NCBI GenBank assembly: GCA_035541935.1
Contig: DATKMJ010000067.1
Coordinates: forward strand, 1-64,000
Direction of reading: 5' to 3'
Source: Candidatus Binatia bacterium
GTDB lineage: Bacteria > Vulcanimicrobiota > Vulcanimicrobiia > Vulcanimicrobiales > Vulcanimicrobiaceae
DNA: 64,000 nucleotides
Position 1 is the stretch's first letter. Every line of letters starts with the position of its first letter. Positions 1-64,000 of this stretch are shown in pieces. The notes under the pieces were generated by a model, which saw only the letters and a program-made list of their open reading frames with translations, was not told the origin of the DNA and did no database searches. Made by a program: the position numbers and the translations under genes.

Positions 1-2
1 TC

Positions 3-146
3 TACTTCATGCACTATAACTTCTGCCGCAAGCATATGACGCTCGGAACGACGCCTGCAATTGCTCACGGTATCACCGATCGCCAATGGACCCTTGTCGA
101 TCTCGCAAACCTAGCCGGCCTCATGGCCGGAGGGTTAGCCGCCTAA
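3..146 (+). CDS. C-terminal end of an IS1-like transposase (5' end outside window)
   Basis: Frame 3 is open from the first base of the window to a TAA at 144-146, giving 47 residues that start YFMHYNFCRKHMTLGTTPAI and continue with GITDRQWTLVDL. This resembles the C-terminus of IS1-type transposases annotated in many genomes (YNFCRxHxTLxxTPAMxAGxxDxxWxxxEL). The catalytic part lies upstream of the window, so it cannot be said whether the gene is intact. Its position directly beside a restriction-modification module fits a mobile or recently acquired segment. Confidence 0.6.
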   Translation, partial: YFMHYNFCRKHMTLGTTPAIAHGITDRQWTLVDLANLAGLMAGGLAA

Positions 147-185
147 AGATGCCCGTCGCGCAGGGGGTGGTTGCCGGTGTGGATA

Positions 186-203
186 AAGACGTCTGGACGT
201 CTT
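186..203. promoter_or_regulatory. Perfect 8-bp inverted repeat upstream of the winged-helix gene (putative operator)
   Basis: AAGACGTC and GACGTCTT are separated by TG, forming an 18-bp palindrome that ends 3 bases before the GGAGGGAAG ribosome-binding region (207-214) of the gene at 218. There is no T-run, so a terminator is unlikely. A dimeric regulator binding here would control the winged-helix and methyltransferase genes together, as controller proteins do in restriction-modification systems. The site is seen directly; the operator role is inferred. Confidence 0.4.
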
Positions 204-217
204 ATTGGAGGGAAGTT

Positions 218-424
218 ATGGCACTACGGCCCGGGCAGGTGCGCGATGCAATCCTAGACTTCTTCGACCGCCGCAAGAGCGCGGCTCCGGCGACGATCGC
301 GGAGATACGCGCCCACGCTGAGCGCATACTCGGGAACGTTCCCCCGTCGTCCGTGCGTTCGCATCTTCAGCTTTCCAAAGACTTTGAGCGCGTCGGTCGC
401 GGCGCGTATATTCGGAAGCGGTAA
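218..424 (+). CDS. Small winged-helix DNA-binding protein preceding a DNA methyltransferase
   Basis: A 68-residue protein beginning MALRPGQVRDAILDFF. The ATG at 218 was chosen over the upstream in-frame ATG at 86 because GGAGGGAAG precedes it at normal spacing and because the longer form would overlap the transposase end. The pattern (an alpha-helical start, then SSVRSHLQL and FERVGRGAYIRK at the end) looks like a winged-helix fold whose last part forms the wing. The gene ends 3 bases before the methyltransferase start, so the two are surely co-transcribed. Similar small proteins often sit directly upstream of this methyltransferase type. A controller role for the restriction-modification module is a reasonable inference, supported by the palindrome at 186-203. 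It is not a classic XRE-type C protein. Confidence 0.6.
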   Translation: MALRPGQVRDAILDFFDRRKSAAPATIAEIRAHAERILGNVPPSSVRSHLQLSKDFERVGRGAYIRKR

Positions 425-427
425 CAG

Positions 428-1330
428 GTGGCGATCTCCGCTTCCGAGATCGAGCGGCGCGACGTTTTCCGCTTCGGTCATCAAACACTTTATCTCAGTG
501 ACTGTATCGAATGGCTCGCGAGTGCCCGGCGTAATAGCATCGCAGCCGTCATCACAGACCCGCCCTACGGTCTCATCGAATACAGCGCAAAGGAGCAGAA
601 GAAGCTTCGCGCCGGACGCGGGGGGGTGTGGCGTATTCCGCCGTCGTTCGACGGGGCGAATCGCCGGGCGTTGCCGCGTTTCACCGTTCTTTCGAGTGAC
701 GATCGCGAGGCTTTGATGGATTTCTTCATAGGCTGGGGTGAGGCGCTGCTGCCGATACTCAAGCCAGGCGCGCACGTCGTGATCGCCGGTAATCCCTTGG
801 TATCTCCGCTCGTCGCTTACGCGCTAGAACAGGCAGGTTTCGAGCGACGCGGCGAGATCGTGCGCCTCGTTAGAACCTTTCGCGGCGGTGATAAACCCAA
901 AGGCGCGGAAGGCGAGTTTCCAAACGTTTCGACGATGCCGCGTAGCTGCTGGGAGCCCTGGGGGCTCTACCGCAAGCCGATCGACAGGAGAACCGTTGCG
1001 ATGAACCTGCGAAAGTGGGGCGTCGGCGGCTTGCGGCGGATTTCCGAAGAGACGCCGTTCCTTGACGTTATCGAAAGCGGCACGACGCCCGATCGCGAAC
1101 GGCGCATCGCCCCGCATCCTAGCGTTAAACCTCAATCATTCCTGCGACGGATGGTAGAGGCGTTGCTGCCACTTGGAACCGGCACTATACTCGACACGTT
1201 TGCCGGGTGCGCGACGACGCTCGCCGCTTGCGAATCTCAGGGAATCACCGGCATCGGCGTCGAGATCGACAAGGAGTATTTCGGCATGGCGACGGTCGCG
1301 ATCCCAAAGCTCGCCGCTTTAACGATTTAG
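428..1330 (+). CDS. DNA adenine/cytosine-N4 methyltransferase, beta class
   Basis: A 300-residue enzyme predicted to transfer a methyl group from S-adenosylmethionine to an exocyclic amino group of adenine or cytosine. The catalytic DPPY is at residues 44-47 and the SAM-binding FAGCATT at about 258-264. This order (catalytic motif, then target-recognition region, then SAM motif) defines the beta class. SVKPQSFLRRMV before the SAM motif is also typical of the family. The SAM motif has Cys-Ala where FxGSGTT is usual. GTG start at 428, 3 bases after the winged-helix gene. It converges on, and overlaps by 4 bases, the predicted endonuclease, so it likely protects host DNA against that nuclease. 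The target sequence cannot be read from the gene. N6 versus N4 specificity is unresolved. Confidence 0.85.
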   Translation: MAISASEIERRDVFRFGHQTLYLSDCIEWLASARRNSIAAVITDPPYGLIEYSAKEQKKLRAGRGGVWRIPPSFDGANRRALPRFTVLSSDDREALMDFFIGWGEALLPILKPGAHVVIAGNPLVSPLVAYALEQAGFERRGEIVRLVRTFRGGDKPKGAEGEFPNVSTMPRSCWEPWGLYRKPIDRRTVAMNLRKWGVGGLRRISEETPFLDVIESGTTPDRERRIAPHPSVKPQSFLRRMVEALLPLGTGTILDTFAGCATTLAACESQGITGIGVEIDKEYFGMATVAIPKLAALTI

Positions 1331-1986
1331 CGCCCCAAATACAGCGAGTATCCGGTTAACCCATCGCGACAGTAGACGAGCCCCTTATCTAGTTTCTCCC
1401 GACCAGCGGCCGTAATGCTTGCGGTTGGCGTCCGCCTGCTAGTCGGACCACGACCCGAGAACGACCAATCCTCATGCAGCAGATACGCTATTCTTACGCG
1501 CCGAATGATCGTGGGTTCCCGTTCGTAGACTGGCTGTGTTTCGAGATCGCACGAAAACTCGACCACACAGTACCAATTCGAGCCGGTGTTGTGAGCTTGA
1601 ATGCTTGCCGGATTACGCGCCGCCTTCACCTCGACGCCTTGGTCACCGTACTGCACGGAGTCGCCCAGATACATCGCTCGTGGAATAAGGTCGGGATGAC
1701 CGTTCGGATAAAGGTTACGAGCAAGGCCGGGAACCTTGGTTTCCATCGAAAGAGCCAGCGATCGAACCATCACCTCGGAAATAAGCCCAGAGAACGCGGC
1801 TCGTTGAAGCAGCTCTTCGAGTCGAGCATAACCGTAGCTAATGCCGGCGGAATTGATCGCGTGAAGATAAGCATAGAAGTCGTTAACCGCCTTCACGACG
1901 CCGGCCGCATCCATGCCGTAGGGTAAAGCGATGCTCGTGTCGGCGTCGTCTAGGGTGGCCTCCGGCCGCTCGATGTATCGTGGCAC
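1327..1986 (-). CDS. Predicted PD-(D/E)XK restriction endonuclease, convergent with the methyltransferase
   Basis: A 219-residue protein with a candidate nuclease core: Pro98-Asp99 in GHPDLIP and Glu119-Val-Lys121 in GVEVKAAR, 20 residues apart, as in PD-(D/E)XK enzymes. Downstream, EDWSFSGRGPTSRRTPTASI is a conserved-looking basic block that may contact DNA. GTG start at 1986. The 3' end overlaps the methyltransferase gene by 4 bases in tail-to-tail orientation. Location, the nuclease motif and lower GC support a Type II restriction enzyme. I do not recognise a named family, so the function is an inference from motif and neighbour. Alternatives are a repair nuclease or a hypothetical protein with a chance ExK. 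Confidence 0.6.
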   Translation of the reverse strand: MPRYIERPEATLDDADTSIALPYGMDAAGVVKAVNDFYAYLHAINSAGISYGYARLEELLQRAAFSGLISEVMVRSLALSMETKVPGLARNLYPNGHPDLIPRAMYLGDSVQYGDQGVEVKAARNPASIQAHNTGSNWYCVVEFSCDLETQPVYEREPTIIRRVRIAYLLHEDWSFSGRGPTSRRTPTASITAAGREKLDKGLVYCRDGLTGYSLYLGR

Positions 1987-2008
1987 GGCAGGTCGCTTCT
2001 AGCCGTGC
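1983..2008. promoter_or_regulatory. 7-bp inverted repeat between the KGG gene and the endonuclease gene
   Basis: GCACGGC (1983-1989) and GCCGTGC (2002-2008) are perfectly complementary, with a 12-base loop. The left arm covers the GTG start of the endonuclease and the right arm lies just after the KGG-protein stop. No U-tract follows on the minus strand, so it could be an operator, a weak terminator or an RNA hairpin that limits translation of the nuclease. The role is undecided. Confidence 0.25.
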
Positions 2009-2028
2009 GACCCGCTACCTACGGCGGA

Positions 2029-2277
2029 CTACTTCTTGCCCCAGCGGGCCTCTGCGGCTTTGCGGGCGCTCTCCTTGCGCTCCTCGGGGGTCAGGGCTGC
2101 CTTCCTTGCCGGACCACCCTTCAGGCCGCCACGACGCCCTAATGCCACCGCCGCAGGGTCCTTCGGCGCTTCCGGCTTGAGCTTGGGTATCTCGCCGGTG
2201 AGCTGCTGTAAGATCGACCGCGCCGCCAGGATAGGGTCGGACGGTGGGTTACGAGGCTTCCCTGACCGCTTAGGCAT
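2029..2277 (-). CDS. Small basic KGG-motif protein of unknown function
   Basis: An 82-residue protein rich in Lys, Arg and Ala. The core AAVALGRRGGLKGG (about residues 43-56) is followed by a segment ending RKAAEARWGKK. This resembles a widespread family of small basic proteins with a Gly-Gly-Lys-Gly-Gly turn and a C-terminal ARW motif, often found near mobile elements. The basic nature suggests nucleic-acid binding, but no function is established that I can name. ATG start at 2275-2277. It lies upstream of and in the same direction as the endonuclease gene, about 40 bases apart, so they may share a transcript. Confidence 0.6.
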   Translation of the reverse strand: MPKRSGKPRNPPSDPILAARSILQQLTGEIPKLKPEAPKDPAAVALGRRGGLKGGPARKAALTPEERKESARKAAEARWGKK

Positions 2278-2526
2278 ACCCCAAGCATATCACGCCCTCA
2301 TCGCCGCGCCTAGTCGGCGCCGGATTCAAAAGGGACCACTACCGAGAAGGGCTCGGGTGACCCCGTACCGAGAAACGCGTCGTGGTCGAGAAGAGCGCCC
2401 CGGGGGTCGCGAGGCCGCGGGAGCGCGTCCGGCGGCCCTGGAGGGGCGGACCGGCAGCACGAGGATCCCTTGCTTGCTTGGTCGGGCTTTTGCTTTTTCG
2501 TCCGGCTTTGCTACAATAGCGCGGCT
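2278..2526. other. Intergenic boundary between island and rpmA, with a short imperfect direct repeat
   Basis: The 249 bases between the KGG gene and rpmA carry no convincing ORF, and rplU, which normally precedes rpmA, is absent. A near-repeat with the core TACCGAGAA occurs at 2334-2348 and 2359-2374, and CCGAG/CTCGG arms around it could form small hairpins. The rpmA promoter is at the right end. The left 200 bases may be remnant DNA from the insertion that displaced rplU; that is speculative. Confidence 0.4.
2490..2517 (+). promoter_or_regulatory. Sigma-70-type promoter for rpmA
   Basis: TTGCTT (2490-2495) and TACAAT (2512-2517) are separated by 16 bases, and the rpmA ATG follows at 2527. 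Transcription would start within a few bases of the start codon (about 2523), so the mRNA may be almost leaderless. Confidence 0.6.
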
Positions 2527-2805
2527 ATGGCGGACTTCGATCTTCAACTTTTTGCCTCTAAAAAGGGCGCGGGTTCCACCCGTAACGGCCGCGACTCCAA
2601 CGCGCAGCGCCTCGGCGTCAAGCGTTTCGGCGGCGAGCGGGTCACCGCGGGCCACATTCTCGTTCGTCAGCGCGGCACGCGCTTCTACCCAGGCTCGAAC
2701 GTCGGGATCGGGCGCGACCACACGCTCTTTGCCTTGATCGACGGCATCGTCGAGTTCAACAGCGAGAGCGCGCGCAAGCGCGTCTCGGTCGTGCCGGCCG
2801 CGTAA
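2527..2805 (+). CDS. rpmA: 50S ribosomal protein L27 with a cleavable N-terminal extension
   Basis: A 92-residue protein of the large ribosomal subunit whose N-terminus reaches the peptidyl-transferase centre. [35 protein letters not shown] and DGIVEF are diagnostic. The start MADFDLQLF precedes the mature Ala10, matching the LQxF/A site that the Prp cysteine protease cuts in Firmicutes; most other bacteria start directly at the mature residue. ATG at 2527 is fixed by this motif. The usual partners rplU and prp are not upstream. A stem-loop at 2831-2848 separates it from obgE. Confidence 0.95.
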
Positions 2806-2830
2806 GACGTCCGGCGCGCGGAGTGAAGGG

Positions 2831-2857
2831 CGGGGCCGTTAGGCCCCGTTTCAATTT
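2831..2857 (+). terminator. Stem-loop after rpmA, probable intrinsic terminator or attenuator
   Basis: CGGGGCC and GGCCCCG form a perfect 7-bp stem around a GTTA loop (2831-2848), followed by TTTCAATTT. The short T-rich tail is imperfect, so partial read-through into obgE, which starts 19 bases later, is likely. Confidence 0.6.
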
Positions 2858-2875
2858 CCGGCGAAGAGAGAGGCC

Positions 2876-4141
2876 GTGCAGTTCATAGACGAAGCGGAGA
2901 TTACCGTAGCCGGCGGAGACGGCGGCGACGGCATCGTCGCGTGGCGTCGAGAGAAGTACGTTCCCAAGGGCGGACCGGCGGGAGGCGACGGCGGACACGG
3001 CGGCAGCGTCTATCTGCAAGCGACCGCCGAGCTATCGACGCTCGTCGAGTTTCGCTTTCGCCGCAGCTTCGCGGCTGAGAACGGCAAAGCGGGCGGCACG
3101 TCAAACAAGTCGGGACGCAGCGGCGCCGACGTGACGATCGGCGTTCCCATCGGCACGATCGCGTTTCGCACGCGAGCCGACGGAACGGACGAGCTTCTCG
3201 CCGATCTCAAGAGCGACGGCGCGCGCGCGCTCGCCGCGAAAGGCGGGCGCGGCGGTCTCGGCAATCAGCATTTCGCGACGAGCGTGCGTCAGGCGCCGCG
3301 TTTCGCCGAGCGCGGCGAGCCCGGCGAGCGCTGCTCGCTGCGCCTCGAGTTGCGCCTGCTCGCAGATTGCGGCATCGTCGGCGTTCCCAACGCGGGAAAA
3401 TCGACGCTGCTCTCGGTGATCTCGGCGGCCCGGCCGAAGATCGCCGACTATCCCTTCACGACGCTGGAACCGCAGCTCGGCGTCGTGCGCGTCTCCGACG
3501 AGGAGTCGTTCGTGGCGGTTGACGTCCCCGGGTTGGTCGCCGGCGCGCACGAAGGCGTCGGCCTCGGCGATCAGTTCCTCAAACACGTGGAGCGCACGCG
3601 CGCGCTCGTCCATCTGCTCGACGGCGCGAAGCCGCTCGGCGAAATTCTCGACGAGAAGGAGACGATCGAGCGCGAGCTGGCCGCGTGGAATCCGCAGCTC
3701 GTCGAAAAGCCGCGGCTGCTCGTGCTCAACAAAATAGATCTTCCCGATGCGCGTGCGTCGCTCGAAGACCTGCGCGCGCGCTTTCCCGAGATTCGCGCGA
3801 TCAGCGCGGCGACGGGCGAGGGCGTGCAAGAGCTCGTCTATGCCGTCGCGCGCGCGATCGAAGCGGCGCCGCTCCCCGAGGTCGTTGCGGCCGAACCGGC
3901 GCGCATCGAGCTCTCCGCCGCGAATGCATTTCGGATCGAGCGCGAGGAGGACGGCGCCTTCGTCATCTCGGGCGAACGCGTCGAACGGCTCGCCGCGATG
4001 ACGAACTTCGACTCCGACGAGGCGCTGGCGCGCTTCGAGCGCGCGCTCGGGAAGATGGGCGTCGAGAAGCGGCTCGCGGAGCTCGGGGCCGAGGAAGGGG
4101 ATACGGTCCGCATCGGACCATACGAGTTCACTTACTCATGA
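2876..4141 (+). CDS. obgE: GTPase Obg/CgtA, ribosome assembly
   Basis: A 421-residue GTPase acting late in 50S assembly and in stress and growth control. The glycine-rich Obg fold occupies about residues 1-160 (VAGGDGGDG, GGPAGGDGGHGG). The G domain follows with GVPNAGKST at 169-177, DVPG for G3 and NKID for G4. A C-terminal OCT-type domain ends with EGDTVRIGPYEFTY. GTG start at 2876 with AGAGAGG a few bases upstream. The stop overlaps the nadD start (ATGA). The usual rpmA-obg adjacency is kept although rplU is missing. Confidence 0.96.
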   Translation: MQFIDEAEITVAGGDGGDGIVAWRREKYVPKGGPAGGDGGHGGSVYLQATAELSTLVEFRFRRSFAAENGKAGGTSNKSGRSGADVTIGVPIGTIAFRTRADGTDELLADLKSDGARALAAKGGRGGLGNQHFATSVRQAPRFAERGEPGERCSLRLELRLLADCGIVGVPNAGKSTLLSVISAARPKIADYPFTTLEPQLGVVRVSDEESFVAVDVPGLVAGAHEGVGLGDQFLKHVERTRALVHLLDGAKPLGEILDEKETIERELAAWNPQLVEKPRLLVLNKIDLPDARASLEDLRARFPEIRAISAATGEGVQELVYAVARAIEAAPLPEVVAAEPARIELSAANAFRIEREEDGAFVISGERVERLAAMTNFDSDEALARFERALGKMGVEKRLAELGAEEGDTVRIGPYEFTYS

Positions 4142-4749
4142 AGTTGGGCGTTTTCGGCGGCACGTTCGATCCAATTCACAACGCGCATCTCTTCGTCGCG
4201 GAGTCCGCGCGTCTGCTCGAGCGCCTCGATCGCGTGCTCTTCGTGCCGACCGGCAAGCAGCATTATCGCGACAAACCGCAGGCGAGTGCCGAGCATCGTT
4301 GCGCGATGATCCTCGGCGCGATCGCGAGCAATCCCGGCTTCGCGCTCGACGAGACCGACCTGCACGGAACCGGCTACACCGCCGACCTAATGCCGCGGCT
4401 GCGCGCGGCCTATCCCGACGCGAGCTTCACCTTCATCATCGGCGCCGACTCGCTCGTCAACGCGAGCTGGGTTCGCTTCGACGAAGTGCTCGAGGCGCTC
4501 GAGCGCTTCGCGATCGCTCCACGAGCCGGCGTTCAAGCCGACGTGCTGGCGCGCGTCGTTGCCGCGATTCCGTCGGAGCTGCGCGAGCGCGTGAGGACGC
4601 TGAATCTTCCCGAGGTGCCCGAGTCTGCGACCTTGGTTCGAACGCTGATCGCGCAGGGCAAGAGCATCCGCTATCTCGTCCCCGAGCCGGTCTGGGAGTA
4701 TATCGTCGCGCGGCGCCTCTACGGTTTCGATGCAAGCGAAACCACGTGA
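4138..4749 (+). CDS. nadD: Nicotinate-nucleotide adenylyltransferase
   Basis: A 203-residue enzyme that joins nicotinate mononucleotide and ATP to give deamido-NAD, a step of NAD synthesis. GGTFDPIHNAH near the N-terminus is the nucleotidyltransferase substrate loop with its HxxH-like histidines. IGADSL and a C-terminal SATLVRTLI...SIRYLVP block replace the usual SSTxIR and RYLVP motifs closely. The ATG overlaps the obgE stop, and the stop overlaps the next gene's GTG, so it is translationally coupled on both sides. Confidence 0.94.
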   Translation: MKLGVFGGTFDPIHNAHLFVAESARLLERLDRVLFVPTGKQHYRDKPQASAEHRCAMILGAIASNPGFALDETDLHGTGYTADLMPRLRAAYPDASFTFIIGADSLVNASWVRFDEVLEALERFAIAPRAGVQADVLARVVAAIPSELRERVRTLNLPEVPESATLVRTLIAQGKSIRYLVPEPVWEYIVARRLYGFDASETT

Positions 4750-5153
4750 GTAAGCGGCTCGCCGTCATGCTGCCCGTGGTGGCGCTGCTCGCGGCGTGCG
4801 CACCCCAAGCGCCCGACGATAGCGCCGTCTGCGAGGCCTTCTCGAACGCGCGATCGGGCGTCGAAGTCGTTGCCGCCGGAACGGTCACCCGTTCGTTGGG
4901 CACGCAGGCCGGCCGCGTCAGCCCGCACGAGGGATTTCTCTTACGTCTCGACTCCGGCTGCAGCCTGATCGTGCGCGTCGAGGCGAACACCGATTTCACC
5001 GGTCCGATACCGATCGAGCGCGGAGAGCGCGTCGTCGTCAAAGGCGAGTACGAATACTACCCGCTCGGCGGCGTCGTTCACTGGACGCATCGCGATCCGC
5101 GCGGGCGCCACGAAGGCGGGTTCATCGAGGCCGGCGGCCAGACGTACGATTGA
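4746..5153 (+). CDS. DUF3465-like lipoprotein
   Basis: A 135-residue predicted lipoprotein. The signal peptide ends in the lipobox LLAAC with Cys18, preceded by basic residues (SKR) and a hydrophobic core. The mature part has a beta-rich pattern (a segment with VVVKGEYEYYP, then HWTHRDPRGRH and GGFIEAGGQTYD) that resembles DUF3465 proteins, whose function is unknown. GTG start overlapping the nadD stop; the stop overlaps the TTG of maf. The pathway is not evident from the neighbours. Confidence 0.7.
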   Translation: MSKRLAVMLPVVALLAACAPQAPDDSAVCEAFSNARSGVEVVAAGTVTRSLGTQAGRVSPHEGFLLRLDSGCSLIVRVEANTDFTGPIPIERGERVVVKGEYEYYPLGGVVHWTHRDPRGRHEGGFIEAGGQTYD

Positions 5154-5755
5154 GCGAGACCGCGCGGCTGAACCGCATCGTGCTCGCGAGCGCGTCTCCG
5201 AGACGGCTCGAGATGCTGCGCTCGCTCGGACTCGACGTCGAGGTGTCGGCGAGCGGCTACGACGAGTCGCCGATCGACGGCCTCACCCCACCCGAGCTTG
5301 CGACGCGTCACGCGCGTGAGAAGCTGCGGGCGGTAGCGCCGCGGCGCGACGCCGGCGTGCCGATCGTCGCGGCCGACACCGTCGTGGAGCTCGATGGCCG
5401 CGATCTGGGGAAGCCGCGCGACGCCGCCGAGGCGGTCGCGATGCTCGCCTCGCTCTCCGGACGAGAGCATCTCGTGCACACCGCCTTCGCGCTCGCCGTC
5501 CCCGGGCGACCGGAATGGGTCGAGGAGCGGGAGACGACCCGCGTGCGTTTCCACGCGCTCGACCCCGCCGAGATCGCCGAGTACGTGGCGACCGGCGAGC
5601 CGTTCGACAAGGCGGGAGCGTACGGAATCCAAGGGCGCGCCGCGTCGCTGATCGAGGGGATCGAGGGCGACTTCTACACCGTCATGGGCCTGCCGCTGGC
5701 CCGCCTGATTCGCGCCTTCCGGCGGTTGGGATTCGCGCTTCCGGAAACGAAATGA
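5150..5755 (+). CDS. maf: Maf-family nucleoside triphosphate pyrophosphatase
   Basis: A 201-residue house-cleaning enzyme that hydrolyses dTTP/UTP or modified nucleotides to the monophosphate. LASASPRRLEML is the family's N-terminal signature. AADTVVELDG carries the catalytic Asp, and KAGAYGIQGRA and IEGIEGDFYTVMGLP are the conserved C-terminal motifs. TTG start overlapping the preceding TGA. Neighbours are cell-shape genes, a common arrangement (maf-mreCD). Confidence 0.93.
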   Translation: MSETARLNRIVLASASPRRLEMLRSLGLDVEVSASGYDESPIDGLTPPELATRHAREKLRAVAPRRDAGVPIVAADTVVELDGRDLGKPRDAAEAVAMLASLSGREHLVHTAFALAVPGRPEWVEERETTRVRFHALDPAEIAEYVATGEPFDKAGAYGIQGRAASLIEGIEGDFYTVMGLPLARLIRAFRRLGFALPETK

Positions 5756-5788
5756 ACCGCCCTCAAACGCCGACGTAACGCGGGGCCG

Positions 5789-6595
5789 ATTATCTTCACC
5801 TACCGAGACGAACGCAAACTCCTTGCGCTCATAACGATCATCATCGTTGCGGCCGCGCTCGCCCTCGTGCAGATCGGCGCGCAGCGCGCCGGCACGACGA
5901 GCCCGATCGCGACGGTCGCGAGCGCGATCTTCACCGTCGGCGAGACCGTCGTCACCGCGACGATTCGCGGCGCACGCGCGCTCGGAACGACGCTCGTCTC
6001 GCTGCCGGGGCTCGAAGCGGAGAACGCCGCGCTGAAGAGCCGGCAACGGCATCTGATCGAGGAGAACGCGCGGCTGCACGAGCTCGCCGCGGCTTACGCC
6101 GCCGAGTCGGCGGTTCGGCCGGTCGTCGATCTCTATCACGGCATTGAGGCGCGCGTGATCGGCTTTCCGCCGGAGAACGAATCGCGCGCCGTCACGATCG
6201 ACAAAGGCTCGCATGCGGGCGTCCGGCGAGAGGACGGCGTGATCGCGGCATCCGGCGTCGTGGGGCGCATCGATTCGGTCGGTCCGTTCTCGAGCACCGT
6301 CGTGCTCGCGACCGATTACACGAGCCGCATCCCCGCGATCGTCGCGCGCGGCCGCTGGTGGGGAATCGCGCGCGGAAATCTCGAGAGCATCGTCGTCGAG
6401 TACATTCCGCAAGATGCGCCGCTGAAAGTCGGCGACGCGGTCGTCACCGGCGAGGGCAGATCGTTTCACTCCGGCGTGCCGATCGGCGCGATCGTCTCCA
6501 TCGATCGCAGTTACGCAACGCTCTACCAGACGGCCGTCGTGAAACCGGCGGTCGATCTCGGGGCTCTCGATCGCGTTGTCGTCGTTCCGCGATAA
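5789..6595 (+). CDS. mreC: Rod shape-determining protein MreC, probable ATT start
   Basis: About 268 residues: one N-terminal membrane segment, a coiled coil (about residues 70-105) and a beta-domain in the periplasm that scaffolds the elongasome. The first standard start codon is a GTG at 5867, but that would delete the membrane segment LLALITIIIVAAALALVQI, which lies upstream in the same frame. The frame is closed by the maf stop at 5753. The codons from 5789 read IIFTYRDERKLLAL, very like MreC N-termini, and begin with ATT just after GCGGGG. I therefore place the start at ATT 5789 (ATC 5792 is possible). It overlaps mreD by 20 bases. mreB is not in the window. Confidence 0.85.
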   Translation: MIFTYRDERKLLALITIIIVAAALALVQIGAQRAGTTSPIATVASAIFTVGETVVTATIRGARALGTTLVSLPGLEAENAALKSRQRHLIEENARLHELAAAYAAESAVRPVVDLYHGIEARVIGFPPENESRAVTIDKGSHAGVRREDGVIAASGVVGRIDSVGPFSSTVVLATDYTSRIPAIVARGRWWGIARGNLESIVVEYIPQDAPLKVGDAVVTGEGRSFHSGVPIGAIVSIDRSYATLYQTAVVKPAVDLGALDRVVVVPR

Positions 6596-7103
6596 ACCGC
6601 ACGACGCGCCGTTCGTAGGGCCGTCGTGGTACGTCGCCGCCGCCTGGCTCCTCGGCGCGCTGCTCGCGCAGGCGACGCTCGGCCACTATCTCGCCGTGCG
6701 CAGCGTCGTGCCGAGCTTCGTGCTCGTCGCCGTCGTCTGGTACGCGATCCGCGTCGATACGCGACGCGCGGCCGTCTACGGGCTCGCCGCGGGGCTCTGC
6801 GAGGACGTCCTCGCCCCGCAGACCGGCGCCGCCTGGATGATCGCGACCGGCCTGAGCGCGCTGCTCGCGAGCCGGCTCTCGCGCGGATTCTTCGCCGACT
6901 CGATCCCGCTCGCCGCGACGGTCACCGCGGTCGCGACGCTCGTCCGGGCGCTGCTCTTCTGGATCGTGATGGCATTCGGCGGATACCCGCAGGGGCTGGG
7001 CACGATGCATTTCCACGAGGCGCTGCTCGCCGCGGCGCTCAACGTCGTCACGATCGTCGCGGCGATGGTGATCGCGCGCCGCCTCGAGGTCGCCGTCGAA
7101 TGA
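6576..7103 (+). CDS. mreD: Rod shape-determining protein MreD
   Basis: A 175-residue integral membrane protein of the cell-elongation complex, recognised by position between mreC and the PBP2 gene and by its five or so hydrophobic segments. The central stretch GLAAGLCEDVLAP is typical of MreD, where a conserved Gly-x-x-x-Asp stretch follows the third helix. TTG start inside the mreC 3' end; the stop overlaps the PBP2 ATG. Confidence 0.88.
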   Translation: MSSFRDKPHDAPFVGPSWYVAAAWLLGALLAQATLGHYLAVRSVVPSFVLVAVVWYAIRVDTRRAAVYGLAAGLCEDVLAPQTGAAWMIATGLSALLASRLSRGFFADSIPLAATVTAVATLVRALLFWIVMAFGGYPQGLGTMHFHEALLAAALNVVTIVAAMVIARRLEVAVE

Positions 7104-8956
7104 CGCCGCGCAATGCGATGCGATCGCAGTCGTGGCACGCGTCGCCGTGGCGCCTCGCCGCCTTCGGAGCGGTGCTGCTCGTAACGCTGCTCGCGCTCGT
7201 CGCCCGGCTGATCGAAGTGCAGCTCGTCGACGGCGCGCGCTACCGGGCCGAGGCGCAGGCGAATCAGATTCGTTTGATTCCGGTCGCGGCGCCGCGCGGG
7301 ATGATGTACGATCGCCACGGGACGATCCTCGCGCGCAGCCGTCCGTCGTTCGCCGTCGGTCTGATTCCCTCGGAAGTCACCGACGTCGACCGCGAGCTCG
7401 CGACCCTGACCACCATCGTCGGCATCGACGAACGCAAGCTGTGGTCTCGATTGCTCCACCACCGCGGAATCGACTACCGCAACTTCGCGGAGGTCGTTGC
7501 CGCCGAACCCTACGGCCCGGTCGTGCTCGCGTCGGATCTGCCGGTCGCGGTCGTCGCGCGGCTCTCCGAGGTCCTCACCGATCTTCCGGGCGTCGATCTC
7601 GAGGTGCAGCCGATCCGCGACTATCCGCAGGGCGCCGCCGGTTCGCATCTCGTCGGCTACGCCGGCGCGATCACGCAAGAAGAGTACGAGCGGCTCAAGT
7701 ACGCGGGCTACTCGCCGGACGACGTCATCGGAAAAGACGGGCTCGAGTTCGCCTACGACAAGTACCTGCGCGGAACGCCGGGCGGCCAGCGCGTCGTCGT
7801 CGATGCGACCGGCGCGGTCGTTCCCAACACGAGGCTCGCGTCGAAAGCGGCGGTTCCGGGCGACACGCTGATCACGAATCTCGACTGGCGACTGCAGCGC
7901 ATCGTTGAGCGCGCGCTCGCGGCCGGCATCGCCGATCGCGCCCGCGGACGCCGGCTCTCCGGCGCGGTCGTCGCCGAGGATCCGTGGAACGGCGGCATCC
8001 TCGCGCTCGCGAGTTACCCGAACTACGATCCGAACGATTTCGCGCGGAGTCGCTGGAAGGCAATCGCCTACGACCTCAGCGATCCGGGAGAGCCGCTCTT
8101 TAATCGCGCGATCGCGGCCGCAACGCCGACCGGCTCGACCTTCAAGATGGTAACGGGATCGGCCGCGCTGACCGAGGGCATCGTGCGCGTCGACCAAGTG
8201 ATCGACGACACGGGCGGCTGGGACTGCGGCGGCTACTACGCGCGCGACATCGCAGCGGGCGGCCTCGGCGACACGACCTTCGTCCCGGCGCTCGCGGCCT
8301 CGAGCGACGGCTACTTCTTCCGTCTCGCGTGGTGGCTCGGCAACGCGCGTCTGCGCAAATACGCGCTCGCCTTTGGATTGAACGCGCGCAGCGGCATCGA
8401 TCTGCCGGGCGAGAACGAAGGGAACTGGCCGACGAACGCGTGGGAGATGCGCAACTTCGGCGTTCCGATGGAGCCGAGCGACGCGTGCTTCTTGGGAATC
8501 GGACAGGGTGCGATGCAAGCGACGCCGCTGCAGATCGTCAACGTCGCGTCGGCGGTGATCAACGGCGGCACGCTCTATCGGCCGCGCGTCGTTAGTGAGA
8601 TTCGCAACTCGCGCGGCGAGACCGTCGCGACGTTTCCGCCGCGCGTCATCCGGCAGGTTCCGGTTACGGCGTCGTCGCTCGAAGCGGTGCGCGCCGGCAT
8701 GGCGCGGGTCACCGACCCCGGCGGCACCGCGTACGGTTTAGCAATTACCGGTCTGCCGTACTCGGGCAAAACCGGCACCGTCGAGACGGCCGGCGGCAAC
8801 GGGCCGAACACGACGTGGTTCGTCGCCTGGGCGCCGACGGCGCATCCGCGGCTCGCGATCGCGGTCTTCATCGATCGCAGCGGCGGCTACGGCGCGACCG
8901 TCGCCGCGCCGATCGCGCGCCGGATTCTCGTGGAGTACTTCAACAAGAAGCCGTAG
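7100..8956 (+). CDS. mrdA: Penicillin-binding protein 2, peptidoglycan transpeptidase
   Basis: A 618-residue class B PBP that crosslinks peptidoglycan for side-wall growth. Order: membrane anchor (about 15-35), PBP dimerisation region beginning near PRGMMYDRHG, then the transpeptidase domain. The active-site serine is in TGSTFKM (SxxK). SSD in AASSDGYFF takes the SxN position, as is usual in PBP2 proteins, and YSGKTGT is the KTG motif. ATG at 7100 overlaps the mreD stop. No rodA follows; an aminotransferase lies 34 bases downstream. Confidence 0.95.
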   Translation: MTPRNAMRSQSWHASPWRLAAFGAVLLVTLLALVARLIEVQLVDGARYRAEAQANQIRLIPVAAPRGMMYDRHGTILARSRPSFAVGLIPSEVTDVDRELATLTTIVGIDERKLWSRLLHHRGIDYRNFAEVVAAEPYGPVVLASDLPVAVVARLSEVLTDLPGVDLEVQPIRDYPQGAAGSHLVGYAGAITQEEYERLKYAGYSPDDVIGKDGLEFAYDKYLRGTPGGQRVVVDATGAVVPNTRLASKAAVPGDTLITNLDWRLQRIVERALAAGIADRARGRRLSGAVVAEDPWNGGILALASYPNYDPNDFARSRWKAIAYDLSDPGEPLFNRAIAAATPTGSTFKMVTGSAALTEGIVRVDQVIDDTGGWDCGGYYARDIAAGGLGDTTFVPALAASSDGYFFRLAWWLGNARLRKYALAFGLNARSGIDLPGENEGNWPTNAWEMRNFGVPMEPSDACFLGIGQGAMQATPLQIVNVASAVINGGTLYRPRVVSEIRNSRGETVATFPPRVIRQVPVTASSLEAVRAGMARVTDPGGTAYGLAITGLPYSGKTGTVETAGGNGPNTTWFVAWAPTAHPRLAIAVFIDRSGGYGATVAAPIARRILVEYFNKKP

Positions 8957-8990
8957 AAAAAGCGTCTCCCCTGGCAACGAAAGGCTGGAT

Positions 8991-10193
8991 TTGCAAATGC
9001 TCGCAGTACACGAAGATCGCATCGCCGCCGCCGTCGCGCGTCTCGGCTCCGAGAACGCGTTCGAGATTTTGGCGCGGGCGCGCGAGCTCGAGGCGCAAGG
9101 CCGCCGCGTCGTGCACATGGAGATCGGCGAGCCCGATTTCGATACGCCCGAGAACATCAAGAAGGCGGCGCTCGACGCGCTCTACGACAACCACACCCAC
9201 TACACGCCCTCGGCCGGTCTTCCGTCGCTGCGCGAGACGATCGCCGAGTATGCGAGCCGTTTCCGGAGGCTGACGCCCGAGTGGCTCCCCGAGAACGTCG
9301 TCGTCGGGCCCGGCGCGAAGCCGATCATCTGGAACACGCTGAGCGCGTTGCTCGACGAGGGCGACGAGTTCGTCTACTTCGATCCCGCCTATCCGGCGTA
9401 CGCCTCGGCCGCGAGTTATCTGCGCGCGAAGGTAACCGCGATTCCGCTGCTCGAGTCGCGGAACTGGCGGATGGATCTCGACGAACTGGCGCGGCGGGTA
9501 TCGCCGAAGACGAAGGTCGTCGTCATCAACTCGCCGCACAACCCGACCGGCGGCGTCCTGACGAAGAGCGATCTCGAGTGCATTGCCGACCTCGCGCGGC
9601 AGAACGATTTCATCGTGATCGCCGACGAGATATACAGCCGGAACTTCTACCTCGACTCCGAGTACGTCTCGATCGCGACGCTGCCCGGCATGCGCGAGCG
9701 CACGATCGTCGTCGACGGCTTCTCGAAGGCCTACGCGATGACGGGCTGGCGGCTCGGCTACGCGCTGATCCCCGAGCGTCTCGCGCGCACGGTGACGCTC
9801 TTCAACAACAACACGTTCAGCTGCGTCGCGACGTTCGTCCAGATGGCGGGCATCGCCGCGCTGACCGGACCCGACGATGCGGTGCTGCGGATGAACGAGA
9901 TCTTCCGGTCGCGCCGCGACAGGCTCGTTGCGGGCCTTAATGAGATCCCCGGCGTCTCGTGCTTGCTGCCCGAGGGCGCGTTCTACGCGTTTCCCAACGT
10001 TACGCAGATCACGCACGACGACCGCGCGCTCGCGAAGTTTCTGCTCGAAGAGGGCGGCGTCGCCTGCGGCGGCGGCTCGTCGTTCGGCGCGGCCGGCAAG
10101 GGCTATCTACGCTTCTCTTACGCGGCCTCGCTCGAAGACATCGACTGGGCGCTCGAATCGATCGCGAAGACGATCCCGAAGTTTAAGCACTAG
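8991..10193 (+). CDS. Class I/II pyridoxal-phosphate aminotransferase
   Basis: About 400 residues, fold-type I. Recognisable motifs are GEPDFDTP near the N-terminus, the substrate and PLP segments NSPHNPTGG and DEIYSRN, and the PLP lysine in DGFSKAYAMTGWRLGY. This pattern places it with aspartate/aromatic-type aminotransferases; exact substrates cannot be told. The TTG at 8991 lies 6 bases after AAAGG; the ATG at 8997 is the alternative. The 3' end overlaps the next gene on the opposite strand by 4 bases. Confidence 0.88.
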   Translation: MQMLAVHEDRIAAAVARLGSENAFEILARARELEAQGRRVVHMEIGEPDFDTPENIKKAALDALYDNHTHYTPSAGLPSLRETIAEYASRFRRLTPEWLPENVVVGPGAKPIIWNTLSALLDEGDEFVYFDPAYPAYASAASYLRAKVTAIPLLESRNWRMDLDELARRVSPKTKVVVINSPHNPTGGVLTKSDLECIADLARQNDFIVIADEIYSRNFYLDSEYVSIATLPGMRERTIVVDGFSKAYAMTGWRLGYALIPERLARTVTLFNNNTFSCVATFVQMAGIAALTGPDDAVLRMNEIFRSRRDRLVAGLNEIPGVSCLLPEGAFYAFPNVTQITHDDRALAKFLLEEGGVACGGGSSFGAAGKGYLRFSYAASLEDIDWALESIAKTIPKFKH

Positions 10194-10372
10194 AACGTCC
10201 GGCCGCCGCTGCCGAAGTGCTCCGGCCAAATCTCCGGCGCGAGCGCGCGCAGCAACGCGCCGTGCTCTGCCGGCCTGCCTTCCTGCTGATCGTACGCCAT
10301 GATGAGCAGCAGCTTTTGAATCTTGAGCATATCCTCGTGGAGCACTGCGGGGTCGAAACCTGCGTCGGACAT
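10190..10372 (-). CDS. Conserved-looking 60-residue protein downstream of trpS
   Basis: A 60-residue acidic protein, MSDAGFDPAVLHEDMLK onward, ending APEIWPEHFGSGGRTF. No signal peptide, membrane segment or known motif is visible; a helix of alternating hydrophobic residues covers about 12-28. The gene starts 17 bases after the trpS stop and probably rides on the same transcript. GAAAGGGAAAG lies just before the ATG, a good ribosome-binding region. I do not recognise a family. Confidence 0.55.
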   Translation of the reverse strand: MSDAGFDPAVLHEDMLKIQKLLLIMAYDQQEGRPAEHGALLRALAPEIWPEHFGSGGRTF

Positions 10373-10389
10373 GGAGCTTTCCCTTTCGG

Positions 10390-11394
10390 TTAGAGGAGTT
10401 TCATCGCGCGCTTGACGTCGGCGAGCACGCCGGCCGCGATCGCGCGCGCGCGTTTCGTGCCGTCCGCGACGATCGTATCCACGAGTTGCGGATCGGCGAG
10501 GTAGGCGGCGTAGCGCTCGCGGACGGGGCGTAAGTACTCGTTGAGCTGCTCCGCGAATTCGGACTTGTCTTGCACGCAGCCGAGCGCGCCGGAGCGGCAC
10601 TCCGCGGCGATGCCGTCGAGCCGCAGCGGATTGACGAAGCGCCAGAGCGCGAAGACCGGGCAAATCTCGGGACGTCCGGGATCCCCGCGGCGGATTTTCT
10701 GGGGGTCGGTGATCATCGCGCGCACCTTCTTCGTCGTCGTCTCTTCGTCGTCGCCGACGAAGATCGCGTTGTCGTACGACTTGCTCATCTTGCGGCCGTC
10801 GGTGCCCGGCACTTCCGGAAACTCCGAGAGCGTCGCCTGCGGCTCCACCAAGATCGTCGCGCCGTCGCCGTAGAGATGGTTGAAGCGCCTGACGATCTCG
10901 CGTCCGAGTTCGAGATGCGCGACTTGGTCGCGTCCGACCGGTACGTACTCTCCGCGAAAGACCGCGATATCGCAGAGCTGCAGCAGCGGATAACCGAGGA
11001 AGCCGTACGTCGCGATCTGCTGCCCGAGCGCCTCGATCTGGCCCTTATACGTCGGCACGCGCTCGAGCCACGAGATCGGCACGATCATCGCGAGCAGCGT
11101 CTGCAGCTCGCCGATCTCGGGCACGCCCGACTGCAGAAAGATCGTCGCCTTCTCCGGATCGACGCCGGCCGCGAGCCAGGCCGCGACCATCTCCGTCCGC
11201 GCCCCGCGTATCTTCGCGGGATCGTCGAAGTCCGTCGTGTACGCGTGGAGGTCGGCGATCTCGAAGAACGCATCGGCGGTCTCGCAGTAGTTGGCCCACT
11301 GCGTCAGCACGCCGACGAAGTGTCCGAGATGGACCTGCCCGGTCGGCCGCATTCCGGCCATCACGCGCGGGCGTTTCGCGGCGGTGGGAGTCAT
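10390..11394 (-). CDS. trpS: Tryptophan--tRNA ligase
   Basis: A 334-residue class I aminoacyl-tRNA synthetase. PTGQVHLGHFVG is the HIGH-type signature and GRKMSKS the KMSKS loop. GRDQVAHLELGREIVRRFN between them is typical of bacterial TrpRS. Length is normal. It lies at the end of the large minus-strand cluster, 27 bases after thiD. Confidence 0.96.
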   Translation of the reverse strand: MTPTAAKRPRVMAGMRPTGQVHLGHFVGVLTQWANYCETADAFFEIADLHAYTTDFDDPAKIRGARTEMVAAWLAAGVDPEKATIFLQSGVPEIGELQTLLAMIVPISWLERVPTYKGQIEALGQQIATYGFLGYPLLQLCDIAVFRGEYVPVGRDQVAHLELGREIVRRFNHLYGDGATILVEPQATLSEFPEVPGTDGRKMSKSYDNAIFVGDDEETTTKKVRAMITDPQKIRRGDPGRPEICPVFALWRFVNPLRLDGIAAECRSGALGCVQDKSEFAEQLNEYLRPVRERYAAYLADPQLVDTIVADGTKRARAIAAGVLADVKRAMKLL

Positions 11395-11421
11395 TCGCGC
11401 GTCAATGTTACCAACGAATCG

Positions 11422-12156
11422 TCAATGCCTTGCGAGCTGCTCGCGGACGTAGGCGCGCGCGGCTCTTACCGCGTGCGCGACGCCGTTTCCGCCCGCCAAC
11501 TCGCACGCCAGGGCCATCGCGAGCGTGCAGCCGGTTCCGTGCATCGCACCGCCGATGCGCGGCTCGCAGAAGATCTCGACCCCGCCGGCGGTCGCGAGCG
11601 CGTCGGCAGGCGCGCCGTCGAGGTGGCCGCCCTTGAGGAGCACGGCGGCGGCGCCGCGGGCGCGCAGCTCCGCCGCCGCTTCGCCGATCGTCGCGCGCTG
11701 CGGACGCGCGCTTCCGAGCAGAAAGGCGGCCTCGTCGAGATTCGGCGTCAGCACGACCGACGGCAGCGTCGCAAGCTCGTCGCGGAGGGCGACGCGCGCG
11801 GGCGCTTCGGCCAACTCGCCGCCGCGACTCGCTTCGAAGACCGGGTCTACGACCGCCGGCAGCGATGGCCTAGCCTGGAGCGCTCGCGCCACCGATCGTA
11901 CGGCGTGCAGCGTCGGCAGCGCGCCGACGCGGACCGCGCCGGCCGCCTCCCAGGGAAGCGCTGCGAATTGCGCCTCGAGCACGTCCGCCGGAACCGGGTG
12001 GAGCGCAACGACGCCGCGCCGGTCCTGCGCGCTGACGGCGGCGATCGCGGTGAAGACGCGCGCCCCGAGCTGCGTTCCGACGACGAGATCGCGCCCGACG
12101 CCGGCGACGTTCCACGGATGCGTCGTGCCGATCGAGAGGACGATCAGCGATTCCAC
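11422..12156 (-). CDS. thiD: Hydroxymethylpyrimidine (phosphate) kinase, divergent N-terminus
   Basis: A 244-residue ribokinase-fold enzyme that phosphorylates HMP or HMP-P in thiamine synthesis. The C-terminal half is typical: PNLDEAAFLLG, VLLKGGHL and the anion-hole motif HGTGCTLA. The N-terminal loop, usually DxSGGAGxQAD, reads THPWNVAGVGRD here, so substrate binding may differ. The start overlaps the thiE stop by 13 bases, and pairing with thiE supports the assignment. Confidence 0.83.
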   Translation of the reverse strand: MESLIVLSIGTTHPWNVAGVGRDLVVGTQLGARVFTAIAAVSAQDRRGVVALHPVPADVLEAQFAALPWEAAGAVRVGALPTLHAVRSVARALQARPSLPAVVDPVFEASRGGELAEAPARVALRDELATLPSVVLTPNLDEAAFLLGSARPQRATIGEAAAELRARGAAAVLLKGGHLDGAPADALATAGGVEIFCEPRIGGAMHGTGCTLAMALACELAGGNGVAHAVRAARAYVREQLARH

Positions 12157-12785
12157 GCGTCGACCAACTCAGCCGCGGCCGCGCTCGGATCGTTCGCGTT
12201 CGAGATCGCCGAGACGACCGCAGCCATCGCCGCCCCGTTGCTCCGCAGCTCCGCAATCGCCGCGCCGGTGATTCCGCCGATTGCGGCGATCGGAAGGTTC
12301 GTCGCCGCCGCAATCGCGCGCAGCCCCTCGATGCCGATCGGTTCGCCCGCGTCGGCCTTCGATGCCGTGGGATAGATGGCGCCCGCGCCGATGTAATCGG
12401 CGCCGGCCGCGGCTCGCGCCTCGGAGACGGTTCCGCAGGAGAGCCCGATCAGCAGCTCACCGAGCGCGGCTCGGACGGCCGCGACCCCATCGAAACCCGC
12501 ATCGTCGGGACCGAGATGGACGCCGTCGCAATCGAACGCATCCGCCGCGCGCCAGTCGTCGTTGAGAATCAGCAGCGCGGCGCGTTTTTCGGTAAGCGCG
12601 CGCAGCGCGCGAAGCCGCTCGGGCACGATTCCGCGTTTCGCACGATACTGCACGATGCGCACGCCTGCGTCGAGCACGTCGCGCGCGAGTTCCAGCGTGC
12701 GCTCGTCGTCGTTGAGGATGACGTAGATGCCGTGCAGCAGCGCCGCGCGGCCTTCCCGCGTCAGCCGCGCCGCATCCGTTGCCAT
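12144..12785 (-). CDS. thiE: Thiamine-phosphate synthase
   Basis: A 213-residue TIM-barrel enzyme that couples HMP-PP and thiazole phosphate. VQYRAKRG matches the VQLRxK motif. NDDWRAADAFDCDGVHLGPDD carries the metal- and diphosphate-binding residues, and GIGAIYPTASK-type and AIGGIT motifs follow (seen as GADYIGAGAIYPTASK). The ATG at 12783-12785 gives a standard length; the open frame upstream is a shadow of the small membrane gene, which it overlaps by 25 bases. Followed by thiD. Confidence 0.92.
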   Translation of the reverse strand: MATDAARLTREGRAALLHGIYVILNDDERTLELARDVLDAGVRIVQYRAKRGIVPERLRALRALTEKRAALLILNDDWRAADAFDCDGVHLGPDDAGFDGVAAVRAALGELLIGLSCGTVSEARAAAGADYIGAGAIYPTASKADAGEPIGIEGLRAIAAATNLPIAAIGGITGAAIAELRSNGAAMAAVVSAISNANDPSAAAAELVDAWNR

Positions 12786-12937
12786 ATGACGATATTGGCG
12801 GCGAGATATGCGAAAAAGACGAGGGCGACGACGATCGCGAGCGCGGGAACGCCGCGTTGGAGCGACCACGGAACGAGCAGACCGAAGCAGAGGACCGCCG
12901 CCATCAACAGCGCGACGATGCGCGTGAACGGGATCAC
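12761..12937 (-). CDS. Small two-helix membrane protein between parB and thiE
   Basis: A 58-residue ORF with GTG start at 12935-12937, 3 bases after the parB stop, ending TGA at 12761-12763 inside the thiE start region. It reads VIPFTRIVALLMAAVLCFGL, then PWSLQRG, then a second hydrophobic stretch with FFAYLAANIVIW, ending RMRRG. Two membrane helices of about 18-20 residues with positive ends and a short connecting loop are predicted. Tight packing between parB and thiE argues for a real gene. Function unknown. Confidence 0.6.
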   Translation of the reverse strand: MIPFTRIVALLMAAVLCFGLLVPWSLQRGVPALAIVVALVFFAYLAANIVIWQRMRRG

Positions 12938-12940
12938 GGC

Positions 12941-13804
12941 TTACGGATCGTTGCCGAGCAGAAGGTCGCCGAGGCGCATCAACTCTTCGTCGCCGCTGAA
13001 ACGAAATTCGATGCGTCCGCCGCGTCCGTACCGCACGACGGCCACCGCGGTGCCGAAGCGCTCGCGCAGCCGCGATTCAAAATCGCGTTCTTCCGGGGAT
13101 AGCGCGTGCAGCGCGGGCGCCGGCTTGCGCCGCGGCCCGGCCGTCGCGTCGGTCAGACGCTCGAGCGCGCGCACCGTCAGCCCTTCTTCGACCGCCCGGC
13201 GGGCCAGTTCGCCGCGCTCGGCCTCGGGCGCCGCGAGCAGCGCCCGCGCGTGTCCGGCGGAGAGGCGCCCCTCGACGAGCATCACCTTGATCGCGTCGGA
13301 GAGCCCGAGCAGCCGCAGTGCGTTGGCGATTGCGGGCCGGCTCTTGCCGAGCCTGCGCGCGAGCTCTTCCTGCGTGAGGCCGTACTCGTCGATGAGATGC
13401 TGGAAGCCGGCGGCCTCTTCGAGCGGGTTGAGGTTTTCGCGCTGCAGGTTCTCGACGATCGCGTGCTCGAGCGTCTGCCGGTCGTCGCTCTCGCGGACGA
13501 TCGCGGGAATAGTCGGGCGCAGCAGCGCCGCGCAGGCGCGCCAGCGCCGCTCGCCCGCAACGAGCTCGTAGCCGTCGCCTCGCCGCCTGACGATGATCGG
13601 CACGAGCACGCCGTACTCGCCGATCGAGCGCTTGAGCTCGTCGAGCGACGCCCCGTCGAAGGTCTTTCGCGGCTGGAACGGGTTCGGCGTGATCTCGCCG
13701 ACGGGGATGTCGCGGACGATCTCCTGGGAGCTCGCCGTCGGGACCGCGGCGTCGCCGAGCAGCGCCGCCAGGCCGCGCCCGAGGCCGCGTTTGGGCGCGC
13801 TCAC
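12941..13804 (-). CDS. parB: Chromosome-partitioning protein ParB
   Basis: A 287-residue CTP-dependent clamp that loads at parS sites and spreads on DNA. KRGLGRGLAALLG is the conserved N-terminus that stimulates ParA. NPFQPRK and AGERRWRA form the CTP-binding and arginine motifs, ENLQRENLNPLEEA follows, and the helix-turn-helix is in LTQEELARRLGKSRPAIAN. The GTG at 13802-13804 overlaps the parA stop. Palindromes built from parS-like half-sites lie about 2-2.5 kb away, at 15944 and 16330. Confidence 0.95.
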   Translation of the reverse strand: MSAPKRGLGRGLAALLGDAAVPTASSQEIVRDIPVGEITPNPFQPRKTFDGASLDELKRSIGEYGVLVPIIVRRRGDGYELVAGERRWRACAALLRPTIPAIVRESDDRQTLEHAIVENLQRENLNPLEEAAGFQHLIDEYGLTQEELARRLGKSRPAIANALRLLGLSDAIKVMLVEGRLSAGHARALLAAPEAERGELARRAVEEGLTVRALERLTDATAGPRRKPAPALHALSPEERDFESRLRERFGTAVAVVRYGRGGRIEFRFSGDEELMRLGDLLLGNDP

Positions 13805-14574
13805 GCGGGCGCCGCGGCCGGCTCGAGCATCTCGCGCGCGACGGCGAGATATGCCTGCGCACCGCGGCTGCGGTGGTCGAAGAGAATCACCGGCTTGCCG
13901 TACGACGGCGCCTCCGAGATGCGCACGTTGCGCGGGATCTGCGTCTTGAAAACCTGCTCCGGAAAGTACTTTTCGAGCTCGCGAATCACTTCGGTCGCCA
14001 GACGCGTGCGGCCGTCGAACATCGTCACGAGGACGCCGCTGACGTGCAGCGTGGGATTGAGCGCGTCGCGCACGCGCCAGATGACGTTCGTCAGTTGCGC
14101 GAGACCCTCGAGCGCGTAGAATTCCGCTTGCACGGGAATGATGCATTCGTCGGCCGCGGTCAACGCGTTGATCGTCAGCAGACCGAGCGACGGAGGCGAA
14201 TCGATGAGGATGAAATCGTACGCGTCCGCCACCGGCGCGAGTGCTTGCCGCAGGCGCGTTTCGCGCGACAGGGCAGCGACGAGCTCGACGTCGGCGCCGG
14301 CCAAATTTATCGTCGCGGGCGCGATTTTCAGCAGCTCGATCTCGGTCGGCAAGAGGACGCGTTCGAGTGGAATCTCTTGCATGAGCACGTGGTAGATGTC
14401 GTGCGTCAGGCGGCCCTTATCGATGCCGAGCCCCGTCGTCGCGTTGCCTTGCGGATCTGCGTCGACGATCAAGACGCGCTTGCCGGCGACGGCCAACGCC
14501 GCGCCGAGGTTGACGGCGGTCGTGGACTTTCCGACGCCGCCCTTCTGATTGACGAGCGCGATGATGCGGCCCAT
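13801..14574 (-). CDS. parA: Chromosome-partitioning ATPase ParA/Soj
   Basis: A 257-residue deviant-Walker ATPase that binds DNA nonspecifically as a dimer and moves ParB complexes. NQKGGVGKST is the deviant Walker A box with the signature lysine, VDADPQGN is Walker A', and LIDSPPSLG is Walker B. Length is typical of chromosomal ParA. It lies between cca and parB; the 4-base overlap with parB gives coupled translation. Confidence 0.96.
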   Translation of the reverse strand: MGRIIALVNQKGGVGKSTTAVNLGAALAVAGKRVLIVDADPQGNATTGLGIDKGRLTHDIYHVLMQEIPLERVLLPTEIELLKIAPATINLAGADVELVAALSRETRLRQALAPVADAYDFILIDSPPSLGLLTINALTAADECIIPVQAEFYALEGLAQLTNVIWRVRDALNPTLHVSGVLVTMFDGRTRLATEVIRELEKYFPEQVFKTQIPRNVRISEAPSYGKPVILFDHRSRGAQAYLAVAREMLEPAAAPA

Positions 14575-14576
14575 CG

Positions 14577-15950
14577 TTATGCGGCTCCGCTCAGGTACTG
14601 CTCGAGAATGTTCAGCAGCAACGTGCGCTCGTTACGTTGGGGTTCGTCGGTGACCTGCTCGAAGAGCCAGGCCAACGCTCTTCCGACGCGCTCGTCGCCG
14701 TTGAAGCCGGCCGGCGCCTCGCCGCGGCGGACCAGCGCTGCGATGACGTCCTCGCCGTCAACGGCGAGTTCCCGGATCGAAAACGCCGGCTTTTTCGCGA
14801 GCTCGGCATGGACGCGCGCCTGGAACGCCTCGTTGGAGCCGTCGCGCTTCGGCAGCCCGCTTCCGGCGATGTCCGCGGCGCGCAATGCGAACAAGCGTTC
14901 GATATTTTCCGGTCCGACGCGGCGTATGAAGCGTCGCAGCGCCGCGTCGCTCAACGCCGGATCGGCGACGTACATATGCTGCCGGACGAGATGCTCGGCC
15001 GTCCGCACGGTATCCGAGGCGAAACGAAAACGCTCGAGCGAGTCGCGGGTCATCTCGGCGCCGGCGATCTCGTGGCGGTAGAAGTGCGGCCCGTCCTTCG
15101 TGCGCGGCTTCCCGACGTCGTGCAGGAGCGCCGATAGCCGCAGGACCGGGTCTCCCGGCGGCGTCGCATCGAGCGTGGCGAGCGCGTGCCCCCAGACGTC
15201 GTAGGCGTGCCACTCGTTCTGCTCGACCCCGATCCCCTCGGCCAGCTCGGGCCAGAGGTGCTGCAGCACGCCGGTCTCCTGGAGGAGACGAAGCCCAATC
15301 GACGGCCTCGCCGCGCTGAGCAGCTTGAGCAGTTCATCGTGGATGCGCTCGGCGGAGACCGTCGTCACGAGCGCGGCGGCGGCTCGCATTGCCTCGCGGA
15401 CCCCGTCGGTGACCGAATACTCGAAGCGGGCCGCGAACTGCGCCGCTCGCAGCATCCGCAGCGGATCCTCGCGGAACGCGGCCGGCGCGAGGATATCGAT
15501 GCGCCTCGCTCGGATGTCGGCCTCTCCCCCGAAGGGATCGACGATCTCGCCCGACGGCAGGGCGAGGGCGATCATGTTCATCCGGAAATCCCGCCGCGCG
15601 AGATCCTCGAGGAGCGTCACGGCCGTGCCGCTCTCGACGTCAAACTCGCGGTGGCCGCTCCCGGTCGAACGCTCCCGGCGAGGCGTCGCGACGTCGACGG
15701 TCTGGCCGTCGACGGTCAGCTTGAGCACGGCGAACGAGGCGCCCACGACGCCGACCCGGCCGAGCGGGCGAAGCCGTTGCTCGAGCGCCTCCAGCGAGAG
15801 ACCGGTGACGACGTAATCGGAATCGACCGGCGGCATCTCCGCGCCGGCGAGGCCGGCCCGGATCTGATCGCGGACCCGGCCGCCGACGGCGAAGAGCGAG
15901 CCGGGTGGAAGGACGGCGGCGAGCCTTTCGTCGAGCGGCAGGCGTTTCAC
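14577..15950 (-). CDS. cca: CCA tRNA nucleotidyltransferase / poly(A)-polymerase family with HD domain
   Basis: A 457-residue class II tRNA nucleotidyltransferase that repairs the 3'-CCA end. AVGGRVRD and DSDYVV are the nucleotidyltransferase G-G and DxD motifs, RRDFRMNMIAL and REDPLRMLRAAQFAARF are family blocks, and LLHDVGKPRTK begins an HD phosphohydrolase domain. GTG start at 15948-15950, inside the left copy of the 27-bp palindromic repeat. The start overlaps the stop of the LAGLIDADG-like ORF. Without that ORF, this GTG would lie about 8 bases after the rsmG stop. Some relatives only add A or CC; that cannot be told here. Confidence 0.92.
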   Translation of the reverse strand: MKRLPLDERLAAVLPPGSLFAVGGRVRDQIRAGLAGAEMPPVDSDYVVTGLSLEALEQRLRPLGRVGVVGASFAVLKLTVDGQTVDVATPRRERSTGSGHREFDVESGTAVTLLEDLARRDFRMNMIALALPSGEIVDPFGGEADIRARRIDILAPAAFREDPLRMLRAAQFAARFEYSVTDGVREAMRAAAALVTTVSAERIHDELLKLLSAARPSIGLRLLQETGVLQHLWPELAEGIGVEQNEWHAYDVWGHALATLDATPPGDPVLRLSALLHDVGKPRTKDGPHFYRHEIAGAEMTRDSLERFRFASDTVRTAEHLVRQHMYVADPALSDAALRRFIRRVGPENIERLFALRAADIAGSGLPKRDGSNEAFQARVHAELAKKPAFSIRELAVDGEDVIAALVRRGEAPAGFNGDERVGRALAWLFEQVTDEPQRNERTLLLNILEQYLSGAA

Positions 15951-15970
15951 GGGGAACTTGACCGTGAAAC
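15944..15970. repeat. 27-bp palindromic repeat, copy at the cca side of the LAGLIDADG ORF
   Basis: GTTTCACGG (15944-15952) and CCGTGAAAC (15962-15970) are perfect inverted 9-mers around a 9-base spacer. With flanks, GGC lies outside on the cca side and AAT inside on the ORF side. It matches the copy at 16330-16356 at 23 of 27 positions, with all four differences in the spacer. Eight bases of each arm equal a half of the parS consensus (GTTTCACG / CGTGAAAC). It contains the cca start codon and the ORF stop codon. Confidence 0.8.
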
Positions 15971-16348
15971 AATCTCGTCGGTGAGGCCATATCGGTCGAG
16001 CATCGTCGTGAACCGCTCGTAGGAGTAGTCGTCGATCTCGGCCCAGGGGAGTCCGTAGAGGAGCGGCCCGAGCTCCCACTTCAGCGCCGGCCCCCGGAAC
16101 ATCAGCTGGAGATAGTGGCGCCCGCCGTGGTGGTAGGGCCCGAAGATCCGCGACCACCGAATCCGATCGTTCACCCACCCGAGCAGCCGCTCGTGGCGCA
16201 CGTGGGTCCGCAGGGTGACTTGCGGCTGCTTTCCGTCACCACCGAAGTGCCCTTCGGCGATCAGCAGCCCTAAAATCACACCCTTTTCAAACTCCGAGAG
16301 CCCGTTCTCCACGCTGCCTCCGTAGAATTGTTTCACGGGCGAGTTCAC
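15947..16348 (-). CDS. Free-standing single-LAGLIDADG-like protein between rsmG and cca
   Basis: A 133-residue protein with one LAGLIDADG-type helix, ILGLLIAEGHFGGDG at residues 25-39 (acidic residue Glu32). It is followed by a beta-rich, basic stretch (VTLRTHVRHERLLG, IRWSRIFGPYHHGG) as in homing endonucleases. A single motif implies a homodimer, which would recognise a palindrome. GTG start at 16346-16348 overlaps the rsmG TGA, and the stop overlaps the cca GTG; both junctions lie within the 27-bp palindromic repeats. Base composition is like the chromosome, so any insertion is old or domesticated. It could instead be a regulator using the same fold, as WhiA does. Confidence 0.65.
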   Translation of the reverse strand: MNSPVKQFYGGSVENGLSEFEKGVILGLLIAEGHFGGDGKQPQVTLRTHVRHERLLGWVNDRIRWSRIFGPYHHGGRHYLQLMFRGPALKWELGPLLYGLPWAEIDDYSYERFTTMLDRYGLTDEIVSRSSSP

Positions 16349-16356
16349 CGTGAAAC
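16330..16356. repeat. 27-bp palindromic repeat, copy at the rsmG side of the LAGLIDADG ORF
   Basis: GTTTCACGG (16330-16338), a 9-base spacer, and CCGTGAAAC (16348-16356). Flanks are ATT on the ORF side and GCC on the rsmG side, mirror images of the flanks of the copy at 15944-15970. It contains the rsmG stop codon and the GTG start of the LAGLIDADG-like ORF. The arms resemble parS half-sites separated by 11 bases. Confidence 0.8.
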
Positions 16357-17034
16357 GCCGGGCACCTCCGCGGTCTTGCGCGGCCCGGCGGCACAGAGGG
16401 GACGTTTTGCCGGAATGCCGGGGCGACGCGGAAAGCGCTGCTGCGTCGGCTCGATCTTGCGGACGAGCACGACGCGGCGGCGCTCTCCGGCCGCCGACTC
16501 GCTCTCGATCCGCCCTCCAAGCATCAGGCAGGCGCCCTCGAGGGCGGTCCGGTCTTCGTCGTCGGAGAGGCCGAGTTGGAGAATCGCAACCCCGCCGACC
16601 GCGACGAGCGGCAGGAGCAACTCGGCGGCTGCGGCGGGAGCGGCGACGGCGCGCGCCGTTCCCGACGCGAATTGCTCGCGTAGATCGGGCCGATGCGCGG
16701 CCGTTTCGGCGCGTTCCGCGACGATCGTGGCGCGGATGCCGAGCCGCTCGCAGAACGAGGCCAGGATGCGCGCCTTCTTCGCCGTCGCCTCGATCATCGT
16801 CACGCCGATCCCCGTCGCGAGCGCCGCCGGAATCGCCGGAAACCCGCCGCCCGAGCCGACGTCGACGTACGGCTCGCGCAGAAACGGCACGACCGAGAGG
16901 CTGTCGAGAATATGTTCGGATATTTCTGGCGCGGACTTCGCAGCGGTTAGATTGACGCGGCGATTCGCCTCGAGGACGAGCGCTCCGTAGCGCTCGAGCA
17001 GCGATTCGAGGGCCTTATCCGGCGTCGGCTCCAC
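16345..17034 (-). CDS. rsmG: 16S rRNA (guanine527-N7)-methyltransferase
   Basis: A 229-residue SAM-dependent enzyme that makes m7G527 in 16S rRNA; loss gives low-level streptomycin resistance in other bacteria. NLTAAKS, HILDSLSVVP and VDVGSGGGFPAIP (SAM loop) are the conserved blocks, and EATAKKARIL follows. The C-terminal tail after residue 195 is long and basic. GTG start, overlapping the upstream sigma-factor gene by 20 bases. Its position near parAB is the classical one (gidB-parA-parB). Confidence 0.94.
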   Translation of the reverse strand: MEPTPDKALESLLERYGALVLEANRRVNLTAAKSAPEISEHILDSLSVVPFLREPYVDVGSGGGFPAIPAALATGIGVTMIEATAKKARILASFCERLGIRATIVAERAETAAHRPDLREQFASGTARAVAAPAAAAELLLPLVAVGGVAILQLGLSDDEDRTALEGACLMLGGRIESESAAGERRRVVLVRKIEPTQQRFPRRPGIPAKRPLCAAGPRKTAEVPGVSR

Positions 17035-18301
17035 GCGGCTGGAGCTTCGACGCCGCCGCGGCCGCCGCTTCGGCGCGCTGTTCGAGAAAGCGCCGTTCCA
17101 TCGGGCTGCGCGCGAGCAAGACCGCCGCTTCGAAGTGCTCGCACGCGCGGCCGGCGCGGCCGGCGCGGAGCTCCAACTCGCCCAACGCTGCAGGAAGAAA
17201 CGGATACGCGGCCAGTTCTTCGCTCTGCGCTATCTCCGCGAGCGCGGCGAGACCGCTCTCCGGTCCGCTGCGCTGCGCGAGCGCGATCGCGCGATTCAAC
17301 GCGACGACCGGCGAGGGACGGATCTGCATCAGCAGGTCGTAGAGCCAGACGAGGCGGCTCCAATCGGTCTCGTCGGCGTGCGCCGCGCCCGAGTGCACCG
17401 ATGCAATCGCAGCCTCGACGTGATACTCGCTCAGCGCCGCACCGATCGCCGAACGGTCGAGCAGCTCGTTGCCCTTCGCGATCATCGCGGCGTCCCAGAG
17501 CGAGCGGTCTTGATCGGCGAGCGCGACGAGATTGCCGAGCCGATCGGTTCTCGCGCGAAGACGCGCGGCGTGCAGCCACATTAGCGCGCAGAGCGCATAA
17601 CTCTCGGGTTCGGCGACGAGAGGATTCTCGAGCAGCAACGCGCCGAGCCGCATCGCCTCCCGGCAGAGCTCCCCGCGCACGGCGCCCTCGCGCGACGCGC
17701 CGTGATACCCTTCGTTAAAGAGCAGGTAGATCGCGCGCCTGACCGCGGCGCAGCGTCCCGGCAGGTCGCGATCGGAGAGATCGAAGAGCCGCTTCGAACC
17801 GGCGAGCGCCTTCTTTCCACGCTCGATGCGCTTCTCGATCGTCGCGCGTTTCTGCAAGAACGCGGCGGCGATCTCCGCGCCGGTAAAGCCGCAGACGAGT
17901 TGCAGCGTCAAGGCGACCTGCACGTCTTGCGCGAGACTCGGATCGCAACACGAGAAGATCATGCGCAGCTCGTCGTCTTTAATGGATTCGGCGCTGAAGA
18001 ATTCGTTAACGGTCGGAACGAGCGTCCATTCGCTGGAGAAGAGGCGCCGTAGTTCCGGTTCGAACTTCGCTGCGGTGCGCTCGCGCCGCAGCACGTCGAT
18101 CGCGCGATTCTTCGCCGATTTCATCAGCCACGCCGACGGATTGGGTGGGACGCCGCGCAACTTCCATACCTCGACGGCGCGACAGAAGACGTCTTGTGCG
18201 ACGTCTTCTGCGAGCGCTACGTTCTCGAGTCCGAAGATGCGCGAGAGCGCGGTTACGATGCGCCCCGACTCTCGCCGGAAGAGGCGATCGCCGATCTCCA
18301 C
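17015..18301 (-). CDS. ECF sigma factor of the ECF42 type with a long C-terminal helical domain
   Basis: A 428-residue RNA polymerase sigma factor. Region 2 is near the N-terminus (AEDVAQDVFCRAVEVW, then AWLMKSAKNRAIDVLRR), and region 4 includes LQLVCGFTGAEIAAAFLQ. A C-terminal extension of about 230 residues with TPR-like helices (DUF6596 type, YLLFNEGYHG and LALIMxLHAAR-like LMWLHAARLRAR) is characteristic of ECF42. That group pairs with DGPF proteins, and one is encoded directly upstream. GTG start at 18299-18301, overlapping the end of the DGPF-gene region closely. In this group the C-terminal domain, rather than an anti-sigma factor, is thought to control activity. Confidence 0.88.
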   Translation of the reverse strand: MEIGDRLFRRESGRIVTALSRIFGLENVALAEDVAQDVFCRAVEVWKLRGVPPNPSAWLMKSAKNRAIDVLRRERTAAKFEPELRRLFSSEWTLVPTVNEFFSAESIKDDELRMIFSCCDPSLAQDVQVALTLQLVCGFTGAEIAAAFLQKRATIEKRIERGKKALAGSKRLFDLSDRDLPGRCAAVRRAIYLLFNEGYHGASREGAVRGELCREAMRLGALLLENPLVAEPESYALCALMWLHAARLRARTDRLGNLVALADQDRSLWDAAMIAKGNELLDRSAIGAALSEYHVEAAIASVHSGAAHADETDWSRLVWLYDLLMQIRPSPVVALNRAIALAQRSGPESGLAALAEIAQSEELAAYPFLPAALGELELRAGRAGRACEHFEAAVLLARSPMERRFLEQRAEAAAAAASKLQPRGADAG

Positions 18302-18318
18302 GAGCGGCGCGGGCGCCG

Positions 18319-18654
18319 CTACATCTTCATGATGGGACGCACTTCGACCAGGCCGCCCACTTCGAAGATCGGGCATCCGCCGGCAAGTTCGGCCGCCTGT
18401 CCGAGATCCTTGGCTTCGACGAGCGTGAAGCCGCCGACGATGTCCTTCGACTCCGGATAGGGGCCGTCGGTAATCGTCCGGCCCTTGTCGCGAACGACCC
18501 GGCCCTCGGGCTCGAGCGGCTGGCCTTGATCTTTGAGATGACCCTTCGCGCCGAGTTCTTGGAGCCAAGCGACCCAGCGTTGCATCTGCTTCTCGCCCTC
18601 GGCCGGCGAGTCGGAGCGGCTCCCGCCGCGATACAAATAGACGAATTCACTCAT
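18319..18654 (-). CDS. YCII/DGPF-domain protein, partner of the ECF sigma factor
   Basis: A 111-residue protein of the YCII-related family. TDGPYPESKDIVGGFTLVEA contains the DGPF-type motif (DGPY here) and the following conserved block. A very strong ribosome-binding site, AAGGAGG, precedes the ATG at 18652-18654. It is the first gene of the DGPF-ECF42 pair. In such pairs the DGPF protein is a frequent target or partner of the sigma factor, but its biochemical role is not established. Confidence 0.85.
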   Translation of the reverse strand: MSEFVYLYRGGSRSDSPAEGEKQMQRWVAWLQELGAKGHLKDQGQPLEPEGRVVRDKGRTITDGPYPESKDIVGGFTLVEAKDLGQAAELAGGCPIFEVGGLVEVRPIMKM

Positions 18655-18677
18655 TTCCACATCCTCCTTACGCCGTC

Positions 18678-20528
18678 TCAACGTTTCGCCGGTGCGAAAA
18701 CCGACACGACGAAGAGCGAGAGGATCGCGACGTCCGAGGGCGTGATGCCGGGGATTCTCGCGGCGGCTCCGAGCGTGCTCGGCTGCCGCAGGCCGAACTT
18801 CTCGCGCGCCTCGCGCGAGAGCGCGCGGATTGCCGAATAGTCGAAGCCGGCGGGGATCGCGACGCGCTCGCTCCGCAGCGCCTTCTCGATCGCCAGCTCC
18901 TCGCGGCGAACGTATCCGTCGCATTTGATCTCGATCGCGACGCGCTCGCCGATCTCGTCGTCGAGCGGCGGGTCGAAGCAGGCCGCGACGTCGTCGAACC
19001 GCAGGCCGGGGCGCCGAAGCGCGTCTGCGATCGTACTCCCCGCATCGAAGCGCTCGGCGCCGATCTCGGCGCGACCCAGCCGCCGGCGATCGGCCTGCGC
19101 GCGACCTTCGTTCAGCGCGGAACGGCGGCGCTCGAAAATCTCCCAAGCCGCGTCGCCGACGAGCCCGATCGCGCGTCCGAGCGGGGTCAGGCGCAGATCG
19201 GCGTTGTCGTGGCGGAGCACGACGCGGTGCTCGGCCCTCGAGGTGAGCATCCGGTACGGTTCGTCGACGCCTTTCGTGACGAGATCGTCGATCAGCACGC
19301 CGATGTACGCCTGCGCGCGCGTCAAGCGCAGCGGATTCTCACCGCGGACCGCGCGCGCCGCGTTGATGCCGGCGATCAAGCCCTGGGCGGCGGCCTCTTC
19401 GTATCCCGAGGTTCCGTTGATCTGGCCGCAGTGGTAGAGACCGGCGACGAGGCGCGTCTCGAGCGTCTCTCGCAGCTGCGTCGGCGGCACCATGTCGTAC
19501 TCGACCGCGTACCCCGCGCGCACCATCTCACACGACTCCAGCCCCGAAAGCGTGCGCAGCATCTCCAACTGCACGTCGGCCGGAAGCGACGTCGAGAATC
19601 CGCCGACGTAGAGCGTCGGTTCGTCCCAGCCCTCGGGTTCGATGAAGATCTGATGCGTCGGATTGTGCGCGAACTTGACGACCTTGTCTTCGATCGAGGG
19701 ACAGTAGCGCGGCCCGATGCCGCGGATCAAGTCGAGTCCATAGAGCGGCGAGCGATGGAGGTTTTCGCGCACGAGCGCGTGCGTTCGCGCGTTCGTCTCG
19801 GTGATGTAACACGGCAGTTGCGGACCGGCGAAGCGCCTCTCTCCCGAGTAGGAGAAGAGCAGCGGGCGCGAACTCGGCTCTTGCCGGAGCATCGCCTCGT
19901 AATCGACGCTCTGCCGATCGATGCGCGGGGGCGTTCCCGTTTTCAGCCGCGCGGTCGGGAAGCCGAGCCTCCGCAGCGCGGCCGCCAAACCGTGCGCCGG
20001 GGCTTCGCCGAAACGACCCTCGTCGCGAACGACGTCGCCGCGAAACGATTTCCCGCCGAGAAACGTGCCGGTCGCGAGGACGACCGTGCGACCGAGATAC
20101 TGCGTTCCGTCGGCGCAGAGCACGCCGCTCGCGCGGCCGCTCTCGACGACGAGATCCTCGACGAGGCCCCGCGCGATCGTCAGGTTCGGCTCGTCGCGCA
20201 GCATCGCGACGGCGAGGCTCGCGTACGAGGGCTTATCCATCTGCTGGCGCAGCGCGCGCACCGCGGGACCTTTGCTCTCGTTGAGAAAGCGCGCGTGGAG
20301 GCTGCAGCGATCGGCGATCGCTCCCATCGCGCCGCCGAGCGCGTCGATCTCCCGCACGAGCTGCCCCTTCGCGCTCCCGCCGATCGACGGATTGCACGGG
20401 AGCGTGCAGATCTTCTCCGGATCGCCCGTCACCAGCAGCGTCGGCACGCCGAGGCGCGCCGATGCCAATGCGGCCTCGACGCCGGCATGACCGCCGCCGA
20501 CGACGATCGTACCGGCGTCGCTCCCTAA
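18678..20528 (-). CDS. mnmG: tRNA uridine 5-carboxymethylaminomethyl modification enzyme MnmG
   Basis: An FAD enzyme of about 615 residues that works with MnmE to modify U34 of tRNAs. VVGGGHAGVEAALA is the dinucleotide-binding loop, CNPSIGGSAKGQLVREIDALGG and ATGTFLGG are family signatures, GQINGTSGYEEAAAQG holds a catalytic region, and the C-terminal helical domain binds MnmE. The 5' end is odd: no ATG, GTG or TTG lies in frame between the upstream gene's stop (20525-20527) and the FAD motif. I have placed the boundary at the TTA overlapping that stop (TTAG). A rare start codon or a sequencing error is likely. Confidence 0.88.
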   Translation of the reverse strand, partial: LGSDAGTIVVGGGHAGVEAALASARLGVPTLLVTGDPEKICTLPCNPSIGGSAKGQLVREIDALGGAMGAIADRCSLHARFLNESKGPAVRALRQQMDKPSYASLAVAMLRDEPNLTIARGLVEDLVVESGRASGVLCADGTQYLGRTVVLATGTFLGGKSFRGDVVRDEGRFGEAPAHGLAAALRRLGFPTARLKTGTPPRIDRQSVDYEAMLRQEPSSRPLLFSYSGERRFAGPQLPCYITETNARTHALVRENLHRSPLYGLDLIRGIGPRYCPSIEDKVVKFAHNPTHQIFIEPEGWDEPTLYVGGFSTSLPADVQLEMLRTLSGLESCEMVRAGYAVEYDMVPPTQLRETLETRLVAGLYHCGQINGTSGYEEAAAQGLIAGINAARAVRGENPLRLTRAQAYIGVLIDDLVTKGVDEPYRMLTSRAEHRVVLRHDNADLRLTPLGRAIGLVGDAAWEIFERRRSALNEGRAQADRRRLGRAEIGAERFDAGSTIADALRRPGLRFDDVAACFDPPLDDEIGERVAIEIKCDGYVRREELAIEKALRSERVAIPAGFDYSAIRALSREAREKFGLRQPSTLGAAARIPGITPSDVAILSLFVVSVFAPAKR

Positions 20529-21082
20529 CTTGTTAACGGCGTCGTTGCGTTGGCGTGGCTTCGCAGCCGCAGCGAGAAGGCGATCATGACGATCCCGAAG
20601 ACGATGGCGTAGGCTGCGATCAACCAGATGATCGCGAGCGCGCCGGCCATCGGGAACCAGATCATCAGCACCCCGAACGCGATCGAAGCAACGCCCGCGA
20701 CGATCAGCCAGATCTCGTTCGAGATCTGCTTGCGAAGCTGCACGGCCCCGACGATCTCGAAGATGCCGGTGAGGAACGCCCACGCGGCGATCGTCCAATA
20801 GAGCGCCATCAGCGTTATCCGTACGTCGTAGAAGGTAATGCCGGCGATCAGGATGCCGATCACGCCCTCCACCAAGAACGGCCACCAGGTTTGATGGGCT
20901 TCGGCGGCGCGAATCGTCCCGAGAATCGCGAGGATGCCGTCGACGAGCGCGTATGCCCCGAAGAGGATGGCGATCGCCACCCACGTCGCCCCCGGCCAGA
21001 GATAGGCCAAGATACCGAAGATGACTGCGGCAATGCCGCGCAGCAGCCACATCCACCAGTTGCGTGCCAAGACGTGAACCAT
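20525..21082 (-). CDS. HdeD/DUF308-family membrane protein
   Basis: A 185-residue protein with six hydrophobic segments arranged as three similar pairs. Each contains a pattern like GILAYLWPGAT, GIAFGVLMIWFP or ILAGITFYDVR after a helix, the repeat typical of DUF308 (HdeD-like acid-resistance) proteins. AAAGGAGG precedes the ATG at 21082. It lies between the secreted paralogues and mnmG. In enteric bacteria HdeD helps resist acid at high cell density; that role is not shown here. Confidence 0.8.
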   Translation of the reverse strand: MVHVLARNWWMWLLRGIAAVIFGILAYLWPGATWVAIAILFGAYALVDGILAILGTIRAAEAHQTWWPFLVEGVIGILIAGITFYDVRITLMALYWTIAAWAFLTGIFEIVGAVQLRKQISNEIWLIVAGVASIAFGVLMIWFPMAGALAIIWLIAAYAIVFGIVMIAFSLRLRSHANATTPLTS

Positions 21083-21098
21083 ATGGATTGCGCCTCCT

Positions 21099-21518
21099 TT
21101 AGGTCGTTTCGATCTTGCCGTTTTCGAGCAGGACGCGCTTCACCGCGCAGACGTCCGCGAGCGGGCCCCGCCACGTTTCGCCGACGAGCGCGTTGGTGAG
21201 GTTATGGTTGATCGGCGCCCCCCGCGAGAACGTTCCCTTGTCGGTCAGCGTGTAGTGCCGGCCGTTGTAGACGACGAGAAAATCGACTTCCTTTACGGTC
21301 GTTACGTGCGCGCTCAAGAAGACGACGTTGATCCCGTTCGTCTTGCCGTCTTTCGAATTGACGACGCAGCTCTGAATGGCCACGCCGAGATTCGAGTAGT
21401 TCTTTGCGCCCGCGCCGGCGGGCATCGTGAAGGCGAGGATCGCCATTCCCGACAGCGCGGCGCGCCGCAGGCTACTGGAGAACGTTGCCGTTCTCGAGAT
21501 AGACGCGCTGTACCGCAC
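21099..21518 (-). CDS. Secreted protein, paralogue A of a tandem pair (unknown family)
   Basis: A protein of about 100-139 residues with an N-terminal signal sequence (RRAALSGMAILAFTMPAGAGA) and a mature domain that aligns with its neighbour. Shared elements are SCVVNS, TNGINVV, EVDFLV.Y.G, SRG..INHNLTNAL and LENG. Two cysteines (SCVVN and VCAV) could form a disulfide. The start is unclear: GTG 21518 overlaps the neighbour by 47 bases but supplies the basic n-region; ATG 21446 would leave a poor signal peptide. I do not recognise the family. Confidence 0.65.
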   Translation of the reverse strand: MRYSASISRTATFSSSLRRAALSGMAILAFTMPAGAGAKNYSNLGVAIQSCVVNSKDGKTNGINVVFLSAHVTTVKEVDFLVVYNGRHYTLTDKGTFSRGAPINHNLTNALVGETWRGPLADVCAVKRVLLENGKIETT

Positions 21519-21840
21519 AGCGCTTGGGCTTCGGTCCGTTCCAGGCCTGACCGGTGAGCGCGTTGGTCAGATTGTGATTGATCTGAGATCCGCGCGAGAA
21601 GTTGCCTTTATCGATGAGAACGTACTTGTGCCCCGCGTAGTTGACGAGGAAATCCACCTCGGTCGCGGCGGAGTCGTTGCTGTTGTAGTAGACGACGTTA
21701 ATGCCGTTGGTTTGATTGTTTCCATTCGAGTTGACCACGCAGCTGGTGATCGTCACGCCGAACGCCGAGCCGTTCTTCGAGGCCGCCGCCGGCGCCGCCA
21801 ACAGGCCGAACGCAGCGAGGGTCAGGAGGGTGCGCTTCAT
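21472..21840 (-). CDS. Secreted protein, paralogue B of a tandem pair (unknown family)
   Basis: A 122-residue protein with a clean signal peptide (MKRTLLTLAAFGLLAAPAAA, cleavage near residue 20). The mature part is clearly homologous to the next gene: SCVVNS, TNGINVVYYNS, TEVDFLVNYAGHKY, KGNFSRGSQINHNLTNAL, CAVQRVYLENG. AGAGGA lies upstream of the ATG, 11 bases after mnmE ends. The duplication within the mnmE-mnmG interval suggests a lineage-specific exported protein. Function unknown. Confidence 0.75.
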   Translation of the reverse strand: MKRTLLTLAAFGLLAAPAAASKNGSAFGVTITSCVVNSNGNNQTNGINVVYYNSNDSAATEVDFLVNYAGHKYVLIDKGNFSRGSQINHNLTNALTGQAWNGPKPKRCAVQRVYLENGNVLQ

Positions 21841-21851
21841 CCGTATTCCTC

Positions 21852-23213
21852 TCATTTTCCGATGCAAAAGCGGGAGAAAACCCCGTCGAGCACCTCTTCG
21901 GCGGCTACCCGCTCGCTTACATGCCCGAGTTCGGAAAAAGCGCGCTGGAGTTCGGCGGCGGCAAAATCGAGCGGCTCGCCGGAGCGCAGCGTTTCGCACG
22001 CGCTCTCGACGGACGCGATCGAAGCGTCCACGGCCTCGAACTCGCGGAGCGAGGCGAGATGCGGCCGCGACGCGTCGAACGTCTCGCCGCCCCACCCGGC
22101 TTGCGCGATCGCCAGCGCAATCGTCTCGATCGTTCGCTCGTCCCGCACGCTGCCCACGATCGCCCCGGGCTCGTCGCGCTCGAGCGCGCCCGCCGTTCCT
22201 AAATCGGCTTTATTGAAGAGAAGAATTCGCTCGCGGTCCCGCGTCCGCTCGAGTATCCGGCGAGCGTCGGGACCGAGCGGCTTCGAACCGTCGAGGACGA
22301 CGAGCGCGATCCGGGCCGCCGCCAGCGCGCGCTCCGTACGCTCGATGCCCGCGCCTTCGAGACGGTCGGCGTGCGAGCGAATTCCGGCCGTGTCGACGAG
22401 CCGGATCGGCACTCCGAAGACGATCGCCGTCTCCTCGATGGTGTCGCGCGTCGTTCCCGGAATCTCCGAGACGATCGCCCGTTCGGCGCCGAGCAGGGCG
22501 TTGAGCAACGACGACTTTCCGGCGTTCGGCGGTCCGACGATGGCGACGTAGACGCCCTCGCGGATCAGCCGGCCGCGCTCGCCCTCGTCGCGCAGCCGCT
22601 TCAGTCCCGCGCGCACCGGCTCGAGACGCCGGAGCAGATCGCTTCGGCCCGGCTCGGGCACCTCGTCGGGGAAATCGATTGCGCCGGCGAGCTCTTCGAT
22701 CGCCCGGCCGAGCGGCTCGCGCAGGGCCCGAACCTCGTCGGCGAGCGCGCCGCCGAGATTCGCCTGCGCGGCCAGCATCGCGGCGCGGTTCTCGGCGTCG
22801 ATGACGCCGGCCACGGCCTCGGCCGCGTGCAGATCCATCTTTCCGTTGAGAAAGGCGCGCCGCGTGAACTCGCCCGGCTCTGCGAGCCGCGCCCCGCAGG
22901 CGAGGAGCGCGCGCACGACCTCGCGCGCGACGACCGGCGAGCCGTGAATCTGCAGTTCGAGCATCGCTTCACCGGTGTAGCTGTGCGGAGCCGCAAAGTA
23001 AATCGCAAGGCCGCGATCGAGTACGCCGCCGCGCTCGTCGAGAATCGTCGCGTACGTGGCGACGCGCGCTCGTAGCGGCGATTTCGTCTTGACCAAACGG
23101 CGCGCCAACTCGGGCACCGCGTCTCCGCTCACGCGCACGATTGCGATCGCGCCCTTACCGGGCGGCGTGGCGATCGCCGCAATCGTTTCGAGGCCCGAGC
23201 GGGCCGAAGTCAT
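21852..23213 (-). CDS. mnmE: tRNA modification GTPase MnmE
   Basis: A 453-residue GTPase that forms a complex with MnmG to modify tRNA U34. It has an N-terminal folate-binding domain (TPPGKGAIAIVRVSG), a helical domain, and a G domain with GPPNAGKSSLLNALLG, EIPGTTRDTIEE and LVDTAGIR. The C-terminal FCIGK carries the catalytic cysteine. It follows jag in the rpmH-yidC-jag-mnmE order common near bacterial origins. Confidence 0.96.
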   Translation of the reverse strand: MTSARSGLETIAAIATPPGKGAIAIVRVSGDAVPELARRLVKTKSPLRARVATYATILDERGGVLDRGLAIYFAAPHSYTGEAMLELQIHGSPVVAREVVRALLACGARLAEPGEFTRRAFLNGKMDLHAAEAVAGVIDAENRAAMLAAQANLGGALADEVRALREPLGRAIEELAGAIDFPDEVPEPGRSDLLRRLEPVRAGLKRLRDEGERGRLIREGVYVAIVGPPNAGKSSLLNALLGAERAIVSEIPGTTRDTIEETAIVFGVPIRLVDTAGIRSHADRLEGAGIERTERALAAARIALVVLDGSKPLGPDARRILERTRDRERILLFNKADLGTAGALERDEPGAIVGSVRDERTIETIALAIAQAGWGGETFDASRPHLASLREFEAVDASIASVESACETLRSGEPLDFAAAELQRAFSELGHVSERVAAEEVLDGVFSRFCIGK

Positions 23214-23217
23214 TGCG

Positions 23218-23826
23218 TCAACGCGGAAAGATCACGACGCGCCGCTCGGGTTCCTCACCCTCGGACTCGGTGCGGACCGCATCCGACGCCGCGAGCGCGA
23301 GGTGCACGATCTTCCGTTCCGAGGGGAGCATCGGTTCGAGTTTCTGCGGCGCGCCCTCGCGGACAACGCGTTCGAGCGTCGCGAGCGCGAGCCGCTTGAG
23401 CTGATCGGCGCGATCGGCGCGATAGCCCTCGGCGTCGATCGTGTAGTACTTGCGGTTCGTTCGCACGCCGGAGTTGAACGAGTTGTTGAAGATGAGGTTG
23501 AGCGCTTCGAGCGTGTTGCCGTGGCGTCCGATCAGCATCCCGAGCTGTGGACCGTTGATCTCGAGATACTCGCCCTCGCTTCGGCTGATGTAGCGGATGT
23601 CGACCGGCCCGACGCCCATCTTTTCGAGGATCTCTCGCAGGAGATCGCGCGCGGGCTTCGCGTCGTCGGGGAGCTCGGTCGCGACGGCGTCGTTTCTCGG
23701 CGCGCGGCGCGGCTCGCGGCGCCGCCGGGTTCCGCCGCCTCGTCCGCCGGGCGGTTTTCCGCCGATCGTGCGATCCCGGATGTCGGCGGGCTGTTCTTCG
23801 AACTCGAAATCGTCTTCGTAGAGCAT
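23218..23826 (-). CDS. jag: RNA-binding protein Jag/KhpB (KH and R3H domains)
   Basis: A 202-residue protein. The first 60 residues are acidic, then Arg/Gly-rich (GGKPPGGRGGGTRRRRE). The KH domain follows with GMLIGRHGNTLEALN (the GxxG loop), and the R3H region includes LPSERKIVHLAL. In Gram-positives KhpB with KhpA controls cell division and envelope synthesis by binding RNA. It is encoded directly after yidC, its normal place. The Jag-N domain is replaced by the Arg-rich linker. Confidence 0.9.
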   Translation of the reverse strand: MLYEDDFEFEEQPADIRDRTIGGKPPGGRGGGTRRRREPRRAPRNDAVATELPDDAKPARDLLREILEKMGVGPVDIRYISRSEGEYLEINGPQLGMLIGRHGNTLEALNLIFNNSFNSGVRTNRKYYTIDAEGYRADRADQLKRLALATLERVVREGAPQKLEPMLPSERKIVHLALAASDAVRTESEGEEPERRVVIFPR

Positions 23827-23836
23827 CGGTGGGACC

Positions 23837-24709
23837 TTATGTCCTTCTGTTCTTTCGCTTCGAACGTGCGTTGCGCGGCGGTTTCGGCTGAATGGCGCCG
23901 TTGCCGCTGGGTGAGATCTTGTTGCCTTTCGCCGGCGCGGCGGCGCCGGCGGGCCCCTCGGTGATGGCGTGCTCGCTGTCGATCGCCGCGAGCGGCTGAT
24001 GGTAGCGCCGCAGCAGATAGAACTGCTGCCCCATCGTGAAGATGTTGTAGGCGAACCAATAGAGCACCATCGCCGACGGCCAGTGGTACTTCCATCCGAG
24101 AAATCCGAGCATGACCGGCGATATGACCGCCATCATGCGCTGCGTCTGCGCTTGCTGCGGATCGGTTGCGGGCATGCTGACGTAGCGGACGCTCAAGTAC
24201 ATCGAGAACGCGTAAAGCAGAATCAGCACGAGATCCGGGTGCGCCAGGCTCGCCGCCAAGATCGGCACCCCGAAGATCGCCGGCGCCGACGCCGCGTGCG
24301 TTATCGCGCTGCCGATCCAGAGCCAGTTCTGATTCTCGAAGAGCGCCTTGTGGTTCATGACCACGTAGTAGACGCTGATGATGACGGGGTACTGGACGAG
24401 CATCGGCCAGCATCCGGCAAACGGATTGACCTTGTGCTCCTTGTAGAGCGCCATCGTCTCTTGTTGGATGCGTTGGCGGTCGTCTTTGTAGCGTTCTTGA
24501 ACGCGTTTGAGCTGCGGCGCGATCTTCTGCATCGAGAGGAACGCTTTGAACTGCGCGGTGTTGAGCGGCCAGAAGACGACGCGGATGAGCACGGCGAGAA
24601 TGACGAGGCTCCAGCCGAGATTGCCGATGGGCTTGTCGATCGCCATGACGGCCGCCGAGAGCGCGTTGACGATCGGGTCGAGCCACGACGCGGCGATCAG
24701 CACGTGCAC
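23837..24709 (-). CDS. yidC: Membrane protein insertase YidC, short form
   Basis: A 290-residue insertase for inner-membrane proteins. There are five membrane helices; the positively charged groove Arg is in LAVLIRVVFWPLN, and a cytoplasmic hairpin follows (QKIAPQLKRVQERYKDDR). The large periplasmic P1 domain of proteobacterial YidC is missing, as in Gram-positives, although this organism appears to be a diderm. The tail is long and basic (ending RSKRKNRRT), which often helps ribosome binding. Confidence 0.93.
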   Translation of the reverse strand: MHVLIAASWLDPIVNALSAAVMAIDKPIGNLGWSLVILAVLIRVVFWPLNTAQFKAFLSMQKIAPQLKRVQERYKDDRQRIQQETMALYKEHKVNPFAGCWPMLVQYPVIISVYYVVMNHKALFENQNWLWIGSAITHAASAPAIFGVPILAASLAHPDLVLILLYAFSMYLSVRYVSMPATDPQQAQTQRMMAVISPVMLGFLGWKYHWPSAMVLYWFAYNIFTMGQQFYLLRRYHQPLAAIDSEHAITEGPAGAAAPAKGNKISPSGNGAIQPKPPRNARSKRKNRRT

Positions 24710-24710
24710 G

Positions 24711-24938
24711 CTACGCCCTCTCGACCCGCGGCGGAACGAAGTCCACGCCGCCGGGGTGCCAGGGATTGCAGCGCGCGACGCGCGCGAGCGCCAGCCACGT
24801 TCCGTTGACGACTCCGCGCTCGCGAATTGCGGTCAGCGCGTAGTGCGAGCAGCTCGGGTAGAAGCGGCAAGCGGGTGGGAGCAACGGCGAGATCGCGATC
24901 TGATAGAGTCTGATGAGGCCGAGCAACGCAAGCCGCAT
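24711..24938 (-). CDS. yidD: Membrane protein insertion efficiency factor YidD
   Basis: A 75-residue protein with the family signature [20 protein letters not shown], then YALTAI and [13 protein letters not shown]. It is thought to assist insertion of membrane proteins at the inner membrane. Position between rnpA and yidC is conserved in bacteria. One base separates it from yidC. Confidence 0.93.
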
Positions 24939-24943
24939 GCCGT

Positions 24944-25270
24944 CTAGTACGCTCGGCCGAGCGCCGACGTTACCTCGGCGTGCAGATCGGCGAAAGCGGT
25001 CTGCGCCGCGATCGGGCGCGCGACGACGAGCAGGCGCATGGCGCGCGAGCGCAACGCGTCGTCGACGATTGCCGCCAAACGGCGGCGCACCTTATTGCGG
25101 ATGACGGCCTTTCCGATCGTTTTGTTGACGGTGATGCCGACCATCGGCGAAAGATCGCCGGCCATCGGCTCGCTGCGGTAGATGACGAGACTCTTAGTCG
25201 AGAAGCGCCGGCCGCTCCGGCGCAAGCGCGCAAAATCCGTCCGGCGCCGCAAACTCGTGTAGCAGCGCAT
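24944..25270 (-). CDS. rnpA: Ribonuclease P protein component
   Basis: A 108-residue basic protein that binds RNase P RNA for tRNA 5' processing. [14 protein letters not shown] is the RNR signature. [17 protein letters not shown] is the usual N-terminus. The ATG shares its A with the last base of the rpmH stop. Length is normal. Confidence 0.93.
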
Positions 25271-25404
25271 CAGACGGTAAGGCGATGGCGCCCTTTCTTT
25301 CTGCGACGAGCGAGAACGTTGCGTCCTTGCTTCGTCGCCATACGTTCCAAGAAGCCGTGCACGCGTTTACGGCGGCGATTATGCGGCTGATACGTCCGCT
25401 TCAT
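25270..25404 (-). CDS. rpmH: 50S ribosomal protein L34
   Basis: A 44-residue protein, [20 protein letters not shown] at the N-terminus and ending [12 protein letters not shown], unmistakable L34. Start ATG at 25402-25404 preceded by AAGGG. It is the first gene of the rpmH-rnpA-yidD-yidC-jag-mnmE series and has its own consensus-like promoter about 55 bases upstream. dnaA, which often lies divergent from or next to rpmH, is absent here. Confidence 0.96.
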
Positions 25405-25460
25405 AACGTCCCTTAAGGCGAAGAGTAATGCCCCACACCCTGGTGGTAGACAGCCCCGAG

Positions 25461-25489
25461 ATTATAGCCAGCGCCGGGGGCGGGTGCAA
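25461..25489 (-). promoter_or_regulatory. Strong sigma-70-type promoter of the rpmH operon
   Basis: On the minus strand TTGCAC (25489-25484) and TATAAT (25466-25461) are exactly 17 bases apart. The -10 box is a perfect consensus match. The predicted start near 25454 leaves a 5' leader of about 50 bases before rpmH. The promoter overlaps the last codons of the LD-carboxypeptidase gene on the same strand. Confidence 0.8.
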
Positions 25490-26463
25490 GCCGCTTCCAG
25501 CATCGTCAGGGTTCCGGCTCCGGTATCGAGCTGGGCCCGGACCCCGATCGGCAGCACCCATTGCTGCGGAATGTGGCCCACGGGAGCCCCCGCAACAGCC
25601 GGCCGCCCGCCTCGTTGGAGCCGGTCGGCGACGACCTGCTGCGCCGGCTGGGTCGGGCCGGGGCCGACGCACTTCGTGCACTCGCCGAAGAGAATCCCGG
25701 CCGCCGCCGATAGATCCCCGGCCAGGTCGAGCTGCGTGAGCATGCGGTCGATCCGGTAGGGCTGCTCCTCGGTCTCCTCGAGGATCAGAATCGCTCCCGC
25801 CGCCGCGATCGCGTAGGGGGTTCCGGCGAGCGCGGAGCAGAGCGAGAGGTTTCCACCAACCAAGCGTCCGCTCGCTCGACCGGAGACGATCGTCCGCGGC
25901 GCCGCAATCCGCAGGCTGTAGGGCTGCACGGAGAAGAGGGCTTGCTCGAGGTAGGTCCGGGCGGCGCCGCTCCAGGACGAACCGTGCGCTCCGACCGGGC
26001 CGTGGAAGGTGACGACGCGGCTGCGCTCGGTCACGGCGTTGAGGACCGCCGTCATGTCGGAGAAGCCCATGACGATCTTCGGGTCGCGGCGGATCGCCGC
26101 GTAGTCGAGCCGGTCGAGGATCCGCATCGTTCCGTAACCGCCGCGGATCGCGACGATCGCCCGAATCTGTGGATTCCGCGCCATCGCGTTGAAATCGGCG
26201 GCGCGCGCGGCGTCGCTGCCGGCAAGGTAACCGTCCCGTTGGCGCACGTACTGCCCGAGGACCGGAACCAGGCCGAGGGACTCGACGTTCGCGACGGCTC
26301 GGGCGACGTCGTCGCCCTCCGGCGGCGAGGCCGGAGCGATCAGGCCCACGCGGTCGCCGCGCACGAGCATCGGCGGCTTCTGCATGGTCTGCGCAAGGCC
26401 GGGAACTGCCGGCGCGATTGCGGCCAGCGTTAGCGCCTCGAGGAACTCTCCGCGCGTGCTCAC
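25462..26463 (-). CDS. LD-carboxypeptidase, peptidase family S66
   Basis: A 333-residue enzyme predicted to remove the terminal D-Ala from murein tetrapeptides. The N-terminus STRGEFLEALTLAAIAPAVPGLA resembles an export signal, possibly twin-arginine-like but with a single Arg. The S66 nucleophile Ser lies in MGFSDMTAV after IRGGYGTMRILDRLD. LILEETEEQPYRIDRML supplies the Glu and GHIPQQ the His of the Ser-Glu-His triad. The export signal implies periplasmic action, unlike cytoplasmic LdcA. It is divergent from fabF. Confidence 0.87.
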   Translation of the reverse strand: MSTRGEFLEALTLAAIAPAVPGLAQTMQKPPMLVRGDRVGLIAPASPPEGDDVARAVANVESLGLVPVLGQYVRQRDGYLAGSDAARAADFNAMARNPQIRAIVAIRGGYGTMRILDRLDYAAIRRDPKIVMGFSDMTAVLNAVTERSRVVTFHGPVGAHGSSWSGAARTYLEQALFSVQPYSLRIAAPRTIVSGRASGRLVGGNLSLCSALAGTPYAIAAAGAILILEETEEQPYRIDRMLTQLDLAGDLSAAAGILFGECTKCVGPGPTQPAQQVVADRLQRGGRPAVAGAPVGHIPQQWVLPIGVRAQLDTGAGTLTMLEAACTRPRRWL

Positions 26464-26523
26464 CGCTCGCAGGCTTCGCAGAAAGCCCGCCGTAAACTCC
26501 TGAAAGTTTTGAGCGAGTCGAAC

Positions 26524-27774
26524 ATGCAGCCTAGCCGCCGGCGCGTCGTCGTTACCGGGTTGGGCGCTGTCACCCCGATCGGCAACACCCGCGAAGACTT
26601 CTGGACGCGCCTAATTGCCGGAGAGTCGGGAATCGCTCCGATCACCGCCTTCGACGCGAGCGACTTCATCACGCGGATCGCCGGCGAGGTGAAAGAGTTC
26701 AACCCCGAACAGCTGATCGGCCGGAAGGAAGCCCGCCGGATGGACCGCTTCACGCAGTTCGCCTTCGTCGCGGCGCGCGAGGCGATCGAGGACGCGAAGC
26801 TGCCCGACGACCCCGAGTTCAAGGAACGCGTCGGCGGCGTGATCGGCACGGGGATCGGCGGGATCATCACGTTCTGGCTCAACTCCGACAAGGCGAACGA
26901 GAACGGGACCTGGTCCAAGGTGACGCCCTTCTTCATTCCGATGCTCATGGCCAACGCCGCGCCGGCGCACATCTCGATGACGTACGGATATCGCGGACCG
27001 TTCTTCGCGGCGGCAAGCGCCTGCGCGAGCGCGAACGACTCGCTCTGCACCGCCTACAACGCGATCGCCTACGGCGACGCGATCGCGATGATCTCCGGCG
27101 GAAGCGAGGCGACGGTCTCGCCGCTCGCAATCGGCGGCTTCTGCTCGATGCGCGCGATGTCCACGCGCAACGACGATCCGGCGCGCGCGAGCCGCCCGTT
27201 CGACCGCGAGCGCGACGGATTCGTTCTCGGCGAAGGCGCCGGCATTCTCGTTCTCGAGGAGTACGAGCACGCGCGCAAGCGCGGCGCTTCGATCTACTGC
27301 GAGATCCTCGGTTACGGACAGTCGGCCGACGCCTACGACATCGTCGCGCCCGATCCCGACGGCAACGGCGTGCGCCTCGCGTTCGCGCGGGCCTTCAAGA
27401 GCGCCGGCATCGAACCGAAAGACGTCGACTACATCAACGCGCACGGTACGTCGACTCCGGTCGGCGATCCCGCGGAGTCGAGAGCGATCGAGAAGAGCTT
27501 CGGCGAGCACGCCTTCAAGATCGGCGTCAGCTCGACGAAGTCCATGCACGGCCACGCGCTCGGCGCCGCGGGCGGGATCGAGGGCGTCGCCACGGCGCTC
27601 GCCGTCGCGCGCGACGTCATGCCGCCGACGACGAACTACGAGTTTCCCGATCCCGAATGCAGGCTCGACTACGTGCCGAACGTCGCGCGGAGCGCGCCGA
27701 TCGGCATCGCGCTCTCGAACTCCTTCGGCTTCGGCGGTCACAACAGCGTCATCGTCTTCGGCAAGGTCCGCTAG
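26524..27774 (+). CDS. fabF: Beta-ketoacyl-ACP synthase II
   Basis: A condensing enzyme of about 416 residues for fatty-acid elongation. Cys in SACASAND is the nucleophile, with His in NAHGTSTPVGD and His in MHGHALGAAGG; GFGGHNSVIVF ends the protein. ATG 26524 gives MQPSRRRVVVTGLGAVTP; a TTG at 26509 is an alternative. acpP, which often precedes it, is absent. The order fabF-rnc-smc is conserved widely. Confidence 0.94.
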   Translation: MQPSRRRVVVTGLGAVTPIGNTREDFWTRLIAGESGIAPITAFDASDFITRIAGEVKEFNPEQLIGRKEARRMDRFTQFAFVAAREAIEDAKLPDDPEFKERVGGVIGTGIGGIITFWLNSDKANENGTWSKVTPFFIPMLMANAAPAHISMTYGYRGPFFAAASACASANDSLCTAYNAIAYGDAIAMISGGSEATVSPLAIGGFCSMRAMSTRNDDPARASRPFDRERDGFVLGEGAGILVLEEYEHARKRGASIYCEILGYGQSADAYDIVAPDPDGNGVRLAFARAFKSAGIEPKDVDYINAHGTSTPVGDPAESRAIEKSFGEHAFKIGVSSTKSMHGHALGAAGGIEGVATALAVARDVMPPTTNYEFPDPECRLDYVPNVARSAPIGIALSNSFGFGGHNSVIVFGKVR

Positions 27775-27787
27775 GAACTTCAATTCG

Positions 27788-28492
27788 ATGAGCGGCGAGA
27801 ATCATCGGCGGCGCCTGCGCGCGCTGCTTCGTCTCGCCGGCGTCCGCGCGACGACCGGGCTCGACGCGTTCGAGACCGCGTTCGTGCACCAGAGCCACGC
27901 GAGAGAGCGCGGGGGCGAGTCGAACGAGCGCATGGAGTTTCTCGGCGATTCCGTGCTCGGGTGCATCACCGCGGATTGGCTCTTCGAGCGATACCCCGAG
28001 GAGCCGGAGGGCGGTCTCACGCTGCGAAAGGCCGCGATCGTTAACGACGCGCAGCTCGCGCGGACCGCGCGAAGGCTCGATCTCGGCGCGATGATGAAGC
28101 TCGGCGCCGGCATGCGCAGCGCCGGAGGGTCGGAGAACCAGTCGGTGCTCGCCGGCGCGTTCGAGGCGTTCGTCGGCGCGCTCTACCTGCGCTTCGGCCA
28201 CGAGAAGGCGCGGCGATTCGTCATCGCCCAGCACGTCGATTTCGTCGATCACTCGAGCGAATCGCTGCTCGACCCGAAGACGCGCCTGCAGCACTACGCG
28301 CAAGAGCACCTCGCCGCGACGCCCGTCTACCGCGAGAGCAGCCGCGGCACGCCGCAGCGACCCGCCTTCAAGTCGCGCGTCACCGTCAACGGCGAGATCT
28401 TGGGCAAAGGCGAGGGCGCTTCGAAGAAGGCCGCGCAACAGGCGGCCGCCGAGGCGGCGCTGCTCTCGATCGCCGGCGCGAGCGCCGAATGA
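27788..28492 (+). CDS. rnc: Ribonuclease III
   Basis: A 234-residue double-strand-specific endoribonuclease for rRNA and mRNA processing. The signature NERMEFLGDSVLG carries catalytic Glu and Asp, SVLAGAFEAFVGALY the second acidic site, and the C-terminal dsRNA-binding domain ends with GASKKAAQQAAAEAAL. The stop overlaps the smc start by 4 bases. Confidence 0.96.
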   Translation: MSGENHRRRLRALLRLAGVRATTGLDAFETAFVHQSHARERGGESNERMEFLGDSVLGCITADWLFERYPEEPEGGLTLRKAAIVNDAQLARTARRLDLGAMMKLGAGMRSAGGSENQSVLAGAFEAFVGALYLRFGHEKARRFVIAQHVDFVDHSSESLLDPKTRLQHYAQEHLAATPVYRESSRGTPQRPAFKSRVTVNGEILGKGEGASKKAAQQAAAEAALLSIAGASAE

Positions 28493-31400
28493 AGCTCAAG
28501 CGAATTCGTTCCTTCGGTTTTAAGACGTTCGCGGAGCCGACCGTGCTCGAGTTCGGCGACGGCGTGACCGCGATCGTCGGCCCAAACGGCTCGGGAAAGT
28601 CGAATCTCGTCGACGCGTTTCGCTGGGTGCTCGGCGAAACGTCCACCAAGAGCATTCGCTCGGGACGTCTCGAGGACGTGATCTTTTCCGGAAACGAGAC
28701 GCGCAAGCCGCTCGGCATGGCCGAGGTATCGATCCTCTTCGACAACGCCGATCGCAAACTGCCGATCGAGTTCGCCGAGGTCGAGATCACGCGGCGCGCC
28801 TACCGCGTCGGCGAGAGCGAGTACTTCATCAATCGCACGCAGGTCCGTCTGCGCGACGTCGTCGATTTGTTGACGGGCAGCGGGCTCGGCCCGGGATCGT
28901 ACGCGATCGTCTCGCAGGGGCAAATCGACGCGATCCTCACGAGCAAACCGGTCGAACGGCGCGCGCTCTTCGAAGAGACCGCCGGCATCGGACGATTCAT
29001 CGCGCGCAAGAACGAGTCGATGCGGCGGCTCGAGAAGACCGAGCAGAACGCCATCCGGGTCAGCGATCTCATCTCGGAACTCGGCCGGCGCATCCCCGAG
29101 CTCGAGACCCAGATGCGCCGCGCCAAACGTTACCGGAAGGTCGTCGGGCGCGTTCGCGATCTCGAGATTCTCGGCTACTTGCGCGCGAGCGCGACGCGCC
29201 GCGCGGAGGCCGAGACGCTGCGCGAAGCCGCCGCGAAGCACGAGGACCTGCGCAGCGCGGCCGCGGCGAAGGCCGCGACGCTCGCCGGCGAGCTCGCGAA
29301 CGTGCGCACGCAAGTCTATCGCGGGGAGCTCGCGCTCGAGGAGCTGCGCTCGCAAGCGCAGACGAAGCGGGCCGATCTCGCGCGCATCGATGCCGAGTAC
29401 GCCGCGTCGCTCGCGCGCCGGGAAGCGCTCGAACGCCAATCCACGCAGACGACGCAAGACGTGGAGCGCGTCGAGCAAGAACGCGTCGCGCTCAACGCGG
29501 CGATCGCCGGGCTCGAAGAGCGCCTGCGGCCGCTCGCGCGCGAGGTCGAGACGGCGCGAGAGGGCGAGTTGGCGGCACAGACCGCGCTAGCGCAGGCGCG
29601 AGCGAATCTCGACGCGATATTCACGCGCCTTCGCGAGGTGGAGGCGTCGGCCGGCGAGATCGCGGCGCGCAGAGCGGAGCGCCGCGTGCACGCCGAGACG
29701 CTGCGCGCCGAGGCCGAACGGCTGGATAAGGAGGAACGCGCGGCTCGCGAGCGAGCGGAACGTCTCGAGATCGCGGCGGGCGCGGCGTCGCACAAGCTTG
29801 CAGAGCGGCAGAAAGAGCTCGCGAAGCGCGAAGAGGAGCTGCTCGCCGCGGGCGGCCTCGCCGAAGACGCCGGACGCGATGCCGCCCAGGCGCAAGAAGA
29901 CGTGGCGCGCGCGCTCGCGACCGCGCGCGAGCAGTCGGTCGACGTCCGCGCCGCCGAGTCGCGGCTCCACACGATCGAAGAGCTCGAGAACTCACTCGAA
30001 GGCCACGTGCCCGGCACGCGCGCCATCGTCGAAGCCTGGCAGCGCAAAGAACTCAACGGCATCGAAGGAATCGTCTCGAATCTGATAACGACCGACGAGC
30101 GGTACGCGCGCGCGCTCGACGTCGCGTTCGGCGCGCGGCTATCCAACGTCGTCACCGCGACCTCGGAGGATGCGGAGCGGTGCGTCGAGTTTCTCAATCG
30201 CACGCAGGCCGGCCGCGCGACCTTCCTCCCGCTCGATACGCTCGCGAATCGCCAAGGGCGGCAAGCGGACGAGCAGCTCGCCGGCGTGCCCGGAGTGCTC
30301 GGATACGCGCACGCGCTCGTTCGAACGAAGCCGCGCTTCGCGGGAATCGTCAACTTCCTCGTCGGGAACGTCCTGATCGTCGATAAGCTCGAGACCGGCA
30401 TCGAGCTCGTTCGCGGACGCGGTCTGCGCGACACGATCGTCACGCTCAACGGCGAGCAGATCACGGGCGGCGGTGCGATTACGGGCGGGCGCTTCCAGCG
30501 CGAGCGATCGATTCTCTCGCGGCGCTTCCAAGCCGCGACGCTGCGCGACGCGCTCGCCGGCATGCGCGCGAAGCTCGAAGAGGCGGAGCGCGCGCTGCGC
30601 GCCGCGCACCGGCACGCCGAGAGCGCGATCGAGCGGCGCGACGAAGCGCGCGACCGCCAAGCGAGAGCCGAGGCCGCAGTCGTCGGACTGCGCGCGGAGA
30701 GCGCCGCGCTCCAAGGCGAAGTCGATCGAGCGAAAGCGGATCTCGAGCACGCCCGCGGCGCGCTCGCCGAGCTGCACGCCGGCGCGGCGCGCTCCCGCGA
30801 ACTCGAGCGAGAGTACGAGCGCGCGGAGCCCGAGGCGGAGCGTAGCGACGAAGAGCGCGTCCGGCTCGAAGCCGAGTTGGCGCGCGTGCGCGAGGAGATC
30901 GCCGCGGCCGAGCGCGCGCAGTCGAGCGCGACCGCGGGCGCTGCCGAGCTGCGCGAGCGCGCCGCCGCGATGACCGCAGAACGAGACGCCGCGCGCGCTC
31001 GGCTCGGCATGCTCGACGCGGACAGCGAGCGCGGCGGGCTCGCGCGCGAGGAGATGCTCGCCCAGATCGCATCGCTCGTGGAGGAGACGCGCACGAAGCA
31101 CGCGCACGCCGAAGGCCTTCGCGGCGGCGTCGCATCGCTCGACGCGTCGCTCGAGCAGTCGCGAAACCAACGCGAGGAGCTCGTCGCGCGGCAGACGGCG
31201 TTAGAGGCGGAGTTGCGCGCGGCCGAGCAGGCCGAGCGCGACACGACCGCGAGCGGCGAGCGCGACCGCACGCGGCTGGCGCAGGTCGAAGCCGAGTTGG
31301 GAATGCTCGTCTCGCAGTTTGCGCAGAATCCCGCGACCGACGACGAGTGCAAGGACGTCGAGACGCGCTACGCGAGCGAAGAGGATTCGGTCGTCGACGA

Positions 31401-32052
31401 CCTGCCGCGCCTGCGCGACGAGCTCGCGCGCCTGCAGGCCAACGTCAATCTGAACGCCGAGGCCGAGCGCGAGGAGATCGCGGGGCGCGAACAGTTCTTG
31501 CGCGCGCAGCTCGACGACCTGACGAAAGCGCGCGAGACGCTGCTCGAATCGATCGCGGCGATCGAGCGCGAGACGCAGACGCAATTCAACGAAACCTTCG
31601 CGGAAGTCTCGCAATCGTTCGCAAGCACCTACGCCCGTCTCTTCGCCGGCGGCGAAGCGAAGATGTGGCAGACGCAGCCCGAGAATCTCTCCGAGACGGG
31701 CATCGAGATCGCCGTTCGGCCGCCCGGCAAGAAAGCGATGCCGTTAGCGGCGCTCTCCGGCGGCGAGCGCGCGATGACGGCGGCCGCGCTGATCTTCGCG
31801 CTGATCGCGACGAGACCGGCGCCCTTCTACCTGCTCGACGAAGTAGACGCCGCGCTCGACGATGCGAACATCGATCGCTTCTGCGCGATGGTCAAAGAGT
31901 TCGCGATGGAATCGCAGATGCTCATCGTCACGCACAACAAGAAGACGATGGAGATGGCCGACCGCATCTACGGCGTGACGACGCGCGAGGCAGGCGTGAG
32001 CGCGATCGTCTCCGCCGAGCTGGTGCGCGAAGCCGAGGCGATGCTTGCCTGA
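28489..32052 (+). CDS. smc: Chromosome-segregation ATPase SMC
   Basis: A 1187-residue structural maintenance protein that compacts and segregates DNA and is loaded at parS by ParB in other bacteria. The head has Walker A GPNGSGKSNLVD, and long Ala/Glu/Arg-rich coiled coils follow on each side of a hinge at about residues 500-670 (hinge ends with TGGGAITGG-like GGGAITGG). The C-terminal head holds LSGGERAMTAAAL and Walker B FYLLDEVDAALDD. The antisense reading frame here is also long but is only a codon-bias shadow. Followed by purH with an 8-base overlap. Confidence 0.97.
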   Translation: MKLKRIRSFGFKTFAEPTVLEFGDGVTAIVGPNGSGKSNLVDAFRWVLGETSTKSIRSGRLEDVIFSGNETRKPLGMAEVSILFDNADRKLPIEFAEVEITRRAYRVGESEYFINRTQVRLRDVVDLLTGSGLGPGSYAIVSQGQIDAILTSKPVERRALFEETAGIGRFIARKNESMRRLEKTEQNAIRVSDLISELGRRIPELETQMRRAKRYRKVVGRVRDLEILGYLRASATRRAEAETLREAAAKHEDLRSAAAAKAATLAGELANVRTQVYRGELALEELRSQAQTKRADLARIDAEYAASLARREALERQSTQTTQDVERVEQERVALNAAIAGLEERLRPLAREVETAREGELAAQTALAQARANLDAIFTRLREVEASAGEIAARRAERRVHAETLRAEAERLDKEERAARERAERLEIAAGAASHKLAERQKELAKREEELLAAGGLAEDAGRDAAQAQEDVARALATAREQSVDVRAAESRLHTIEELENSLEGHVPGTRAIVEAWQRKELNGIEGIVSNLITTDERYARALDVAFGARLSNVVTATSEDAERCVEFLNRTQAGRATFLPLDTLANRQGRQADEQLAGVPGVLGYAHALVRTKPRFAGIVNFLVGNVLIVDKLETGIELVRGRGLRDTIVTLNGEQITGGGAITGGRFQRERSILSRRFQAATLRDALAGMRAKLEEAERALRAAHRHAESAIERRDEARDRQARAEAAVVGLRAESAALQGEVDRAKADLEHARGALAELHAGAARSRELEREYERAEPEAERSDEERVRLEAELARVREEIAAAERAQSSATAGAAELRERAAAMTAERDAARARLGMLDADSERGGLAREEMLAQIASLVEETRTKHAHAEGLRGGVASLDASLEQSRNQREELVARQTALEAELRAAEQAERDTTASGERDRTRLAQVEAELGMLVSQFAQNPATDDECKDVETRYASEEDSVVDDLPRLRDELARLQANVNLNAEAEREEIAGREQFLRAQLDDLTKARETLLESIAAIERETQTQFNETFAEVSQSFASTYARLFAGGEAKMWQTQPENLSETGIEIAVRPPGKKAMPLAALSGGERAMTAAALIFALIATRPAPFYLLDEVDAALDDANIDRFCAMVKEFAMESQMLIVTHNKKTMEMADRIYGVTTREAGVSAIVSAELVREAEAMLA

Positions 32053-33631
32053 GCACGCCTCCGGCGCGGCGCGCAAGGCCGCACTCTTCTCGCTCTCCGA
32101 CAAGACCGGCGCCGCGGAGCTCGCGCGAGCGCTGCACGAACGCGGCACCGAGATCTACGCGACCGGCGGAACGCGCGCGTTCCTCGAGGAGCGCGGGGTG
32201 CCCGCGCGCGACGTCGAGGAGCTGACCGGCTTTCCCGCGCTCTTCGGCGGACGCGTAAAGACGCTCCATCCCAAGATCTTCGGCGCGATCCTCTACGATC
32301 GCGCCGATCCCGAGCACGCCGCGACCGCGCAGAAGTACGCGATTCCCGAGATCGTCGCCGTCGTCGTCAATCTCTACCCGTTCGAAGCGACGGTCGCGCG
32401 CAAGAGCTCGACCCTGCGCGAAGCGATCGAGCAGATCGACGTCGGCGGCGTCGGTCTGCTGCGCGCCGCCGCGAAGAACTTCGAGCACGTCGCCGTGCTC
32501 ACGCATCCGTCGCAGTTCGACGAGTACCGCCGCGCGGTCGAATCGGACGACGTGACGCCGGCGATGCGCCGCAAGTTCGCGATCGCCGCATTCGAACGAA
32601 TCGCCGAGTACGACGCCGCGATCTCCCATTACCTCGCGACCTCGGGCGAAGTGCTCCCCAGCGAGCTCCCGGGCGCGCTCGCCCTGACGCTGCCGCTCGC
32701 CAAGCGCCTGCGCTACGGAACCAATCCGCAGGAGCGCGCGGCGTTCTATCTCGATCGCGTCGATCGCCTGCCGGAGCAGCTGCACGGAAAGGCGCTCTCC
32801 TACAACAACTTGCTCGATCTCGACGCGACGCTGCGGCTGCTCTCGCGCGCGCCGCTGGGCGCGCCGTTTGCGAGCGAGCGGGAGCGGTTCGTGCGGGCGG
32901 GCGTCGTCAAGCACGCCGTGCCGTGCGGCGTCGCGCAGCGCTCCAGCGTCGCGCTGGCGGTGCGCGAGGCGCTCGACGCCGATCCCGTCTCCGCCTACGG
33001 CGGCATCGTCGCCGCGGACGCGCCGATCGACGAAGCGGCGGCCGCGTCGCTCGGCGAGTTCTTCCTCGAAATCGTCGCCGCGCCCGATTTCGACGAGCGC
33101 GCGCTCGCGATTCTGCGGAAGAAGAGAAACCTGCGCGTGATGCGCTTCGATCGCTCGCTCCCCGACGCGCTGGCGCACGAGCTTCGTCTGCGCAGCGCGC
33201 TCGGCGGCGTCCTCGCCGAAGACGACGATCCCGACGCGCCTGCGGAGACGTGGAGCGTCGTTAGCAAGGTCGAGCCCGACGCGCAGCAGTGGCACGATCT
33301 CGCCTTCGCGTGGGACGTCGTCCGGCACGTGAAGAGCAACGGGATCGTCATCGTAAAGGAAGGCACGACGCGCGGCATCTGCGCGGGCCAGACGAACCGC
33401 GTGAGCGCCGTGGAGATCGCCGCGCAGCGCGCGGGCGAGAAAGCCCGCGGCTCGGCCTGCGCGAGCGACGGCTTCTTCCCGTTTCCCGACGGTCTCGAAG
33501 CGGCCGTCGCCGGAGGCAGCACCGCGATCATCGCTCCCGGCGGCTCGATCCGCGACGACGACGTGATCGCGGCCGCCGATCGCCTCGGCGTCGCGCTCGT
33601 CTTCTCGACCTACCGGTATTTTCTGCACTAA
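32045..33631 (+). CDS. purH: Bifunctional AICAR formyltransferase / IMP cyclohydrolase
   Basis: A 528-residue enzyme for the last two steps of IMP synthesis. The N-terminal IMP cyclohydrolase domain has LFSLSDKTG and GGRVKTLHPKIFGAIL. The C-terminal transformylase has RYGTNPQE, SYNNLLDLDA, VVKHAVPCGVA and SDGFFPFPDGLE. TTG start overlapping the smc stop. No other purine gene is in the window. Confidence 0.96.
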   Translation: MPEHASGAARKAALFSLSDKTGAAELARALHERGTEIYATGGTRAFLEERGVPARDVEELTGFPALFGGRVKTLHPKIFGAILYDRADPEHAATAQKYAIPEIVAVVVNLYPFEATVARKSSTLREAIEQIDVGGVGLLRAAAKNFEHVAVLTHPSQFDEYRRAVESDDVTPAMRRKFAIAAFERIAEYDAAISHYLATSGEVLPSELPGALALTLPLAKRLRYGTNPQERAAFYLDRVDRLPEQLHGKALSYNNLLDLDATLRLLSRAPLGAPFASERERFVRAGVVKHAVPCGVAQRSSVALAVREALDADPVSAYGGIVAADAPIDEAAAASLGEFFLEIVAAPDFDERALAILRKKRNLRVMRFDRSLPDALAHELRLRSALGGVLAEDDDPDAPAETWSVVSKVEPDAQQWHDLAFAWDVVRHVKSNGIVIVKEGTTRGICAGQTNRVSAVEIAAQRAGEKARGSACASDGFFPFPDGLEAAVAGGSTAIIAPGGSIRDDDVIAAADRLGVALVFSTYRYFLH

Positions 33632-33644
33632 AGGAGCGGTTGCG

Positions 33645-34034
33645 ATGCCTCGATTTCTCCATACGTCGATCTTCGTCAACGACATGAACGAGTCGATCGA
33701 CTTCTACACGAACAAACTCGGTCTGAAGCTGCTCGACGGGCCGCATCACTATCCCGGCAACGCCGACATGGCATTCGTCGGAAACGATTGGGGCGCGTAC
33801 GTCGAGCTGGTCTACGATCTCGAGGAACATCCGCCGTACGAGTTGGGAAACCGCTACGAGCATCTCGCGCTCGAAGTCGACGGCGACCTGACGGCCTACG
33901 TCGCCGAGGCGAGACGGAAAGGCGTCAAGATTCTCAAGGACGTCTATAGGTCGCCGAGCGGAACGCGCGCGATCGCCTTCGTGGAAGATCCCAACGGAAT
34001 TCCCGTCGAGTTGCTCGAGCCGCGTCAGCGGTAG
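33645..34034 (+). CDS. VOC-family metalloenzyme, lactoylglutathione lyase-like
   Basis: A 129-residue vicinal-oxygen-chelate protein. Four candidate metal ligands are in the expected places: His6 (FLHTSIFV), Glu in AYVELVYD, His in YEHLALEV and Glu in IPVELLEP. This is the glyoxalase I pattern, with substrate likely a methylglyoxal-thiol adduct or similar. AAAGGAG precedes the ATG. It converges on and overlaps by 10 bases the permease gene. Confidence 0.82.
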   Translation: MPRFLHTSIFVNDMNESIDFYTNKLGLKLLDGPHHYPGNADMAFVGNDWGAYVELVYDLEEHPPYELGNRYEHLALEVDGDLTAYVAEARRKGVKILKDVYRSPSGTRAIAFVEDPNGIPVELLEPRQR

Positions 34035-35173
34035 AGAAATGGATCGTCGGGCGCCGGAATGCGCGCGACGCTCGTTGCAACGAGGCGCAGCCGGCCGCCG
34101 CGGCTCTCGACGCGGCCGTCGACGCGCAGCCACGTTCCGTTCGGGTAGGGCGGCGAGCGGTCGAGCGCGACCGCGACCGGCGCCGCGTCTGCGCGGCAGC
34201 ACGTGATCGCGTAACGGACGACGGCGCTCGAGCCGGCGTCGCGCGCTAGCGCTCCGTCGAACGTCAGACGCTCGCCCGCGAAGAGGTCGGTCAGCGTCGT
34301 CGCCGTCGCGCGATACTGGGGCGGCGGCGCGCCGAGCAGCGCTCCGGCGAGCATCACGGATGGGGCGAAACGCGCGGCGGCGCACGCGGCGCGCGGACGC
34401 GTCGCTGCGGCGAGAAGCGCGGCGATCGCGGAGCACGCCAGCGGAATCGAGAGCGCGGGATGGACGAGCGAAGCGCCGCGGCGCCACGCAACGATGCCGA
34501 GTGCCGCGGCGAGCAGAGCGTATGCGAATGCATCGTGGCCGAACGCCGCGTGCGGCGCGCGCCGGAGCGCGCGCAGATCCGCGATGCCCGCGACGCAGAG
34601 AAACGCCGCCGCCGTCAACGGCGATTGCACGCGCAGCGCGCCGGCGAGCGCGACCGCGCCGAGGCCGCACGGCGAAGCGGCGAATCCGAACGCCGCGCCG
34701 GCTCCCGCGGCGGCGATCGCGGGCAGGCGAGCGAGATCGAAACCGGCCGCGAACTGCAGCGCCGCTCCCGCCAGCGCGGCGGCCGGCAACACCGCGGCGA
34801 GCTCGCCGAGCAGATGCGGCGCGCCGCGTTGACACGCGTTGCGACGCGCGCGCGCGCGATTGAGGATCGCGGCCGATGCAAGCGCCGCGGCGTAACGCGC
34901 GATCGCAATTGCGGGCCCGAACGTCAGCCACGTCGCCGCGGCCGCGGGGATCGAACGCGCCGACGGTCCGGCGCCGCATCCGCAGCCGAGATGCTCGACG
35001 ATGGCGCGCCGTCGCAAGAGATGCGCCGCGGCGATGCCGGCGACGAGAAACGGCGTCGCCTCGAAGAGCGCGCTCGCGGTTGCGGCGAGCGCGGAGCGGA
35101 TCGCATCGGGCGAGCAGAGCGTCGCGAGCGCCAGCGCCGCCGCTCCGTAGAGGAGAACGCGCACGCGCGACAT
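34025..35173 (-). CDS. Fusion of YraQ-like permease and YcgQ/DUF1980-like domain
   Basis: A 382-residue membrane protein. The N-terminal part has about eight hydrophobic helices, including LFEATPFLVAGIAAAHLLRR and a GCGCG motif, as in UPF0718 (YraQ-type) permeases. The last 110 residues (TTLTDLFAGERLTFDG, YAITCCRADAAPV, NGTWLRVDGRVE) match the TIGR03943/DUF1980 (YcgQ) pattern with the Cys-Cys pair. In other bacteria these are two adjacent genes regulated with zinc or metal supply. The composition is extremely Ala-rich. A transport role is inferred. Confidence 0.72.
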   Translation of the reverse strand: MSRVRVLLYGAAALALATLCSPDAIRSALAATASALFEATPFLVAGIAAAHLLRRRAIVEHLGCGCGAGPSARSIPAAAATWLTFGPAIAIARYAAALASAAILNRARARRNACQRGAPHLLGELAAVLPAAALAGAALQFAAGFDLARLPAIAAAGAGAAFGFAASPCGLGAVALAGALRVQSPLTAAAFLCVAGIADLRALRRAPHAAFGHDAFAYALLAAALGIVAWRRGASLVHPALSIPLACSAIAALLAAATRPRAACAAARFAPSVMLAGALLGAPPPQYRATATTLTDLFAGERLTFDGALARDAGSSAVVRYAITCCRADAAPVAVALDRSPPYPNGTWLRVDGRVESRGGRLRLVATSVARIPAPDDPFLYR

Positions 35174-35226
35174 TCACGCGAAGGCGCGCAATGGCTAGCC
35201 TGACGCTTGGGCGAAGAGGCGTCGTT

Positions 35227-36504
35227 ATGCCGGAGAGACTCAGCGCGCCGCGCGGCACCGGAGATTTCTATCCACCGGAGTCGGGGCGTTGGAACGCGCT
35301 CGAAGCCAGGATTCACGCGCTCGCCGCCCGCTATGGGTACGGCGAGATACGCACGCCGGTCTTCGAATCGACCGATCTCTTCGTGCGCGGCGTCGGCGAG
35401 CAGACCGACATCGTCGAGAAAGAGATGTACACGTTTGCCGATCGCGGGAACCGATCGCTGACGCTTCGTCCCGAATGGACGGCGCCGGTCGTGCGCGCGG
35501 CGCTCGAGCACCATCTCGTCGGATCCGATCCGCTGCGGCTCTACTACATCGGGCCGATCTTTCGTTACGAGCGGCCGCAGAAAGGACGGTACCGGCAGTC
35601 GCACCAGTTCGGCGTCGAGTGTTTCGGGTTCGAAGGGCCCGAGGCGGACGTCGAGGTGATCGAGATGGCGTGGCAGCTCGTCCGGAGTTACGATATCGCC
35701 GACGCGACGCTGCATATCAACTCGCTCGGCGACGAGAACTGCCGTCCGCGTTACCGCCAAGCGTTGCTCGATCACTTTCGGCCGCATCTCGCGGCGATGA
35801 GCGAGGACGCGCGGCGCCGCGCGGAGCGCAACCCGCTGCGGCTCCTCGACAGTAAGGATCCGGTCGACGCACCGTTCGTCAAGAGCGCGCCCTCGCTCGA
35901 ATCGTTTCTATGCCCGCAGTGCCGCGAGCACTTCGAAGCGGTGAAGTCCTATCTCGATCTTGCGAAGATCCCGTACGACGTCGATCCCGGCATCGTGCGC
36001 GGCCTCGATTACTACGGTCGAACGGTCTTCGAGATCAGGTCGGGCGTTCTCGGCGCGCAGAGCAGTCTCTGCGGCGGCGGGCGATACGACGAGCTCGTCG
36101 GCTCGCTCGGCGGACCGCCGACGCCCGCCGTCGGATTCGCGCTCGGGTTGGAGCGCTTCTTGATGATCGTCGCGGCGAGCGAACGCGGCGAAGAACCCGC
36201 GCGCCGCGGCGTGCAAGCGATCGCGCTCGGCCCGCAGGCGCGCGCCGTTCTCGTGCCGATCGTCGCCGAGCTGCGCCGCGCGCTCGACGCACCGACGTTC
36301 ATGGACTACCGCGAGCGAAAGCTGCTCGCGCATCTGAAGACCGCCGATCGCAATCGAGCCCGTTACGCGCTCATCGCCGGAACGCAGGAGCTGGCGGCGG
36401 GCCAGCTGGTCTTGCGGGACCTCGAGCACCGAAGCGACCGAACGGTGGCGCTCGACGCGGCGAGAGTCGTTGCGGAGCTTCTCGTAGAAGCGGGTTCTGG
36501 ATGA
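35227..36504 (+). CDS. hisS: Histidine--tRNA ligase
   Basis: A 425-residue class II synthetase. APRGTGDFYP, LRPEWTAPVVRA (motif 2 entry), GPIFRYERPQKGRYRQSHQF (motif 2), the histidine-binding RGLDYYGRTVFEI, and GFALGLERF (motif 3) are all present. The ATG at 35227 follows GAAGAGG; an in-frame ATG at 35191 is less well placed. The stop overlaps accB. Confidence 0.96.
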   Translation: MPERLSAPRGTGDFYPPESGRWNALEARIHALAARYGYGEIRTPVFESTDLFVRGVGEQTDIVEKEMYTFADRGNRSLTLRPEWTAPVVRAALEHHLVGSDPLRLYYIGPIFRYERPQKGRYRQSHQFGVECFGFEGPEADVEVIEMAWQLVRSYDIADATLHINSLGDENCRPRYRQALLDHFRPHLAAMSEDARRRAERNPLRLLDSKDPVDAPFVKSAPSLESFLCPQCREHFEAVKSYLDLAKIPYDVDPGIVRGLDYYGRTVFEIRSGVLGAQSSLCGGGRYDELVGSLGGPPTPAVGFALGLERFLMIVAASERGEEPARRGVQAIALGPQARAVLVPIVAELRRALDAPTFMDYRERKLLAHLKTADRNRARYALIAGTQELAAGQLVLRDLEHRSDRTVALDAARVVAELLVEAGSG

Positions 36505-36941
36505 ACGAACGGTATTCGCAGGAGACGGAGACGCTGCGCGAGCTGCTGGAGATCATGCGCGAGCACGACCTCGACACGATCAAGGTGAAGCTCGGCGACG
36601 CGGTCTACGAGCTTTCGCGCCGGTCCGAGGCCGGGATTGCGGCGCCGCAGTACGCCGCCGCGCCCGTCGCGAGCGAGCCGCGAGGCGGGGCCGACGGCGC
36701 GAACGCGACGAAGGTGCTCGCGCCGCTCACCGGCGTCTTCTATCGGGCCGCGTCGCCCGACGCCACGGCCTACGTCGAGGTCGGCGACCGGGTCGAAGCC
36801 GGCAGCGTTCTCTGCGTGCTCGAGGCGATGAAACTCTTCAACGAGATTCAGAGCGATTACGCCGGAACGATCGTGCGCGTCGTTCCCGAGAACGGCGAGC
36901 TGGTCTCGCAAGGCGACGAGCTCTTTTGGATCGAGCCCTGA
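36501..36941 (+). CDS. accB: Biotin carboxyl carrier protein of acetyl-CoA carboxylase
   Basis: A 146-residue protein. CVLEAMKLFNEIQSD carries the biotinyl lysine; the Ala-rich linker before PLTGVFYRA and the N-terminal helix (ELLEIMREHDLDTIKVK) are typical of AccB. accC, its usual partner, is not adjacent. It overlaps hisS at the 5' end and gmhA at the 3' end. Confidence 0.94.
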   Translation: MNERYSQETETLRELLEIMREHDLDTIKVKLGDAVYELSRRSEAGIAAPQYAAAPVASEPRGGADGANATKVLAPLTGVFYRAASPDATAYVEVGDRVEAGSVLCVLEAMKLFNEIQSDYAGTIVRVVPENGELVSQGDELFWIEP

Positions 36942-37528
36942 ACTATCACGAGAAGCGCGGCTTCGACGAGCTGCTCGCCGATCGGCGGGGCCTGCTCGAC
37001 GCACCGCACTATCGCGCGCAGGTCGGAGCGATCGTCGACGCGATCGTCGCCGCGCTGCGCGCGGGCAAGAAAGTTCTCTGGTGCGGCAACGGCGGAAGCG
37101 CGGCCGAGGCGCAGCATATGGCCGCCGAGCTGTCGGGACGCTTTCTCCGCGAGCGTCCGGGCCTCTACAGCGAAGCGCTCTCGGTGAACTCCTCGACGCT
37201 GACGTGCATCGGCAACGATTACGGTTACGATCGCGTCTTCTCGCGTCAGGTCGAGGCCTTCGTTCGTGCCGGCGACGTCGTGATCGGGATGACGACGAGC
37301 GGCACCTCTCCCAACGTCGTGCTCGCGCTCGAAGCGGCAAAGGAGCGCGGCGCGGTGACCGTCGCGTTCACCGGCAACGGCGGCGGCAAGGTCGCCGAGG
37401 TCGCCGACATCTCGCTCGTCGGCCCCGACGGCTACGCCGCGATCGTCCAAGAGGTGCACCAGGTGATGGCGCACATCGTCTGCGACCTCGTCGAGCAGCG
37501 CCTGATCTTCGACGAGGGCATGCCGTGA
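36926..37528 (+). CDS. gmhA: Sedoheptulose-7-phosphate isomerase
   Basis: A 200-residue SIS-domain enzyme, the first step of ADP-heptose synthesis for LPS. LWCGNGGSAAEAQHMAAELSG, GNDYGYDRVFSRQVEA and TTSGTSPNVVLAL are GmhA signatures. TTG start within the accB end; a later start is possible. Followed directly by hldA and hldC, completing most of the heptose pathway; the GmhB phosphatase is missing from the cluster. Confidence 0.93.
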   Translation: MDRALNYHEKRGFDELLADRRGLLDAPHYRAQVGAIVDAIVAALRAGKKVLWCGNGGSAAEAQHMAAELSGRFLRERPGLYSEALSVNSSTLTCIGNDYGYDRVFSRQVEAFVRAGDVVIGMTTSGTSPNVVLALEAAKERGAVTVAFTGNGGGKVAEVADISLVGPDGYAAIVQEVHQVMAHIVCDLVEQRLIFDEGMP

Positions 37529-38505
37529 CGCCCGAGCTGATGGTGCCCGACGCGCGAACGCTCTTCGAACGCGCGGGCGGACGGAAGATTCTCGTCGTCG
37601 GCGATCTGATGCTCGACGAGTGGATCTGGGGCACGGTGACGCGCATCTCGCCCGAGGCGCCGGTTCCGGTCGTCGCGGTCGCCGATCACTCGTTCACGCT
37701 CGGCGGCGCCGGCAACGTCGCGAACAACCTTCGCGCGCTGCGGGCGAAGGTCGTCTTCGCCGGCACGGTCGGCGACGACGCGTTCGCATCGCACGTCCGC
37801 GAGCTGCTGCGCAACGAGCAGGTGGACGACGCCGGCGTCTTCACGCTCGCCGATCGGCCGACGACGCGCAAGACGCGGATCGTGGCGCACAACCAGCAGG
37901 TCGTGCGCGCGGATTGGGAGTCGACGGCGCCGTTGAGCGGGAGCGACCGCGACGCGCTCGTCGCGTTCGTCCGCGAGCGCGCGGCCGAGTGCGACGCCGT
38001 GATCCTGAGCGATTACGCGAAGGGATTGCTCGGCCGCGAGATCGTCGAGGCGGCGCGGGTCTGCCCGCTCGTGCTCGCCGATCCGAAACCCTCGAACATC
38101 GCGCTCTTTCGCGGCGTCACGTGCGTCGCTCCGAACGTAGCCGAGGCTTCGACGATCGCCGGCATCGCGATCGTCGACGACGCGAGCCTCGAGCGCGCCG
38201 GCATGCGGCTCATCGAACAGCTCGAGTGCCGCTATGCGGTAATTACGCGCGGCGAGCACGGCATGGCGCTCTTCGGCCGCGACGGCGAGCGCCTGGAGAT
38301 TCCTTCGGTCGCGCGCACGGTCTACGACGTCAGCGGCGCCGGCGATACGGTAATCGCCGTCCTCGGCTTGGCGCTCGCGGCGGGCGCGACGATCGAACAA
38401 GCGATGCAGCTGGCCAACTTCGCGGCCGGCGCGGTCGTGGCGAAGCTCGGAACGGCGACGGCGTCGCCGCAAGAGATTCTCGCGCTGCTCGAACCGGCGC
38501 CGTGA
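37525..38505 (+). CDS. hldA: D-glycero-beta-D-manno-heptose-7-phosphate kinase (HldE N-terminal type)
   Basis: A 326-residue PfkB-family kinase. LVVGDLMLDEWIWGTVTRIS, GGAGNVANNL and the catalytic YDVSGAGDTVIAVL match the kinase half of HldE. Here it is a separate protein rather than fused to the adenylyltransferase. GTG start overlaps the gmhA stop; the stop overlaps hldC. Confidence 0.93.
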   Translation: MTPELMVPDARTLFERAGGRKILVVGDLMLDEWIWGTVTRISPEAPVPVVAVADHSFTLGGAGNVANNLRALRAKVVFAGTVGDDAFASHVRELLRNEQVDDAGVFTLADRPTTRKTRIVAHNQQVVRADWESTAPLSGSDRDALVAFVRERAAECDAVILSDYAKGLLGREIVEAARVCPLVLADPKPSNIALFRGVTCVAPNVAEASTIAGIAIVDDASLERAGMRLIEQLECRYAVITRGEHGMALFGRDGERLEIPSVARTVYDVSGAGDTVIAVLGLALAAGATIEQAMQLANFAAGAVVAKLGTATASPQEILALLEPAP

Positions 38506-39005
38506 ACCCTGCGGACTTCTTCGGGCGCCTGCTGAGCCTCGACGAGGCGGTAGCGTGGCGCGAGGGGCTGCGCGCGGAGAAGCGCAGCGTCGTCTTCACG
38601 AACGGATGCTTCGACGTCGTGCACGCGGGCCACGTCGAGTATCTCGCCTGGGCTCGCGCGCAGGGCGACGCGCTCGTCGTCGGCTTGAACGACGACGATT
38701 CCGTTCGGCGGATCAAGGGCGAGTCGCGGCCGATCGTCGCGTTCGCGCAACGCGCCGCCGTGTTGCGCGCGCTGCGCAGCGTCGACGTCGTCGTCGGCTT
38801 CGGCGAGCGTACGCCCGAGGTTTTGATCGATCGCATTCGTCCGGACGTGCACGTGAAGAGCGCGCAGTATCACGAAGAGGAGCTGCCGGAGCGCGGCGTC
38901 GTTCTGCGCCACGGCGGCCGGATCGCGATCGCGCCGCACGTCGCCGGCGCGAGCACGACCGATTTAATCGCGCGCATCCTCGATGCGTATAGCGCTCACC
39001 GCTAA
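38502..39005 (+). CDS. hldC: D-glycero-beta-D-manno-heptose-1-phosphate adenylyltransferase (HldE C-terminal type)
   Basis: A 167-residue cytidylyltransferase-fold enzyme. FTNGCFDVVHAGHVEYL contains the HxGH nucleotide site, and LNDDDSVRRIKG and RPIVAFAQRA follow. It forms ADP-heptose from heptose-1-phosphate and ATP. GTG start overlapping hldA; the 3' end overlaps the next gene by 23 bases. Confidence 0.92.
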   Translation: MNPADFFGRLLSLDEAVAWREGLRAEKRSVVFTNGCFDVVHAGHVEYLAWARAQGDALVVGLNDDDSVRRIKGESRPIVAFAQRAAVLRALRSVDVVVGFGERTPEVLIDRIRPDVHVKSAQYHEEELPERGVVLRHGGRIAIAPHVAGASTTDLIARILDAYSAHR

Positions 39006-40194
39006 CGGCCCGGGAGAGGTCGCGGGTTGGGTGCGTCCGCTGCTGCGGTCGCTCTATCGGCGCGACGCGGATCTGCGCGCGCTCGTCTTCCTCGTGCCCG
39101 ACGACTACGCGACCGGATTCGAGGCGCCGATGCTGCGCGAGGAGTTTCCGCAGGCGGAGGTCGTCGAGCCGAAGGCCTACGTGAAGTTCGCGTTCGGAGG
39201 CCGGCTCGATCTGCCGCAGAGCGTCGACGTCGTCCAGTACATCGGCGGCGATCTGCTGCACGCCGCGCGCGTCCACGCGCGGTTGAAGGGGCGAGCCGCG
39301 ACGTATAAGTTCTCGCGCCGAGCCTACCGGAAGCTCTTCGAGCGCGCCTTCGCCGTCGACGAACGCAACGTCGAGGAGTTCGTCGCCTGGGGAACGCCGC
39401 GCGAGCGCGTCGAGCGCGTCGGTAACCTCGCGATCGACGGCGCGCTCTTCGAAGCCTCGCTGCCGCCCGAGCCCGGCGCTCCTTCGGACGGCATCCTGAT
39501 CATGCCGGGCTCGCGCGCGTACGAGGTCGAGCACCTCGTTCCGTTCTATTTCGCCGCCGCGCTGCGCGTGCTCCGCGAGCGCCCGGGCCTCCCGATCGCG
39601 TTCGCGATCTCGCCGTTCACGACGCGCGAGGCCGTTCGCGCGGCGATCGAAGCGGGCGGCCATCCGCGCATGTTCGGTCAGCGCGGGCGGTTCGTCAGCG
39701 AGGGCGATCGCGACTATCTCGCGACCGCGTCGGGCGACGTCCGCGTCCCCGTGCTCCGCAACGCGCTCTCGGCGGCGAAGCGCGCGCGTCTCGTGCTGAC
39801 GATTCCGGGAACGAAGACGATCGAGTTGGCCGTTCTCGGCAAGCCGGCGATTACGATCACGCCCCTCAACGCGCCCGAGATCGTCACGATCAACGGTCCG
39901 CTGACCTATCTCAACCGGCTTCCGCTCGTCGGCGTTCCGCTCAAGCGCGCCGCGGCGGTCGCGCTCTCGCACCGGTTCCCGCTGCACACGCAGCCGAACA
40001 TGGACGCTGGGACGGCGTTGATTCGCGAGGTGCACGGTACGATTACGCCCGGGCGCATCGCGCGCGTCGCGCTCGAATCGTACGACGACCGCGCCTGGCT
40101 GACGGAGTCGGGCCGGCGGCTCGCAGCGCTCTATCTCGATCATGCCGGCGCCGCCGATCGCATGGCGCGATCGCTCCTCGAGCTCGCGGCGTAA
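38983..40194 (+). CDS. LpxB-related glycosyltransferase
   Basis: A 403-residue GT19-like protein. The N-terminus (IALTANGPGEVAGWVRPLL) and the acceptor side (DVVQYIGGDLLHAAR) look like relatives of lipid-A-disaccharide synthase seen in cyanobacteria. ILIMPGSRAYEVEHLVPF is the LpxB PGSR motif and LTIPGTKTIELAVLGKPA the sugar-nucleotide site. It could make lipid A disaccharide or another envelope glycolipid; no lpxA or lpxD is in the window. Confidence 0.72.
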   Translation: MRIALTANGPGEVAGWVRPLLRSLYRRDADLRALVFLVPDDYATGFEAPMLREEFPQAEVVEPKAYVKFAFGGRLDLPQSVDVVQYIGGDLLHAARVHARLKGRAATYKFSRRAYRKLFERAFAVDERNVEEFVAWGTPRERVERVGNLAIDGALFEASLPPEPGAPSDGILIMPGSRAYEVEHLVPFYFAAALRVLRERPGLPIAFAISPFTTREAVRAAIEAGGHPRMFGQRGRFVSEGDRDYLATASGDVRVPVLRNALSAAKRARLVLTIPGTKTIELAVLGKPAITITPLNAPEIVTINGPLTYLNRLPLVGVPLKRAAAVALSHRFPLHTQPNMDAGTALIREVHGTITPGRIARVALESYDDRAWLTESGRRLAALYLDHAGAADRMARSLLELAA

Positions 40195-40196
40195 GC

Positions 40197-41087
40197 GTGG
40201 TCGAGTTCTCGGTCGTCATCGCGACGAAGGACCGGCAGCAGTATCTCGACCGGGCGCTGGCGTCGTTGGAGACGCAGACCGATGCGCCGGAGTTCGAGAT
40301 CGTCGTGGTCGATAACGGATCGCGCGACGCGACGGCGGAGGTCGTCGCGCGGCGGGCGCGCGGTCCCGCGACGCTCCGTTACGTCGCCGCGCCGGAGCCG
40401 AACCGCGGCAAGGCCCGCAACCTGGGCGTCGGCGCGGCGCGGGGACGCTACGTCCTCTTCTGCGACGACGACGTGCAGGCGCCGCCGGGATGGATCGCCG
40501 CGCACGCCTCGGCGCATCGCGCCGGCGGCGACGTCGTCGTCAACGGCCCGATCCTCAACGTTGCGTCGTACGAGAGCCGTCCGAAGCCGACGCCCGCGAA
40601 CTACTCGCGCGCTTTTCTCTGCACGTGCAACGCCTCGCTCTCGCGCGAGGCCTTCGCCGGGGCGGGCGGGTTCGACGAGGCCTTCGATCTCTACGGTTGG
40701 GAGGACACGGAGCTCGGCGTGCGCCTGCGCGAGCGCGGCGTGCGATGGAAGTTTGCGTGGGATGCCTACATCTGGCATATCAAGCCGCCCGCGGAGAACA
40801 CGCTTGCCGTCGAAGGACGCAAGGCGGTGGAGAAGGCTCGCATGGCGAGGCGCTTTCTCGCGAAGCATCCTTCGAACCGAACGCGCGCCGCGACCGGCGC
40901 CCATCCGCTCAACCTGATGCGGGCGCGCTACTTCCTGCCGGATTGGCTGCTCGCGTTCTACGCCGGCGTCTCGACGAGCCGCCGCGCGCCGCAGTGGGTC
41001 TCGTCCTTCGTGCGAGCCCAGTTCCTCGACGCGATGTACGTTCGCGAGCTCGTCAGGGCGCTCGATGCCGCAGATCGCACCGAGTAA
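40197..41087 (+). CDS. Family 2 glycosyltransferase
   Basis: A 296-residue GT-A enzyme, first of five glycosyltransferases in the LPS cluster. VVIATKDRQQYL begins the domain, EIVVVDNGSRDAT holds the nucleotide site, VLFCDDDVQAPPG the DxD metal site, and FDLYGWEDTELGVRLRERG the ED catalytic-base motif. GTG start. The C-terminus (residues 240-296) is a helical, possibly membrane-associated tail. Donor and acceptor are unknown. Confidence 0.87.
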   Translation: MVEFSVVIATKDRQQYLDRALASLETQTDAPEFEIVVVDNGSRDATAEVVARRARGPATLRYVAAPEPNRGKARNLGVGAARGRYVLFCDDDVQAPPGWIAAHASAHRAGGDVVVNGPILNVASYESRPKPTPANYSRAFLCTCNASLSREAFAGAGGFDEAFDLYGWEDTELGVRLRERGVRWKFAWDAYIWHIKPPAENTLAVEGRKAVEKARMARRFLAKHPSNRTRAATGAHPLNLMRARYFLPDWLLAFYAGVSTSRRAPQWVSSFVRAQFLDAMYVRELVRALDAADRTE

Positions 41088-42075
41088 GGCGCTGCTCTAC
41101 GCCGCCGGCGGCGGCATCGGCGATTCGCTGGTCGCGTCGCTCGTCGCGCGCGCGCTGCGCGAGCGCTTCACGAGCGTCGACGCGTTGACGCTCGAGGCGC
41201 ACGCTCCGGTCCTCGAGCGCGTCCCGGATCTCGATCGAATCCTCATCGACGACGGCGGCGACGAGCGGGCGCTCGCGGAGCGGCTCGCGCGCGAAGAATA
41301 CGACGCGTGCGTCGTCACGTGGGCGACCGCGCGGACGGCGCGCGTTCCGTTTACGGCGGGCATCGGCGTGCGGGTCGGGCAGGCGCGGCGGATCTACTCC
41401 TTTCGCTTCACGCACCGAGTCGTCGTGCGCAGCGAAGAGGGCGACGTGACGTCGCACTGGTCCGATATCCTCCTCGATTACGCCCGCGCGATCGGCTGCG
41501 ACACCTCCGACAAGCAGTACCGTTTCGTGCCGACGGCGGAAGACGAGCGCGACGCGGAGCGGCTCAGCTCCGGCTCAGAGCCGTTGGTCATCCTCAATCC
41601 ATGCAACGCGATCGCGTCGCGCCGAGGCATCTGGCCGCTCGAGGGATGGGCGGCGCTCGCGCGGGCGCTCCGCGAACGCCTGGCGGCGCGCGTCCTCGTC
41701 AGCGGCTCGCCGGCGGACGCGCCGATGGCCGCGGGAATCGCGCGGCTCGCGGCCGACGAGCGCGTCGTCTCGATCGCCGGAATGACGAGCATCGGGGCGT
41801 TCGGCGCCCTCGCGCGGCGCGCTCGCGCGTTCGTCGGAATTACGACCGGCTCGATGCACGTGGCGGCGGCGGTCGGCGCGCCGACGGTGGGAATCTTTCC
41901 GTTTCAGTCGGATTTTCCCGAGCGCTGGGCTCCGCTCGGCCCACGCACGGAGGTCGTGCGCGCGTCCTATCCCTGCCACCCGCGCGATACGAAGGAGCGC
42001 TGCCGCGATTACGCCTGCGTTGCGAACCTCGATCTCCCGCGCGTCTTGGCGGCCGTAGCGTCGCTCGTCTCGTGA
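41065..42075 (+). CDS. Family 9 glycosyltransferase (heptosyltransferase-like)
   Basis: A 336-residue GT-B enzyme of the ADP-heptose:LPS heptosyltransferase family. YAAGGGIGDSLVASLVARAL resembles the GDSL-like N-terminal motif. Near the C-terminus GITTGSMHVAAAVGAPTVGIF is the donor-binding block. The segment YPCHPRDTKERCRDYACVAN is Cys-rich and typical of heptosyltransferases. It overlaps its neighbour by 23 bases. Fits use of ADP-heptose made by gmhA-hldA-hldC. Confidence 0.87.
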   Translation: MPQIAPSKALLYAAGGGIGDSLVASLVARALRERFTSVDALTLEAHAPVLERVPDLDRILIDDGGDERALAERLAREEYDACVVTWATARTARVPFTAGIGVRVGQARRIYSFRFTHRVVVRSEEGDVTSHWSDILLDYARAIGCDTSDKQYRFVPTAEDERDAERLSSGSEPLVILNPCNAIASRRGIWPLEGWAALARALRERLAARVLVSGSPADAPMAAGIARLAADERVVSIAGMTSIGAFGALARRARAFVGITTGSMHVAAAVGAPTVGIFPFQSDFPERWAPLGPRTEVVRASYPCHPRDTKERCRDYACVANLDLPRVLAAVASLVS

Positions 42076-42968
42076 AGCGCGCGACGATTCAACTCTGTAC
42101 CTACAACCGCGCGCCGCTCCTCGCGCGGGTGCTCGACGCGTGCTTCGATCAGACGACGCCGGGCGACGAGTACGAGGTCGTGCTCGTCGACGACGGATCG
42201 AGCGACGAAACGCCGGCCGTCATCGAGACCGCGCGAGCGCGCGCCTCTTGCGCCTTCGTCGTCGTGACCCAGCGCAACGCCGGGCTGGCGACCGCGCGCA
42301 ACGCCGGCATCGCGCGGGCGTCGGGCGAGCAGATCATCTTCATCGACGACGACGTCCTGCCGCTTCCGAATTTCGTCGAAGAGCATCTGCGCGCGCACGC
42401 GCGCCGGCCGCGCGCGATCGTCCGCGGCGGGGCGATCGAGGTCGCGGATCTCGACTATCTCCCGCCGCCGATCTGGAGCATCAAGAATTACAGCGGGAAC
42501 TACTTCTGGACGACGAACGTCTCGGCGCCGCTCGCGACGATCCGCGAGATCGGCGGATTCGACGAGTCGTTCTCCGAGTACGGATGGGAAGATATCGACG
42601 TCGGCCTCCGGCTGCGCGCCAAGGGCGTGCGCGCCGTCTTCCACCCCGCGGCGCTCGTCTATCACTACAAGCCGCGCCCCCGGACGGCGAACGTTGATAA
42701 GATGATCGCCCAGGCGCGAGCGCAGGCCCGAACCGCGGTGCGTCTCATCCGCCGCCATCCGAATTGGCGCGCCTACCTCGCCACCGGAGTCAATCCGGTG
42801 CAGCGCCGCTTTCACGCGATGCTCCGCGCGATGCGCGTCGACGAGCGCCTTCGCAAGCGGCTCTCCGGCGCCGGCGATCGCGAGCTGCTTCCGCGCGAGG
42901 CGCGGGCGGCGCGGGCGCTGGCGAACGACGCGTATTTCGACGAGCTGGAACGCGCGCTGCGCTCGTGA
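42072..42968 (+). CDS. Family 2 glycosyltransferase
   Basis: A 298-residue GT-A enzyme. IQLCTYNRAPLLARVL opens the domain, VVLVDDGSSDETP and IIFIDDDVLPLPN provide nucleotide and DxD sites, and EYGWEDIDVGLRLRAKG is the ED motif. GTG start at 42072 overlaps the previous stop. A C-terminal helical part similar to the first GT2 gene suggests related acceptors. Confidence 0.87.
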   Translation: MKRATIQLCTYNRAPLLARVLDACFDQTTPGDEYEVVLVDDGSSDETPAVIETARARASCAFVVVTQRNAGLATARNAGIARASGEQIIFIDDDVLPLPNFVEEHLRAHARRPRAIVRGGAIEVADLDYLPPPIWSIKNYSGNYFWTTNVSAPLATIREIGGFDESFSEYGWEDIDVGLRLRAKGVRAVFHPAALVYHYKPRPRTANVDKMIAQARAQARTAVRLIRRHPNWRAYLATGVNPVQRRFHAMLRAMRVDERLRKRLSGAGDRELLPREARAARALANDAYFDELERALRS

Positions 42969-43951
42969 AGATCCTGCTCTCGCGCACCGATCGGATCGGG
43001 GATCTGATCCTCTCGACTCCCGCGATTGCAACGGTTCGGCAATCCTTTCCGCGGGCGCACGTCGCGATCGTCACGAGCGAGCACAACCGCGTCGTCATCG
43101 AACGCAACGACGACCTCGACGAGGTCCTCGTGCTGCCCGAAGGCGCGAGCCCGCAGAAGTTCGGTGCTCGGCTCGAGGGCTACGACATCGCGATCGCGCT
43201 CGCGCCGCGCTCCGTCGATCTCCGTCTCGCCGGCGCGACGCGAGCGCCGATCCGGGTCGGATACACGTACGAGCGCCGATGGTTCGCGCGCCTCACCGCC
43301 GCGCTCTACGTCAACCGCATCATGATCTCCGAGGCCGATCCGGAACTCTGCGATCGCGATCCGCGTCGTCTCGTGCGCCACGAGGTGGATCAGTTGCTCG
43401 ATCTCGTGGCGCTCGCCGGCGCTCGCGCTCGCGTGGCCCGCCTTCGCCTGGACGTCACCGAAGACGATAGGATCGTCGCGCGCGGGCTGCCGCCCGATCC
43501 GATCGTGCTCCATCTCGGCCGCCGGTGGTTCTCCGACGGAAGCACGCAGGCGGGAACGCTCGCGATCGTCCGGAGCCTCTCGGCGCTCGCGCCGGTCGTC
43601 GTCACGTGCGCGCGGGATTGCGAGCCGATGGCGCCGGCGTTCGAGAGAGACGGGCACGTCGCGCGGGTGCTCTGCGGCCTGCCGTTTCACGAGTGGGCCG
43701 CCGTGCTCGAGCGTGCGCGCGTCGTCGTGACGGTCGATACCGGCGCGACGCACGTTGCCAGCGCCGTCGGCCGGCCGACGGTCGTCGCCTTCGAGCATCA
43801 CTACTTCAACCTGAACTCACAAGAATGGTCGCCGTACGGCGTCCCGCACGTGCTCGTTCGCAAACCCGCGCGCGAGAGCGACGCCGAATTGGAACGGTTC
43901 CGCGCCGAGATCGTCGACGGCGTCGCGCGGCTCATTGCGGGTCCGCCGTGA
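42965..43951 (+). CDS. Family 9 glycosyltransferase (heptosyltransferase-like)
   Basis: A 328-residue GT-B enzyme. ILLSRTDRIGDLILSTPAI is the classical GT9 N-terminus (RxDxxGDxxLxTP). VVVTVDTGATHVASAVGRPT is the donor site. GTG start overlapping the preceding gene. Better conserved than the other GT9 in this block, so this may be the inner-core heptosyltransferase. Confidence 0.89.
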   Translation: MKILLSRTDRIGDLILSTPAIATVRQSFPRAHVAIVTSEHNRVVIERNDDLDEVLVLPEGASPQKFGARLEGYDIAIALAPRSVDLRLAGATRAPIRVGYTYERRWFARLTAALYVNRIMISEADPELCDRDPRRLVRHEVDQLLDLVALAGARARVARLRLDVTEDDRIVARGLPPDPIVLHLGRRWFSDGSTQAGTLAIVRSLSALAPVVVTCARDCEPMAPAFERDGHVARVLCGLPFHEWAAVLERARVVVTVDTGATHVASAVGRPTVVAFEHHYFNLNSQEWSPYGVPHVLVRKPARESDAELERFRAEIVDGVARLIAGPP

Positions 43952-44830
43952 CCGCGGTCTCCGTCGTCATACCGACGTACAATCGCCTCGACACGCTCGC
44001 CCACGTCGTGCCGACGCTGCTCGCGCAGGATCTCGACGCATCCGAGTACGAGCTGCTCGTCTGCGATTCGAACTCGACCGACGGCACGGCCGAGTACCTC
44101 GCGGAGGTGCGGAAGACGCACCCTTCGGTTCGGCATCTGCCGGGCGCGTACGGCGGCCGGGCGGCGGCGCGCAACGCCGGCATCGCGGCGGCCCGCGGCG
44201 AGATCGTTCTCTTCAACGACGCGGATATTCTGGCATCGCCCGACTTGATCTCGACGCATCTGCGCCGCCATCGCGAGCGCAGCGGCATCGCCGTCGTCGG
44301 CCTCGAGGTGCAAGTGCGCGACCTCGCCGAGTACGAGTACAAGCGAGTTCATCCCGAGGCTCGCGGGCATCTCCATCCGCCGTCGCGAAAAAGGCTCTCG
44401 TGGCTCTATTTTCTGACGGGCAACGCATCGGTTCGGCGTTCGGATCTCTTGCGGGCGGGATCGTTCGACGAGAGCTTTACCGGATACGGGCACGAGGACT
44501 TGGAGCTCGGCTACCGTCTGCATCGCATCGGTATCGAGATTCTTTACGAGCCGAAGGCGGTCAACTACCACTGTCAAGCGGTACCGTACGAGGACCAGAA
44601 GGAGAAGATGCGGCTCGCCGGACGTTCGACCGCTCGATTCTATCGCAAGCACCCGGATCTCGAGGTGATGCTGAACCTCGGCATGACGCCGCTCTCGCTC
44701 GGCCTGCACTCGATGCTATCCTCGATGCCGCACGTGCTCGGATTCATCGACGCTCGCGCGCGGCGCTCGCGTCTGGCGCGCGAGTTGTTGCTCCAATACT
44801 ATTACGTCTCGGGAATTAAGGAAGCGCGCG

Positions 44831-44841
<11 letters not shown>
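43948..44841 (+). CDS. Family 2 glycosyltransferase
   Basis: A 297-residue GT-A enzyme with VVIPTYNRLDTL, LLVCDSNSTDGT, IVLFNDADILASP (DAD instead of DDD) and GYGHEDLELGYRLHR (HED). GTG start at 43948. The 3' end overlaps aspS by 11 bases, tying the sugar block to aspS transcription. Confidence 0.87.
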
Positions 44842-46588
<1,747 letters not shown>

Positions 46589-46650
46589 ACGAGGTCACGC
46601 TTCGCGATCGCCGCGCGTTTTGAGAGCGTGCGTTGATGAGGAGGTAACCG

Positions 46651-47037
46651 ATGCAGATCGCAGTGTTGTTGATGTTCGCAGGCGTGTTCTTCTGGCCGAG
46701 TCCGATCGATTGGCAGATGAACCAGCAGAACGTCGTTATCCGCGGCGCGGTCGTGGACGAGACGAGCGGCCGCGGCCTTCCCGGAGCGACCGTCTACGCG
46801 ACGTCGGGAGCTTTAGATGCGACGACGGTCACGGATTCAAAGGGCAACTTTATCTTCCTGACGCTTTTCCCCGGCACGTATTGGCTCTGCGCCTCGAAAG
46901 ACGGCTACTCCGACCGCGGCTGCCGCCCGCGCGACGCGCAACCGCCGGAGCTCTTCGCCGGATTCGAATACGGCGCGACGATCGTGCTTCCGCGCGTCCA
47001 GACTACGGTTTTGTTCGGCGCCCCAAAACCGCGTTAG
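46651..47037 (+). CDS. Secreted carboxypeptidase-regulatory-like (beta-sandwich) protein
   Basis: A 128-residue protein with a short signal sequence (MQIAVLLMFAGVFFWP) and a CarboxypepD_reg-like domain: VVIRGAVVDETSGRGLPGATV, then TVTDSKGNFIFLTLFPGTY. Such domains form small beta-sandwiches in exported proteins. The Shine-Dalgarno sequence GAGGAGGT (46638-46645) is strong. The 3' end overlaps the uracil-DNA glycosylase gene on the other strand by 35 bases. Role unknown. Confidence 0.75.
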   Translation: MQIAVLLMFAGVFFWPSPIDWQMNQQNVVIRGAVVDETSGRGLPGATVYATSGALDATTVTDSKGNFIFLTLFPGTYWLCASKDGYSDRGCRPRDAQPPELFAGFEYGATIVLPRVQTTVLFGAPKPR

Positions 47038-47704
47038 CGCGGCTGAAGATCGCGTCGAACATCGGCTCGGTGAGCTTGCCGGTGTTCGTGTTCTGCCGGC
47101 TCGGGTGGTAGGACGCGATAACGACGATGCGCCGGCGCCCTTTCGTCGCGGCGCACTCCGCACCGTGCGCGAATCTCGGGCGCGGCGGATCGAACGCGAA
47201 CCCCGCGCCGTCGAGAACGCGGAGAACGGCGGAGAAGCCAATGCTGCCGAGCCCGATCGCGACGCGCAGCCGCCCGAGCGCCTCGAACTCCTCCGCGAGG
47301 TACGGCAGGCATTTGCGCAACTCGCCGGGTGTCGGCTTGTTCTTCGGAGGCGCGCAGCGCGCCGCGGCGGTAATGAGGCAATCGCGCAAGACGAGGCCGT
47401 CGTCGCGCGAGATCGCATCGGGTTGCGAGGCGAACCCCGCGCGATAGAGCGCCGGATAGAGAAAGTTCCCCGATGCGTCGCCGGTGAACGGCCGGCCGGT
47501 GCGATTGCTCCCGTGCGCGCCCGGTGCGAGACCGACGAGGACGACGCGGGCCCGCGGGTCGCCGAAGGCGGGAACCGGCTTGCCCCAATAGACCTCGTCG
47601 CGGTGCGCTCGCTTACGATCGCGCGCGACGCGCGCGGCGTAGGCGCGAAGCTCGGGACAGCGCGTGCAGCGCACGACCGCCGCGGAGATCTCGTTCAGAT
47701 CCAT
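47003..47704 (-). CDS. Uracil-DNA glycosylase, family 5 (UdgB-like)
   Basis: A 233-residue DNA repair enzyme. CTRCPELR supplies two of the four Fe-S cysteines expected. Motif 1 is GLAPGAHGSNRTGRPFTGD, with the AHG..NRTGR pattern of family 5 rather than family 4, and the C-terminal SYHPSRQNTNTGKLT is motif 2. It is the last gene of the minus-strand peptide operon and overlaps the C39-like gene by 10 bases. Confidence 0.9.
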   Translation of the reverse strand: MDLNEISAAVVRCTRCPELRAYAARVARDRKRAHRDEVYWGKPVPAFGDPRARVVLVGLAPGAHGSNRTGRPFTGDASGNFLYPALYRAGFASQPDAISRDDGLVLRDCLITAAARCAPPKNKPTPGELRKCLPYLAEEFEALGRLRVAIGLGSIGFSAVLRVLDGAGFAFDPPRPRFAHGAECAATKGRRRIVVIASYHPSRQNTNTGKLTEPMFDAIFSRANAVLGRRTKP

Positions 47705-48591
47705 TGCAGAAGGTCGGCGTACTCGATGCCGATCGGCGCGACGACGTAGGCGACGCCCTCGTTGCGCTGCCAGACGCGCTCGATCGCCCCGCGGGGATAG
47801 ACGACGCGCACGTTGGGAGCGGCCGGATCGTTGATCGCGCAATCGCCGTCGCGGGTGAAGCCGCACAGGACGGAGATGTGGCCGTCGGAGCGCTCGAGCG
47901 GAGCGCCGGGGAGCTCGCCGTCGGCCCAAGAGTACGAGATCGCAAGCGGCAGGTTGCGCTCGATGAATCTCGCCGCGTGATCGAGGTTGCGCAGGTGTCC
48001 GACGATGCCGCGCAAGCCGAGTCGCCCGCTGTAGGCGACGTTAAACGTCCAGTTTCCGGTGCCGTTGTAGGCGCGGTCGAAGACCGCGCGCGCGGTCTCG
48101 GCGACCGAGCGATCGATACCGTGAAAGGCGTGGATCATCGAAAGGCTCGCCGGGCTGCACCAACCGCGCTCGTCGGTCTCCGCGTACTGCGAGCGCGCCG
48201 GTACGTCGAGAATGTGGGCGTCGCGCGCGTACGGCATCGAAGGCCGCGCCCGCACCGGCGACGAGAAAGCAACGACGTCGAACTCGACGCCGCTCGCGCG
48301 CACTTCGATGCCGTCGAACGGCTGCGCGGCGCGCACGACGTCGATATCGACGCGGACGCCGTCGTGCTCGGGGCTGAACGACTTGGCGCCGGTCGGCCGC
48401 CACTCGGAGTGGTCGAGCCAGTCGCCGGCCGGACGGCCCGCTCGGGCGAGGCGAAACGCGATCCGTCCGCTCGGCGCGTGCGTGTTCCAACTGAGCACGC
48501 CGCCGCGCGTCGGTTCGAAGGAGAGCCGCGCGTACTCGCTCGCCCGCATCGCCTGCGCGAAGGCGAAGGGGTTCAGATGCTCCACTGCCAC
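47695..48591 (-). CDS. C39-like cysteine peptidase
   Basis: A 298-residue protein. The C-terminal half has a papain-like triad: Cys in DERGWCSPASLSMI, His in SDGHISVLCGFT and Asp in INDPAAPN, as in peptidase C39_2. The N-terminal 130 residues look like a beta-rich accessory domain. No signal peptide is seen. GTG at 48589-48591 was chosen because the longer reading frame runs deep into the upstream gene. Context (peptide-binding lipoprotein, D-glutamate enzymes) suggests cleavage of peptides or muropeptides. Confidence 0.75.
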   Translation of the reverse strand: MAVEHLNPFAFAQAMRASEYARLSFEPTRGGVLSWNTHAPSGRIAFRLARAGRPAGDWLDHSEWRPTGAKSFSPEHDGVRVDIDVVRAAQPFDGIEVRASGVEFDVVAFSSPVRARPSMPYARDAHILDVPARSQYAETDERGWCSPASLSMIHAFHGIDRSVAETARAVFDRAYNGTGNWTFNVAYSGRLGLRGIVGHLRNLDHAARFIERNLPLAISYSWADGELPGAPLERSDGHISVLCGFTRDGDCAINDPAAPNVRVVYPRGAIERVWQRNEGVAYVVAPIGIEYADLLQWI

Positions 48592-50192
48592 GAGTTCCAA
48601 CTGTCGCCGATGAACGCGGCGGGAACGTAGTTCTTGAGATCGGAGTTCATCGCCGTGTAGTTCGTCCGCCACGTGAAGAAAACGGCCGGCACGAGCTCGC
48701 GGATGCGCTCCTCTTCACGCTGGTAGAGCCGCTTGCGCGCGGCGACGTCGAACGTGCTCGCGGCCGCGGCGCTCGTCTCGTTGACGACCGGGTCGTTCAG
48801 CCACGACGTGTTCGCGCCGCGCGGCGGGATGTACGCGCCGTTCCAATCGCCGGAGTTGTCGGGATCGGGGCCGTTCGTCTCGATCGACCACTCGAGATCG
48901 TACTTCCCGGTGTAGAGCGGACCGTTCGTCGCGAAGAGATAACTGCCGGGGTAGTTGCGTATCGTCAGGTCGATGCCGACCTCGCGCAGCATCGACTGGA
49001 TCACGACCTGCGACGCGGAGTTCTCTTCGTGGCCCGTCGTCGCGTAGATCGTAAGGCGCATCGTCTGCGCTCCCTTGTGCAGGAAGCCGTCGGCGCCGAG
49101 ACTCCATCCGGCGCGCGCGAGCAGCCGCTTCGCGTCGGACGGATCGAAGCGATAGGGCGGCAGCGCCGGCGCGGCCCACGACTCCGGAAAGATATCGGAG
49201 ACCGCGAGCCTGTCGACGCCGCGAAAGACCGTCGCGTTGATGCGTCGCCAATCGATCGCTTCGGCAATCGCGCGCCGAACGCGGACGTCGGAGAGCAGCG
49301 GCCGGCTTACGTTGATACCGAGATGGCGCCAGTCGGCGATCGTGCGCTTGTCGACCCGGATCCCATCGATCGACGAGAGTCGCGCGACCGCGTTGGGGTT
49401 CACGTTCGGATAGACGTCGACCTCGTGCGTCGCGAGCTGTTCGAAGAGCGTGTTGACGTCGGGCACGACCTTCCAGATCACTTCCTTGACCTTCGGCGGC
49501 CCGCGGAAGTAACGCGGATTGGGGACGAAGACGAGCGACGATCCGCGGCTCCACTCGCGCAACAGGTACGGGCCGCTCGAGAGCGGGCGTCCGTTGAACG
49601 GCGCGTTGTTGATGTTCGGGAGGTTTCCGAGCAGATGCGCCGGCATCGGGGGATAGGCCGCGCCGCCGAAGGCGAGTATGCCGAGAACGGCGACGTCGGG
49701 ACGGCGCAGCCGGATGACGATCGTGTACGGATCGGGCGCGCTTGCCGACGCGATGGATTGCCAGCCGTAGCGCGTCTTCACGTCGTTCGCGGGATTCATC
49801 ACCGCGCGATAGGTGAAGAGCCAGTCGGCCGCGGTGAGCGGCGCGCCGTCGGCCCAGACGACGCCGCGGCGCAGATGGACGACGATGCGACGGCCGTCGG
49901 GGCTGATGCCGCCGTTGCGCAGCGACGGCACCTGCGTCGCGAGATCGGGAACGTAGTTGCCGCGCGCGTCGTACCGAAGGATGAACGAAAAGAGCAGGCC
50001 GGAGATCGTATCGGCCGCGAGGGTGTGCGCGAACATCAAGTTGAGCGAGTCGGGCTCTTCGTCTTCGCCGAGGCGCACGACGCCCGGAACCGTCCACGGG
50101 TTGCGCGCCCCAAACGGCGCGACCCGCGCGTGCGCGCAGCCGCTCAGCGCGGTGAGCAATGCCAGCGCGGCGGCGATGCGCCGGGCGATCAT
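48573..50192 (-). CDS. ABC-transporter peptide-binding lipoprotein (SBP family 5)
   Basis: A 539-residue extracytoplasmic solute-binding protein, OppA/DppA type. The signal ends in the lipobox LSGC with Cys19. NLMFAHTLAADTI near the start, PDLATQVPS, WADGAPLTAADWLFTYRAVM (typical SBP_bac_5 signature) and LGINVSRPLLSDVRVRRAI are clear. No permease or ATPase genes are adjacent, so it must use a transporter encoded elsewhere. It lies between the DgcN-like and C39-like genes. Confidence 0.9.
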   Translation of the reverse strand: MIARRIAAALALLTALSGCAHARVAPFGARNPWTVPGVVRLGEDEEPDSLNLMFAHTLAADTISGLLFSFILRYDARGNYVPDLATQVPSLRNGGISPDGRRIVVHLRRGVVWADGAPLTAADWLFTYRAVMNPANDVKTRYGWQSIASASAPDPYTIVIRLRRPDVAVLGILAFGGAAYPPMPAHLLGNLPNINNAPFNGRPLSSGPYLLREWSRGSSLVFVPNPRYFRGPPKVKEVIWKVVPDVNTLFEQLATHEVDVYPNVNPNAVARLSSIDGIRVDKRTIADWRHLGINVSRPLLSDVRVRRAIAEAIDWRRINATVFRGVDRLAVSDIFPESWAAPALPPYRFDPSDAKRLLARAGWSLGADGFLHKGAQTMRLTIYATTGHEENSASQVVIQSMLREVGIDLTIRNYPGSYLFATNGPLYTGKYDLEWSIETNGPDPDNSGDWNGAYIPPRGANTSWLNDPVVNETSAAAASTFDVAARKRLYQREEERIRELVPAVFFTWRTNYTAMNSDLKNYVPAAFIGDSWNSWQWSI

Positions 50193-51253
50193 TCGGAGGG
50201 TGAAGCGAGCGGAGTTCGTTTGACGATTCGCTGCGCGATCGCGGCGTAGAATTGCGTCGCGCCGAAGCGCACGAGATCGTCGGCCGGCAGACCGGTCTCG
50301 GCGCGGGCGCGCTCGATCTGTGCGCGCGCCTCCCGCTCGTCTAAGCCGTACGTGTTGAGCGCGATGCCGACGACCGGCGCGGGTTTGATCGCCGCGAGCA
50401 ACCGTTCGTGCAGCCCGATCAGTTCCGAATAGCTCAGCGTCGGCGTTTGGTACGACTCGATCGCCGCGCGGCGCGGATCGGCGACGAGAACGAGCGCGTC
50501 GGGGGCGCTGCCGGTCATCAACGCGAGCGTTACCGCCGCGTAGGCGGGGTGGTTGATCGCGCCCTGCCCCTCGACGACGATGAGATCCGCGCCTTCGTGC
50601 GATGCGTAGAGCACGAGCTGCTCGGCCGCGCCCGCGGCAAAATCGGCGATGACGCGATCGACGGAGATTCCCCAGCCCGCAATCAGCACGCCGGTCTGAC
50701 CCGTCGGAACGAAGCGCGCCTTCTTCCCGGCGGCGTTCGCCGCGCGCACGAGTTCGAGCGAAACCGTCATCTTGCCGACGGCGCAGTCGTTGCCGATCGT
50801 GAGCAGCACCGGTGCCGTTACGGCGTACGCATCGCCGGAGAAGAGCGGAACCTCGGGCGGCTCGCGGACGTCCCAGATCGCCGTTCCCGCGGCGTCGGCC
50901 GCGCGGGCGAACTCCCGATCGCGGCCGAGAATCTCGTGCAGGCCGCTGACGATCTCGAGCTTTGCGGCGATCGCTTCGAGCACCGCGGCGCGCCAACTCG
51001 GGGGCAGTCCGCCGCCCTTCGGTGCGGTTCCGACGAGCAGCGAGGTCGGCGAAAACCGCAGCGCCTCGCCGACGCTCGCGACGATCGGTGCGTCGCTGTC
51101 GAGGTGCGCGAGCACGTCGCGCACGCTCCGGCCCGCATGCGAGGGATCGACGACGGCGACGACCTCGTCGTTGCCGTAGCGAATGACGCCGTGCGCGGTC
51201 TTGGCGTCGGCGGCGAAGCGTTCGGGTGCGAGGATCGCGTAGCGGCGGATCAT
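50189..51253 (-). CDS. DUF1611-family protein, DgcN-like (D-glutamate N-acetyltransferase)
   Basis: A 354-residue protein with an N-terminal Rossmann-like part and a C-terminal P-loop-like domain (TIGNDCAVGKMTVSLEL, VEGQGAINHPAY). Members paired with a dipeptide epimerase-like enzyme (DgcN with DgcA) convert D-glutamate to N-acetyl-D-glutamate and then N-acetyl-L-glutamate in marine bacteria. Here the two genes overlap by 4 bases (ATGA). The assignment rests on family and pairing; other DUF1611 proteins may differ. Confidence 0.78.
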   Translation of the reverse strand: MIRRYAILAPERFAADAKTAHGVIRYGNDEVVAVVDPSHAGRSVRDVLAHLDSDAPIVASVGEALRFSPTSLLVGTAPKGGGLPPSWRAAVLEAIAAKLEIVSGLHEILGRDREFARAADAAGTAIWDVREPPEVPLFSGDAYAVTAPVLLTIGNDCAVGKMTVSLELVRAANAAGKKARFVPTGQTGVLIAGWGISVDRVIADFAAGAAEQLVLYASHEGADLIVVEGQGAINHPAYAAVTLALMTGSAPDALVLVADPRRAAIESYQTPTLSYSELIGLHERLLAAIKPAPVVGIALNTYGLDEREARAQIERARAETGLPADDLVRFGATQFYAAIAQRIVKRTPLASPSE

Positions 51254-52266
51254 GCCGGCGCGACGGCGCGCACGCCGAGACCCGGCGCGTCGGGGAGCAC
51301 GAGCTTACCGTCACGATACGTGACGCCGGCGAAGGGATCGTGCGCGATGAGCAGCGGTCCGTCGATATCGGCCCAGTCGGCCAGCGGCGAAAGGTGCGCG
51401 GCGGCGGTCGCGGCGATCGCGCTCTCGACCATGCACCCGATCATCACGCGCATTCCCATCGCGCGCGCCGTGTGGATCATTGCGAGCGCGCCGCGGATGC
51501 CGCCGGTCTTCGCGAGCTTGACGTTGACGCCGTCGACGCAGCCGTAGAGGCGCGGAAGATCGTTGGCGTCCATCGCGTCTTCGTCGGCGACGATCGGGAT
51601 CGTCACGCGTTCGCGAACCGCGCGCAGTTGCTCGGGGCTCCCGGCGGGAACCGGCTGCTCGCAGCACTCGATCTCGTAACGCTCGAGCTCGCGCAAGATC
51701 GCGACCGCATCCTCGACGTCCCAGCCCTCGTTCGCGTCGATCCGGATGACGCCGCGATACCGCTCCCGAATCGCGGCGATCGTCTCAACCTGTTCGGCGC
51801 GGGTGCCGCTCCCGAGCTTGATCTTGAGAATCGGGTGGTCGCCCGCCTCGGCGAGCTTGCGCAGCGTCGTCTCAGGATCGGCGATGCCGATCGTGAACGA
51901 GGTCGTGGCCGATGCTGCCGGGTCGAGGCCGAGCAGCGCGTAGAGCGGCTTTCCGAGGTCTCTGCCGATGAGGTCGTGCAACGCGAGGTCGAGGCCGCCG
52001 CGCGCCGCCGCCGGAATGCCGGAGTGGAGCAGCCTCTCGAGCAGATAGGGATCGTCGGCGGCGAGTTCGTGCGTTTCGAAGTAGCCGGCGACGCTCTCCA
52101 CCGTTTCGCCGTAGCGCTCGATCGGCGTCGCTTCGCCGATCCCTTCGCGGCCCTCCGATTCGATGCGGATCAATGCCGTGCGCGCGACGGTCTCCTCGCC
52201 GCGCGCGATCTTGAAGGGATGCCGAAGCGGGAGTTCGAGTGCCTCTATGCCGAGCGAGAGCGCCAT
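51250..52266 (-). CDS. Dipeptide epimerase / N-acyl-D-glutamate racemase (enolase superfamily)
   Basis: A 338-residue muconate-lactonising-type enzyme. KIKLGSG carries the catalytic KxK, RIDANEGW and CEQPV the metal ligands, ADEDAM the third ligand, and NVKLAKTGG the second base. It could epimerise L-Ala-D/L-Glu from murein, or act as DgcA on N-acetyl-D-glutamate; the adjacent DUF1611 gene favours the second or both. ATG 52266 has AAAGG upstream; a TTG at 52281 is possible. First gene of the operon. Confidence 0.88.
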   Translation of the reverse strand: MALSLGIEALELPLRHPFKIARGEETVARTALIRIESEGREGIGEATPIERYGETVESVAGYFETHELAADDPYLLERLLHSGIPAAARGGLDLALHDLIGRDLGKPLYALLGLDPAASATTSFTIGIADPETTLRKLAEAGDHPILKIKLGSGTRAEQVETIAAIRERYRGVIRIDANEGWDVEDAVAILRELERYEIECCEQPVPAGSPEQLRAVRERVTIPIVADEDAMDANDLPRLYGCVDGVNVKLAKTGGIRGALAMIHTARAMGMRVMIGCMVESAIAATAAAHLSPLADWADIDGPLLIAHDPFAGVTYRDGKLVLPDAPGLGVRAVAPA

Positions 52267-52341
52267 CGCTGCGCCTTTCAACCGGGCGCCGCACCTTCCC
52301 CGGCGCGGCTTGACGCGCGGTGGTACTGTAGAGAGGCTCGA

Positions 52342-52514
52342 CTGCGTATAGCGCGCAGCGCGCGTTGGTACCGAACCGACTAGTTGGACCTAGGGAGCAT
52401 CAGCTCCGGATACGACGGTTTCTGCCGGGTCACGTACCTGCCGAGCCGGCGCCCGGGCCGCACCCACCTGCGAGAACGCAGGTTCGATCGCCGCGCGCAA
52501 GACGCTATGTGCGG
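52342..52514 (+). ncRNA. Candidate structured non-coding RNA, 6S-like architecture
   Basis: The gap between the epimerase and the next gene folds into one long closing stem on the plus strand: CTGCGT-ATAGCG (52342-52353) with CGCTAT-GTGCGG (52503-52514), a 4-by-4 internal loop, then GCGCGCG (52358-52364) with CGCGCGC (52492-52498). Three wobble pairs work only on the plus strand. Inside are GGAGC-ATCA-GCTCC and CCTGCG-AGAA-CGCAGG hairpins. Length (about 173) and layout recall 6S RNA. A TTGACG at 52310 could be a -35 box, but no good -10 is seen. Family unproven. Confidence 0.4.
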
Positions 52515-53239
52515 TTGGGCATTTCCGTCGTTGCGGCGAGCGCCGCGCGCCAGCGGCCGATCGCGGCGGCGAGAGCCGCGGCGGTCGATGCGCCCGATGC
52601 GTCGGTGACGGCGACGTGCCCGCGAAACGCCGCGAATGCGTCGATCGTATCGGCGATCGAACGGTCGGTCTGCAGCGCGGCATCGCTCCAGAGCAGGACG
52701 GTGTTCGGCTGCAGCGCCCGCGGATCGCTCGCTGCGTCGAACCGCTGCGGCTCCGGCCCGAAGCGCAGCCACGCCGAGTCGGCCTCTTTTGCGACGCGCT
52801 TGCAGTCGTGCGTGCCGGCGGCGTACGTCTGCGGCGCGTTGCGCACCGCGATCGTGACGTTCGCGGCCTTGGCCAACGACGTCGCGGTCCCGAGCCGCTC
52901 GAGTTGCTCGCTCCAGGGAAGGTCGACGTCGCGCGCGAGGGGGGACGCGACGAGCGGGGCGCCGAGCGTGACGGCGCGGCCGAGCACGGCAGCCATCTCC
53001 CCTCGCGTCGCGCTCAAGAACGTGGCGTCCTCGAGCGCCGCGATCGAGAGCCCCCGGTCGGTCGTCATCTTCTTGACCTGAGCGAGGTAGTCGTCGTCGG
53101 TTCGAGGAAAATGCCGCACGTCTAAGACGACGCCGTCGCAAGCGAGATCGCGCGCGCAAATGTCGACGAATTCGAGTTGCGTCAGCTCGCCGCTCGCGAT
53201 GTCGCGGTGAAGCGAACTGCTCGCGCAAGCAAGCTTCAT
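52505..53239 (-). CDS. Sugar-phosphate isomerase/epimerase-like TIM-barrel protein
   Basis: A 244-residue protein resembling the AP-endonuclease-2 / xylose isomerase-like TIM-barrel family. The start is MKLACASSSLHRDIASGEL, then LEFVDICARDLACDGVVLDVRHF places a barrel strand with Asp, followed by further strands with weak motifs. The typical metal-binding Glu and His residues are not all evident, so activity is uncertain. It overlaps the 3' arm of the candidate RNA by a few bases and is divergent from rpiB. Confidence 0.6.
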   Translation of the reverse strand: MKLACASSSLHRDIASGELTQLEFVDICARDLACDGVVLDVRHFPRTDDDYLAQVKKMTTDRGLSIAALEDATFLSATRGEMAAVLGRAVTLGAPLVASPLARDVDLPWSEQLERLGTATSLAKAANVTIAVRNAPQTYAAGTHDCKRVAKEADSAWLRFGPEPQRFDAASDPRALQPNTVLLWSDAALQTDRSIADTIDAFAAFRGHVAVTDASGASTAAALAAAIGRWRAALAATTEMPNRT

Positions 53240-53290
53240 CGGCGTCGGACGTTCGACCGCTCGACGTTTCTCACCCTTGCCGTTGGACGG

Positions 53291-53821
53291 ATGGAGAAGA
53301 TGAAAATCGCCCTCGGCGCCGACCACGCCGGATTCGAATACAAAGACCGCATCGTGAAGATCTTGCGCGACCGCGGCCACGAGACGATTGACTTTGGAAC
53401 CCACGACGCGACGCCGGTCGACTACCCGCAGTACGGCTATGCCGTCGGCGAGGCGGTTGCGAGCGGACAGGCCGAGCGCGGCATCGTCGTCTGCGGGTCG
53501 AGCCTGGGCATCGCGATGGCCGCGAACAAAGTGCCCGGCGTCCGCTGCGCGCCGGTGACGGAGCCCTACTCGGCAGAGCTCGCGCGCCGGCATAACGACG
53601 CGAACGTCATCGCCTTCTCCGAGCGCCTGACGGGCATCGAGATGGTCGAGCGCATGCTCGACGTCTTCCTCGAGACGTCGTTCGACGGCGGCCGCCACGC
53701 CTATCGCGTCGAGCAGCTCTTCGAGTTCGGCGACGAGCAGCGCGCGCGGACGTTAAAGGACCTCGAGCGCGGTGAGGTGACCGACGCGAAGACGCCGCAG
53801 GAGCTTATCGGAGTACCGTAG
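53291..53821 (+). CDS. rpiB: Ribose-5-phosphate isomerase B with a C-terminal extension
   Basis: A 176-residue RpiB/LacAB-type enzyme interconverting ribose-5-P and ribulose-5-[14 protein letters not shown] is the phosphate-loop start, [23 protein letters not shown] carries the catalytic Cys, and [16 protein letters not shown] follows. The usual length is about 145; an extra 30 charged residues follow [12 protein letters not shown] 53291 was chosen; the ATG at 53300 is possible. Followed by glyA, the conserved order. Confidence 0.92.
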
Positions 53822-53835
53822 GCGAAGAACGAGCC

Positions 53836-55083
53836 GTGGACATCCTGACGCCCCAGAACGTCGAAGCGCAAGACCCGGAGCTCTTCGCGGCGATCGCCGG
53901 CGAGGAGCGCCGCCAACGCGACAACCTCGAGTTGATCGCGTCGGAGAACTATACGAGCCGCGCGGTCCGCGAAGCGATGGGCTGCGTCATGACCAACAAG
54001 TACGCGGAAGGCTACCCCGGCAAGCGTTACTACGGCGGCTGCGAGTGGGTCGACGTCGCCGAGCGGCTCGCGATCGATCGCGTCAAGCAGATCTTCGGCG
54101 CGGAGCACGCCAACGTGCAGCCGCACTCGGGCGCGCAGGCGAACATGGCGGTCTTCATGGCGGTGCTGACTCCCGGCGATACGGTGCTGGGCATGTCGCT
54201 CGCGCACGGCGGCCATCTCACGCACGGCACGAAGGTCAGTTTCTCCGGCAAGCTCTACAACGCGATTGCGTACGGAGTCCGTAAGGAGACCGAGCTCATC
54301 GATTTCGACGAGGTGCGCGCGCTGGCACGCGAGCATCGCCCGAAGTTAATCGTTGCGGGCGCGAGCGCCTACCCGAGAACGATGGAGTACGCCCCGTTCC
54401 GCGAGATCGCCGATGAGGTCGGCGCGAAGCTCATGGTGGATTTCGCGCATATCGCCGGTCTCGTCGCCGTCGGCCTTCACCCGTCACCGGTTCCGCTCGC
54501 GGAGTTCGTGACGTCCACGACGCACAAGACGCTGCGCGGACCGCGCGGCGGGTTCGTGCTCAGCACGAGCGAGTGGGCGCAGCTGGTCGACAAGAGCGTC
54601 TTCCCGGGAATCCAGGGCGGACCGCTGATGCATACGATCGCCGCGAAGGCGGTCGGATTCCACGAAGCGCTGCAGCCCGAGTTCGTCACGTACCAGCGTC
54701 ACGTGATCGAGAACGCGAGCGTCATGGCCGAGGAGTTCGAGCGAGCCGGCCTGCGACTCGTCGCGGGCGGCACCGACACGCATTTGATTCTGCTCGACGT
54801 CTCGGTGAAGGGCCTGACCGGCAAAGCGGTCGAGGCCTATCTCGACGAGATCGGCATCACGGTGAACAAGAACGCGATTCCGTTCGATCCGCAGAAGCCG
54901 ATGATCGCCAGCGGCATCCGCATCGGAACGCCCGCGATCACCGCGCGCGGGCTGCGGGCGCAAGAGTGCCGGGAGGTCGCGCGCATTATGTGCGCGGGCC
55001 TCGGCGACATCGAATCCCGCGCCAACGTCGAGCGCCTCCGCGACCGCGTGCGGGAGCTAACGTCGCGCTACGACGTACCCTAA
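53836..55083 (+). CDS. glyA: Serine hydroxymethyltransferase
   Basis: A 415-residue PLP enzyme for serine-glycine exchange with tetrahydrofolate. [33 protein letters not shown] and the PLP lysine in [13 protein letters not shown] are definitive. GTG start at 53836, 14 bases after rpiB. A stem-loop covers its stop codon. Confidence 0.97.
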
Positions 55084-55096
55084 GTATGAGGGTACG
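55074..55096 (+). terminator. Hairpin at the glyA stop codon
   Basis: CGTACCCT (55074-55081) and AGGGTACG (55089-55096) form a perfect 8-bp stem with a 7-base loop, and the glyA TAA lies in it. No T-run follows, so it is at best a weak or Rho-assisted terminator or a 3'-end stabiliser. The next 85 bases hold nothing recognisable. Confidence 0.35.
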
Positions 55097-55181
55097 CGCT
55101 AGACCGCTCGAACCATAGAATCCCAAGCGTCATCAGAACCGCGCCGCCGGCGACGGCCGCGACCCGCGGCGTCCGCTCCCG

Positions 55182-55811
55182 CTACGCACGCCGCGTCTTT
55201 GCGGTGAGCCAGCGCGGCAGCAGACGCGCGACGATAATGGCGATGACGGAGACGATCGCTGCGGACGCGATCGTGATGGAGTGCTTGCTCAGCACCAGAT
55301 AGGTTCCGGCGCAGAGACCGAAGAGTATCGCGAATGCGAGCCGCGTCAGTTGTTCGACGCCCCACCGAATGTCGTCGGGCGGCAGTTCCGCACGGCGCGC
55401 GATGAGGCCCACGAGCAGCATCGTGCCCACCAGCGAGTAGACGACCACGAGCGAAAAGACGCACAGGCCGAGAAAGCGGCCCGGATTCTCGCCCAGCTCT
55501 GCGATGCGAAACGTGCTTTCGAGGAAGTAGAGCGTGAGGATGAGGCCGCAGAGCATCGCGAAGTTGAGGACGACCATCGGCATCGTGAGCGCGAAGAACG
55601 TGCTGAAGGTCCGGTGGTGCAGCCACCAGAGCACCGCGATGAAGACGAATGCCGAGATGAAGAACGTCGTGCTCGCCCAGACGCTGAACATGTCGGCACC
55701 GCTCCTGGGCAGCACGAGGTTGAGCCCGAGTTGCGCGAGACAGAAGCCGATGACGATGTCGGAAAAGCCCTCGAGGCGGTGGATTGTATGCTGCGCTTTG
55801 TCGGGATGCAT
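55182..55811 (-). CDS. TMEM175/DUF1211-family membrane protein, potassium-channel-like
   Basis: A 209-residue protein with about six membrane helices. RLEGFSDIVIGFCLAQLGL at residues 12-30 has the FSD signature of TMEM175-type channels. In prokaryotes such proteins conduct potassium; the usual form has two repeats or assembles as a tetramer. It interrupts the plus-strand rpiB-glyA-comEB series. Function is inferred from the family. Confidence 0.75.
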   Translation of the reverse strand: MHPDKAQHTIHRLEGFSDIVIGFCLAQLGLNLVLPRSGADMFSVWASTTFFISAFVFIAVLWWLHHRTFSTFFALTMPMVVLNFAMLCGLILTLYFLESTFRIAELGENPGRFLGLCVFSLVVVYSLVGTMLLVGLIARRAELPPDDIRWGVEQLTRLAFAILFGLCAGTYLVLSKHSITIASAAIVSVIAIIVARLLPRWLTAKTRRA

Positions 55812-55817
55812 CGTCCC

Positions 55818-57071
55818 TTACGGCGGGATCCCGTAGAGCGTCCCGTGGCCGTACGCGCCGCCGCCCGTCGTCGTTCCATACAGGGTGCCGTTGACGTCGA
55901 CGAGCGCGGAGCCCGGGCCGCAGCCGTCGGAGCCGCCCCGGAATTGATAGAGCGTCGTCAAAAGGCCGGCCGGCGTCAATTTAAAGAGGGTTCCGCAGAG
56001 ATGCGCGCCTCTGCCGGCCGTCGTTCCGTAAAGGTTGCCGTCGACGACGATCAGGCCGTTGGGTGCCTCGCCGTCGTTGCCGCCCGTGAAATTGTAGAGC
56101 ACCTTCTCCTTACCCGAAGGAGCGATCTCGAAGATCGTTCCGCAACCGAAACCCGATCCCGAGTACGCACAGTCGGAGTTGCCTCCCGATAACGTCGAAC
56201 CGTAGAAGTCTCCGTCGAGCGCGACGAGGCCGGTCGCCGGAATCGCGCCGTCGCGGCGCGAGTCTCCGAACCCGTGCAGCACCGTCACGCTTCCGGAGGG
56301 CGTCATCTCGAAGACGGTGCCGCAGCCGCCGGAGTTGTTGCAAGCGTCGCCGCCGCCGACGCTCGTCGTCCCGTAGAGATTGCCGCCGAAGGGCAGCAAG
56401 CCGCCTTGCGGCGATCCACCGCCTTTGCCGCCGGCGAACGTGTAGAGCGTGGTTACCGTGCCGGAAGCGTTCATCTCAAAGATCAGTCCGCAACCGGGAA
56501 GATCGGCGTAATAGCACTGACCGGCTCCGCCGGCGGCGGCCTCACCATAGATCGTCCCGTTGAACGGCGTGAGGGAATTCGGCGCCGCTCCGCCCGCGTT
56601 GCCGGCAAAGCTGTAGAGCACGCTCTCCGATCCCGACGGCGATGCTTCGAAGATCGTTCCGCAGCCGCTCGTATTGGTGGATTTGCACGCCGCGTCTCCG
56701 CCGTACGTCGTCGTGCCGAGCAGATTGCCGCCGGATTCGATGAGCGAGCCGGGCGCTTCGCCGTCGGGCACCGAGGTGAAGACGTGGAGAACGCGCTCTT
56801 GCGCAGACGAGTTCACGGCGTAAACGGTGCCGCAGCCGTGCACGACGACGCATCCGCCGTTGCCGCCAAGAACGGTCGTGCCGTAGAACGCGCCGTTGAC
56901 GACGATCGGAGCGGCGGCCGGAACCGCGCCGTCGTTACCTCCGGCGAACGAATAGATGACCGTCTCGCTCGTGATCGGGCCGAGGCCTGGGGCGCCGCTC
57001 GGCGACTGCGACCCACCGCATCCCGTGAGAACCGCTGCCGCGAAGCAGACGCACGCGCCGCGCCGATCCAT
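55818..57071 (-). CDS. GloVer-repeat lipoprotein
   Basis: A 417-residue predicted lipoprotein (lipobox LTGC, Cys18) with seven tandem units of about 50 residues. Each has YGTTxxGG-type turns, then CGT(V/I)FE, then VLYxF(A)GG. Five units hold a pair of cysteines 6-11 residues apart just before or in the GCGT motif, possibly disulfides. The repeats match the choice-of-anchor GloVer type and should form a beta-propeller-like or solenoid surface protein. ATG 57071 was chosen at the lipobox signal; the upstream open frame is a shadow. Confidence 0.83.
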   Translation of the reverse strand: MDRRGACVCFAAAVLTGCGGSQSPSGAPGLGPITSETVIYSFAGGNDGAVPAAAPIVVNGAFYGTTVLGGNGGCVVVHGCGTVYAVNSSAQERVLHVFTSVPDGEAPGSLIESGGNLLGTTTYGGDAACKSTNTSGCGTIFEASPSGSESVLYSFAGNAGGAAPNSLTPFNGTIYGEAAAGGAGQCYYADLPGCGLIFEMNASGTVTTLYTFAGGKGGGSPQGGLLPFGGNLYGTTSVGGGDACNNSGGCGTVFEMTPSGSVTVLHGFGDSRRDGAIPATGLVALDGDFYGSTLSGGNSDCAYSGSGFGCGTIFEIAPSGKEKVLYNFTGGNDGEAPNGLIVVDGNLYGTTAGRGAHLCGTLFKLTPAGLLTTLYQFRGGSDGCGPGSALVDVNGTLYGTTTGGGAYGHGTLYGIPP

Positions 57072-57143
57072 GCCCCGTCGTTCGCCGCCGAGTGACGGCC
57101 TACTTGCAGAGGCATAAGAGCGCGCGCTACTAAAGAGAGCGAG

Positions 57144-57581
57144 ATGCGTCCAGGCTGGGACGAGTATTTCATGCAGATCGCACAGACGGTGGCGACGCGG
57201 GCGACCTGTCCGCGCGCCTCGGTCGGCTGCGTGCTCATGCGCGAGCATCGCATTCTGACGACGGGCTACAACGGCGCGCCGCGCGGCGTCGCGCACTGCA
57301 CCGAGGTAGGCTGCGCGCTCGTCAACGATCACTGCTTGCGCGCCACGCACGCCGAGGCGAACGCCGTCGTTCAGGGCGCGCTGCACGGCGTCAGCCTGCA
57401 GCACGCGACCGCGTACTGCACGCACCAACCCTGCGTCAACTGTTCGAAGCTCCTGATCAGCGCGGGCGTCGTGCGGATCGTCTACGGCGAGCCGTATCCG
57501 GACGCAGTCGCGAGCCAGCTGCTCGCCGAGGCCGGCGTCGCGCTCGTCGCCTACGCCGCGCTCGAGGGCGCGCGCGGATGA
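57144..57581 (+). CDS. comEB: dCMP deaminase / ComEB-like deaminase
   Basis: A 145-residue zinc deaminase. THAEANAVV provides the His and catalytic Glu, and HQPCVNCSK the two zinc cysteines. TGYNGAPRGVAHC is typical of dCMP deaminases. It converts dCMP to dUMP for dTMP synthesis. Its place before wecA matches the rpiB-glyA-(upp)-comEB-wecA order; upp is absent. Confidence 0.9.
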   Translation: MRPGWDEYFMQIAQTVATRATCPRASVGCVLMREHRILTTGYNGAPRGVAHCTEVGCALVNDHCLRATHAEANAVVQGALHGVSLQHATAYCTHQPCVNCSKLLISAGVVRIVYGEPYPDAVASQLLAEAGVALVAYAALEGARG

Positions 57582-58624
57582 GCGAGCATCACCCGAGCGC
57601 CGGCATACTCTACGCCGCGGCGTTCGCTATCGCCGCGATCGTCAGTCTCCTGGCAACGCCGCTCGTCGTGCGGCTCGCGCTGCGCTTGGGAATCGTCGAC
57701 AACGATGGCGCCGATCGCCGCATGCACGATCAGCCCAAGCCGCGCGTCGGCGGCATCGCGGTCTTCTTCGGTTTCGCGTTCGCGCTCTTCGCCGTGCTCG
57801 GCGTCTCGTTCGCATCGCCGCTCGGGCTCTTGCCCGCGGCCGATCAGTTCGACGCGGTCCACCGGCTCGTCGGGCTGCTCTTCGGCAGCCTTCTGATCCT
57901 CGGCGTCGGCATCTGGGACGACGTGATGCAGATGCGCCCGCGCAACAAGCTCGTCGCGCAGGTCGTCGTCGCGTTGATCTCGATGCTCTACGGCTTCGTC
58001 ATTCCGGGGATCAACAATCCGTTCGATCACAATCCGGGAACGAACTGGATCGACTTCCCGCTCTGGCTCGGCGTGCCGCTGACGCTGCTCTGGTACGTCG
58101 GGATGATGAACGCGATCAACTTTCTCGACGGCCTCGACGGGCTCTTGGCGGGCGTCGCCGCCATCTCGAGCCTCTTCCTCTTCGTGATCGCCGTGCTGCA
58201 CGGCAATCCGGTCGTCGCGCTCGTCGTTGCCGCGCTCACCGGTGCGGCGCTCGGCTTCCTTCCGTATAACTTCAATCCGGCGCGCATCATCCTTGGCGAC
58301 GCCGGCTCGCTCTTCATCGGCTACGTCTTCGCGACCGTCTCGATCATCGGCGCAAGCAAGACGGCGATCGCGATCAGCGTCGTCGTGCCGCTCTTGGTGC
58401 TCGCGTTGCCGGTGCTCGACACCGCGGCGGCGATCGTGCGGCGAGCCCGCAGCGGCAAGCGGATCACCGAAGCGGATCGCGGCCACTTTCATCATCAGTT
58501 GATCTTCCGTTTCGGGCTCAACGTGCGGCAGGCCGTGCTGCTCCTCTACGCCGTCTGCTTCGTGCTGGGCGCGGTCGCGCTCGCCTTCTCCGGCGAGTTC
58601 ACGCACGTCTTCCATCGCGCGTAG
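57578..58624 (+). CDS. wecA: Undecaprenyl-phosphate GlcNAc-1-phosphate transferase (WecA/TagO type)
   Basis: A 348-residue membrane enzyme with about ten helices. MHDQPKPRVGGIAVFF, ILGVGIWDDVMQM, NAINFLDGLDGLLAG and GDAGSLFIGY are the catalytic loops, and ADRGHFHHQL a conserved cytoplasmic loop. It starts glycan synthesis on undecaprenyl phosphate for surface polymers. It overlaps comEB by 4 bases and precedes wecB. Confidence 0.92.
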   Translation: MSEHHPSAGILYAAAFAIAAIVSLLATPLVVRLALRLGIVDNDGADRRMHDQPKPRVGGIAVFFGFAFALFAVLGVSFASPLGLLPAADQFDAVHRLVGLLFGSLLILGVGIWDDVMQMRPRNKLVAQVVVALISMLYGFVIPGINNPFDHNPGTNWIDFPLWLGVPLTLLWYVGMMNAINFLDGLDGLLAGVAAISSLFLFVIAVLHGNPVVALVVAALTGAALGFLPYNFNPARIILGDAGSLFIGYVFATVSIIGASKTAIAISVVVPLLVLALPVLDTAAAIVRRARSGKRITEADRGHFHHQLIFRFGLNVRQAVLLLYAVCFVLGAVALAFSGEFTHVFHRA

Positions 58625-58637
58625 CGACGGCCGCACT

Positions 58638-59783
58638 GTGACCGACCGGCTGAAGGTGATGAGCGTCTTCGGGACGCGCCCCGACACCATTAAGATGGCG
58701 CCGGTAGTGCGCGCGCTCCGCGCGCACCCGGAGATCGACGATCTCGTCTGCGTGACGGCGCAGCACCGCCGGATGCTCGACGATCTCCTGAGGCTCTTCG
58801 GGATAACGCCCGACTTCGATCTCGACGTCATGACCGAAGATCAGACGCTGACCGACGTGACGACGCGCGTGCTCTCCGGCATGGAGGGCGTCTTGCGCGA
58901 AGCCGCGCCCGACGTCGTGCTCGTTCACGGCGACACGACGACGAGCACCGCGGCGGCGCTCGCGGCGTTCTATCGGCGAATCGCGGTCGGGCACGTCGAG
59001 GCCGGCTTGCGCACGAAGAACCGTTGGCTGCCCTATCCCGAGGAGATGAACCGGCGCCTCACCGCGACGATCGCGTCGTACCATTTCGCGCCGACGCCGC
59101 TCGCGCGCGAGCACTTGCTCGCCGAGAACGTCGACGCGGCAGACATCGTCGTCACGGGAAACACGGTGATCGATGCCTTCCTCGAAACGGCCGCGCGCGC
59201 CGATCTTCCGCAGCCGCCCGGATGGGGCGCGCTCGATCCGCAGCGGCCGACGATCGTCGTGACCGCGCACCGTCGCGAGAATCACCCGCACATGCGCGAG
59301 ATCTGCGACGCGTTGCGCGAGATCGCCGCGGACGCATCGCAGCCGCAACTCTACTGGCCGGTGCATCCGTCGCCGCGCGTCGCACCGGTCGCGCACGAGA
59401 TCCTCGACGGCGTCGCCGGCGTCGTCTTGGTCGAGCCGATCGATTATGCGGAGATGGTCGCGGCGGTCAAAGGCTGCGCGTTCGTGCTCACCGACTCGGG
59501 CGGTCTGCAAGAAGAGGCTCCGTGTCTCGGCAAACCCGTGCTCGTGATGCGCGAGGAGACGGAGCGCCCCGAGGGTCTGCTCGCCGGAACGCTCGAACTG
59601 GTCGGGCCCGATCGCGGGCGCATCGTCGCGGCCGCGCAGCGCCTTCTCCACGATCCGCGCGTCTACGGGAAGATGGCCCACGCCGTGAACCCGTACGGCG
59701 ACGGACGCTCCGCCGAGCGAATCGCGCAGTGGCTCTGGGCGCGGTTGCGCGGGGGTGCGTACCCGCAGCCGTTCAGTCCGTGA
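58638..59783 (+). CDS. wecB: UDP-N-acetylglucosamine 2-epimerase
   Basis: A 381-residue non-hydrolysing epimerase giving UDP-ManNAc. FGTRPDTIKMAPVV, VHGDTTTSTAAALAAFY, HVEAGLRT, TAHRRENH and DSGGLQEEAPCLGKPVLVMR are all diagnostic. GTG start. The product likely feeds a secondary polymer or O-antigen begun by WecA. The stop overlaps the atpZ-like GTG. Confidence 0.95.
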   Translation: MTDRLKVMSVFGTRPDTIKMAPVVRALRAHPEIDDLVCVTAQHRRMLDDLLRLFGITPDFDLDVMTEDQTLTDVTTRVLSGMEGVLREAAPDVVLVHGDTTTSTAAALAAFYRRIAVGHVEAGLRTKNRWLPYPEEMNRRLTATIASYHFAPTPLAREHLLAENVDAADIVVTGNTVIDAFLETAARADLPQPPGWGALDPQRPTIVVTAHRRENHPHMREICDALREIAADASQPQLYWPVHPSPRVAPVAHEILDGVAGVVLVEPIDYAEMVAAVKGCAFVLTDSGGLQEEAPCLGKPVLVMREETERPEGLLAGTLELVGPDRGRIVAAAQRLLHDPRVYGKMAHAVNPYGDGRSAERIAQWLWARLRGGAYPQPFSP

Positions 59784-59965
59784 AATCGGTCCTGCCGGTC
59801 CTGGGTGCGGGCGGCACGTTCGCGGTTACGACGGTGGCCGGGCTGCTCGCCGGAATATGGCTGGCCGACCGGGCGAGGGCGCCGGTCTTGGCCGCCGTCG
59901 GCCTCTTCGCCGGCCTGGCGATTGGAGGCTACACCGCCTACCGGCTTCTCCTGCGGTCGCTGTAA
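59780..59965 (+). CDS. AtpZ/AtpI-like small membrane protein
   Basis: A 61-residue protein with two helices: GGTFAVTTVAGLLAGIWLAD and APVLAAVGLFAGLAIGGYTA. This matches the AtpZ-like (F0F1-ATPase subunit) family that precedes atpI and helps magnesium or calcium supply or assembly. GTG start overlapping the wecB stop, six bases before atpI. Confidence 0.75.
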   Translation: MKSVLPVLGAGGTFAVTTVAGLLAGIWLADRARAPVLAAVGLFAGLAIGGYTAYRLLLRSL

Positions 59966-59970
59966 TCGGA

Positions 59971-60387
59971 ATGCAGGAGGAAGGGGTCGGCAGGCGTAGG
60001 TACAGCGACGCCGACGCGGCGGCCGATCTCGCTGCTTACTTCAGGCTCAAACGGGCGGTCTCGGTCTGGTCCCTGGCGAGCGTCGCCGTCGTGACACTCC
60101 TGGTGGTTCGCTGGCTCCCGTTCCCGGCGTTGGCACTCGCGACGGGAGGGCTGTGTGGGGTGATCAACGCCCAGCTAACCGGAAGCAGCGGCGAGTTGCT
60201 TTTGAAGAACCGGACCGTGGGGCTCTTCGTCTTAAGTAGTTTCCTGCGAATCGGGGTCTTCGGTATAGTCCCGGTGGCGTTCGCCGTGCACGGTCCGTGG
60301 TGGTCGATGGCGTGGTATTTCGCCGGTTTTTTTCTCCCGTTAGCGTTATTTGCGGTTGGCGCGCTCCGCGCATTCGAGCGAAAGTAG
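59971..60387 (+). CDS. atpI: ATP synthase protein I-like membrane protein
   Basis: A 138-residue protein with four helices after a charged N-terminus (AAAYFRLKRAVS-like DLAAYFRLKRAVSVW). Position directly before atpB and overall pattern identify it as AtpI, which assists c-ring assembly in other bacteria. Sequence conservation is low, as is usual. Confidence 0.75.
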   Translation: MQEEGVGRRRYSDADAAADLAAYFRLKRAVSVWSLASVAVVTLLVVRWLPFPALALATGGLCGVINAQLTGSSGELLLKNRTVGLFVLSSFLRIGVFGIVPVAFAVHGPWWSMAWYFAGFFLPLALFAVGALRAFERK

Positions 60388-60402
60388 AACGAGAAAACCT
60401 TC

Positions 60403-61122
60403 GTGCAAGAGAACCTAGGCGAGCATCTCCTCTGGCACGTGCCGGTGCTGGGGCCCGTGCATGCGGATACGATCGTTACGACGTGGATCGTCATGGCGCT
60501 CGCACTCGCCTTCTTCGCGTGGGTAGGCGCGAGCTATCGTCATCCCAGCCAGACCAAACGTCAGGTCGTAGTCGAAGGCGTCGTCAACTACGTCGCCGAT
60601 CTTGCGACGAGCACGCTCGGGAAGCGCGGCGAGCCGTTCGTTCCGTTTTTCATCGCCCTCTTCGTCTTCATCTTTTTGCTCAATCAGTTCGGCATGCTGC
60701 CGTTGCGGGCGCTGGGGCTTCCGGTCGGCGGCTCTCCGACCGCCGACCTCAACACGACGGTTCCGCTGGCTCTCACCGTATGGCTGGCGACGTGGCTCTT
60801 GTTCCCAACGTCGCACGCAAAACATTTGGTCCAGCCGTTTGCTTGGCTTCTGCCGATCAACCTCATCGAAGAGTTTTCGCGGCCGCTGACGCTCGCGGCC
60901 CGTCTCTTCTTCAACATCTTCGTCGGCGAGTTGCTCTTCCTGATCGTCTCGTCGATCATCCAAGCGCACATCACGATCGGCGCGCTCAATCTCTCGCTTG
61001 CGGTAACCGTCGCCCCGTTCTTCATTCAGTTCTTTAACTTTTTCGTCGGCACCGTCCAAGCGTTCGTTTTTACCCTCTTGGCGATCGTCTATTTCTCGCT
61101 GGCGATCGGCGAAAGTCATTAA
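60403..61122 (+). CDS. atpB: F0 ATP synthase subunit a
   Basis: A 239-residue membrane protein forming the proton channel. RPLTLAARLFFNIFVGELL contains the essential Arg (RLFxN motif) and VQAFVFTLLAIVYFSLA the C-terminal helix. GTG start at 60403. First of the c, b, b', delta, alpha genes. Confidence 0.95.
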   Translation: MQENLGEHLLWHVPVLGPVHADTIVTTWIVMALALAFFAWVGASYRHPSQTKRQVVVEGVVNYVADLATSTLGKRGEPFVPFFIALFVFIFLLNQFGMLPLRALGLPVGGSPTADLNTTVPLALTVWLATWLLFPTSHAKHLVQPFAWLLPINLIEEFSRPLTLAARLFFNIFVGELLFLIVSSIIQAHITIGALNLSLAVTVAPFFIQFFNFFVGTVQAFVFTLLAIVYFSLAIGESH

Positions 61123-61136
61123 GAAAGGTTACGTCC

Positions 61137-61418
61137 TTGAGTCCTGAAGCGTTAGTAGCCGCGTTTACCCTGCTGGCGTTCGGCATCATCGTCGCCGGCG
61201 TCGCGTTCGGTTCGGCCATCGGCGACGGCATCGTCGCCAGCAAGGCGGTCGAGGCGATCGCCCGTCAACCCGAAGCGCGTCCGAACATCATGACGTTCAT
61301 GTTTCTCGGCGTCGGCGTGCTGGAAGCGTTCCCGATCATCGCGTTGGGTCTCGCATTCTACATGATCTTTGGCTTGGCGCCGCTGGCGGCGCTCATGGCG
61401 AAGGTGACGGGCCACTAA
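61137..61418 (+). CDS. atpE: F0 ATP synthase subunit c
   Basis: A 93-residue hairpin protein of the rotor ring. IAGVAFGSAIGDGI is in helix 1 (the Gly-rich part), ARQPEARP is the polar loop, and GVGVLEAFPIIALGLAFYM carries the ion-binding Glu. Absence of a Ser/Thr after that Glu fits protons rather than sodium. TTG start at 61137, after GAAAGG. Confidence 0.94.
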   Translation: MSPEALVAAFTLLAFGIIVAGVAFGSAIGDGIVASKAVEAIARQPEARPNIMTFMFLGVGVLEAFPIIALGLAFYMIFGLAPLAALMAKVTGH

Positions 61419-61424
61419 GACTCG

Positions 61425-61856
61425 ATGTTCCTATCTCTCGACGGAACGCTCGTCGTTCAGCTGATCAACTTCGCGATCTTCTTCGCGTTGTTGAACGTCG
61501 TCTTTCTGCGCCCCGTCAGCCGCGCGATCGTGAAACGCCGCGCCTACATCGACGGCCTCGTCGCCGACTACGACCGGTATCAAGAGGAAGCGCGGAAGCT
61601 GCGGGAAGAGGCCGAAGCGGTTCGTTCCGCCGCTCGTCGTAAGGCCGAGCACGGCATCGCCGCGGCGCGGGCCGCGGCGTCGAACGAAGCCGCCGAGATA
61701 TCGAGGCGGTACGCGCAAGAGACGAAGAGCACCGTCGAGGCCGCGCAGAGCATTGTCGCAGCCGAGCTCGAGAAAGCGCGCGTCGGTGAGGGAGAGGTCG
61801 TGCGCCGGCTCGCAAACGTCATGCTCGATCGGGTCGTGCCGGAGGCCGCTCGATGA
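61425..61856 (+). CDS. atpF: F0 ATP synthase subunit b
   Basis: A 143-residue stator protein: one N-terminal membrane helix (VVQLINFAIFFALLNVVFL) and a long charged helix forming the peripheral stalk. It is followed by a second, divergent b-type gene, so the stalk is likely a b/b' heterodimer. Confidence 0.92.
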   Translation: MFLSLDGTLVVQLINFAIFFALLNVVFLRPVSRAIVKRRAYIDGLVADYDRYQEEARKLREEAEAVRSAARRKAEHGIAAARAAASNEAAEISRRYAQETKSTVEAAQSIVAAELEKARVGEGEVVRRLANVMLDRVVPEAAR

Positions 61857-62356
61857 GCGACGCGCAGTTCTACATCAAGCTCGCGCTCTGGAGCCAGGTC
61901 GTCTCGTCGGCCGTCTTCATCGCCGCGCTCCTCTACGTCTGGTTCCGTTGGATCGTTCCGGTCGTCATGGCCGCGCAGGAACGCAGCAATCGGCAGATAG
62001 CGGAAGCCGAACGCCGCCGCGACGAGGTCAAAGGCGCGCTCGAGACGCTGCGGCGCGAGATCGAAGGGGCGCACCACGACGCAAAGCTGATCGAGGCGCG
62101 CGCGGAAGAACGGGGCGATCACGAACGGCAGGCGCTGATCGACGAGGCGACGGCCGCGGGCGAGCGCGCGCTGCAAGACGCCGGGCGCGAGCTGGAACGG
62201 GGGCGCGCCGCAGCGCGAACGCTCCTGCGCGACGAATTGTTCGAGCGCGCGCTGGCACTCGCCCGCGCCGACGCCGCGCGCACCGTCGACCGCGCGCTCG
62301 ACGCGCGGCTCGTCGAGCGCTGCGTCGGTTCCCTCGAGCGGGCCGCGCATGGTTAA
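61853..62356 (+). CDS. F0 ATP synthase subunit b' (second b-type subunit)
   Basis: A 167-residue protein with one membrane helix (VSSAVFIAALLYVWFRWIV) and a highly charged coiled coil ending near residue 130. It overlaps atpF by 4 bases and atpH by 8. Two b genes are known from cyanobacteria, alphaproteobacteria and others. Confidence 0.88.
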   Translation: MSDAQFYIKLALWSQVVSSAVFIAALLYVWFRWIVPVVMAAQERSNRQIAEAERRRDEVKGALETLRREIEGAHHDAKLIEARAEERGDHERQALIDEATAAGERALQDAGRELERGRAAARTLLRDELFERALALARADAARTVDRALDARLVERCVGSLERAAHG

Positions 62357-62891
62357 CCAGACGCTCGCGCGACGCTATGCGATCGCGATCGCCGCGGTAG
62401 CGCGAGAGCGCAACGCCGTCGAGCGCGTGAGCGCCGACCTGCGAGCCGTCGCGGCCGCCATCGGAGCCCCCGGCATCGTACGCGACTTCTTCGAATCGCC
62501 GGTGATCGATCGCCCCTCGAAAGAACGTCTGCTCGCAAAGGTCTTCGCGGGAAAGCTTCACGAGGTCGCGCTGCACTCCGTATTGCTGCTCGTTCGCAAA
62601 CGGCGCGAGAACCTGCTGGCGGCGATCGTGGCCGAGTATCTGGCGCTCGAACGAGCGGCGCGCGGCGTCGAGTTGCTGACCGTCGAATCGGCGCGTCCGC
62701 TCGAACGCTCCGAGGTGACGAGCCTCGTCGCGCGGCTCGAAAGCGTCTACGGAAAGAAGTACGAGGTGACGGAGGTCGTCGATCCCGAGTTGATCGGCGG
62801 TCTGCGCATCATGATGGGCGACCGCCGCATCGACGCTTCGATCGAAGGGCGCCTCGAAGCGCTCTCGCGCGAGCTCGCGCAAACATCGTAA
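62349..62891 (+). CDS. atpH: F1 ATP synthase subunit delta
   Basis: A 180-residue stator cap protein. ARRYAIAIAAVARE, FFESPVIDRPSKERLL and the C-terminal block DPELIGGLRIMMGDRRIDASI are typical. It connects the b dimer to the alpha/beta head. Confidence 0.94.
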   Translation: MVNQTLARRYAIAIAAVARERNAVERVSADLRAVAAAIGAPGIVRDFFESPVIDRPSKERLLAKVFAGKLHEVALHSVLLLVRKRRENLLAAIVAEYLALERAARGVELLTVESARPLERSEVTSLVARLESVYGKKYEVTEVVDPELIGGLRIMMGDRRIDASIEGRLEALSRELAQTS

Positions 62892-62917
62892 AGAACGCAC
62901 GTAAAGAAAGTTGACGA

Positions 62918-64000
<1,083 letters not shown>

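Follow-up and report, generated by a model that had tools for sequence, protein, structure and literature searches.

A divergent 6S RNA gene in an Eremiobacterota genome, missed by standard annotation cut-offs

A 6S RNA gene below the Rfam cut-off

We found that positions 52336 to 52521 on the plus strand of the window (the whole stretch of 64,000 nucleotides that was analysed) almost certainly hold the single 6S RNA gene of an Eremiobacterota genome, whose role in the cell we infer by homology. The RNA is a known kind of molecule, a divergent ortholog of the Rfam 6S family (RF00013) that standard annotation cut-offs miss throughout its family, whose members are uncultured bacteria of soil. 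Bacterial 6S RNA mimics an open promoter and holds RNA polymerase; elsewhere it is abundant and increases in stationary phase. A limited literature search returned no publication that deals with Eremiobacterota 6S RNA. The features of the locus are collected in Table 1.

Table 1. Features of the 6S RNA locus, in window coordinates
Feature	Positions	Strand	Remarks
Enolase-superfamily epimerase gene	51250-52266 (start at 52266)	-	Upstream of the RNA and antisense to it
Conserved CTTGAC box	52309-52314	+	TTGAC box upstream of the RNA
-10-like element TACTGT	52324-52329	+	Spacer of 6 nt to the RNA; relatives have a similar element at this position; putative, from sequence only
6S RNA gene (predicted transcript, ~186 nt; predicted ends)	52336-52521	+	RF00013 match, model positions 1-187
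Closing stem, 5' strand, 18 pairs	52336-52353	+	Two-sided changes in 12 of 18 pairs
Closing stem, 3' strand	52503-52520	+	Partner of 52336-52353; covariation
Inner helix, 5' strand, 7 pairs	52358-52364	+	Two-sided changes in 6 of 7 pairs, but only 73.5% of cells paired
Inner helix, 3' strand	52492-52498	+	Partner of 52358-52364; covariation
Helix P2, 5' strand GAACC, beside the central bubble; predicted pRNA template	52373-52377	+	Pairs with 52481-52485
Helix P2, 3' strand GGTTC	52481-52485	+	Pairs with 52373-52377
Predicted pRNA start (pRNA 5'-GUCGGUUCGGUACCAACGC)	52380	+	By analogy with B. subtilis 6S-1 (PMC8876501)
Terminal stem, 5' side, GGGAGCATCAGCTCCGG and following bases	52393-52414	+	Pairs with 52450-52465
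Terminal stem, 3' side, ending CCGGGCCGCACCC	52450-52465	+	Holds part of the GCACCCACCUG block common with the RF00013 consensus
3'-central-bubble hairpin CCTGCG-AGAA-CGCAGG	52467-52482	+	97.5% of cells paired
Stop codon of the TIM-barrel protein gene	52505-52507	-	Gene downstream of the RNA, convergent

At the gathering cut-offs, Rfam reports zero matches across the whole window. With permissive scoring, RF00013 is the top family in the gap that holds the RNA, matching over the full model (positions 1-187) with 24.2 bits and an E-value of 0.0037, which lies below its gathering cut-off of 46.4 bits, an annotation threshold and not a biological feature. In the whole genome (2.4 Mb), this locus is the sole RF00013 match at E ≤ 10 (E = 0.0068). 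Since a score of 24 bits is by itself only a lead, the identification rests on orthology.

Orthologs connect the locus to recognized 6S genes

The RF00013 score is graded across related families. It reaches at most 43.8 bits in the RNA's own family, where none of 99 genomes exceeds the cut-off, 42.5 to 52.2 bits in a sister family of the same order, and 76.6 to 94.3 bits in a sister family within the same class (13 of 14 genomes). A covariance model built from own-family sequences only (R1) matches 86 of the 99 own-family genomes, one copy apiece (a count derived from the match table). In other families, R1 recovers the loci found with RF00013, at matching coordinates (e.g., G043:C1:35926-36100 versus 35924-36105). 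Across most of the genus, and in several further genera of its family, the DNA of the locus is 80 to 85% conserved. The core pattern occurs in 62 genome records, and the phylum, where it is titled, is always Candidatus Eremiobacterota, WPS-2, or UBP12.

The R1 search gave no match in 13 of the 99 family genomes (e.g., G004, G006, G011, G015, G023, and G073). Most of these are incomplete drafts; G023 and G073, which belong to one genus, are 93 to 96% complete. For G023, matches to different stretches of the RNA fall on two distinct contigs, one match lying at the end of its contig, so the assembly has probably broken the gene.

The gap is flanked by two minus-strand genes, encoding a TIM-barrel protein and an enolase-superfamily epimerase. 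In the sister families whose 6S RNA scores above the cut-off, the RNA likewise follows the epimerase gene and precedes the TIM-barrel gene, and both genes are antisense to it. The order DUF1611, epimerase, 6S RNA, TIM-barrel gene, rpiB, and glyA (50189-55083) is kept across most of the family and is partly retained in the sister families. Given the position of the TIM-barrel stop codon, the 3' end of the RNA (52505-52520) overlaps the 3' end of this convergent gene by about 16 bases.

The RNA shares with the RF00013 copies in other families of the phylum its architecture, length, GCACCCACCUG block, template-side CC motif, and helix P2, as well as its single copy and gene neighbors. Relative to the RF00013 consensus, its closing-stem sequence has diverged: in its own family neither the GUGUUCG and CGGCAC motifs of this stem nor the apical hairpin GCAAGCCC...GGGAAGCC can be recognized, whereas the sister family of the class retains all three. 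The low RF00013 score and the resulting annotation gap are explained by the loss of these elements.

The original prediction had left the choice between a new and a 6S-like RNA. The unique sub-threshold match, the graded series of orthologs, the reciprocal model, the gene neighborhood, and the covariation described below together make the second half of that choice nearly certain, whereas an RF00013 ortholog is not a new kind of RNA. The family, with 6S RNA in 0 of 99 genomes by the Rfam cut-off and in 86 of 99 by the lineage model, merely appears to lack it, so that caution is due wherever Rfam cut-offs suggest that an uncultured phylum lacks 6S RNA. The alignment made here could widen the Rfam family model.

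Covariation identifies the 6S fold

The two helices described originally, of 12 pairs (52342-52353 with 52503-52514) and 7 pairs (52358-52364 with 52492-52498), the symmetric 4-by-4 internal loop between them, and the two internal hairpins are present exactly as described. The outer helix is, however, longer than the 12 pairs proposed, comprising 18 continuous pairs, 6 of them further out, to 52336/52520. Closing stem, helix beside the central bubble, and terminal stem all occur within the one predicted RNA of about 186 nt, as expected of a 6S RNA, which has about 150 to 200 nt.

Single-sequence folding energy does not demonstrate this structure: the window segment has a z-score of -1.33 relative to 200 shuffles, 18 of which fold equally well or better, and such a value is unremarkable for a sequence so rich in G+C. 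The evidence beyond chance is evolutionary. In a MAFFT alignment of 31 sequences, unfitted to any structure, 88.2% of cells are paired under the canonical 6S pairing, versus 33 to 41% with the partner strand displaced by 1 to 3 columns. Covariation, for which the original prediction had proposed to look in aligned relatives, is strong, with two-sided changes in 19 of 35 pairs (12 in the closing stem, 6 in the inner helix, and 1 in helix P2), and RNAalifold yields the same architecture as canonical 6S from the unfitted alignment. Among 62 named loci (55 distinct), 23 of 41 pairs carry two-sided changes, in an alignment that was made to the model and hence leans towards it.

The terminal stem is nearly invariant, so that its support comes from few substitutions; these (G-C to U-A in the sister family and C-G to U-A in L037) are compensatory for the canonical stem. 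The GGAGC-ATCA-GCTCC hairpin can be drawn from the letters as predicted, yet as the main ground-state structure the canonical terminal stem has better support: the closing pair of the hairpin is broken in four sequences of the sister family, and there the canonical stem compensates. We therefore rejected the local hairpin as the ground state, and its bases probably form the canonical 6S terminal stem instead. Both structures may exist, at different moments.

Helix P2 and a candidate release hairpin

Helix P2 is paired in 99.4% of cells, with a change from A-U to G-C in 7 of 31 sequences. Beside it, the 5' side of the central bubble carries a template motif, GAACC-GAC and variants, in which the CC is invariant and aligned in all rows. 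In B. subtilis 6S-1, pRNA synthesis starts with GTP (PMC8876501), and by analogy with this GTP-type start we place the predicted pRNA start of the window RNA at 52380. The predicted pRNAs would begin GUCGGUUC and be antisense to 52366-52380.

The CCTGC/GCAGG hairpin and helix P2 are mutually exclusive, because both use the GG at 52481-52482. In E. coli 6S, a 3'-central-bubble hairpin forms with the P2 3' strand once pRNA synthesis disrupts P2 (PMC8876501). Both B. subtilis 6S-1 and E. coli 6S possess a hairpin at this place, as does the window RNA, and the use of P2 3'-strand bases is common to the E. coli and window hairpins (PMC8876501). The arrangement thus matches the E. coli release hairpin, although the latter has 9 pairs, compared with 4 to 6 in the window RNA, where a release function would follow by analogy.

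Taken together, these features suggest the following scheme. A plus-strand transcript of about 186 nt, made from its own promoter, would fold into a closing stem with an internal loop, helix P2, the central bubble, and the terminal stem. From established 6S biology, the central bubble would mimic an open promoter and trap the holoenzyme of RNA polymerase with its housekeeping sigma factor. When nucleotides return, the polymerase, starting near C52380, would transcribe the 5' side of the bubble into a short pRNA (predicted: GUCGGUUCGGUACC...), and this pRNA would remove GAACC (52373-52377) from helix P2. The freed P2 3' strand could then close the CCUGC/GCAGG hairpin and help to release the enzyme. 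Fold, conservation, covariation, and orthology are shown by the sequence comparisons, and polymerase binding and pRNA synthesis are presumed by analogy with known 6S RNAs. The locus offers a defined target for studying pRNA-driven release in a deep lineage.

Alternative readings of the locus

It is improbable, in our judgment, that the RNA derives from 6S yet has shifted its role in this family, for example by binding core polymerase and not the sigma holoenzyme, as Ms1 does. Such a shift would fit the loss of the sister-family sequence motifs and the fall in RF00013 score from 77-94 bits to at most 44, and Ms1 in Actinobacteria (PMC9130861) provides a precedent: there too, a 6S-related fold was missed by sequence searches and found with the help of gene synteny. 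The window RNA, however, retains the central bubble, the template-side CC motif, helix P2, and a release hairpin exclusive with P2, as expected if pRNA-driven release still operates.

The remaining alternatives dispense with 6S altogether. Because the gap lies immediately upstream of the epimerase gene on the minus strand, the structure could be read as a cis-regulatory leader of that gene, which we consider very improbable: in relatives the epimerase gene has moved as far as about 3.5 kb off with the RNA unchanged, the conserved promoter-like elements are oriented on the plus strand, towards the RNA, and the wobble pairs favor the plus strand, as originally proposed (146 G-U cells versus 34 A-C cells in the 31 sequences). 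Least probable of all, to a degree that makes it nearly negligible, is an SRP RNA or another known structured RNA. SRP had been named for checking alongside 6S, but no SRP family matches the gap at E ≤ 10; the next-best Rfam families, M23 (E = 0.1) and Xoo5 (E = 0.47), both match the minus strand and fall far short of their cut-offs, and we regard them as noise. A search for tRNA and tmRNA found none, and the orthology to 6S loci contradicts any such assignment.

Conserved elements upstream of the 6S gene

Of 55 loci, 47 have a TTGAC box 20 to 45 nt upstream of the model start, versus 1.9% in shuffles, and the box is followed by the -10-like element. We rejected CTTGAC as an ordinary -35 box, as the spacer to the -10-like element (about 9 nt) is too short, and CTTGAC-N-GTGGTA as a genome-wide promoter type, as it has just two matches in its own genome. 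In 29 of 61 loci (e.g., L136 and L137), a palindrome, GTCAAG-N(1-3)-CTTGAC, precedes the 6S gene and includes CTTGAC as its right half; of this palindrome, the window genome retains only CTTGAC, separated by about 9 nt from the -10-like element. A search of eight near-complete genomes located the palindrome at the 6S gene and at a single other site, inside an apparent flagellar coding region. Since it is confined to the 6S gene save for this one site, the palindrome is not a general promoter element. Judging from these sequences, a dedicated regulator may bind there. A bolder proposal, which we think unlikely, is that the family's 6S RNA lost several conserved elements together because the polymerase or the use of the RNA changed, leaving a functionally distinct variant with a dedicated regulator that would read GTCAAG-N-CTTGAC.

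In one relative (locus L119), the promoter elements are separated from the RNA by a near-perfect inverted repeat, TTCTAGGAGCC...GGCTCCTAGAA, located immediately before position 2037; it represents either a 5' extension or an assembly artefact.
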